NCBI GenBank assembly: GCA_018242565.1
Contig: JAFEBR010001015.1
Coordinates: forward strand, 1 to 36,849
DNA from: Planctomycetota bacterium
Lineage (GTDB): Bacteria > Planctomycetota > Planctomycetia > Planctomycetales > Planctomycetaceae
Length of the DNA stretch: 36,849 bases
Direction: 5' to 3'
This document shows positions 1-36,849 of the stretch, piece by piece. The translations under genes and the position numbers were made by a program. Numbering within the stretch: position 1 is the stretch's first letter; the number at the start of each line of letters is the position of its first letter. The notes beneath the pieces were generated by a model. It saw only the letters and a list, made by a program, of their open reading frames with translations. It had not been told where the DNA came from and made no database searches.

Positions 1-13
1 CTTGAGAACCCGT

Positions 14-214
14 CTATTCATTGCGCGATTCGTCAAGCAGATCGAGCGTGAAATTCGTCTCTTCGCCCTTCAGCATTTCCTCTCGAATCTCTTGGGCCCG
101 CGAGCGAATCCGTCGAACCACGGCGGGATCGACAGGCTTCCCTTTGAAAGCGTGCTCGAGCACTGCTCGGCTGTCAGCTTCTTCCGGCGTCAGTGGTCTG
201 GCTTCAGTTTTCAT
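14..214 (-). CDS. Small antitoxin-like protein, 66 aa
   Basis: A short, charged, helical protein with an N-terminal stretch rich in E, D and R and an acidic tail ending LDLLDESRNE. It has no signal peptide or membrane segment. The size and composition resemble the antitoxin halves of PIN-type modules that are common in planctomycetes, and two other such modules lie in this window. The gene reads leftward, so a toxin partner would begin at or before base 14 and cannot be seen here. No clear Shine-Dalgarno lies before the ATG at 214. The antitoxin role is an inference from size, composition and context; no diagnostic DNA-binding motif is visible. Confidence 0.5.
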   Translation of the reverse strand: MKTEARPLTPEEADSRAVLEHAFKGKPVDPAVVRRIRSRAQEIREEMLKGEETNFTLDLLDESRNE

Positions 215-547
215 ACTGAAATTATCGGTAATAGACAGGTGTCAGTCAACAGGGCGTTTCAAGAGTGCCGTCAAAACAATGGCCAACGGCGTTGTTCCGC
301 ACTGACCGACGGACCGTCGGCCCGGCCAACGCGGCCGAGCGTCTGAGCGCCCCGGGGATTTCTCGCCAAGCCTACGGCCCACTCGCGGGCGACACGATCT
401 TCACCTTCACCCCCCAAACGGCGAAGCCCACTGGTTTTGCCTTCGCCAGCGCGAAGGGGAGGGCGACCCACGCTGTTGGCCTTGTCCAGGCCGTGAGCCT
501 CAAATGCCGGACTCAACCCCAGCCAGGACCTCTTCAGCCCGCGATCC
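215..547. other. Non-coding stretch with small palindromes
   Basis: No convincing gene: the open frames here lack ribosome sites and read like G+C-driven noise. There is a 15-bp palindrome at 306-320 (arms CCGACGG and CCGTCGG) and a short hairpin at 479-493 (GGCCT/AGGCC). This type of hairpin-rich filler recurs between genes in the first 14 kb. Confidence 0.4.
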
Positions 548-874
548 GCACCGCCCCGGCCACCGCCGGCCCAAATCGCCGTTGGCCGTACCAAGGGGGG
601 GCACACGGCACAACCGCGGTCAGCATCGACCAATCCTGTTTCGAGCCTGTCACCGAGAGTCGAAAGCGATTTTCGGTCAGCGAACACGGCGTGCGCGATC
701 GTTGCCCGGTTTGGCCGACGCGTCCGGGAAATCGGCCAGAATCGGAGTGCTGCGTGGCCGCTTCGGGCTTACACACGACCAACATCGGTCGACACTCCGG
801 ACCTCTCTTGAGACGGTTTCCTTTCCCGAAGGTACAAATTCGTGCACGTCTTGCTATAAAGTGGGTGGCCCTAA
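548..874 (+). repeat. Dispersed repeat R1, copy 1
   Basis: About 327 bp that aligns along its whole length with 7990-8313, with scattered substitutions and few gaps. Shared landmarks are GCACCGCCCCGGCC at the left end, CATCGACCAATCCTGTTTCG in the middle, TTGGCCGACGCGTCC, and GCTATAAAG then GGTGGCCC at the right end. No terminal inverted repeat, transposase or coherent reading frame is visible. The copy ends about 85 bp before a secreted-protein gene, and copy 2 likewise sits before a secreted-protein gene, so it may carry promoter sequence (TATAAAG). Confidence 0.8.
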
Positions 875-960
875 CTGTGTATAGACAATCAGAGCCGCAG
901 GCCGAAAGAAGCGACTGAAGTGGCACCCGAAATCGAACCACTACTGAAAGGAACGATGAA

Positions 961-1998
961 ATGAAACCGCTTACGCTTGTCTTTGGCATTTTTGTCAGCT
1001 GCGCGAGCGTGCTCGCCCAACAGCCACGCGAGAAGCCGAAGGAGCTCGATACGCTCGGTCAGAACCTCGGTTACTGGACCACGGATGTCACGAGCCGCCC
1101 GGCAGTCTGGACGCCACAGGAGATCAAGTACCGCTGTTCAAGCCACGCTGAGTTCGTGTTGAACGGCTGGTTTGTGAAACACATTGAAGTGAATCACATC
1201 GTCGATGAGCCTGAAAAAGTGGGTAAGTCGATTTGGTTCCAATCCTTCGATACGGCATCGGGTAAGTACGTCACCTGGGCCTTTCAGTCGACTGGAAACA
1301 TCGCTCATTCCACCGGTACCTGGGACGCGACAACCAGGACACTCCATCATTCTGAGGTTGAGCCTCCGCCAAATACGACATCGAAGTTCACCGAATCCTA
1401 CCCGAGCCCTGACTCGATCCGCGGTTCAATCGCCTTCGCTGACGACAACGGTCGGACGTTGTTTGACATGGTATGGACCCGGACACGACAGGCAGGCATC
1501 GCCGGAAAGCCGCTGGCGGAACAATGGGCTGCGATTGGCGCGCCAATCGAGCCGATCCCCGATGAAGTCAAGAAGCTAGAAATGTTCGTCGGCACGCGCG
1601 ACGTGGAATTCATCCAACGGCCGTCGCTCACGGTGCCGCAGGGGAGCACTGCGAAAGGAACGATGTCCGGCCGCTGGATACTCGACGGTCGTTTCCTGAT
1701 GGGTGAAACGAAACTGCCCACGTTTCAGTCGCTGTGGGTCATGGGCTACGACGCAAACAAGAAGGCGTTTCGCTACGTCTTGTTCGGCAGTAATGGACGC
1801 ATTGACGAGAACATCGGCCAGTGGAAAGAAGCCGATCGCGTGTTCGACTGGATGCTGGTCAACGGCCCACCGGAGTTGACCCGCAAGTCTACCACCCGTC
1901 GGCTGGATGGCGGTCGCGTGGAGTCCCACGTCCTGGCGAAGACTCGAGACGGGCAGACCCAAATGGACCTGACGATCAAAGCCATTCCGCGACAGTGA
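961..1998 (+). CDS. Secreted protein with two DUF1579-like halves
   Basis: A 345-aa protein with a Sec signal peptide (hydrophobic residues 4-18, likely cleavage after VLA). The mature part falls into two beta-rich halves, roughly residues 28-180 and 200-345. Each has the pattern of a DUF1579/lipocalin-like module: a W- or R-containing start, then alternating strands with F/W-rich motifs. In planctomycetes such proteins are usually exported and of unknown function. The ATG at 961 is preceded by AAAGGA about 8-10 bases upstream. An ATG five bases earlier opens a frame that stops at once, so 961 is the start. It stands alone, about 85 bp after repeat R1. The family assignment is by pattern and is moderate. 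Confidence 0.75.
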   Translation: MKPLTLVFGIFVSCASVLAQQPREKPKELDTLGQNLGYWTTDVTSRPAVWTPQEIKYRCSSHAEFVLNGWFVKHIEVNHIVDEPEKVGKSIWFQSFDTASGKYVTWAFQSTGNIAHSTGTWDATTRTLHHSEVEPPPNTTSKFTESYPSPDSIRGSIAFADDNGRTLFDMVWTRTRQAGIAGKPLAEQWAAIGAPIEPIPDEVKKLEMFVGTRDVEFIQRPSLTVPQGSTAKGTMSGRWILDGRFLMGETKLPTFQSLWVMGYDANKKAFRYVLFGSNGRIDENIGQWKEADRVFDWMLVNGPPELTRKSTTRRLDGGRVESHVLAKTRDGQTQMDLTIKAIPRQ

Positions 1999-2547
1999 CT
2001 CGGCCGCGGTCGTCTGCGTCAGCGTTACTTCGGGACGAATCCCCGTTGGCGAACGGCTGCCACCTCTCCGGAGTCGATACGGACACAATACGCTGCACCG
2101 TCTCCGGCTCAAAAGTGGAGCCACCCACCGCATTCATTTGCCTGAAGGGCTCTCGCAAGAGAGTCGTTTTACCGGTACGGCACTTCCAATCCGACCAGCG
2201 TGCCGGGTTGGACTGGCTGCCGTTGACGTCACTGGCGATGATCCTTGGATACGTCGATTTCCGCGGCCGCCGTTTCCTGGCGGTCGCCACAATCCACGCC
2301 CTGTTTTTTGGGGCGATGCTGACATTTGCCCCATTGCTGAAACGGGGTGAGTGTACCGTCTGCCGGTCAATCTCAGGCGGGGCGTATTGATTCTGATTGC
2401 GGTCGGCGTGGTCATTCGCCGGTGGGAACGGTTAGCAAAGTCGCGGCGACCGTGGCAAGTGGCCCCTGCATCTTGGCGGTTTCGTGACAGGTCACTATTT
2501 TTGTTTCCGACAGTGAACGTCTTCAGACATCGGAATCGAGAGAAAAA
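1999..2547. other. Intergenic region with possible gene remnant
   Basis: No intact gene is supported in these 549 bases. Frames that look membrane-like appear in succession. At about 2220-2390 one frame reads a hydrophobic stretch containing AVATIHALFFGAMLTFAP. From about 2370 another frame reads GVLILIAVGVVIRRW and a basic tail. Neither has a ribosome site, and the two are out of frame with each other, which fits a decayed two-segment membrane protein. It could equally be chance hydrophobicity. Confidence 0.25.
2150..2170 (+). terminator. Hairpin plus T-run terminator candidate
   Basis: CTCTC and GAGAG arms close a GCAA tetraloop and are followed by TCGTTTT. It lies about 150 bp after the stop of the DUF1579-like gene and on its strand. 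The stem is only 5-6 bp, so the call is tentative. Confidence 0.4.
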
Positions 2548-3117
2548 ATGGCGACGAAACTCGATCAGGCGATTGCGCGTGTGGCTGTGGCCCTGGGAAC
2601 TGGAAATTGGTCTACGATGACTGTCGCGGCGGCAGAGGTTGCCGCCGGCCTGTCGGCGAAGGACCTGCAGAAACTTCCGGATAAATGGTATCCCGCAATC
2701 AGCGCCGCGAAAGCGGGGGTGCCCGACTTGAAGGACGTTGGGTGGGATCACTTCTGGTTCGAAGCCATCACAGAAATCCTGGCCCAGAAAAAGCAGGAAG
2801 GCCTTCCCGGGTTGCTGGAGTTGATGGATCGCCAAGAATGCACGTATCACCAGTTTCCCGTGGTGCGCCTGCTGCGACTTGCGGCGGATGGCTGCGAACC
2901 GGAAATGGTGCTGGCCCGCGTGCGCAGCCGCCTGGAAACTCTGCGGCTGCCGTGGGTCCGATTTGTTGTTCAGGAAATCGAAGCCTGGCAGCCGGTGGAC
3001 CCGCGCCCCCTGCAGCTGCTGTTGCCGCTGGCCAACATCGCGATTCCAGGGGGCGAAGGAGACACGCTCGCCACGTGCATGAAAAGCATGACAACCGACC
3101 GCCGTTCACTGTCTTGA
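2548..3117 (+). CDS. Hypothetical helical protein, 189 aa
   Basis: Not recognised. The protein is predicted cytoplasmic (no signal peptide or membrane segment), mostly alpha-helical and Leu/Ala-rich. Aromatic residues cluster near 47-72 (WYPAIS, DVGWDHFWFE), followed by repeated amphipathic helices that resemble HEAT-like scaffolding. The ATG follows a purine-rich GAGAGAAAAA. It converges with the M48 protease gene, with only 10 bases between the two stop codons. The last residues (SMTTDRRSLS) are low-complexity and may reflect recent change of the C-terminus. Confidence 0.6.
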   Translation: MATKLDQAIARVAVALGTGNWSTMTVAAAEVAAGLSAKDLQKLPDKWYPAISAAKAGVPDLKDVGWDHFWFEAITEILAQKKQEGLPGLLELMDRQECTYHQFPVVRLLRLAADGCEPEMVLARVRSRLETLRLPWVRFVVQEIEAWQPVDPRPLQLLLPLANIAIPGGEGDTLATCMKSMTTDRRSLS

Positions 3118-3127
3118 CCGGCGGCTG

Positions 3128-5692
3128 TCACGCTCCTTCGGCGGCCAGGCGGGCAATGTGCATGGTGAAGATCTGGGTCAACTGTTCTTCCAATTGGCCA
3201 CATTCGGTCAGCAGATTCTGGGCGGGCTGTTCATCGGCGGGGAAGCGCGTTGTTTCCGGGAATTCGTGGGCCAGTGCGATGCGTTCCTGGTAAGTCGGAT
3301 GGGAATCGAGCAAGGAAGGTTTAGCCGATCGGATGACATCCAGAATCTGATTGTGCTGTTCTGCGGACTCCGGCTGGCAGAGGTAATCGCGAAATGAGGC
3401 GAACAGATTGATGTATTGCTGGTTAGACCGCAGTTGGGCCAGCACATTGTTCGAGGCCGTGGCGTCGAACAACGTGCCGTGAACCGCGATTTTCGTCAAA
3501 CTCGAAATGAACGCATCACGGCCGGCGACCTGCAGGGCACAGCGATCGGCCAGAAACTCGCGTGAACGCGAGAAGCCCGACGCGAGAATGCCGTACGCGC
3601 GCAGGTAGAGCCAATAGAACCAGAAGAACGGATTCACGTGGTTGATGCCTCCCGCTGCCGCATTCATCGCACCCAGCGACCAGGCCAGGGAATTGTTCAC
3701 CTGGGAAATGAAACGGGAATAAAAGGTATCCTGGTGCGAGAAGTGTCCGTATTCATGGGCCAGCACGGCTCGAAACTCGCTCGTCGTCAGCGCTGACAGC
3801 GCCGACATCCCGACCTCCAGGACACGTTTTCTGCGGAACAGACCAAAGGGCCCGACACCCTGTTCACGTACGCCGACCGAGACGTCGGGTGTCAGGTAGA
3901 CTTTCTCGACGGGCGCTGTACCGACCTGATCGGCCACCTCTTCGACGAGGTCAAAAAACTGCGGGTGTTGATCCGCCGAGATGGCAAGGCCCACGACATC
4001 ACGCGGCGCGCCGACGAAAACGCCTCGAATGACCCACCACGTGGCCAGCCACCCGCGGTAGAGAATTCCGATGTGAAGTACCCGGAAGGCCAGACACAGG
4101 CCAAACAGCGCCAGCGTGATGGCCAGCAATCCGAGTGCGACGAATGGAACCGAGAGGTAAAACACCACCAGGCACAAGCTGAGAATGAGCAGATAGAACC
4201 GGGTTCGCCAGACAAATGACTGCGTGCCGGTTTCCTGGAAGAAGGGCTGCGGATCCGGCGTGCGTGGGATCCCGAACGCGAGCCCGAAACCCATCAGAAA
4301 CATCAGCGCCACCCAAATCAGAAATCCCACCCCGGCGATGGTGACGACCTGCAGCGCGACCGACTGGGCTTCGTCCATTTGTTTCCCGCGTCGCCATTCT
4401 GCCTGTTGCTTTGGTGTGAGAAACTCGTTCATGTCGGCTCCCAGATCCTGTGCCCGCTGCAGTGCCCGATTTGAGTCGCTCGTTTGTCCGTGGGCCCTCA
4501 GGGCCACCGCGTAGGCGACCTGCAGTTCCGGATCGTCGGGAAAGGTCTGGCTCAAAGTCTCGCAGCGCTGCAGGGCGGCCAGGATCTGGGCCCGTATCTG
4601 TCGTTTGTCGGTGGTCTTCAATCGACCAAACAGGGCGCGGGTTAAGAGTCGGGCGGCGATGACATTCTTGGGCATCTGCTTCAAGGCCGCCTCGAAATCG
4701 GAGATGGCCAAATTGAATTTCAGCTCTTTCAGGTGCGCGGCTCCCTGCTGGACCTCCGGGGTCAGCCAACGGCCATCGGTGATGTTCTGAATCATCTCCG
4801 GTCCCAGAATCCGATCGACTTGCGGATTCCGTTGCCGGGCCTCTTCGAGTGCTGCATACGAGTCCGCAAACCGCTTATCTCTGTTCAGCGCCAAGACATG
4901 ATATATCAGGATCTGGGCATTATCCGGAAATTGGGCCACCAGTGGCGCAGATATCTCGGCGAGCGGCTGTTCCACCTCAGGACTTCGCACGCAGAATGCC
5001 AGATAAGTCGTCGCACATGCAGCTCGGTGAGGGTGATCGAGGACACCTTGTCGCAGCAGCGTGAGGGCCAGTTTCGTCTCGCCTCGAAAAGACGCCACAA
5101 GTCCCCGATAGAAACTAAGTCGAGCCGTCGGGGCCTGCCGGTCCACCTCGTCGAGCCGTTTTTCAATTTCCACAAGTGCCTCGGGTGGCGCTGTCGACTC
5201 ACTGTTCTTCGAAAGAGTGTTCGAGAGTTGCTGGATGAGCACACTGGCCAGACCGTAGGACGAGATGCCCTCGGGGTCCCCCAGCGCCAGTGCCTGACGA
5301 CAATCGGCGATTGCCCGAGACAGGTCAGCGGAATCCGAGCGCTTATGATAGGTGCTCAGAATGGTCCAGGCCACAGGATCCTGGGCCCAGATCCCGGGCA
5401 GGGAATCGTCATGCTGCTTAGCCTGTTCCCCCAGGAAATCACGCAACGTGTCGTAGAATTCGACCGGTTCATTTGCTTCGTAGTCGTAGTGCAGGCGAAC
5501 GTAGTATTCACGCCAGACGGGCCAGGTGGCTTCGGAGAGAGGCTGGGTGTCCATCATTTCGCGGACGGCTGCCGTGTTGAGCGGATGTTCCTCGGCGATC
5601 AACGCCGCGGGCAGCGCAAACGGCAGGGCCCAGGTGAATGCGAACGCAAGGTAGAGTAGCGTCGGGCGGACTGCTGGCTGAGCGACTCTCAT
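3128..5692 (-). CDS. M48-family zinc metalloprotease with repeat-rich N-terminal region
   Basis: An 854-aa exported or membrane protease. The order is a signal peptide or anchor (about 1-33), a long TPR-like helical-repeat region (about 90-420), a hydrophobic segment near 440-460, two more membrane segments near 490-545, then the peptidase. The zinc site is HEYGH at about 646-650, with a third ligand in SREFLAD near 711; all expected residues are present. M48 enzymes degrade misfolded membrane or periplasmic proteins, and the repeats could hold substrates or partners. Start choice: a GTG lies at 5698, but GGAGG at 5698-5702 sits five bases before the ATG at 5692, and the GTG overlaps this ribosome site, so 5692 is the true start. 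Confidence 0.9.
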   Translation of the reverse strand: MRVAQPAVRPTLLYLAFAFTWALPFALPAALIAEEHPLNTAAVREMMDTQPLSEATWPVWREYYVRLHYDYEANEPVEFYDTLRDFLGEQAKQHDDSLPGIWAQDPVAWTILSTYHKRSDSADLSRAIADCRQALALGDPEGISSYGLASVLIQQLSNTLSKNSESTAPPEALVEIEKRLDEVDRQAPTARLSFYRGLVASFRGETKLALTLLRQGVLDHPHRAACATTYLAFCVRSPEVEQPLAEISAPLVAQFPDNAQILIYHVLALNRDKRFADSYAALEEARQRNPQVDRILGPEMIQNITDGRWLTPEVQQGAAHLKELKFNLAISDFEAALKQMPKNVIAARLLTRALFGRLKTTDKRQIRAQILAALQRCETLSQTFPDDPELQVAYAVALRAHGQTSDSNRALQRAQDLGADMNEFLTPKQQAEWRRGKQMDEAQSVALQVVTIAGVGFLIWVALMFLMGFGLAFGIPRTPDPQPFFQETGTQSFVWRTRFYLLILSLCLVVFYLSVPFVALGLLAITLALFGLCLAFRVLHIGILYRGWLATWWVIRGVFVGAPRDVVGLAISADQHPQFFDLVEEVADQVGTAPVEKVYLTPDVSVGVREQGVGPFGLFRRKRVLEVGMSALSALTTSEFRAVLAHEYGHFSHQDTFYSRFISQVNNSLAWSLGAMNAAAGGINHVNPFFWFYWLYLRAYGILASGFSRSREFLADRCALQVAGRDAFISSLTKIAVHGTLFDATASNNVLAQLRSNQQYINLFASFRDYLCQPESAEQHNQILDVIRSAKPSLLDSHPTYQERIALAHEFPETTRFPADEQPAQNLLTECGQLEEQLTQIFTMHIARLAAEGA

Positions 5693-5949
5693 GATCACCT
5701 CCGACTGGATCCACCTGAGAAGTGGATGTCACAAGCGCACTGAAAGGAGAAATTTAGACCGCTGGCACGTCACTGACCCATCCCGCCCGCAGGTGCCCGA
5801 ACTCGCCACAAACACCCGTCCTTAGACCTTTAGAAGTATCACATGACTCGCGCGGACACAACCACATTCCTCGGTGGGGGCGAAATTGTGTGTGCATCTG
5901 ACAAGTGACATGCGTCGAGCAGGTCCCCGACAGGGAGCCCCAGCCATGA

Positions 5950-6323
5950 GCCGGTGGTTGAGTCCGCCGATCGACTCAGCCGAAGATTCCTGGATGCACC
6001 CACGGTCGATCAATCTGCCTGTTCGACTCGCAGCACCATTTGACGCTGATACCGCCGGGATAAACCCGACGGCTCGCTACGGTCAGCGCGCCATCCCACT
6101 TTCGCGTCGCGGCCCCGCCCGTCACCGCGTCTGTGCCACCCACACCGCGAATCACCCGCCTTTTGACCGGAGGGGTCACGGGGGGTAATCGCGCGTCTCA
6201 GGGCTGTCCGAGCACTAAACGCCAGCGAGCCGTCGGGTTTATCCCGGCGGTGTCCGCCTGCCTTCCCCACACCGGATGAATCCGCCGATCGACTCTGCCC
6301 AAGATCCCTGTCAGACCTGACCG
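5950..6323. repeat. Tandem repeat unit A with 28-bp inverted arms
   Basis: First unit of a tandem pair. A perfect 28-bp inverted repeat lies at 6051-6078 and 6224-6251 (left arm begins ACCGCCGGGATAAACCCGAC) and encloses about 145 bp. The flanks also recur: the TCCGCCGATCGACTC and CCAAGAT-type segment near 5960-5992 is found again near 6280-6312 and, more diverged, near 6675-6707. No convincing gene lies inside. The structure suggests a non-autonomous mobile or structured element. Confidence 0.8.
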
Positions 6324-6720
6324 TCCCAGTGCGTTCCGCCAGCAATGGGCACCCGTGATGCACCCACGGTCGATCAGTCTGCCTGTTCGACTCGCAGCAC
6401 CATTCGACGCCGATACCGCCGGGATAAACCCGACGGCTCGCTATGGTTACGTCCACGAGGCCAGTCATAGCGCGGAATCCCTCTCTTACGCGACGCGGCC
6501 CCGCCCGTCACCGCCGCTGTGCCACCCACACGACGAATTCCCCTCCCCCCTTTTTTTGAACGGAGGGGACACGGGGGGGGTAATCGCGCGTCTCAGGGCT
6601 GTCCGAGCACTAAACGCCAGCGAGCCGTCGGGTTTATCCCGGCGGTGTCCGCCTGCCTTCGCAATACCGGATGAATCCGCCTATTGACTAAACCCAAGAT
6701 TCCTGGCAGACCTTACGGTT
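6324..6720. repeat. Tandem repeat unit B with 28-bp inverted arms
   Basis: Second unit, nearly identical to unit A over most of its length. Its 28-bp arms at 6415-6442 and 6619-6646 match those of unit A exactly. It carries about 30 extra bases after the left arm (around 6447-6480), so the distance between matching points goes from 363 to 395 bp. A poly-pyrimidine block (6541-6557) and a G-run (6573-6580) are expanded relative to unit A. The high identity of the arms compared with the interior implies recent duplication or selection on the arms. Confidence 0.8.
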
Positions 6721-7002
6721 CCAGCGCGTCCCGCCGGCGACAGGCACACGTGATGCACATCGCGTCGTTTGAAATCGTCGGCCTGGTGGTGTTGGGGACA
6801 CGGGGCCGGCACTCAGCGACTGTGGTTGTTTTACAGGCACATCCCACCGCGATTTGCTATAGTCTGTTGAATCAATGTGGCAACGCGGGTCGACGACATG
6901 CCGCATCGATGAACGAGCAGTCGGACCACAGCTCGACAGATTCGCCGGGCTTGTTCGCCGGGAACTATAGAGCCGTCGTGCGAAGAACAGGAGGCCGAAG
7001 AG

Positions 7003-7866
7003 ATGTTGATTTGGGGCCAGGTCACCGGGGACCGGGACCTTGGTGTTGTCGCCGAGCTATGTCCCTTGTGTCAAGCCGTCACGGTCTGCCGCGTTTTGGG
7101 ACGCGTGCAAGGAATGCACGTCTTTTTCATTCCCCTGACCGGCGTCACGCCGTCGATATGCACCTGCGGATCTTGCGGCGGACATTTCGCTGCCAGAGCC
7201 GGAAGATATCGCGAGATTCTGCCAGCACTCGATGCGCTGATCATGACGCTGGACGATCTTATGGCTCGCACGACTCCGGCGTTGAAGGGCGAATTGGGAG
7301 GGACTCGTCAGCAACAGGAATTTCAGTCCGATCCACGCTTCACGGCGACTTTGCAGACATTGGAAGAGTTGCCACCAGCACTCCGAATCCGATTCACACG
7401 CGACTTGAAAACCTGGGGGCGAATGGACCAAGCTCAGCAGGCAAAAATGAGTCAAGATGCCGCAGAGTCTGTCAGGGCCTTTCGTTTTGCAATGTCGTTC
7501 GAATCGCAAATCCCAAAGTCTCATGGGTGTCTCGCGGGTCTTATGAGTTGTGTCATCGTGAGTGCCGCGTTGGTCGCCCTGCCAGCGGTCAGGGCAGGCG
7601 GTTTCTGGTGGTTGTTTGGCGCTGTGACGGGGGGACTCCTTGCCGGAGCCAGCGTTTATCAGTTCTTCCTGAACCGGGCCGTGCGCGTTTGGACAGCGGA
7701 CGTCCTGATTCCGCTCGGGAAAGAATCGAAGATTGACTTTCGACTTTTCGTCGATTTGCTCGACCAACTGCCGGCTGCCAGCTCGCGTGACGCACAGCAA
7801 AAACCGGTTCTGCTGGACCATTCGCTGGTCATTCGGGAAGTTCTGTCCGAGTTTGGCCTGTTGTGA
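7003..7866 (+). CDS. Zinc-ribbon membrane protein, unknown function
   Basis: A 287-aa protein. An N-terminal zinc-ribbon-like domain has CPLC at 20-23 and CGSC at 54-57, plus extra Cys at 28 and 52. A helical linker (about 70-165) follows, then two hydrophobic segments (about 178-198 and 204-222) and a C-terminal cytoplasmic part of about 65 residues. The layout suggests a membrane-anchored protein with a cytoplasmic metal-binding head. The ATG has a strong AGGAGG about eight bases upstream. It is monocistronic, between the inverted-arm repeats and R1 copy 2. No named family is recognised, so the function is unknown. Confidence 0.75.
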   Translation: MLIWGQVTGDRDLGVVAELCPLCQAVTVCRVLGRVQGMHVFFIPLTGVTPSICTCGSCGGHFAARAGRYREILPALDALIMTLDDLMARTTPALKGELGGTRQQQEFQSDPRFTATLQTLEELPPALRIRFTRDLKTWGRMDQAQQAKMSQDAAESVRAFRFAMSFESQIPKSHGCLAGLMSCVIVSAALVALPAVRAGGFWWLFGAVTGGLLAGASVYQFFLNRAVRVWTADVLIPLGKESKIDFRLFVDLLDQLPAASSRDAQQKPVLLDHSLVIREVLSEFGLL

Positions 7867-7989
7867 AATCGTCTTCCCGCAGTGGTCCACAGGCCTGGGG
7901 AATCTCGGCCCCTTGGGCCTGGGGCCTGCTCTCTCTTCCCAACCCAGGGCTGCGCCGCTGGGCTATCGAATCTCACCCCTTTGGGGCTG

Positions 7990-8313
7990 GCACCGCCCCG
8001 GCCACTGCCGGCCTCAGTCGCCGTTGGCCGTGCCGCGGGGGGCACAGGCCACAACCGCGGCCAGCATCGACCAATCCTGTTTCGAGCCCGTCGCCGAAAG
8101 TCGTTGGCGGTCTTCGGTCAGTGATCACGGCGTGCACGATCGTCGCCCGGATTGGCCGACGCGTCCCGGACATCGGCCGGGCTCAGAGTGCTGCACCTCC
8201 GCTTCGGGCTTCCACACGACCGACACGGGCCGATCTGCCCGGCCGCTTTGGTGGCCTCTCGCGTTCCTGACGTTCCGAAATCGTCGATGAGTCGCTATAA
8301 AGCTGGTGGCCCA
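7990..8313 (+). repeat. Dispersed repeat R1, copy 2
   Basis: About 324 bp in the same orientation as copy 1 (548-874) and aligned end to end with it. It ends with GCTATAAAG, two bases and TGGTGGCCC, about 35 bp before the GTG of the broken protease-like gene. Just to its left (about 7953-7972) is a CCCAG...CTGGG hairpin that is not shared with copy 1. No coding frame is conserved between the copies. Confidence 0.8.
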
Positions 8314-8351
8314 ATCCTAAAACCGGCACCAGCAGGAAATGGAGGTTTGCA

Positions 8352-9518
8352 GTGCTCTCCAAAAGTTTGGCTACAACAGGTCGCACGGCATTGGTGCTTA
8401 TTTTCTGCTGCACATTACAGCCGAGTTTTGGCGATGACGTCCCCGGTACTTGCCGATTCAAGATCCGGAGCGGCAACTCAAATTTCATTCCGGTCGTAAA
8501 CATCAACGGCCGGCCCTTGAACTTTGCTTTGGTGACCGGGCACTATTTCCAAGTCATAGATCCGGCTTCGATTCCCGGTGGTGATCGACGGCTCACAGAG
8601 CAAAATGCGGATGTCGGGGTGAATTGAGAACCTGAGGTCTGGATCGCCCGCGAAGCCAGTTTGAGCGGGACCGGGCATCGGATTCGGCGTGAGTTTTTTG
8701 TGACAGACCTGGCGTCTTACCGGAGGGGGTTCGAAGCCGACCTGGATGGATTCCTTCCGCTGCACAATCTCCCTGGACATATTCTCAGCGTCGATTTTGA
8801 CGAGGGAGCTGGATTATTGTCGAAATCGGCCCCCGAGACCGACGGGTATGAAGAAATCAAAATTGTAAAAAATGACAAACGACTCCCTACCTTAATACTC
8901 AACGTGCCCGGAAAAGGGGAATTGCAATTCCTCCTGGACTTGGGCACTTCCGGCGTGACTGCGACTGCAATCGCGCTGGAAGAGAGAGTGTTTGATGAAC
9001 TCATTGTCGCGAGGCAGGTGCGGGTGCACGCTCTTGAGACGGGAGAAGCTGAGCCGGTGATTTGGTGTCCGGCGGGAGAAGTATTCGGCCGCCTCAGCCG
9101 TCTCGAGTTCGGATCGAACGTACTTGAAGACGTGAGCGTTGCCCGCAGCGAGAGCAACTCCATTCAGTTGAAGCTGATGAAGAAGTTTAATTTCATTTTG
9201 GATTTGCGGAATGATCGACTATACGTCAAGAAACGGAAGAAAATCCCGGAACCCGACCTGCTCGAACTTTCGGGAATGGCGTTCTTTCCCGTGCTCAATC
9301 GCTTCGAAGTTTACAGCGTCCTGCCGGGAGGACCGGCGCATCGCGCTGGAGTTCGCAAAGGTGCCGCAATTCTCGCTTTCAACGGCAAACCCGTTGATCG
9401 ATTTTCGTGTCATGTGTTAAGGGCCGCACTGGCGACTGAGGGAACTGAAACGACTTTGACAATCATTCAGGATGACATCGAATCGCGGATCGTCCTTAAG
9501 ATTCCAAAGCGCGAGTGA
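8352..9518 (+). pseudogene. Aspartyl-protease-like/PDZ protein broken by in-frame TGA
   Basis: One reading frame runs from the GTG at 8352 (GGAGG six bases upstream, signal peptide present) to 9518, interrupted only by TGA at 8625-8627. The part after the stop (a downstream TTG is at 8661) continues the homology with the next gene. For example, GHILSVDFDEGAGLLS matches NHVIEVNFDAGKLS there, and a PDZ-like domain follows at about residues 315-385. The two Asp-Thr-Gly sites of the neighbour are also degenerate: NFVVDTG corresponds to NFALVTG, and ILDTG to LLDLG. The gene therefore probably lost protease function before or along with the stop. A 3' fragment could still be made. A sequencing error at 8625 is not excluded. 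Confidence 0.7.
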
Positions 9519-9636
9519 ACTCACCAAAAGTGCCGAATAGCCGCCAAATCGGCGTGACAGGCCTGCTCGCGTTGTGTTTAGGACACCTGCCAGGTAACGG
9601 GTCGGTGGCCCGACCTCTTTCTGCGAGGAGAGAATT

Positions 9637-10818
9637 ATGAAGCGTATTGGCAAACCAGCGGTGATCGCCGCCTGCTTCTCGTTTGCATTCATCGCGTGCT
9701 TCGCTCAGTCGTTTGGGTTTTGGGGTGACGAGCGGAAAAGCGGGCAGGTTGAGTCATACGACGTAGCTCCGGCCGGAGATTTGCTGCTGGTCCCTGTCGT
9801 GCTCGGGGAGAAAAGATACAACTTCGTTGTCGATACCGGTGCATCAGTGTGTGTGTTCGACACGGCGCTCCAACATCAATTGGTCAAGCAACCGGACAGG
9901 GTACCAATCAACGGAGATGGCGAATATCAGGTATTTCTGGCCCCGAATGCTCGTTTTGGCAGCACTGGAGAAGAAATCTCGGGGAACTGTCTGGCACTTG
10001 ACCTTTCTCGAATTCGCGAGCACTCCGGCTACAACGTTCGTGGTATCGCGGGGATGAGTGTTCTTGGTAACCACGTTATCGAGGTCAACTTCGACGCCGG
10101 AAAGCTCTCGTTGCGAAATGAACCGTCTCCGTCGGCCGGCAAGGAATTTCGACTTTATTACAATGAGCAGAATCTACCCATGATTGAGGCGGAAGTCATT
10201 GAGGGCGAGCCGGAAGGCTGGATCCTCGATACAGGGCGGATTGGCTCATCCTTAACGATTCGAGAGCGCTTGTTCGAAGAGCTGGTCGAAAAGAAACGTC
10301 TGCGAATCATCAAAACGCACGCGTCTTCGGCGGGCGTGGTCGCGGAAACGCCCATCCGCGGAGGGCGGCTCGACAGCTTCCGTTTTGGAAAATTCGAACA
10401 CGAGCGAGTTAGTGTCTCGGAAGGGAAAGTGAATCTGATTGGTTTAGCCTATCTTTCGAGGTACATCGTCACCCTCGACTTTCGCAAGGGGCGCCTCTAC
10501 CTGAAACCAGGACGCCGTTTCGAGGAGCCAGACAGATTTGGAGCGTGTGGGGCGTGGTGCAAACGGGTGAAAGGTAAAACCACGTTCCTGGCACCATCAA
10601 GGGGCAGCAGCGCGGAGGCCGCGGGATTGCAGGAAGGCGACGAGCTCCTGCGTATTGATGGACGTAGCGCTGCGTCGATGTCGTTGATGGAAATCAACTC
10701 GATCTTCAAGATGGAGGGCCGCCTGGTGCAAATCGAGGTCCTCGGACCGGATGGGGGCCGCAAGGTCGAAATTCAAGTTTCCGGCCCTGATGATCAGGCA
10801 GCCGAAGAGCGGAAATAG
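9637..10818 (+). CDS. Exported retropepsin-like aspartyl protease with PDZ domain
   Basis: A 393-aa protein with an N-terminal signal peptide (hydrophobic residues about 6-24). Two consecutive pepsin/retropepsin-like modules follow, with NFVVDTGAS (Asp66) and WILDTGRIGSS (Asp198), then a C-terminal PDZ-like domain (about 310-385) with GSSAEAAGLQEGDELLRIDG. The layout fits periplasmic planctomycete aspartyl-protease/PDZ proteins, in which PDZ probably binds substrate C-termini. The ATG follows GAGGAGAGAATT. It lies 118 bp after its degenerate paralogue in the same direction, so the pair arose by tandem duplication. Two active-site aspartates in one chain could form an intramolecular dimer; that is inference from the fold. 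Confidence 0.75.
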   Translation: MKRIGKPAVIAACFSFAFIACFAQSFGFWGDERKSGQVESYDVAPAGDLLLVPVVLGEKRYNFVVDTGASVCVFDTALQHQLVKQPDRVPINGDGEYQVFLAPNARFGSTGEEISGNCLALDLSRIREHSGYNVRGIAGMSVLGNHVIEVNFDAGKLSLRNEPSPSAGKEFRLYYNEQNLPMIEAEVIEGEPEGWILDTGRIGSSLTIRERLFEELVEKKRLRIIKTHASSAGVVAETPIRGGRLDSFRFGKFEHERVSVSEGKVNLIGLAYLSRYIVTLDFRKGRLYLKPGRRFEEPDRFGACGAWCKRVKGKTTFLAPSRGSSAEAAGLQEGDELLRIDGRSAASMSLMEINSIFKMEGRLVQIEVLGPDGGRKVEIQVSGPDDQAAEERK

Positions 10819-11032
10819 CCGTTCCCGACCGAATCCTGATCGCACGTATTGTCGAATTCGGAGCTTACGGATTTGACGTCTGTTCGAGGGGAGGCCACCC
10901 AACGTGTTACGCACTCTGTTGGGCTCGTCCAGACTGGGATGTTGGGAAGAATCGTTGGCGTGTGCTGGTGGCCTGACATTCAAAAATCACTGCCACCCAC
11001 TCGGCGTAACGCGACGATTGACCGTCGAGTAT

Positions 11033-11436
11033 CACCGCCGTCGAATCGGCTTTGCCAGCGTTTCGCCGGACGCGATCTGAGGATGTTCCCCCATAAGCAT
11101 CCGCCAAACGGGGCCGTGGAAACCGTTCTGCCACAGCTTGTGGAAGCCCTTCAGGCTTCGGGTTTGGCTGGGGGTACGAGACCCAGGGTCGTTCGCTGCG
11201 CGACCCACCCTGGGCAGGGGAATGCAACTCTTCCAGAGTTGGATCATTCGGGAGTTCCGTCTGAGCGGCTCACGCCACCCAGATTCACCCGTGAATTCAC
11301 GGCCGAATGGCGCCGTTGAGAACCGGCCTTCCCGAGGTTCCTCGTCATCCTGTCCGCCAGCGCCCGCCCTTATTGCCTCGTCCAGGCTGAGAGCCTTGCG
11401 CCGCGCTTGGATGGTGGCCCCGCTTTATCACATTCT
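11033..11436 (+). repeat. Dispersed repeat R2, copy 1
   Basis: About 400 bp matching 13174-13606 in the same orientation. Shared landmarks are CACCGCCGTCGAATCGGCTT, TTTCGCCGGACGCGATCTGA, CCACAGCTTGTGGAAGCC, GGCGCCGTTGAGAACCGG and ATGGTGGCCCCG. Inside are a CCCAGGGTCG...CGACCCACCCTGGG hairpin (11182-11214) and a CAACTCT/AGAGTTG hairpin just after it. It ends about 48 bp from the full-length end of the minus-strand vapC. No conserved reading frame is evident between the copies. Confidence 0.85.
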
Positions 11437-11483
11437 CTCCGCCCCTGTGTGATTCGCGACACGCGAATCGCGACGAGTGTGTC

Positions 11484-11554
11484 ACTCCAACCAGTTTTCT
11501 ACGCACAGTCCAGGTACTTGCTCAAAGTCGGCTTGATTGGCAGACAACAGTCTG
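11484..11554 (-). pseudogene. Out-of-frame VapC C-terminus
   Basis: Removing one base from the C-run at 11555-11558 restores a normal VapC ending, with LLSANQADFEQVPGLC followed by VENWLE and TGA at 11484-11486. This contains the family's last conserved Asp (SANxxDF). The intact family-like codons on the far side show that the frameshift is recent or is a homopolymer sequencing error. Confidence 0.7.
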
Positions 11555-11911
11555 CCCCTGGTTTACTATCGCCGTTGCGGCGATTTTCAGGTCCCGTGAA
11601 CCGATCCGCAACTTCTGCGCACGAAGCACATCAAATTGTTGGGCGGCGGCCTCGTCAAACGGCAAAATCTCGAACTCGTTGTAGAATTCGAAAAGCGTGC
11701 CTAGCTCTCGATAGCCTACAGTCTGGCGAAGCACTGATTTTTCCCTGGCGATCACAGCGAGCCAGCCGCGCATCCGTTCTTCGACAGTGACAATACTCAC
11801 GCCGATCACTTCCGATTCCGGCAGCGCGTTAAGTCGACGAATCAGCCGACGACCGCGATCGCTTTCGGGATATTTAAGGAAGGTCACATGATCGGTGTCC
11901 AGAAGGATCAT
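11522..11911 (-). CDS. PIN-domain toxin (VapC type), frameshifted tail
   Basis: A 129-aa PIN ribonuclease of the VapC type: MILLDTDHVTFL at the start (first acidic residue), SIVTVEE around residue 40 and the SRDLKIAATAIV helix near 103-114. VapC toxins cleave specific RNAs and are blocked by the upstream antitoxin. The start overlaps the antitoxin stop in an ATGA (11908-11911). The last nine or so residues are abnormal. The family tail reads on in the other frame to 11484 (see the separate entry), which points to one extra G in the GGGG run at 11555-11558. The C-terminal conserved Asp region is lost, so activity is doubtful. Confidence 0.85.
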   Translation of the reverse strand: MILLDTDHVTFLKYPESDRGRRLIRRLNALPESEVIGVSIVTVEERMRGWLAVIAREKSVLRQTVGYRELGTLFEFYNEFEILPFDEAAAQQFDVLRAQKLRIGSRDLKIAATAIVNQGQTVVCQSSRL

Positions 11912-12120
11912 TCCGCCTGCTCTCCGCGGCGGGCGGCAGCACGTTCCGCCTTACGCGCTCGCAGGCATTCTTCGTCAACTTCCCGCATAAATTCGCTGTC
12001 ACCGAACATGCCGATGACTTTGCGCCAATCCTTGTGAGTGCGCCCCCGCTCCTGCTGGCGCACGGCAATTTCCAAATCCGTGACACGTTTCGCGAGGGAT
12101 TCCAAGGTCAATTCACTCAT
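11908..12120 (-). CDS. Antitoxin of VapBC-type module
   Basis: A 70-aa protein: an N-terminal helical segment (SLAKRVTDLEIAV, coiled-coil-like), a short middle (DWRKVIGMFGDSEFMREV) and a basic, Arg/Ala-rich C-terminus. The position directly upstream of the PIN toxin with a 4-base ATGA overlap is the standard antitoxin-toxin arrangement with coupled translation. No recognisable AbrB or ribbon-helix-helix motif is seen, so the DNA-binding fold is unassigned. Inference: it neutralises the PIN toxin and represses the operon. Confidence 0.75.
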   Translation of the reverse strand: MSELTLESLAKRVTDLEIAVRQQERGRTHKDWRKVIGMFGDSEFMREVDEECLRARKAERAAARRGEQAE

Positions 12121-12465
12121 TTCAGATCTCCGTCGAAATTTACGGCACCAACGTCAGTATTGTAATTGGCCGACGCGGCTGGATGGAACCCCGCCTACCG
12201 CGAAGAGGGGACCGAGGACTACCGTCCGCTGACCGGCCGACTCCAGCACTGTAATGCCCCCGGCATCCATTTATCCCGGATATCCCGTAAGTTTTGTGTC
12301 GTCGAACTGCGTTTCGAATTGTCGGCATGTTCGGAGGTTATATCGCACCGCGACGCGAGCGGTTGGCTTGCAGTTGATCTGGCCCTGAGAGAACCGTGTC
12401 GCGTATCATCGGCCGCAACCGCGACAGTTGTCTCGTCGAGATTCCTACCGAACAGGAGCATTGCC
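12121..12465. other. Divergent intergenic region, no feature seen
   Basis: These 345 bases lie between the divergent antitoxin and the secreted-protein gene, so both promoters should be here. No close match to -35/-10 boxes with normal spacing was found. An in-frame upstream extension of the plus-strand gene (to 12166) has no ribosome site and no signal peptide at its start, and was not accepted. Confidence 0.4.
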
Positions 12466-13122
12466 ATGTGTCCACAGAACCCCGCAACTCTTCTGCTTTG
12501 GGCCGTAGTGAGTCTCTGGGCCTGTAGCGCCTCACTATTGGCGGACGATTCCCCGCCAGCAGGGCAGCCGTCCGCAACTCAGGGAGAGAAACCGACTCGC
12601 AAAATCCGCTCGTCTGAGAAAACCGTCGTTAAGGATGTCGTTTACGGGCTGGAAGCGGAAGGCAGCCGCTTGTATCTGACGTCGCAGCCACTCGACGGTG
12701 CGGACCGCAAGGCGAAACGGAGAGAATTGCAATTCACGGCTGCCGAGGGTGGGGACATCGTCGAGATTTCTCTTTCCAGGAGGGGCATTAGAAACTTAAT
12801 GTCGGTCATCAAACTTGCGCGTGGCGATGAGTTCGAATTTCATTGCCTGATATTGGGCGCGGAGCCGGGTGGTCATGTTCGAGATGGATTTCGCATTGAA
12901 CAGACGAAGTTCTTTGCGACGAAGGACGATCTGAAAATCCTTGCGGCAGATAGCAAGCACTTTTCCGGAAGGGTATTCATCGTCCTTGGCGACATGGACT
13001 ACGACGACGGCAAGGACGCGATGATTACCACCGGTATTTTTTACTTCTGCGGTTGTTTTCCTCTGAACCAGGGGCAACTCTCTCCATTTCGAGTCGAATC
13101 AGTCCCTCTGGGTGCCAAGTAG
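12466..13122 (+). CDS. Secreted hypothetical protein, 218 aa
   Basis: Not recognised. The signal peptide is residues 1-26 (LLLWAVVSLWACSASLLA, cleavage near ADD). A short, charged, probably disordered linker (about 27-50) follows, then a compact beta-rich domain of about 165 residues. The C-terminal YFCGCFPL pair of cysteines could form a disulphide. The start was chosen at 12466 because AGGAG lies seven bases upstream and the signal peptide begins there; the open frame extends 300 bases further up without support. It stands alone between a VapBC module and R2 copy 2. Confidence 0.7.
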   Translation: MCPQNPATLLLWAVVSLWACSASLLADDSPPAGQPSATQGEKPTRKIRSSEKTVVKDVVYGLEAEGSRLYLTSQPLDGADRKAKRRELQFTAAEGGDIVEISLSRRGIRNLMSVIKLARGDEFEFHCLILGAEPGGHVRDGFRIEQTKFFATKDDLKILAADSKHFSGRVFIVLGDMDYDDGKDAMITTGIFYFCGCFPLNQGQLSPFRVESVPLGAK

Positions 13123-13173
13123 AGACGGCTGGATCATGTTGATCCGGAATTAGAACGCCGTCGCGCCCGGGGA

Positions 13174-13606
13174 CACCGCCGTCGAATCGGCTTAGTCGGT
13201 GTTTCGCCGGACGCGATCTGAGGGGGTTCGCCCAAAGACATTCGCCAACGGGGCCATGGAATCCGTATCACCACAGCTTGTGGAAGCCTTTCAGGCTGCG
13301 GGTCTGGCTGGGGCACGAGATCCAGGGTCGTTCGCTGCGCGACCCACCCTGGGCTGGGGAATGCCACTCTTCCAGAGTTGCATCATTCGGGAGTTCCGTA
13401 TGAGCAGACCACGCCACCCAGGTTCTTCTGTGAATAAACGGCTGAATGGCGCCGTTGAGAACCGGTCTTACCGAGGTTCGTCGTCATCCTGTCCGCCAGC
13501 GCCCGCCCTGTTGACCTCGTCCAGGCTGCGAGCCTTACGCGTCGCTTGGATGGTGGCCCCGTGTTTTCCTGGTGGGTGGCTCCGCCTTATCCCACCGTCC
13601 GGTGAG
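13174..13606 (+). repeat. Dispersed repeat R2, copy 2
   Basis: Matches copy 1 (11033-11436). It carries about 27 additional bases near its right end, including a GGTGGG...CCCACC hairpin at 13571-13596 that is deleted in copy 1. It ends about 75 bp from the 3' end of the second vapC. Both R2 copies thus sit just downstream of a vapC in the same relative orientation, although the two vapC genes belong to different subgroups. Confidence 0.85.
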
Positions 13607-13681
13607 TACCAGCGACACTTGTGGATCATATGAATTCAGCAGTCCTCGCGCGATCCATGCAAGAGGTCACACGCCGCCTCC

Positions 13682-14095
13682 TCAAACTGGATCCGCCCAG
13701 TTTTCAACTGCCAGTCCGGGGACGGCAGAGAGGTCGGTGTCCATGGTAACTACGGTCGCATTTCCAATGGTCGCCGCAATCGCCGCGATCCAGATGTCAT
13801 TCTGGCCAATCGGGCGGCCGCGTGATTTCAACGCGAATGCCAACCGTCCGTATTCGAACGCCGTTTGCGCGTCGACGAGCCATAGATTCCAGACATCCAT
13901 CGCTTGCCTGAGTCGCAGCAGGTTTTGCTCTCGTCGGGGGCTCCCCTCGGCACGAAACGCCAATTCTGCGAGCACCGGCGCAGCGATACCCACGCGATTG
14001 CCCTTGGCGACCTCGGCCTGGGCTCGCTCTAAGTCGCTTCGCTTACAGTCAAGATCCAATCCGGCGATTCCCGCGTCGAGAATGTATCGTGTCAC
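13682..14095 (-). CDS. PIN-domain toxin (VapC type)
   Basis: A 137-aa PIN ribonuclease. The acidic site is visible as YILDAG (first Asp), APVLAELAFRAEG (Glu), GQNDIWIAAIA (Asp) and TMDTDLSAVPGL (Asp), so unlike the other vapC here it looks intact. The start is the GTG at 14095, which overlaps the antitoxin stop as GTGA. The open frame extends upstream to 14161 but would run inside the antitoxin. The protein ends with the family-typical VENWADPV. It should cleave RNA when the antitoxin is degraded. R2 copy 2 lies just 3' of it. Confidence 0.88.
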   Translation of the reverse strand: MTRYILDAGIAGLDLDCKRSDLERAQAEVAKGNRVGIAAPVLAELAFRAEGSPRREQNLLRLRQAMDVWNLWLVDAQTAFEYGRLAFALKSRGRPIGQNDIWIAAIAATIGNATVVTMDTDLSAVPGLAVENWADPV

Positions 14096-14376
14096 GGAAA
14101 TGCGGTGTCCACGCTGGAATCGGAGTGGTGGATGCCGTGTTGATTTATTTTTTGTTCCCAAGCATCAAGGTCGGCTGCAATCTCGTCAGGAATCTCCAGC
14201 GGTTCGAGTTTTTGCATGGCCGCCAATACTCGAGCAATCTCCTCGGGTGGCATCGGTTCGCCTGGGTGGATCTCGCTGGCGTCGATGGTGACGGTCACTT
14301 CGACACCATCCGGAATGTCACTGGGAGCCGGGACGTCGATTCGCCGATTACGAATCGTGGTCTTGATGCTGGACAT
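14092..14376 (-). CDS. Antitoxin partner of the second VapC
   Basis: A 94-aa protein beginning MSSIKTTIRNRRIDV. The N-terminal half resembles small beta-barrel antitoxins (IPDGVEVTVTI). A Pro/Glu linker follows, then a helix (IPDEIAADLDAWEQKI) that would clamp the toxin. Three in-frame ATGs exist. The one at 14376 has GAGGA eight bases upstream and was chosen over 14382, which is too close to the ribosome site, and 14424. Its stop overlaps the toxin start. The two antitoxins in this window are not alike. Confidence 0.8.
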   Translation of the reverse strand: MSSIKTTIRNRRIDVPAPSDIPDGVEVTVTIDASEIHPGEPMPPEEIARVLAAMQKLEPLEIPDEIAADLDAWEQKINQHGIHHSDSSVDTAFP

Positions 14377-14457
14377 AACCATTTTCCTCGCGAAAAATCC
14401 GCTGACCTTGCCCGTGCTACCCATTGATTTTAGCTGCTGGAGGAAACAAAGTGCCAG

Positions 14458-14562
14458 TCAAATCCGCCTAAACGCCTGTCGCCTGCGGCCGCGGATGCGC
14501 ACGTCGTATTCGCTGACGATCCAAGAGAGTCCGTCGAAGACCTCCGTTTCGATCATGGGCAT
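14458..14562 (-). CDS. Possible 34-codon small protein
   Basis: An ORF reading MPMIETEVFDGLSWIVSEYD and ending in a very basic tail (RIRGRRRQAFRRI). GAGG lies six bases upstream of the ATG at 14562. It is on the same strand as, and 60 bp after, the methyltransferase gene. The mixed acidic/hydrophobic then Arg-rich layout looks protein-like, but it may be the remnant of a longer gene. No function can be assigned. Confidence 0.3.
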   Translation of the reverse strand: MPMIETEVFDGLSWIVSEYDVRIRGRRRQAFRRI

Positions 14563-14622
14563 GATTCGCCTCAAAAGGGCGTGTGTGGCGGGCAAAAAGT
14601 GACCGCCGCAGATGTCAGGATT

Positions 14623-15465
14623 TCAGGCCCGGGCTGACACCTGGTAGATGCCCCAGGCGGCGGGGAGGGGGCCGGCGGGCAGTTCGCGCAGCAGGCGTTG
14701 TTCACGATCAATCTCGGCGCTGGTCATGAGCCCAATCTGGACATACCGTTCGCGAATTTCGTCGTAATACAACAACAGGTTTTCGATGACTGTCGCGTCT
14801 GTCGGACACTCCGTGGCTTCCACGTGCACCTGCTGGAACCCGGCCGCCCGTAAGGCCCAGCCGAGTGTCGCGCCCACTTCCGGCGACAGGCCGCATGCCT
14901 GGTAAAAGCGGCTGATGCCTTCAGCCCACCGCCGCAGCACGGCCAGTTCCGGATGGCCAGAGGCTTCGAGCACGCTGAACCGCCCCAGCAGCGTCCGAAA
15001 CTCGGGTTCGATGAACCCCACTCGCGTTCCTGGCCGCAGGGCGGTTTTCAAACGACCCAGCCACGACTCGGCGAGTGGGATGTGGTGGACAATCGTGCGT
15101 CCGAGCACGACGTCGGCGTTTTCCAGCCAGGGGCCGGGCTGCGACACATCGGCGACAACCGGCTCAAATCGAGCCGGGCTCACACCGGCCACCGTCTCGC
15201 GGGCCTGGTCCAGCAGACCCGTCGTAAAATCGACGGCGACCAGCACGCCGCCGGGACCTAATCTGCGCAGAATTCGACGGCTGAATCCGCCGGCCCCGGC
15301 ACCCAGTTCCACCACCCGGTCTGCGGGACGCAGTTGAATCGTGTCCAAGAGTTGCTCTGACACATTCGCGAACTGCGCGTCTTGAATGGCCAGTCGTCGG
15401 GCGGCAGCGGCGTTGCGGCCCAGGACATAGTCGTGTGCATCAGAAACTGGGGGTGTCGAAGTCAT
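14623..15465 (-). CDS. Class I SAM-dependent methyltransferase
   Basis: A 280-aa cytoplasmic enzyme. Motif I is VVELGAGAGGFSRRI, followed by VLVAVDFTTGLLDQA (acidic loop), PVVADVSQPG and the motif IV-like region ADVVLGRTIVHHI, the usual Rossmann order of a UbiE/Methyltransf_25-like fold. The C-terminal third (YQACGLSPEVGA to QVSARA) is the substrate cap; the substrate is unknown. The ATG at 15465 was chosen over an upstream TTG (15519) because it directly precedes the conserved part. It follows the osmC-like gene by about 98 bp on the same strand, so co-transcription is possible. Confidence 0.85.
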   Translation of the reverse strand: MTSTPPVSDAHDYVLGRNAAAARRLAIQDAQFANVSEQLLDTIQLRPADRVVELGAGAGGFSRRILRRLGPGGVLVAVDFTTGLLDQARETVAGVSPARFEPVVADVSQPGPWLENADVVLGRTIVHHIPLAESWLGRLKTALRPGTRVGFIEPEFRTLLGRFSVLEASGHPELAVLRRWAEGISRFYQACGLSPEVGATLGWALRAAGFQQVHVEATECPTDATVIENLLLYYDEIRERYVQIGLMTSAEIDREQRLLRELPAGPLPAAWGIYQVSARA

Positions 15466-15563
15466 AGGGGCCTGTTCCGCAGGGCGGGTGGAGTGCGGGA
15501 AGGTTGGTGCTCTGGCCAATGGCTGGATTCGGCCTTGAACCGGGTGGGCTGTCGGCAGACAGG

Positions 15564-15989
15564 TCAGTCGCCGTACACAAACGAAATGGGAGTCTGGATC
15601 TCCGGATGCAGGCTCTTATGCACCGGGCAGTGCAGCGCACCGGCTTCCAGTTTTTTGCGATCGGCCGCTGACAGGCGGGCCCCCTTCTCGCCGGGAATGC
15701 GAATGGTGACGCGCAGTGCGCCAATGCGGCGGACTGGCTCCTGGATCATTTCTTTCACCACGTTGACGGTGGTTCCGGTGATATCGAGCTGGTTCCGTTC
15801 CGCCAGAATGCCCATGATCGTTACCATGCAGGAACCCAGGGCGGTGGCGACCAGGTCGGTGGGCGAGAAACTCTCGCCCCGGCCATGATTATCGACCGGG
15901 GCATCGGTGGTGAGGTGCGCCTGCGACGGGCCGTGTGTGGCCCGACTGCGCAGCTGCCCCTCGTAAACAATATCGACTTCCACCGCCAT
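15564..15989 (-). CDS. OsmC/Ohr-family protein
   Basis: A 141-aa protein with the OsmC fold signature. The two redox cysteines are in LGSCMVTIMG (Cys54) and LHCPVHKSL (Cys121), and FSPTDLVATAL lies before the first. OsmC-type proteins reduce organic hydroperoxides through this Cys pair. The cytoplasmic location follows from the lack of a signal. AGGAGTG lies about six bases before the ATG. It is transcribed divergently from the isomerase gene. It could be an OsmC-like subgroup with another thiol-dependent role. Confidence 0.88.
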   Translation of the reverse strand: MAVEVDIVYEGQLRSRATHGPSQAHLTTDAPVDNHGRGESFSPTDLVATALGSCMVTIMGILAERNQLDITGTTVNVVKEMIQEPVRRIGALRVTIRIPGEKGARLSAADRKKLEAGALHCPVHKSLHPEIQTPISFVYGD

Positions 15990-16232
15990 GATTTCACTCC
16001 TGTATTCGTCGCAGCGTTCCGGAGCGCCTGAGCCTGAGTCCGGAGGGGCGCCCGCACGATGCGGGCGGGGGTTGAAGTTAGCTCATTCTCGCGTCACTTG
16101 AAACTGCGGTGCGGCTGATTGACAATGGCGCGTCGGATTCCGGCCGCAACGGCCGCGTGGCAAACAGACACGCCCGGGAGTGTGTCCCGAATTTGCCGCT
16201 GCCCCCAATTCCAAGTTCGAACGGAAGACACC

Positions 16233-17282
16233 GTGCCCCAAAACTCTGACGCGAAGCTGAAGTCGCTGCAGCCTGAGACCCCGCCCGTCATTATCAGTGC
16301 CTTCGCCGACGAAGCGGCCAATTCCAAGTCGGTGGTCGAGCAATTCGCAGTGCTCGCGGCGCTCGGCCTCGAATATTACAGCCCGCGTTTTCTGAACATC
16401 TCGGGCGAAGTGAAGAACATCATGAAGCTCGACAAGGCCGAGCTGAAGACTCTGAAATCGCTGCAGGACGATTACGGGCTGAAGGTCACGAGCATCGGAT
16501 CGCCGATCGGGAAGGTGAAACTGCTCGACGTCGACGATGGCACTCATAACCGGTTCGTGCCGTTTGCCAAGTACCTGAAAGAAGACGTGGCGACGGCCAT
16601 TGAGCGGGCCAAGGCGCTCGACGCCCGCCTGATCCGCGGGTTCTCGTTTTATCATCCCCGTGGAACAGACCCCGCGCCCCACGTGCCGCAGGCCGCGGAA
16701 CAACTCACGGCCATCGCCGAAAAATGTGCCCAGGCCGACGTGGTGTTCGCCCTGGAAGTGGAAGCCAACCTGATCGGGCAGAACGGCCGGCTCATGGCCG
16801 AGCTGGCCCGCCGGGTCAATCGCCCCAACTTCATCTGCATTTTTGACGGTGGCAACATTTCGTCACAGAACCTCGACCCGGTGCGCTGCTTGGCCGAGTT
16901 CCAGGCGATGCGCAAGTACCTGGGTTACCTGCACATCAAGGATTATCGGATCGACCCGAACCTGGAATGGACGGGGGTGGTGGACGAAGAGCGGCTGAAG
17001 AATTTCGTGCCGTGCGACCGGGGCGACAGCGGCCACGAAGCCATCTTCCGGGATCTGCGCGACAACCTGCCGGCGATCGACAAGAAGATGAAGAAACTAG
17101 GTTTGCCGGGGGTGTTTCTGGAACTCGAACCGCACCTGAAGGGTGGGGGACAGTTTGGCGGGTTCAGCGGACCCGATGGACTGGGGGTCGCCTGCCGGGC
17201 TCTGTGCCGGCTGCTCGACTACGTCGGTCTCGATTACCAGTTGCGGACGTTCGATCACATTCGCCGGGCACGGGGGTTCTAA
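16233..17282 (+). CDS. Sugar isomerase/epimerase-like TIM barrel (AP-endonuclease 2 fold)
   Basis: A 349-aa protein of the xylose isomerase-like TIM-barrel superfamily. Likely metal ligands are the Glu of FALEVEAN, Asp in CIFDGGN, His of GYLHIKD and the terminal Glu/His of ELEPHL. The start was taken as the GTG at 16233 (VPQNSDAK) behind GGAAG. An in-frame ATG at 16119 gives an N-terminus without family character. The substrate cannot be deduced; in planctomycetes this family usually handles sugars or inositols. The stop TAA shares its last base with the ATG of the Trm112-like gene, so the two are translationally coupled. Confidence 0.8.
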
Positions 17283-17518
17283 TGTCATTCAACCCCAAGT
17301 TGCTGGAAAAGACCCTCGTCTGCACCAAATGCCGGGCGAACCTGGTGCAGGTGGATGCGGCCCTGGTGTGCGTGTCACCGGAATGCCGGATGAAGTATTC
17401 GATCATTCACGAGATTCCCAACATGCTGGTCGATGATGCGGCGGTGGTGGGCACCCAGGAATGGTCAGCCGCCATGCAGCACAGCGGTCGCGACCCCGCG
17501 ACCGGTGCCCGAAGTTAG
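17282..17518 (+). CDS. Trm112-family (YcaR-like) zinc protein
   Basis: A 78-aa protein with four Cys (14, 17, 30, 35) as LVCTKC and LVCVSPEC, then the typical YSIIHEIPNML segment of Trm112/UPF0434 proteins. Eukaryotic and archaeal Trm112 activates SAM methyltransferases that modify tRNA, rRNA or release factors; bacterial homologues are less defined. Its ATG overlaps the isomerase stop by one base (TAATG). It lies 113 bp before the methyltransferase-cytochrome fusion. That gene product is exported, so a direct partnership is doubtful. Confidence 0.85.
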   Translation: MSFNPKLLEKTLVCTKCRANLVQVDAALVCVSPECRMKYSIIHEIPNMLVDDAAVVGTQEWSAAMQHSGRDPATGARS

Positions 17519-17631
17519 ATCCGTACGGCTGCAGGCCCGGGCGCCGCGCTGCGATTTGTCTGGGCGCGTTGGTACGCGTGGCGATTGTGATTTCTGATTT
17601 GAATAAGACTCCGGCCAACCGGGAGAGACTG

Positions 17632-20600
17632 ATGAAAAGCTCGTGCTGTGTCTTGGTGATTGTCCTCGCGGGAGGGTTCTGTGGTTGTTCCGACCAGACC
17701 CCGGAACGAAGCCGCACTGCGGCCGTCGGGCTGTACGCGATTGAAGCCGCTGAGTCCACACCGGTGACGGCTGCGGAAGAGACACAACTGGCATTCGCCG
17801 ACACCAAACCGAAGACGGCCGAGCGGAAGCCCGGGCCGCGGTACACGACGCGCAAGAACCACGATCCGAACGGGATTGGCAAGTTCTACATGGGGCGCGA
17901 GATCGCGCACGTCATGGGCTTTCAGAACGGAGGGGCCGACTGGCTGGAACGGCCCGAGCGCGAACAGGAAGAAGCCTCGTCGAAGATGATCGACGAACTG
18001 CAGCTCAAACCGGGCCAGTCAGTCGCGGATATCGGCGCCGGCACCGGTCGCCTGAGCCTGATGATGGCCGAAAAAGTCGGCCCGGAAGGCAAGGTGTTTG
18101 CCGTCGATGTGCAGCCCGAGATGCTGGACATCATTTCCGTCAAACTGCGGCAGCGGAACATCAAGAACGTCGAACTGGTGCGCGGTGTCGATAAGAACCC
18201 CAAACTGAAGCCGGAAAGCCTGGACCTGGCGTTGTTCGTCGATGTGTACCACGAGTTTGCGTTTCCTTATGAGATGATGTCGGAAGTCGCGAAGGCCATG
18301 AAAGTGGGTGGCCGCGTAGTCTTGGTGGAATTCCGCCTGGAAGACGAAACGGTTCCCATCAAGCTCATCCACAAGATGAGCGAGGCCCAGGCCAAAAAAG
18401 AGCTGGGCCTGCCTGAGTTGCGACTGAAATGGAAGGAAACGATCGGGACGCTCCCCTGGCAGCACATTCTGGTCTTCGAAAAACAGGCAGCCATTGCGAC
18501 GGCGGCCCCCGCCGACGGCGCGGCCCCGGCCGAGCAAACCGCAGGAGCGGTAAAGACAGGCGCGACTCCTTTCCCGGCGACTCCGGATACCCAGGATCCC
18601 AAAGACAAGCTCTCGACCCCGGAAGAGGCGCTGGCCAAGATCACGCTGCCGGCAGGTTTCCAGGCGTCGCTGTTTGCCGCCGAGCCCGACGTGCAGCAGC
18701 CGATCTCTTTGACGACCGATGAGCGGGGTCGATTGTGGATCGCCGAAAACTACACCTATTCCGAAAGCAAAATCAACTTCAACGACAATCTGCGGGACCG
18801 CATTGTCATTCTCGAAGACACCGATGGCGACGGCCGGTTTGACGAGCGCACCGTGTTCTGGGATGGAGCGCGAAAACTGACCAGCGTCGAAGTGGGCTTC
18901 GGCGGCGTGTGGGCCCTGTGTGCGCCGCAGTTGTTGTTCATTCCCGACGCCAATCGGGACGACATTCCCGATGGCCCGCCGGTGGTGGTGCTCGACGGCT
19001 GGGATGAAAACGCCGTGCGACACAATATCGTGAATGGTCTGAAGTGGGGGCCCGATGGCTGGCTCTACGGTCGTCATGGGATTCTCGCCACGTCGCAGGT
19101 GGGCAAACCTGGTGCGACTCCTTCGCAGCGTGTGCCGATCAACACGGGCATCTGGCGTTACCATCCCACGCGAGGCATTTTCGAGGCCGTGGCGCATGGC
19201 ACCACGAATTCCTGGGGATTTGACTATGACGATCACGGGGAGATGTTCTTCATCAACACCGTCATAGGCCACCTCTGGCATATTGTGCCCGGAGCGCACT
19301 ACCGCCGCATGTACGGAACGGATCTCAATCCGTATGTCTATCAGTTGATCGAGCAGACGGCCGACCACTTCCACTGGGATACGGGCGAAGCCTGGAGCGA
19401 CATTCGCAAGGGGGTCACCGCGACCACCGATAAGGCGGGTGGAGGCCACGCCCACTCGGGGATGATGATCTATCTGGGTGGCAACTGGCCCGAGCAGTAC
19501 CGCAACTCGATGTTCACGGTCAACCTGCACGGACATCGGTTGAACAACGACCGGCTCGAACGTTCGGGAGCGGGCTACGTCGGCAAACATGCGCCAGATT
19601 TCGTGCAGTTCGGCGATCCCTGGTTCCGCGGCATCGACCTGATCTATGGCCCCGACGGCGGGGTGTTTGTCGCCGACTGGACGGACGTGGGCGAATGTCA
19701 CGAGAACGACGGGGTCCATCGGAATTCCGGCCGGATCTTCAAAATCACTTATGGGAAGCCTCAGCCCGTCTCGGGATTCGACATGGCCAATGCCTCGGAT
19801 GCCGATCTCGTGCGCGGGCAGTTGCACGCAAATGACTGGGTGGTCCGGCAGGCACGACGACTGCTGCAGGAACGTGCCGCGGGGGGCCGCGATCTGGTGC
19901 ATGCCCGGTCGCTGTTGCAGGAGATTCTCAACGGACAGGAAACGATTCCGCACAAATTGCGGGCCCTGTGGTGCTTGAATGCGATCGGCGCGTTGGACGA
20001 ATCACGCCTGGTGGCGCTGTTCCAGCATGCCGACGAACACATGCGCGCCTGGGCCGTCCGCTTGCTGGCGGATCGGGGTGAATTCTCAGCTGCCGCGATT
20101 CAGGCTCTGCAGCAACTCGCCGCGCGTGAAACCGCCGGGCTGGTGCAGGTCTACCTGGCATCGACCATGCAGCGACTGCCTCTGGAAGATCGCTGGCCGA
20201 TCGCCGAGGCACTGGCCGCGCGCGACACATTTGCCACCGATAACGAATTGCCGCTGATGGTCTGGTACGGCATCGAACCGGCCGTGGTTCAGAACCCGCA
20301 GCGTGCCGTGAAATTGGCACTCTCCAGCCGGCTGCCCGTGCTGCGCCGGCATCTGGCCCGGCGGCTGACGGTCGAAATTGAAAAACTGGGCGGGGCCGTC
20401 AACACGCTGGTCTCGAAAGTGGCTGATGCCGAATCGACCGAAGTGCAGATTGATCTGCTCACCGGGATGACTCAAGGACTACGGGGCTGGCGGAAAGCGC
20501 CTCGACCCGAGGCCTGGGGCACCGCTGGCGAAAAACTGGCGGCCGTGGCTCAAGCCGACGTCCGCAATCTGGTGCGTGAACTGGCGGTCGTGTTTGGCGA

Positions 20601-21516
20601 CGGCCGGGCGCTCGATGAACTGCGCAGCATCGTGGGAGATGGCAACGCCGAGCCTGATTCACGCAAGCAGGCCCTGCGGACTCTGGTCGATAGCCGGCCC
20701 GACGATCTGCCCGCGCTGCTCACTCGACTCGTGGGTGATCGTCTGCTTGTTAACGAAGCGGTCCGCGGACTGGCGACCTGCGACGTCCCTGAAACCCCGC
20801 GCTTGATTCTCGACAGTTATGGCCGACTCGATCCCGAAGGGCGTTCTTTTGCAATTACGACGCTCGTCTCCCGCGCGGCGTATGCCAAGGCATTGCTCGA
20901 TGCGGTCGCGGCGGGACGCATTCCCCGGACTGACTTGTCGGCGTTCCACGCCCGGCAGATTCGCAGTTTCGACAACGCGGAACTCACGGCTCAATTGACG
21001 CAGGTGTGGGGTGAAACCCGCGTCAGCGACGCCGAGAAACGTCAGTTGATCGAACGCTACAAGGCGCTGCTGACTCCCGAACGCGTGGGTCAGGCCAATC
21101 TCGCGGCTGGACGTGCGCTGTTCAATAAGACCTGCGCGACGTGCCACGTCTTGTACGGTCAGGGAAAATCGGCGGGTCCCGATCTGACCGGTTCGAATCG
21201 TAAGAACCACGAGTATTTGCTCGAGAACATCATTGATCCCAACGCGTCAGTGGCGGTCGATTTTCGCATGACGGTCGTGTCGCTGAAGAGTGGTCGAGTC
21301 GTCACCGGCCTGGTGGTCGAGAAGACGGATAAGACGCTGACTCTGCAGACGCAGAATGAGCGGATCGTGGTGGAGAAATCTGAGATCGAAGAGATGAAGG
21401 GGACCAACGCCTCGCTCATGCCGGAAGGGTTGCTCAACACGCTGACCGAAGAACAGTTCTGCGACCTCGCGGCGTACTTGATGTCGTCGGAACAGGTTCC
21501 GCTGCCCGCACCGTGA
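17632..21516 (+). CDS. Exported SAM-methyltransferase/PVC-type cytochrome c fusion
   Basis: A 1294-aa protein. An N-terminal export signal (hydrophobic residues 5-15, Cys-rich end, possibly a lipoprotein) is followed by a class I methyltransferase (about 65-285) with motif I VADIGAGTGRLS (Asp133) and the DVYHEF region. An Ala/Pro-rich linker (about 285-320) leads to the PVC membrane-bound dehydrogenase-type beta-propeller (about 325-715). HEAT-like helical repeats (about 720-1140) follow, and a C-terminal haem domain has CATCH (Cys1168 to His1172) and the Pro/Gly-rich GPDLTGSNR. The propeller-HEAT-haem part is typical of planctomycete periplasmic enzymes of unknown substrate. The methyltransferase usually stands as a separate protein. 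The start is the ATG at 17632 after GGGAGAG; frames open further upstream lack the signal. Confidence 0.88.
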   Translation: MKSSCCVLVIVLAGGFCGCSDQTPERSRTAAVGLYAIEAAESTPVTAAEETQLAFADTKPKTAERKPGPRYTTRKNHDPNGIGKFYMGREIAHVMGFQNGGADWLERPEREQEEASSKMIDELQLKPGQSVADIGAGTGRLSLMMAEKVGPEGKVFAVDVQPEMLDIISVKLRQRNIKNVELVRGVDKNPKLKPESLDLALFVDVYHEFAFPYEMMSEVAKAMKVGGRVVLVEFRLEDETVPIKLIHKMSEAQAKKELGLPELRLKWKETIGTLPWQHILVFEKQAAIATAAPADGAAPAEQTAGAVKTGATPFPATPDTQDPKDKLSTPEEALAKITLPAGFQASLFAAEPDVQQPISLTTDERGRLWIAENYTYSESKINFNDNLRDRIVILEDTDGDGRFDERTVFWDGARKLTSVEVGFGGVWALCAPQLLFIPDANRDDIPDGPPVVVLDGWDENAVRHNIVNGLKWGPDGWLYGRHGILATSQVGKPGATPSQRVPINTGIWRYHPTRGIFEAVAHGTTNSWGFDYDDHGEMFFINTVIGHLWHIVPGAHYRRMYGTDLNPYVYQLIEQTADHFHWDTGEAWSDIRKGVTATTDKAGGGHAHSGMMIYLGGNWPEQYRNSMFTVNLHGHRLNNDRLERSGAGYVGKHAPDFVQFGDPWFRGIDLIYGPDGGVFVADWTDVGECHENDGVHRNSGRIFKITYGKPQPVSGFDMANASDADLVRGQLHANDWVVRQARRLLQERAAGGRDLVHARSLLQEILNGQETIPHKLRALWCLNAIGALDESRLVALFQHADEHMRAWAVRLLADRGEFSAAAIQALQQLAARETAGLVQVYLASTMQRLPLEDRWPIAEALAARDTFATDNELPLMVWYGIEPAVVQNPQRAVKLALSSRLPVLRRHLARRLTVEIEKLGGAVNTLVSKVADAESTEVQIDLLTGMTQGLRGWRKAPRPEAWGTAGEKLAAVAQADVRNLVRELAVVFGDGRALDELRSIVGDGNAEPDSRKQALRTLVDSRPDDLPALLTRLVGDRLLVNEAVRGLATCDVPETPRLILDSYGRLDPEGRSFAITTLVSRAAYAKALLDAVAAGRIPRTDLSAFHARQIRSFDNAELTAQLTQVWGETRVSDAEKRQLIERYKALLTPERVGQANLAAGRALFNKTCATCHVLYGQGKSAGPDLTGSNRKNHEYLLENIIDPNASVAVDFRMTVVSLKSGRVVTGLVVEKTDKTLTLQTQNERIVVEKSEIEEMKGTNASLMPEGLLNTLTEEQFCDLAAYLMSSEQVPLPAP

Positions 21517-21527
21517 CACCGCGGCGT

Positions 21528-21556
21528 CTGGATCGGTGAATGGATCACCGGTCCAG
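21528..21556. terminator. Bidirectional terminator hairpin
   Basis: A 12-bp stem (CTGGATCGGTGA with TCACCGGTCCAG, one G-U pair) around the loop ATGGA. It lies between the convergent fusion gene and nnrE. No T-run follows, so it may act with Rho or simply protect 3' ends. Confidence 0.55.
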
Positions 21557-21598
21557 GCGGATCGTGATGGGCTGCGGGTCGTGACAACGGCCCGTGGC

Positions 21599-22276
21599 TT
21601 ACGACGCCGGGGGAATTCGCGCAAAAAGTTGCCGGGGCGCGCCGATGTCGATTACCTGCACCTGGCCCGTGTACTGGAGCGCGCCGGGCGCGTCGAAACC
21701 GATCTTCCGCGCGACGAAGGTGGCGGTCACGCGGGCGCGCACACACTCTTCCAGCGGCGCGCCGGTATCGCAATCGAGCCCGGACGGGAGATCGACCGCC
21801 AGCACCTTCTTTTGTGCCCGATTGATCGCCGCGATTGCTGTGAGGTAGGGTTCGCGAAGCGTCCCGGACGTCCCGGTTCCCAGCAGGGCATCGACGATCC
21901 AATCGGCGCCGGCGAGTTGGCGCTCGAGTTCGGCCGGGTCGGGCGCTGGACCGAGGGCGATCCGGTGCAGGCCGGCGGTGGCGATGATGTGATAATTGAT
22001 GGCCGCGTCGCCTGTCAGTTCGCCGGGATCGCAGAACAGCAGCGTGGTCGTGGCGATATCGTGCAGTTCGAGATGGCGGGCGATGACGTAGCCGTCTCCG
22101 CCATTGTTGCCTTTGCCGGCGCAAATCACGACGCGTCCGTTGACACCCAATCGGCACAACAGCTCGGCGGCACCGCGTCCCGCGTTTTCCATTAACACCA
22201 CGCCGGGCATGCCAAAGTGTTCGATGGCGATCGCATCAACGGCGCGAACCTGGGAACGAGTCAGCGGTGGAAGCAT
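21599..22276 (-). CDS. nnrE: NAD(P)H-hydrate epimerase
   Basis: A 225-aa YjeF_N domain protein. It interconverts the R and S forms of damaged NADHX/NADPHX so that a dehydratase can repair them. Visible motifs are MENAGRGAAE near residues 29-38, the phosphate-binding GKGNNGGDGYV near 54-64, DALLGTGTSG and VDLPSGLDCDTG. The C-terminal dehydratase domain (YjeF_C/NnrD) that is often fused is absent, and no separate nnrD is in the window. It is convergent with the fusion gene and divergent from the dehydrogenase gene. Confidence 0.92.
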   Translation of the reverse strand: MLPPLTRSQVRAVDAIAIEHFGMPGVVLMENAGRGAAELLCRLGVNGRVVICAGKGNNGGDGYVIARHLELHDIATTTLLFCDPGELTGDAAINYHIIATAGLHRIALGPAPDPAELERQLAGADWIVDALLGTGTSGTLREPYLTAIAAINRAQKKVLAVDLPSGLDCDTGAPLEECVRARVTATFVARKIGFDAPGALQYTGQVQVIDIGAPRQLFARIPPAS

Positions 22277-22401
22277 GGGGATGGTCGTCTTTTTGAGTCT
22301 GTTTTGCTACGATTCTCGCGAGCCCGCCGGGCATTTTTGCAGAATGTCTGGCATTCGTCACGGACAGTTTGTTATCGATTCGCAACCGGAGTAACACCAT
22401 A

Positions 22402-23193
22402 GTGCTTAAGGCCTTCGCCGATCAGTGGGCGCTCGTCACCGGAGCGTCGTCTGGGATTGGAGCGGAATTCGCCCGTCAGTTGGCGGCTCGGGGCATGCAT
22501 CTGGTTCTGGCCGCCCGGCGGGAATCGTTGCTGACGCAATTGGCCGCCGAGTTAATGCAGGCCCATGGCACCAAAACCGAAATTGTCGTGGTGGACCTGG
22601 CCCGGGCTGACGAGCCGGTGCGCCTGCTGCAGGAAATCGAGCGGCGGGGCATTACGATCGAACTGGTGATCAACAACGCCGGCTTCGGATACGTGAGCCC
22701 GATTGAAACGACCGACATCGACCGTGTGCTGGAGATGGTGCGGCTGAATATCTCGGCTCTGACGGAGCTGACGTTGCGAGTGCTGCCCGGCATGATGGAA
22801 CGTGGTCACGGCGGGGTGATTAATATTGCCTCGGTCGCCGCCTTCCAGCCGGTGGGTTACATGGGGGCCTACGCGGCCAGCAAGTCGTACGTGCTGCATT
22901 TCAGCGAGGCGCTGTGGGCCGAAGCGCGTGAGAAGGGGGTGACCGTGACGACGCTGTGTCCCGGCACCACGAAGACCGATTTCTTCCAGGTTTCAGGGGC
23001 CCCCAGCTTTCTCGACCGGCACTCGTCGCAAGACGTCAGGCAGGTTGTGAAGACCGGGCTCAAAGCTTTTGAGAAGGGTCGGCAGTACGTGGTTTCGGGA
23101 TGGAAGAACTACATCCTGTCGCTGCTGGTGCGGATCGCCACGCGCGGGACGGTGGTCAAAGAATCGATGAAATTCTTCCGCCCGAAAAAGTAA
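22402..23193 (+). CDS. Short-chain dehydrogenase/reductase
   Basis: A 263-aa classical SDR. The cofactor site is ALVTGASSGIG (about 12-22) and NNAGFGYV follows. The catalytic Ser is in NIASVAAF, with Tyr157 and Lys161 in AYAASKSYV. The acidic-loop region AARRESL, with Arg, suggests NADP(H). Similar proteins (DltE/YqjQ-like) act on acyl or keto substrates, but the substrate is unknown. The start was taken as the GTG at 22402 behind GGAG; an in-frame TTG at 22369 is unsupported. The C-terminal part (NYILSLLVRIATRGTVV) is hydrophobic and may contact membrane. Confidence 0.88.
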   Translation: MLKAFADQWALVTGASSGIGAEFARQLAARGMHLVLAARRESLLTQLAAELMQAHGTKTEIVVVDLARADEPVRLLQEIERRGITIELVINNAGFGYVSPIETTDIDRVLEMVRLNISALTELTLRVLPGMMERGHGGVINIASVAAFQPVGYMGAYAASKSYVLHFSEALWAEAREKGVTVTTLCPGTTKTDFFQVSGAPSFLDRHSSQDVRQVVKTGLKAFEKGRQYVVSGWKNYILSLLVRIATRGTVVKESMKFFRPKK

Positions 23194-23628
23194 ACTCGGG
23201 CTGACGGAAATTCCCGGTTTTCCCATTGCCCCGTCATTCGGATGAGGCCCGCGCACGCGCCGGATCCCGACTCGTTGTGGCCAGAGCATCGGGTGTGCCG
23301 CGCAGTTCGACCGGTGGAACGGGCCTCGTGCGCGACCGGGCCTGTTCGATTTCAGAGGGGGCCCCCGCCCGCGATGACTTTGCCGACTCTGCCGGGTGTG
23401 CCGAGTCGGCGGCATCGATCGTGTCCGGGCCCGGTTGCTGCCGCCGGCCGTCTGGGGGTTGAGAAATCGGGGATGGGGACAATTCAAAAATTCTGTGCGA
23501 CACCCTGCGCCGGTTCGCGGGTTAGATGGCTCAAGGGACGACTCTGAATCACAAACCGATCCCAAGTCCGAGGGCAGGGATTGAGCCCTTGGCCTGGTCG
23601 CATGTTTCCCACGAAAGTCGAGGCTTCG
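23194..23628. other. Intergenic region with hairpin
   Basis: No gene is supported in these 435 bases. A perfect 8-bp stem (GCCGACTC/GAGTCGGC, 13-base loop) at 23382-23410 could end SDR transcription. The region is very G+C-rich and has open frames on both strands that look like compositional noise. Confidence 0.4.
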
Positions 23629-24033
23629 ATGCGCTTCTCGTTACTTCTCGGAGTGGTTGGCAGTTTGGCAGCGGGGTTGTTGGTGTCGCCCGCCTGGGCG
23701 GGGCCTCAGAGGGCCGGTGGTAAGGCCGTCGGCAAAGATCCCGCGCGGATGCAGCGTCTGCTTGAGAAATTCGACACTGACCAGGATGGCAAGTTGAGCG
23801 AATCTGAGCGTCAGGCCGCCCGGGCCGCGCACGCTGCGAAGGCACAGGCCGCGAAAGGCCAGGGGGTCAAAGCACCCGGCGCGAAAGGACAAGCCGGAGG
23901 ACGTCGGCCTGATCCGGAAAAGATGAAAAAGCTCGTCGCGCGGTTCGACAAAGATGGCGATGGCAAGCTCAACGACAGCGAACGCCAGGCGGCCCGTGAG
24001 GCACTGCGTAAAAAGAAGGGGAAGAAGTCGTGA
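23629..24033 (+). CDS. Secreted EF-hand protein
   Basis: A 134-aa protein: a signal peptide (about 1-24, cleaved after AWA), then two canonical EF-hand calcium loops, DTDQDGKLSESE (from Asp49) and DKDGDGKLNDSE (from Asp107). They are separated by an Ala/Lys/Gly-rich linker of about 40 residues and followed by a Lys-rich tail. Such small periplasmic or surface EF-hand proteins are abundant in planctomycetes and probably bind Ca2+; partners are unknown. The start is at 23629 (GAGG about five bases before, signal peptide begins here); the upstream extension to 23581 is not supported. Confidence 0.85.
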   Translation: MRFSLLLGVVGSLAAGLLVSPAWAGPQRAGGKAVGKDPARMQRLLEKFDTDQDGKLSESERQAARAAHAAKAQAAKGQGVKAPGAKGQAGGRRPDPEKMKKLVARFDKDGDGKLNDSERQAAREALRKKKGKKS

Positions 24034-24096
24034 AGGGCACGGCATGCTGAATCGTATTCCGGTCAGTTCCGTTCCGGTCCCGTCGCACGTCGGGGC

Positions 24097-25932
24097 TCAC
24101 CCCGGTGGCCGACGGCTACTTGCGTAGAGTTGCCCGACCAGCGACTCGATCGTGACCTCCAGAGCGGTCTGCTGCGATTCGTCGGTCGTTGCCTGGCGGG
24201 ACAACACCGCCTGCGTCAACTGTTTTTCGAGTTCGATGTCGCGCGCGGGCAGGGGAAACTCCCGCAGGACATGGGCGTTGATTTCCAGGTTCACTCCCCG
24301 CCGTTTGGAATGGCGTTCAAACCAGCGCTGCGCGAGTGCGGAATTCAAGATGCCGGTCAGGGCGAGTAGTGAACACCCGGGATGGTCCGTCGGCAGAATC
24401 AGGTTCACCGAGAAGCCGACAAACGCCGGGTGGCTGGAATAAGCAAATTGGGGCTCGCGGCCCATTTGCACACTGAAGATTTTCGGATTCAGAAACAGCC
24501 GTTCTTCCCGAGGCCAGTGCAGATGCCACCAGCCACACGCCCCCGTCTGCACCTCACGCCGTCGTTCGAGCACGGCTCGGTAGGGCTCGAGATGTGCCCT
24601 GATCGTCGGGCAGTTCTCCAGCGTCGGACACGTATCGCGTGTCAGGTACAACAGCCAGTGGGTGGGTTCGTGAGGCATTTCGAACCGACGGATCACCCGG
24701 GTTTCAAAGTAGGGGCGCAATAAACTGCGTTCGGCGGGGGACAGGTCGAGCCGCGACACTTCCGATTCTGTCAGGACAAAAACCCCGGCTCCCAGTTGGA
24801 ATTGTCCGGGAGCTTCGCGGACCATCCGCCGGGTGACGAATGGCGGATTCTCGGCGATTCCCTGGCGGGTGACGAAGACCTCCGCCAGGGGCGTCCCCGT
24901 GGCGATTGGTGAACCGTCGGCCTGAGGCGGTACGACGACCAACCGTCCGTTCTGGAACAGATCCGCCGCGGTCAGGGAATAGACCTCGGTCGCTTCGATT
25001 CCGGAGGAACCGATTCGGCACAGTTCGACGCGCGTGGGTGGCATGTCAGGGGACGGCGTTCCCTGAGCCTGACGCCCGTGCTTCTGCAAGCGAAAAATCA
25101 TGTGCCGCCCGGCGACGGCAGTAAATACCGGCGCATCGTGCAATAACTGAATCTCTTCCAGAATCGTTTCGCGTTCGAGCCGAGCGATCAGTTTTCGTGC
25201 GCTGCGCGAGGCCATCCAGTAGCTGTTCACGATGAACGTCAGCCAGCCACCGGAGCGCAACAGGTCGAGGCTGCGATGCAGAAAGTAATACCACAGATCC
25301 ATCCGGGCCTCGCGCCACTGTTGACCGATCTCGGTGGCTGCCAGTCGATCGAACAGTTCCTTCGCGTTGCGCTCTTTCACATAGGGAGGATTTCCCACAA
25401 TGATGTCAAAACCGCCCGCCGCGGCGACATGGGGAAATGCGGCGGCCCAGTCAAAGTCTATTTGTGCATTGCCGCCAGTGTCTGGATGGTCGTCGGGCAG
25501 TTGTAGAAGCGTCCGCGAAAAATCGGGTCCCGACAGGGAATCGCCGCAGCGGAAATTCTGGGCGAGGACGGCCGCCGTCTCTGTGGCCAATTCCCGTGGC
25601 GGACTGACGAATTCCACCAGTCGAGAGTGCAAGGCGTGGATGGCCGCCGGGTCGATATCGACGCCGAAGAGGTGCTCGCGAATGATCTGCAGGCGGTCGC
25701 TGGCGGCCAGGTCCGTCATTGTCGGGCCGAAACGGGTGGCGCTCAATTCCTGGCAAGCGGCCAGCAGAAACGCACCGTCGCCACAGGCCGGATCGAGAAT
25801 GCGGCACGTGTGGTCGGCCGGGGTCGTGCGCCAGCGACTCAGGCACTTGCGAACCATGTCCGCGGCGATTTGCGGCGGGGTGTAAACACTGCCGAGTTCG
25901 CGGGGTAACGATCGTGGCGCAGGCGATTTCAC
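24097..25932 (-). CDS. Eco57I-like N6-adenine DNA methyltransferase
   Basis: A 611-aa enzyme. SAM motif I is RILDPACGDGAFLLAA (about 44-59) and VDIDPAAIHAL follows. The catalytic motif IV is GNPPYVKERN (Asn about 180), typical of adenine-N6 methylases of the TaqI/Eco57I group. The C-terminal half (from about 330, with HWLLYLTRD, LFLNPKIF and the terminal NLEINAHVLREFPLP) resembles the target-recognition domain of type IIG and BREX PglX-like enzymes. No PD-(D/E)XK nuclease motif is seen in it and no nuclease gene lies beside it, so it may act as a solitary methylase. The start is GTG at 25932, without a clear ribosome site. Confidence 0.88.
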   Translation of the reverse strand: MKSPAPRSLPRELGSVYTPPQIAADMVRKCLSRWRTTPADHTCRILDPACGDGAFLLAACQELSATRFGPTMTDLAASDRLQIIREHLFGVDIDPAAIHALHSRLVEFVSPPRELATETAAVLAQNFRCGDSLSGPDFSRTLLQLPDDHPDTGGNAQIDFDWAAAFPHVAAAGGFDIIVGNPPYVKERNAKELFDRLAATEIGQQWREARMDLWYYFLHRSLDLLRSGGWLTFIVNSYWMASRSARKLIARLERETILEEIQLLHDAPVFTAVAGRHMIFRLQKHGRQAQGTPSPDMPPTRVELCRIGSSGIEATEVYSLTAADLFQNGRLVVVPPQADGSPIATGTPLAEVFVTRQGIAENPPFVTRRMVREAPGQFQLGAGVFVLTESEVSRLDLSPAERSLLRPYFETRVIRRFEMPHEPTHWLLYLTRDTCPTLENCPTIRAHLEPYRAVLERRREVQTGACGWWHLHWPREERLFLNPKIFSVQMGREPQFAYSSHPAFVGFSVNLILPTDHPGCSLLALTGILNSALAQRWFERHSKRRGVNLEINAHVLREFPLPARDIELEKQLTQAVLSRQATTDESQQTALEVTIESLVGQLYASSRRPPG

Positions 25933-25956
25933 ACGGGTGAATTTAGCGGCGTCGCG

Positions 25957-27282
25957 TTAGTTTGTCTTTCGCTGGCGGTCCATCTCTTCGGGGGATTTTC
26001 CATTACCGCGGATGGAAATGAATTTGTTGAGCACATCAAACCAGAAGGGGGCTCCTAGCGAGGCGGCGAACACGGTCAACGACAGTCCCGCCAGCTTGGC
26101 CAGAATCGAACCCACGAACTCGGCCTGGTCTCTCTTTTCCGCCTGATACGAGTGCACCAGGTAATCATGCTGATTCCACCCCAGCGGAATGCCCAGGCCC
26201 GCCAGGTCATTGACCGATTCGCGCACGTGAGTGATCTGTGTGTTCAGTACGCTCGCATCGACCGGGGGCGTTGTCCCGCCTTCTTCCGGGGGGTGTTCTG
26301 CGTCCACGTAGTTCTCAGCCGCTTTGACCACCGCTGCCCTCAGTGTGGAATCATTTCCCAGGGCGCGGCAGATGCGCACGGTATCGACGTTCAAGATGGC
26401 AATGATGCCGACGGCGAGCGCTAACGACACAAGTCGGGTGCGTCGGGCATACCAGCCCGAGACGCGATCCATGGCGTGGTTGAACCAGTTCTCGATCTGC
26501 GTCTGGAATTTCTGCAGATCGGTGACGCCCTGCGTGACATCGGCGCGGGCGACTTCCAACAGCGACAGCAGCGCCTGTTGAATGCGCGGGTTGTCGATTT
26601 TCTCGATGGTTTCTCGAATTCCCTCGAACGAGATATTTCCCGAGAGAGTCGGCCCATCGGGAATCAGATCTTGCTCGTTACCCTGGGCCTGGCGGGCTTG
26701 TAAGAGAGCCTGGATGTGAGGGGCCAGCATCGTCCGCAGCGAGTCGGCGGCTTGATTGGCTTTGGTCAGTTTGTCGATCGCCGTCTCAAAGGTGGTTTTC
26801 AGCAATTCGGTGGGGGCCCGCACATGTTCCCGGGTGGCAATGTTCGCCGCGACTCGAGCCTGATGGGCCGATTGCAGAGCGGGGGCCGCATCGGGAACTT
26901 TTTCAACGATCAGTCGGTCGAACTCCGACGCCGAGCGCTGCACCAGGTGCATCAGCACGCTGGCGAACGCCGAGGCCGAGATGTACGACGGTTTTGAATC
27001 ATCGGCGGCCAGGGCGTTAATCAATTGATGTTTGAAAAACGATTGGGACCAGACGCCCGGCTTTGCGGGCGCATGGGCCGATTTCGAGAGCCACCCAGAC
27101 CACCACGACGCGGGAAAATGGGTGGTGCCATCGAGCAGATTGCGGATGCCCCGCTCAAGAATCGTGGCTCGCGACCGCAGGATCGTGGCAATGAGTTCAT
27201 TCGCCGCCGAGACGACCAGGCCGAGAAAGAGATACGTCAGCACCAACCCGATTCCAATGCTGACGACGGGTGAATCAAACAT
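25957..27282 (-). CDS. Membrane protein of unknown function, 441 aa
   Basis: Not recognised as a named family. An N-terminal membrane segment (about 5-28, GIGLVLTYLFLGLVVSAANE) is followed by a long helical soluble region (about 35-275) with coiled-coil-like Leu/Ala/Gln heptads. A second segment (about 283-302) comes after TRLVSLALAVG, then a loop with acidic and Pro-rich residues, and a third hydrophobic stretch (about 385-410) before a polar tail. The start is the ATG at 27282 with GAGGG upstream; the frame extends to 27660 without support. It lies 25 bp upstream of the DNA methylase gene on the same strand, so they may be co-transcribed. Confidence 0.75.
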   Translation of the reverse strand: MFDSPVVSIGIGLVLTYLFLGLVVSAANELIATILRSRATILERGIRNLLDGTTHFPASWWSGWLSKSAHAPAKPGVWSQSFFKHQLINALAADDSKPSYISASAFASVLMHLVQRSASEFDRLIVEKVPDAAPALQSAHQARVAANIATREHVRAPTELLKTTFETAIDKLTKANQAADSLRTMLAPHIQALLQARQAQGNEQDLIPDGPTLSGNISFEGIRETIEKIDNPRIQQALLSLLEVARADVTQGVTDLQKFQTQIENWFNHAMDRVSGWYARRTRLVSLALAVGIIAILNVDTVRICRALGNDSTLRAAVVKAAENYVDAEHPPEEGGTTPPVDASVLNTQITHVRESVNDLAGLGIPLGWNQHDYLVHSYQAEKRDQAEFVGSILAKLAGLSLTVFAASLGAPFWFDVLNKFISIRGNGKSPEEMDRQRKTN

Positions 27283-27443
27283 TGGCAGAGCCCTCGGAAG
27301 CCACGTTGCGGAAGCTGGCGATCGCCACACGACAGGCGGATTGTAGCCAGCCGGGTTTCCACGTCGCAACCGGACGCAAAAACACAACATCCTGTGGTTC
27401 CGGCGAAATGCAAGACCGAGATTCCACAAAATGAAGATTTTGT

Positions 27444-27473
27444 TTGACAACTGCGGCGCGCGGTGCTTATGAT
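27444..27473 (+). promoter_or_regulatory. Strong sigma70-type promoter
   Basis: A perfect -35 box TTGACA at 27444-27449 and -10 TATGAT at 27468-27473 with an 18-base spacer. Transcription should start near 27480, leaving about 210 bases before the leader ORF and about 455 before the GATase-like start. It is the best promoter match in the window. Confidence 0.75.
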
Positions 27474-27507
27474 CCGCGGCGTTGCTGGTGACGAATTGAA
27501 TTCTCAA

Positions 27508-27664
27508 AACGTTGCCAGTCGTTGTGAGGCATCTCCGTCTGGTGTGGGATTGGAACCTGCCCTGCGGAGCGGACCGAGGGATCGGCCCGAAACGGATGTG
27601 TTCGAGAGGTCTTAGACCTGTTGAATGGCATCCACATGAACGTCTGAAAGTGATTGGCAACGTT
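27508..27664 (+). ncRNA. Candidate structured 5' leader RNA
   Basis: AACGTTGCCA at 27508-27517 pairs perfectly with TGGCAACGTT at 27655-27664. The stem can continue inward by about six more pairs including G-U, closing a domain of about 157 bases. Inside, CATC..CCGT (near 27530) can pair with ACGGATG (near 27594), and AGGTCTTAGACCT (27607-27619) is a small hairpin. The ribosome site AAGGAGG (27675-27681) begins about 10 bases after the closing stem. This is the layout of a translational riboswitch or autoregulatory leader, but no known class is recognised. Confidence 0.45.
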
Positions 27665-27689
27665 CGTAGCGTTCAAGGAGGAACGAAAC

Positions 27690-27971
27690 ATGCTTCAGTC
27701 TTCAGCTCATCGGAGTGCGGCCGACTGGTCAGCCACCGATGTCGCCACTGAGCAGCCGGCTCGTTCTTATTCCCGCCGCCGCCAGTCATCGCGCCCCACC
27801 GTTCTGGTGGTGCATTCTCGATCCCACGCCATCCGCTTTCGCATCGTTACGGCTCCCGCGTCCCCACTCCCGGCGGACATGCCCGTTTCGTTTCCTTTAC
27901 CCGGGCACAGGATGTGCCAGAAAGCGATGGATTGCTATGTCGACGAAACCTCTGATCGGAATCAACGGTGA
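27690..27971 (+). CDS. 93-codon leader ORF
   Basis: An ATG eight bases after a near-ideal AAGGAGG opens a 93-aa ORF rich in Ser, Arg and Pro (SYSRRRQSSRPTVLVVHSR in the middle). It has no domain, signal peptide or membrane segment. It ends 35 bases inside the GATase-like gene in another frame. The far stronger ribosome site here than at the downstream gene suggests it is translated and may couple or regulate the next gene. Whether the peptide itself matters is unknown. Confidence 0.5.
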   Translation: MLQSSAHRSAADWSATDVATEQPARSYSRRRQSSRPTVLVVHSRSHAIRFRIVTAPASPLPADMPVSFPLPGHRMCQKAMDCYVDETSDRNQR

Positions 27972-28734
27972 CTTTCGGGCGGCCCGCAAGGATGCGACGG
28001 CTCTGAGCTGGTTCAACGCGGGTTATTACGACTCGATTTCCGCCGCCAAATACAAAACCGGTCCCAAAGAAACCGACGTCACGAACGCCATTCCCGTACT
28101 GATTCCGCCGCTGGCGGACGACGCGGAATTGAAGCAGATGTTGAGCATGCTCGACGGGCTGGTGCTCGCCGGCTGCACTCAGGATCTCGAACCGGTCCGA
28201 CTGGGGATGGAACGCCATCCTTCAACCCGCCCGATGCCGGCCCGCCGTGAAGACTTCGACCGCCGTCTGTGCAAAATGGCCGTCGAACTCAAGATGCCGA
28301 TTCTGGCCATCGGTGGGGGGATGCAACTGCTCAACGTGATCTGCGGCGGTTCGATCTACCAGCACATTCCTGAAGACTGTCCCCGCGCCCTGCATCACAG
28401 CGACCCCGTCGAATCGACGCTGCGGCACGTGATTGAAATCGTTCCGGGCACTCGGGTGGACAAAATCTACGGTCCTGGCGAAATTCGCGTCAACAGTTCG
28501 CACCACCAGGCGATCAATCTCGTGGCCCGTGGCTTCCGCATCTCGGCGACCGCTCCCGATGGAGTGATTGAAGCCATCGAATCGGAAGATCCCGACTGGT
28601 TCGCTTTGGGGGTCCAATGGCACCCGGAAAGCGATTCGGCCAGCGCCCTCGACATGCAGGTCTTCGAACAGTTCCTGTCGGCCGTTGTCGGTCAGAAAGA
28701 GCCGGTCATCCTGCCGATGCGCAAAGTCGCTTAG
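27937..28734 (+). CDS. Class I GATase-like protein (C26 family) lacking the catalytic Cys
   Basis: A 265-aa protein resembling gamma-glutamyl-GABA hydrolase/PuuD (peptidase C26): the start KPLIGINGDFR, the loop DGLVLAGCTQDLEP, the nucleophile elbow ILAIGGGMQLLNV and the His-Glu end GVQWHPES (His229, Glu231). In active members the elbow reads like G-I-C-R-G-M-Q; here the Cys position is Gly126, so glutaminase activity by the known mechanism is not expected. The NSSHHQAI segment is kept, so substrate binding may persist. The start at 27937 overlaps the leader ORF, and its own ribosome site is weak. A convergent terminator follows. Confidence 0.82.
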   Translation: MSTKPLIGINGDFRAARKDATALSWFNAGYYDSISAAKYKTGPKETDVTNAIPVLIPPLADDAELKQMLSMLDGLVLAGCTQDLEPVRLGMERHPSTRPMPARREDFDRRLCKMAVELKMPILAIGGGMQLLNVICGGSIYQHIPEDCPRALHHSDPVESTLRHVIEIVPGTRVDKIYGPGEIRVNSSHHQAINLVARGFRISATAPDGVIEAIESEDPDWFALGVQWHPESDSASALDMQVFEQFLSAVVGQKEPVILPMRKVA

Positions 28735-28762
28735 TTTCGATTCGCGAACTGACCGTGACGTC

Positions 28763-28785
28763 GCCCCGGCCAACTTGGCCGGGGC
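28763..28785. terminator. Bidirectional terminator hairpin
   Basis: A perfect 10-bp G+C-rich stem (GCCCCGGCCA/TGGCCGGGGC) with a three-base loop. It sits between the convergent GATase-like gene and modC and so serves both strands. No long T-run follows. Confidence 0.65.
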
Positions 28786-28818
28786 TGTTACGGACGTTCG
28801 CGAAACCGGCGTGCCGCG

Positions 28819-29550
28819 TCAGTCGAGCGCCAGAATGCGGGCCACGCCCGCACTGGCAGGCTGCGTGAACACCTCGGCCACCGGTCCGTGCTGCAGCATG
28901 CGGCCCTCATTCAAGACCACGACCGCATCGGCGAGCGCTTGAACTTCCCCCGGATCGTGCGTCACGACGATCGTGGGAATGCCCCAGGTGGCCAGCAGTT
29001 GACGCAACTCAGCGCGCAGTTCGCGACGTGTCGGTACATCGAGCGCCGACAGCGGTTCATCCAGCAACAACAGCCGAGGTCGGATGGCGACTGTCCGCGC
29101 CAAAGCCACCCGCTGTTGCTGTCCCCCGGAAATCTGGTGGGGATAGCGCGACTCCAACCCCTGCAGTTGCAACAGTGCCAGCAGGTCGGAGACTCGCGAC
29201 TGCCTCTCAGCACGCGGCAAACCCCGGCAACCAAACGCGACGTTCTCAGCCAGCGTCAGGTGTGGAAACAACGCGTATTCCTGCACGAGGTAACCCACAC
29301 GCCGTTGCTGCGGAGTGAGATTCACGTGGCGATTCTGGTCAAACCACAACTCGGTCCCGCAGGTGATCTGCCCCCGATCGGGCCGATCGAGGCCCGCCAG
29401 ACAGCGCAGAATGGTTGTCTTGCCGCAGCCTGACGGACCGACCAGCGCCGTCACGGAAAACGCATCGCCCGAGACCTGCAGGTTGGCCTGAATCGCCGGG
29501 CCCTGGGAAAACCGGCGTTCGAATTCGGCTGACAGGAACAAACGGGTCAT
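28819..29550 (-). CDS. modC: Molybdate ABC transporter ATP-binding protein
   Basis: A 243-aa ATPase. Walker A is GPSGCGKTT (about 38-46), Q-loop LVQEYALFP, signature ISGGQQQR, Walker [13 protein letters not shown] and H-loop VTHDP. It powers uptake of molybdate/tungstate from the periplasm through ModB. The C-terminal MOP/TOBE domain that binds molybdate in classical ModC is missing (length 243 versus about 350), so Mo sensing must lie elsewhere. Its ATG overlaps the modB stop by four bases. It is the last gene of the operon and ends at the hairpin at 28763-28785. Confidence 0.9.
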
Positions 29551-30209
29551 GATCGTTGCAGGAACTGGGCCAGCGACAGGGCCATGAACGCGAAGACCAG
29601 GACGACCGCCGCGCTCTGTCCGGCCGCGGCGTAATTGAGCACATTGACATCTTCGTAAATGGCAATCGACAGGGTTTTCGTCACGCCGGGGATGTTCCCA
29701 CCCACCATTAGCACGACCCCGAATTCACCGACGGCATGGGCAAAAACCAGCACGAGGCCGGCCAGCAGGCCTTTCCAGGCCAGGGGCAGCGTCACTCGTC
29801 GAAACGTCGCCAGGCGCGAGACCCCCAGGCACCACGAGGCTTCGATCAGACGCTGGTCAACGGCCGCCAGCGCGGCGGCGAAAGGACGCACCGCGAAGGG
29901 AAGATTATAGAGCACCGATGCCAGCACGATGCCCTGAAACGTGAACGGAATGCGGGAGTGAAACAACTGCTCGTACCAATGTCCCAGCACCGATTTCGGA
30001 CCCGTGGCCCACAAGATATAGAATCCCAGCACCGTCGGAGGTAAGACGAGGGGCAGTGCCACGAGAACTTCGACCACGAATTTCCAGCGGACGCGGGTCC
30101 GTGCCAGCCAGGCCGCGAGCGGCAGGCCCAGGAGAAACAGAATCCCAGTCGTGCAGGTGGCGACCGCCAGGGTCAGACGAATCGCAGTCCAGTCGAGTTG
30201 CCAGTTCAT
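29547..30209 (-). CDS. modB: Molybdate ABC transporter permease
   Basis: A 220-aa inner-membrane protein with five to six membrane segments (first at about 10-33). The cytoplasmic coupling motif EASWCLGVSRLATFRRVTLP contacts the ATPase. LLAGLVLVFAHAVGEFGVVLMVGGNIPG, split here by the next helix, is typical of ModB. It forms the channel of the ModABC importer. The length matches the family. It lies about 70 bp downstream of modA. Confidence 0.92.
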   Translation of the reverse strand: MNWQLDWTAIRLTLAVATCTTGILFLLGLPLAAWLARTRVRWKFVVEVLVALPLVLPPTVLGFYILWATGPKSVLGHWYEQLFHSRIPFTFQGIVLASVLYNLPFAVRPFAAALAAVDQRLIEASWCLGVSRLATFRRVTLPLAWKGLLAGLVLVFAHAVGEFGVVLMVGGNIPGVTKTLSIAIYEDVNVLNYAAAGQSAAVVLVFAFMALSLAQFLQRS

Positions 30210-30280
30210 GAATTGTGCGGCCGCTTATGATCCGGTTTTCAAGGGGGGCAGTCATCCTGCGGTCGGGGAGCGGCGGACAT

Positions 30281-31195
30281 TCAGTGCGGTGGGTCGAATC
30301 CAAAGTCCGCCAGGTGGGTGGCTCCCGGCCCGTTGATCAGGAATTCGCGAAAGTCCTCTGCCAGGGCCCGATCCTCGGCCCACGAGAGAATGACCCCTCC
30401 TTGAATCAACGGCTGGTACGAATCCGATGGAAACGGCCAGAAGTGCCCGCGGTCACGCAACGCGGGCGACAGCGCCAAGGACAGTGCGATGATCCCCACA
30501 TCCGCCGCACCGGATTCCACCATCTGGGCGGTCTGGGCCACCGATTCGCCATACACGAGTTTCGGCTCGAGCGCTTCATACAACCACAAAGTCCGCAGCG
30601 CTTCAATCGCGGCCCGCCCGTAGGGTGCCGTTTTCGGATTGGCGACCGCGATGGTTTTCACGTTCCCTTCGCGTAACTGGTCGGGATGCAGTTTGGCGCC
30701 GTCAGCGCGAACTGCGCCGGGCTTCCAGAGCACGATATGACCTCGGGCATACGGAAAGGCCCCGGCGGAAAAGCCGTGTCCAACCTGAGCCAGGTTATTC
30801 GCGTATTCAATGTCGGCTGACAAAAACAGATCGAACGGTGCCTCGTGCGACAACTGACTGAACAACTGCCCCGAGGACCCGACCGTGACGCTGACCTGGG
30901 CACCCGGATGCGCCTGTTCAAACTCCGCCACAATCTTGGCCAGCGCAAACTTCAGATCGGATGCCGCCGCGATTCGCAATTTGCCCGAGGCCGCGGGCCG
31001 CAAGGCGGGATCCGGTGCAGTGGCGGGCCCCGATTCAGTAGAGTCCGAAGAACCGCTCGTGGCGGTGACCTCTGGCGCGGGCTGACTGCATCCTGCCACG
31101 ATTCCCAATAACAACACGAGCCACGCCGCGCGGGGATACCAGGTCCGTGTCGCGTTCAGACCGGTGTGCGATCGGATTGTCGGGAGAAATTTCAT
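30281..31195 (-). CDS. modA: Molybdate-binding lipoprotein
   Basis: A 304-aa periplasmic binding protein with a lipoprotein signal (lipobox VAGC at about residues 33-36). A Ser/Thr/Pro-rich linker follows, then the ModA fold: LRIAAASDLKFALAKI, VTVGSSGQLFSQ, LFLSADIEYA, the PKTAPYGRAAIE region and SGAADVGIIALS. ModA captures molybdate or tungstate and hands it to ModB. The mature domain is of usual size. It lies 39 bp after the regulator gene and before modB on the same strand. Confidence 0.9.
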   Translation of the reverse strand: MKFLPTIRSHTGLNATRTWYPRAAWLVLLLGIVAGCSQPAPEVTATSGSSDSTESGPATAPDPALRPAASGKLRIAAASDLKFALAKIVAEFEQAHPGAQVSVTVGSSGQLFSQLSHEAPFDLFLSADIEYANNLAQVGHGFSAGAFPYARGHIVLWKPGAVRADGAKLHPDQLREGNVKTIAVANPKTAPYGRAAIEALRTLWLYEALEPKLVYGESVAQTAQMVESGAADVGIIALSLALSPALRDRGHFWPFPSDSYQPLIQGGVILSWAEDRALAEDFREFLINGPGATHLADFGFDPPH

Positions 31196-31234
31196 GGCAA
31201 ATAGGCCTTGGCGCCTCGGGCGAGAGGTTGGTCG

Positions 31235-32299
31235 TCAGCGGATGAGTTCCATCTGTCCGGATTCGCGTGTGTCGTAACCGGGCAATTCGCCCAGAAGTTG
31301 CCGATACGGTTCGGACCGGACGGCCTCGATTAATGCTTTGATCCGCGGATCGTCGGCCGTGGCTGTCGGAAAACAGATGTCGTACGTTTCATCGCGTACG
31401 CTCAGGAATTCGAGCCCGGCCTCTTCACTGACCAGGCGCACGCAGACCCCGACGTCGGCCCAGCCGCTGCGAATGGCTTCCACAACTCCGCGATGATCGC
31501 GGGCCAGGCGGCGCGGCGGTTCGCGAGTATCGAAGAGTTCCGCCATGCATTGCGCGGCACCGGAACCGGGCTCCCGCCCGACCCACCGCAGTTTCTTGTG
31601 ACGCAGCACGCTGTCTACTGAATGGAGATCGGTCCCTCGCGCCAGGGCGAGGCCTTCCTGCCAGCGGGCAACCCGCAGCAGTGTGAAACCACCCCCGAGC
31701 TGTTTTTTGACCGCGGGTACGTTGCCCTGCTTGCTGCCCGCCTTGGCGAGATGCACGCCCGCGGCATGAACCAGTTTCTGTCCTAATAACTGCAACGCCA
31801 GCGAGCTGGAACGCGAGATGGTCAGTAACCGGAACGAAGTCGTGCGGGCCAGTTCGGCGGCCAGCAGCGCGGCGGCCGGGTCGCACGAGGCCAGCACCAG
31901 CGTTTGTTCCGGCAGGTTCTGACTGCGGGGCTCGTACACGCCATGCGCAAAAATGCCATCGTGACCAATGACCCCCAGTCCATTCGACTCGACCGGGTAG
32001 AGCAGAACCTCGCCATCGATCTCGGCATGCCAATACCGGCAGGGCTCGGCAGGGGCTGGCCACGCCCAGCGAACCTGGGGACCGGCTGATCCGGTCAGTG
32101 CAAAAATGGCATCGACCCGGCAACCAAACGCCTCGGCCAGCGACAGGGCGGCCGCCACTGAAGGCACCAGGCGTTCGATTTCAATGGCGCTGACCGCGGC
32201 CCGTGAAATGCCCGCGCGGCGGGCCAGCTCGGCCTGTGACCAGCCTCGGGCCATCCGCAGCATTTTCACGTTGTTCCGCAAGTTCGCCGCCTGTGACAT
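31235..32299 (-). CDS. HTH/PBP-like one-component regulator of the mod operon
   Basis: A 354-aa protein. An N-terminal XRE-type helix-turn-helix (about 12-65, with GWSQAELARRAGISRAAVSA) is followed by a periplasmic-binding-protein-like ligand domain (about 95-345) of the type found in HTH-PBP fusions near molybdenum genes. This domain has ASCDPAAALLAAEL, TISRSSSLALQLL, VGREPGSGA and SGWADVGVCVRL. It starts the operon regulator-modA-modB-modC (39-bp, 71-bp and overlapping junctions). No ModE-type LysR HTH or MOP domain occurs, so it probably senses molybdate or a pterin-related ligand instead. An inverted repeat covers its start codon. Confidence 0.85.
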   Translation of the reverse strand: MSQAANLRNNVKMLRMARGWSQAELARRAGISRAAVSAIEIERLVPSVAAALSLAEAFGCRVDAIFALTGSAGPQVRWAWPAPAEPCRYWHAEIDGEVLLYPVESNGLGVIGHDGIFAHGVYEPRSQNLPEQTLVLASCDPAAALLAAELARTTSFRLLTISRSSSLALQLLGQKLVHAAGVHLAKAGSKQGNVPAVKKQLGGGFTLLRVARWQEGLALARGTDLHSVDSVLRHKKLRWVGREPGSGAAQCMAELFDTREPPRRLARDHRGVVEAIRSGWADVGVCVRLVSEEAGLEFLSVRDETYDICFPTATADDPRIKALIEAVRSEPYRQLLGELPGYDTRESGQMELIR

Positions 32300-32331
32300 G
32301 ATCTTGTCATCGTAACGCGAGGATCATGTCA
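32294..32331. promoter_or_regulatory. Inverted repeat over regulator start, candidate operator
   Basis: TGACATGATC at 32294-32303 and GATCATGTCA at 32322-32331 are perfect 10-bp inverted arms, 18 bases apart. An inner TGTCA at 32305-32309 makes a second, shorter inverted pair with the first half-site. The left arm contains the ATG (32297-32299) of the regulator. This is consistent with negative autoregulation by the XRE-type protein; binding is inference. Confidence 0.55.
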
Positions 32332-32573
32332 GCGTCAATCAGGCCGTTTGCCGGGCTGCCTTCGGGCAATCCGAAACCTCGGCCCCCGCCGATGCCGCGC
32401 ACGTGGCTCGAAACAGCCAATTCGTTCACGGGCGGCCCACCGACTTCCGGACGAGAGTGCCCCGACCGGACTTCGCCGCTATTCACCTGACCCCGGTCGC
32501 CGTTACAATTCCCAGCGGCACGTCGGGCGACCAACCGTCGTGTTCCAGAAACTGATTCGTTGAGGACTCTGTC

Positions 32574-32786
32574 ATGATCTGTGAACATCTCCGACATCTG
32601 TACCAGCTTTGTCTGGATCAAAAAATCCGCATGGGCGGTTCCGACCTGATTCATCTGTTCTGTGAACAATGCAACCAGAAAGAAGTCTGTCCGTCGATGC
32701 TGCTCGATACCAGTTCCGACGACACCCCCACGACTCAGGCCGGCGATGCCAGCAAACGGCCCGAATCTCCTGCTACTCCCGCCTAG
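32574..32786 (+). CDS. Small Cys-containing protein, 70 aa
   Basis: Not a named family. Four cysteines after Cys3 occur as LYQLCLDQ, CEQC (zinc-ribbon-like) and EVCPSML, then an acidic and Pro/Thr-rich disordered tail. The ATG follows GAGGA at about eight bases. It probably binds a metal and is cytoplasmic. It precedes the VIT-type transporter by about 80 bp in the same direction and is divergent from the mod operon. The Cys spacing suggests Zn or Fe binding, but no partner is evident. Confidence 0.65.
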   Translation: MICEHLRHLYQLCLDQKIRMGGSDLIHLFCEQCNQKEVCPSMLLDTSSDDTPTTQAGDASKRPESPATPA

Positions 32787-32867
32787 CCGCGCCCCGGGCA
32801 TTTCCCCGCGCTGCGTTTACCGGCCGGTTTCCCCTGCGAGACCGCGCTGGCCTGAAGAAATCACGTC

Positions 32868-33563
32868 ATGGTGCATAACCCCCACGTCGAGAAACATTTC
32901 ACCGCTCCTGAATCGGTCAAAGACATCGTCATTGGCATGTCCGACGGTCTGACCGTGCCGTTTGCCCTGGCTGCCGGTCTCTCGGGGGCCGTGGAGTCCA
33001 GCGGCATCATCGTGACGGCCGGCCTGGCCGAAGTCGCGGCCGGTGCGATTGCGATGGGCCTCGGGGGCTATCTCGCCGCGCGCACCGACGCCGAGCACTA
33101 TGCTCTCGAAAAAGCCCGCGAAGAACGCGAGACCGATGAACTGCCCGAAGTCGAAGCCGAAGAAGTGGCCGAGATTTTCCGGGGCTACGGCTTGGCCGAA
33201 GATCTCGTCTGGCCGGTCGTGAATTCGATTCGGGCCGACAAGAAGCAATTCGTCGATTTCATGATGCGCTTCGAATTGGGGCTGGAAGAACCCGACCCGC
33301 TGCGGGCCCGCAACAGCGCGTTCACCATCGCCGCGTCGTATGTCGCCGGCGGCATGGTGCCCCTCGCACCCTATTATTTCATGTCGTCGGTCGAGTCGGC
33401 ACTGATCGCGTCGGTGGTGGTCACGCTCATCGCCCTGGGGATCTTTGGCTACGTGAAAGGCAAGTTCACGACGCCGCATCCCGGGCGGAGTGCCTGGCAA
33501 ACCGTAATCGTCGGGACCCTCGCGGCGACTGCCGCGTTCGTCATTGCCAAGGCCATTGGCTGA
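32868..33563 (+). CDS. VIT1/CCC1-family Fe/Mn transporter
   Basis: A 231-aa membrane protein. It opens with HFTAPESVKDIVIGMSDGLTVPFALAAGLSG, the typical VIT1/CCC1 start broken here by the first helix. A second helix (IVTAGLAEVAAGAIAMG) and a long acidic cytoplasmic loop (about 75-145, Glu-rich, EEVAEIF) follow, then three further helices. Family members move Fe2+ or Mn2+ out of the cytoplasm, and the Glu-rich loop binds metal. The length is usual. The following M41-like gene begins 31 bases after its stop, suggesting an operon. Confidence 0.88.
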   Translation: MVHNPHVEKHFTAPESVKDIVIGMSDGLTVPFALAAGLSGAVESSGIIVTAGLAEVAAGAIAMGLGGYLAARTDAEHYALEKAREERETDELPEVEAEEVAEIFRGYGLAEDLVWPVVNSIRADKKQFVDFMMRFELGLEEPDPLRARNSAFTIAASYVAGGMVPLAPYYFMSSVESALIASVVVTLIALGIFGYVKGKFTTPHPGRSAWQTVIVGTLAATAAFVIAKAIG

Positions 33564-33594
33564 GTCTGGGTACTGGCTGGCGAGGTCTAAAACA

Positions 33595-34086
33595 TTGCGA
33601 GACGAGTCTCCTGAGACGATTGCGTATCACGAGGCCGGGCATGCGCTGATGGCCCATCTGCTGGGGGGCGTGGTCCACGTCGTCACGATTGAGCCCGATC
33701 ACGACGACGGACCCGAACGCTCAGGAAACACCGAGGTCCGCTGGCGTCGCTCAAATCTCAGCGACAAGGAATTCGCCAAACGGTCCATTCAGATCAGCCT
33801 CGCCGGCCCCGCGGCGGAGATGATCTATTCGGGCGATCCGTTTCATCCCGGCCTCGTTCCGGAATGGGCCGCCGACTGGCAGGATGCCTGGCAGGCGGCC
33901 GCCGTGCTGCACGCCGATGAACGGAAACGACTCGAGTACCTCGAAGCCGTCTCCATTCGCGTCTATCACCAGTTTCGCCGTGATGAGATCTGGGACGTGC
34001 TCGCCGCAGTCGCCGATCATCTGCTGGCGCACGAAACGCTCGAACGAGAAGAATTCGCCGAGATCATGGGCGAATTGCTCGATTAA
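33595..34086 (+). CDS. Stand-alone M41 (FtsH)-type metalloprotease domain
   Basis: A 163-aa protein with the zinc motif HEAGH in IAYHEAGHALMAHLLGG, followed by the SLAGPAAEMIYSG segment and a later acidic-aromatic stretch (EWAADWQDAW) where the third ligand, Asp, is expected. This is the C-terminal protease module of FtsH without its membrane helices or AAA ATPase. Small M41-like proteins exist in several phyla, with unknown substrates. The likely start is TTG at 33595 after GAGG, as the open frame up to 33544 overlaps the VIT gene. Without an unfoldase it would need flexible substrates. Confidence 0.7.
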   Translation: MRDESPETIAYHEAGHALMAHLLGGVVHVVTIEPDHDDGPERSGNTEVRWRRSNLSDKEFAKRSIQISLAGPAAEMIYSGDPFHPGLVPEWAADWQDAWQAAAVLHADERKRLEYLEAVSIRVYHQFRRDEIWDVLAAVADHLLAHETLEREEFAEIMGELLD

Positions 34087-34137
34087 GCTCCCCCTCCCGA
34101 ACCCGACTCGCATCCCGCCGCGCTGAGGTCTGTACGT

Positions 34138-35763
34138 TTAGCGGCCTGTCGGGCGGTCACCGGCGGGCGTGCTTGCAGGCGCGTCGCTGGAGGGCTCAGT
34201 GGGTGGCGCTTGCGGCGCAGGGCGAAACAGACCGCCAATCCACTCCCGGCCCCCCTGAATCAGAATGCGTCCCGCATTGACCGCCTGCTCGCGCAACCGG
34301 GTCCAGTATTGCTCGTCGCGATATTCCCGCAGACAGCGCAGGTATTGCAGACGCCGGGCCGTGCCCAACACTTCAAGAATCGCCGGAATCAACCCTTCAT
34401 CGACGTTGTACACCTGACCCGCCTTGAGGCAGACGGGAATGACCCGTCCGATGTCGATCTCCAGGTCCCCCGCCACGGCGGCCGTCAAATCGCGAATCTG
34501 GGTGGCCTTGAGCGTCGTGGGATGCGCCAGATCATAAGGCGGATTCCACTCGCGAAACGGCCGGACCTGGTCAATGTGCGACACGGCGACCACCAGCGGT
34601 GGCAATTCCCGGTCCGGTTGTCGCTGGAACAACTGGCGGAGTTCGTCGAGCAGTCGGCGGTCGGCGTCGCGGGCAGCCATGTTCGCCGAGCAGACCAGAA
34701 TGACCAGATCACACCGCAGAATCTCGGCACGCGCCGCGGCCAGCGCGGCGGCCGTCCGCGACGCGTCTTCATACCCGGCCGTATCAAAGATCAGGGCCCG
34801 TTGTAATCCGTCGCGCTCAATCAGGTACGGTTCGACATCCACCGTGCGGGGGACAACATCCACCGCTGCCCGGGTTTCGCCAAACAGCGCGTTGATCAGG
34901 CTCGACTTACCCGCCTTCACCTGGCCGATCACCAGGATCCGCAGGGGTTCCTGCTCCAGACGGGCGGTGCGATTCTGCTCGGTCGTCAGCGCCTGCCGCG
35001 ACGATCCGCTCGTGTACGACTCGAACGCCACATCGCGCAAGATCAAGTGGCCGCTGTAGAGTTCGATGGCATAGAACCCGAACCGTCGGGCCGTGTATTG
35101 AATCAGCCAGCGCTTGGTTTCCAGCGTCGAAGCACTCAGCAACTGGTCGGTCACGAACCCATTCAGTTCGCGCATCAGGGCGCCCGTGGGATTGAAAAAC
35201 AACGCCGCGAGCCGATAGATCTGCATCAGCGTCGGGGCATATCTCCAGATCTTTTTCAGGGTTCGCAAGTCGCTGATCGTGAGGATGTGCGCCCCGGGAA
35301 TGTTGTCTGAACACAGAGTCCGCAGGTCGCTGGCCACAAGTTCCACAATGCGCAGCAGGTGCGGAATCGAAATCTTCAGCACCGGGTCGCGGGCCTGCGG
35401 GTGAAACTGCCGGGCGACCGCTTCGAGAATTCGGCGTCCCAGTTTCAGCGCCAGGTCCGGTTGTTCGAGGACCTGCACCTCCTGGGCCGCCTGCCGGGCG
35501 AGGGTTTCGACCTCGGCCCAGGCGGCCCGCGCGACGGGGGACCAGTTTTCATTCGGCCCGGCACTGACCGGCATGTCGGCGGGGGCCTGGTTCCTGAGCC
35601 AGCGAATCACCGGCCAACTGACCAGCGTGATGACACCCAGGCACGCCAGCCACCACAGCGTGTAACCCTGGCTGTAGATCCACCAGGCCCCCGCGGCCCC
35701 CAGCGCCAGGTATGGGATCGCGACGAACAGTCCCAGGCACAACCATTTAATGTGCAGTTTCAT
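34138..35763 (-). CDS. Membrane-anchored GTPase (dynamin/Era-like), second of pair
   Basis: A 541-aa protein. Two membrane segments (about 8-27 and 35-52) are followed by a helical region (about 75-260), then a GTPase domain: P-loop GQVKAGKSSLIN (about 277-288), switch region VPRTVDVEP, DTAGY (G3) and SHID (G4-like). A Pro/Ser-rich tail follows. The helical region may sense lipids or partners. Its ATG overlaps the upstream gene's stop as ATGA, so the two GTPases are co-translated. Paired membrane GTPases of this kind occur widely, but their roles (envelope stress, membrane shaping) are unsettled. Confidence 0.8.
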   Translation of the reverse strand: MKLHIKWLCLGLFVAIPYLALGAAGAWWIYSQGYTLWWLACLGVITLVSWPVIRWLRNQAPADMPVSAGPNENWSPVARAAWAEVETLARQAAQEVQVLEQPDLALKLGRRILEAVARQFHPQARDPVLKISIPHLLRIVELVASDLRTLCSDNIPGAHILTISDLRTLKKIWRYAPTLMQIYRLAALFFNPTGALMRELNGFVTDQLLSASTLETKRWLIQYTARRFGFYAIELYSGHLILRDVAFESYTSGSSRQALTTEQNRTARLEQEPLRILVIGQVKAGKSSLINALFGETRAAVDVVPRTVDVEPYLIERDGLQRALIFDTAGYEDASRTAAALAAARAEILRCDLVILVCSANMAARDADRRLLDELRQLFQRQPDRELPPLVVAVSHIDQVRPFREWNPPYDLAHPTTLKATQIRDLTAAVAGDLEIDIGRVIPVCLKAGQVYNVDEGLIPAILEVLGTARRLQYLRCLREYRDEQYWTRLREQAVNAGRILIQGGREWIGGLFRPAPQAPPTEPSSDAPASTPAGDRPTGR

Positions 35764-36849
35764 GGCGACGAACGATTGCCGGACCTGAGTTTGTCGAGAT
35801 AGATGCGCAGGCGATCGCGGCCATCCTGGAAATGCGACGCGTAGATCTTGCGGAACTCCTCTTTGTCGGGTTGTAGTCCCTCGCGGACTCGCGAGAAATA
35901 CACGCACAGCGTGTGGCCCAGTGCGTATGTACTGGCTCCGGAATATGCGGCTGAGATCGCCGAGCCTAACCCCGGAACCAGTTTCGCCAGTTCCCGCGTC
36001 CCCAACCGGCCCAGGTACCCAATCCCCAGCGCGGCCAGCACATCGCTGATCGTCCGGCGGTCAAACGGTTGGTGATACACCGACGCCAGGCTCTGAAACA
36101 TCTTCAACTGAATGGCCACCACCAGAGGCAGGTCGACCAGCGGAACGGGAATGGTCGCGGCGGCACCCGCAGCAAGGGCATACGACCAGATATGCGGTCG
36201 CGCCGTCCGCCAGTGAGCATCGCGCAGGTTCGACTGCACGCTGTCATTCTGTTGAAAAATGTTACGCAACCCGAGCGGCAACAGGTCGTCGATCGCCTGC
36301 CACAGTTCGTCCAGGCCATACAGTGGCAGGTCGTAACCATCCTCGGGCAACGTGAAATCGATCGCGACAAACTGGGCCGCGATCCCTGCCTGCGAGAACA
36401 TCAGGCGCTGGGTTTCGAGCGAACGCCGCAGATCGGTGGGAACATCCGCGGGCCAGGGGGTTGTCTGCCAGGGGTAGGGAACCGGGTGCTGCGCGTCGCG
36501 CGCCACATAGCCTTCGTGCAGAGTTGTCTGGACGACCAGAATCGGCCAACTCGGGCGTGCGTCGTGGATCTGCCGGACCGCCTGCACGATCGACTGCTGG
36601 GCGTGGTCCAGCGCTTTCATGACCACGATCAGCAGGTGGGCCTGGTCCTGAAACTGTTTCAGATCTTCGGCCGGGTCGTAATCGACTTCCCCCAGACCGC
36701 GGGTATCCAGAAACCGCAGAATGCAGTTTTCTTCACTGGGAAACGGGTATTGCTGAGCGGTCCGGGTGCAGGGGCGAATGCCGGTCCCGATTTCGGCTCG
36801 GGTATTGCCGGTCAACGCGCGAATGATCGACGTTTTGCCCGACTGCGCC
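35760..36849 (-). CDS. GTPase with DUF697-type C-terminal domain, partial
   Basis: The 5' end lies beyond the window. At the very edge the frame reads AQSGKTSIIRALTG, a Walker A/P-loop. Then come RFLDTRGLGEVDYDP (G3 DTRG) and ILVVQTTLHEGY (G4 position, changed from NKxD). The last 150 residues include the DUF697-like hydrophobic part (PVPLVDLPLVVAIQLKMFQ, LGRLGTRELAKLVPG) and a helical tail. Such proteins act at the membrane. It overlaps the following GTPase gene by four bases, so they form a pair that may hetero-oligomerise. A TTG at 36815 is internal and not a start. Confidence 0.82.
   Translation of the reverse strand, partial: AQSGKTSIIRALTGNTRAEIGTGIRPCTRTAQQYPFPSEENCILRFLDTRGLGEVDYDPAEDLKQFQDQAHLLIVVMKALDHAQQSIVQAVRQIHDARPSWPILVVQTTLHEGYVARDAQHPVPYPWQTTPWPADVPTDLRRSLETQRLMFSQAGIAAQFVAIDFTLPEDGYDLPLYGLDELWQAIDDLLPLGLRNIFQQNDSVQSNLRDAHWRTARPHIWSYALAAGAAATIPVPLVDLPLVVAIQLKMFQSLASVYHQPFDRRTISDVLAALGIGYLGRLGTRELAKLVPGLGSAISAAYSGASTYALGHTLCVYFSRVREGLQPDKEEFRKIYASHFQDGRDRLRIYLDKLRSGNRSSP

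Follow-up and report, generated by a model that had tools for sequence, protein, structure and literature searches.

A probable CsrA-controlled 5' leader upstream of a class-wide, PuuD-like predicted pseudoenzyme in Planctomycetia

The window is the whole stretch of planctomycete DNA analysed here, 36.8 kb from a host genome (G000) whose assembly is 9.3 Mb. For positions 27444-27971, the original prediction named a strong promoter, a structured leader, and a leader ORF ahead of an enzyme-like gene. The promoter is present as TTGACA (27444-27449) and TATGAT (27468-27473) separated by an 18-nt spacer, with 11 of 12 consensus matches, and the leader ORF is found as 93 codons running from an ATG at 27690 to a TGA at 27971. 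The features of this region are:

27382-27397, no strand assigned: box 1, a palindromic, operator-like and NrdR-box-like element with the core CACAACATCCTGTG at 27383-27396 (family consensus CCACAASATSTWGTGG)
27425-27433, plus strand: box 2, CACAAAATG (family consensus CACAAAATC), 10 nt before the -35 element
27444-27473, plus strand: sigma-70-type promoter, TTGACA-18-TATGAT, at a position conserved across the family
27484-27519, plus strand: local hairpin of the MFE structure, competing with the 10-bp stem
27508-27664, plus strand: 10-bp stem and the region it encloses, not conserved
27574-27585, plus strand: GGA hairpin 1, ccga-GGGA-ucgg, with outer pairs that extend it; the same element is found in relatives G001 and G057
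27670-27685, plus strand: GGA hairpin 2, cguuc-AAGGAG-gaacg, carrying the Shine-Dalgarno sequence (SD) of the leader ORF (AAGGAGG) in its loop; weak in the 511-nt fold
27690-27971, plus strand: leader ORF, overlapping the next gene (ATG at 27937) by 35 nt in another frame
27904-27918, plus strand: GGA hairpin 3, ggcaca-GGA-ugugcc (GGCACAGGAUGUGCC), containing CAGGAUG, the CsrB repeat, exactly
27923-27936, plus strand: GGA hairpin 4, agcga-UGGA-uugcu, at the ribosome-binding site (RBS) of the downstream gene
27937-28734, plus strand: gene for a peptidase C26/class I glutamine amidotransferase-like protein of 265 aa in which Gly replaces the catalytic Cys

Beyond this gene, at 28819-32299 on the minus strand, are convergent ABC transporter genes (ATPase, permease and SBP_bac_11 binding protein) and a gene for a regulator with an HTH plus a PBP-like part, together looking like a molybdate/tungstate uptake cluster. 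Elsewhere in the window, two proteins with PIN-domain matches are encoded on the minus strand (11522-12120 and 13682-14424), and a small ORF immediately precedes each of them. These are likely VapBC-type toxin-antitoxin pairs, with the small ORFs as putative partners.

Active C26/class I glutamine amidotransferases use a Cys-His-Glu triad in which Cys is the nucleophile. The protein encoded downstream of the leader matched Pfam C26 (1.5e-56), and its AlphaFold2 model (pLDDT 85.5) matched SpuA, PuuD and Lin1909 in Foldseek (E of 1e-21, 5e-21 and 1e-19), so that a C26/class I amidotransferase fold is predicted. Of the 120 host-family genomes, 112 gave a match to the protein (92 of the 94 good ones), as did all 136 good genomes of the class; homologues outside the class were weaker and mostly partial. 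Among 149 orthologues from the class Planctomycetia, 147 have Gly and 2 have Ala at the catalytic Cys position. The His is kept in all 149 and the Glu in most, and the window protein has both. Homologues from other phyla retain the Cys (in ICRG, ICYG or VCRG). Because the catalytic Cys is replaced in all orthologues, the standard thiol mechanism is impossible. We predict from the alignment that this protein is a class-wide conserved pseudoenzyme; a regulatory role for it would be a guess. The downstream gene had been singled out as unusual, and rightly so.

To compare leaders, we used upstream regions of up to 900 nt before the gene, 109 from the host family and 40 from other families of the class. 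Most of the 109 family genomes have a conserved box 1 ahead of the gene. In the aligned upstream regions of the family, the -35 element lies ten bases after box 2 and the promoter spacer is 17 nt in most. The distance between the two boxes, measured from CAC to CAC, is 42 bp in the window. It falls into two classes one helical turn apart, 31-32 bp (45 of 89 genomes) and 42-43 bp (34 of 89). Measured from box 1's first C, these become 32-33 and 43-44 bp. The combination of box 2 and -35 element occurs once in the host genome. A search of that genome for the exact box 1 pattern, allowing no mismatch, gave no match because the window's own box 1 has one mismatch. The pattern was also searched in eight relatives, where it led to the promoter upstream of a ribonucleotide reductase (RNR) gene in G029. 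The RNR promoters of G029, G042 and G047 (ATP-cone RNR genes L202, L203 and L204) carry an NrdR-like box resembling box 1, followed 31 bp on by a second, weaker box in G042 and G047 and by a poorer match in G029. At the pseudoenzyme promoters, box pairs of the shorter spacing class are the same distance apart, and this distance agrees with the helix-phase spacing rule for NrdR box pairs (PMC12051234). NrdR is encoded in the host genome. Compared with the expected arrangement of two 16-bp palindromes with a spacer of 15-16 or about 25-26 bp, box 1 and the spacing fit and box 2 fits in its left half only. Box 1 may be an NrdR operator, an assignment that is tentative because of this half match of box 2.

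Control of ribosome access had been attributed to a perfect 10-bp stem closing a domain of about 157 bases. The arms are present, AACGTTGCCA at 27508-27517 and TGGCAACGTT at 27655-27664, and are fully complementary, and AAGGAGG follows shortly 3' of them (27675-27681) as described. If the stem formed, the 157-nt domain could be a riboswitch- or thermosensor-like switch acting on access to AAGGAGG. The stem is exact, mononucleotide shuffling of the 227-nt segment produced such a repeat in 0.2% of cases, and the leader as a whole is more stable than its dinucleotide shuffles (z -3.9). The same kind of repeat at that spacing is found 57 times in the window. Against such a switch, the pairing probability of the stem was 0.008 when 221 nt were folded and 0.12 when 511 nt were folded; in the MFE structure its 5' arm is taken by the local hairpin at 27484-27519. 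The original prediction had set conservation of the stem in homologues as its check, and none of five relatives (G001, G057, G046, G078 and G098) has an equivalent: their longest long-range Watson-Crick stems are 6-9 bp and lie elsewhere. No Rfam family, riboswitch or sRNA, reached threshold when the covariance models were run against the leader, in line with the statement that no known riboswitch class is recognisable. We rejected the long-range stem as a switch on its absence from the five relatives and its low pairing probability, and a known riboswitch or sRNA family on the lack of an Rfam match; a switch of this type is scarcely credible. What the leaders share in place of the unconserved stem is a set of GGA-loop hairpins, conserved with compensating changes in their stems and including one at the gene's own RBS. 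With these hairpins substituted for the stem, the idea holds that a strong promoter feeds a structured leader which regulates the access of ribosomes.

The window contains four well-formed GGA sites. In local folds, hairpins 1-3 had stem probabilities near 1 with their GGAs open, and about half of the ensemble contained the RBS hairpin. When 511 nt were folded, hairpin 2 was displaced (pairing probability 0.01) and hairpin 1 had a probability of 0.2. For E. coli CsrA, the SELEX consensus reads RUACARGGAUGU, its GGA lying in the loop of a hairpin; the repeats of CsrB are CAGGA(U/A/C)G, and RsmE prefers ANGGAN loops (PMC7652899). Hairpin 3 has the ACA and GGAUGU of the SELEX consensus without the purine between them. 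Its GGA is 19 nt from that of the RBS hairpin; for bridging by a CsrA dimer, sites may be separated by 10-63 nt, with an optimum over 18 (PMC7652899). The window has the arrangement expected of a CsrA-controlled leader, a site on or near the SD with a second within 10-63 nt, and so does a large part, not all, of its relatives.

Counts of GGA-in-loop hairpins per leader averaged 3.31 in 108 family leaders and 2.50 in 40 leaders from other families, compared with 0.86 in a control set of 99 intergenic leaders taken from 20 genome stretches of the host family (p 2e-27 and 2e-10, respectively). In a shuffle test, GGA was enriched 2.9-fold in hairpin loops and the overlapping AGG 3.0-fold, both at the top of the triplets; the opposite strand of the leaders showed no GGA-loop enrichment. 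Covariation was assessed by keeping the 5' flank of each GGA site and swapping the 3' flanks among genomes, with one genome per genus (55 genera) and with the related sequences not being independent. The native leaders formed 178 hairpins versus 54.5 +/- 6.9 after swapping (z 17.9), and those of other families of the class formed 96 versus 32.4 +/- 5.4. The stems vary between genera, yet pair within each genome. GGA ranked first of the 64 triplets in this test (z 18.3), and the control leaders gave z 1.9. The loops have the consensus A-N-GGA-U, with A at -2 in 65% of hairpin GGAs versus 37% of other GGAs. By its sequence, this is the CsrA recognition element, as in known CsrA/RsmE sites (PMC7652899).

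The GGA of the RBS is itself part of a hairpin loop in 60% of family genes (65 of 108) and 56% of genes from other families (22 of 39), compared with 22% of control genes (18 of 80); about 40% of RBS GGAs score too low to count as hairpins. The stems of these RBS hairpins can be quite different, as in gcac-AAGGAA-gugc, uucgaa-AGGA-uucgaa and gaaauc-AGGAAAG-gauuuc. In 74 of 149 leaders another GGA hairpin lies no more than 120 nt before the RBS GGA, with a distance peak at 18-26 nt; about half of the 149 have no scored hairpin in those 120 nt. An early search pattern for this proximal hairpin, GCACANGGANGTGC, had one base too many, missed the window's site and was set aside. Loops holding the RBS GGA could also mean that the hairpins do no more than present the SD to the ribosome, with no protein partner involved. 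Most of the maintained hairpins lie far from the RBS, however, and control genes are without such hairpins, making this explanation very hard to sustain.

Matches to csrA were found in 120 of 120 family genomes, at 3 to 17 per genome. The host genome has ten paralogues (L176-L185), of which L176 and L177 are the two canonical ones; the expansion is unusual. All ten proteins start with MLVL(S/T)R (L4) and have an arginine at the R44 position, with residues read by eye. CsrA fits as the protein partner much better than any other known candidate. Binding by one or another of the ten paralogues is predicted from the sites. In the mechanism we propose, transcription would start near 27480 from the conserved sigma-70 promoter with its two phased operator-like boxes, and the leader RNA would fold into several short hairpins whose loops carry A(N)GGA. 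A CsrA dimer would probably hold the strong site GGCACAGGAUGUGCC at 27904-27918 and bridge to the GGA of the RBS hairpin at 27923-27936, thereby blocking 30S binding. In the host genus, a second site at 27670-27685 would cover the SD of the leader ORF.

This ORF overlaps the start of the gene, and repression could therefore also act by translational coupling; the SD in hairpin 2 and the 35-nt overlap at the end of the ORF would allow it as in E. coli iraD (PMC5574718). Comparison of the host with its sister species G001 gave a dN/dS of 0.32 over 63 codons and 0.18 in the second half, with other frames worse, and there is weak similarity in G057. No homologues of the peptide were found among the relatives beyond the nearest genera. 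We treated the ORF as a lineage-specific addition and rejected it as the conserved element. The coding constraint and the overlap with the gene start would suit attenuation or coupling through translation of the ORF with no part for CsrA. Such control is very improbable given that the peptide is confined to the nearest genera and the GGA hairpins are class-wide.

A further possibility is that the leader RNA is mainly a CsrA sponge, either CsrB-like or a titrating mRNA leader, with the gene as a secondary target. The strong conserved promoter would be consistent with this, as would the maintenance of CsrA-type hairpins far upstream of the RBS (154 non-RBS hairpins in native leaders versus 48.5 after swapping). 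However, each leader has three to five sites versus 22 GGA motifs in CsrB (PMC7652899), and the looped position of the RBS GGA itself in about 60% of genomes suggests that the gene is what is controlled. We consider a sponge unlikely as the main function.

CsrA sometimes activates its targets. We infer direct CsrA binding, repression rather than activation, coupling, and a signal that relieves the repression. Promoter conservation, GGA-hairpin enrichment, pairing within each genome, placement on the RBS and the presence of csrA genes are observed in the data. Two things are conserved in the 109 family leaders and the 40 from other families of the class: the promoter, whose two operator-like boxes keep a fixed helical phase, and the GGA-loop hairpins. 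We conclude, with a probability of roughly 80%, that this segment is a CsrA-controlled 5' leader of about 460 nt governing translation of the class-wide PuuD-like pseudoenzyme. The original prediction regarded the locus as a candidate for undescribed regulation. CsrA-type GGA hairpins make it a known kind of regulation instead; the instance, the depth of its conservation and its combination with promoter boxes and a pseudoenzyme appear undescribed in the literature searched. We found no CsrA target described in planctomycetes in the open-access literature searched. The leader offers a conserved, concrete target for testing CsrA function and the division of labour among the planctomycete paralogues, and it points to a class-wide pseudoenzyme whose regulation was kept and catalytic residue lost. 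It is possible, although we hold it doubtful, that control has two layers, with NrdR (dATP/ATP) acting on transcription and one of the many CsrA paralogues on translation, so that a dead amidotransferase would link nucleotide state with the expanded CsrA network; the leader might then also titrate CsrA.

The locus can be compared with several known systems. The protein is like the peptidase C26 gamma-glutamyl hydrolases PuuD, SpuA and Lin1909 in sequence and fold and differs from them in having Gly (147) or Ala (2) for the catalytic Cys in the 149 orthologues. Box 1 fits the palindrome of the NrdR box pairs at RNR promoters, with spacings of 31-32 or 42-43 bp; unlike those pairs, box 2 keeps the left half only and the gene is not a ribonucleotide reductase. 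The sponge RNAs CsrB/CsrC and RsmX/Y/Z also have repeated hairpins with A(N)GGA loops, whereas the sites here are fewer, are part of an mRNA leader and have no Rfam match. In the E. coli iraD leader, as here, a CsrA-type site covers the SD of a short ORF (ORF27) that precedes the main gene and, at its end, overlaps the start of that gene. By contrast, iraD is without a CsrA site near the main SD and one is present in our leader (PMC5574718); the ORF here is also longer (93 codons) and lineage-specific. Compared with the E. coli glgC leader, this leader belongs to an unrelated gene in another phylum, is longer, has more sites and operator-like promoter boxes, often has the RBS GGA in a hairpin as well, and occurs with ten CsrA paralogues. 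In glgC too, a GGA hairpin, there of high affinity, lies shortly before a second site at the SD, with a spacing suited to bridging by a CsrA dimer (PMC7652899).
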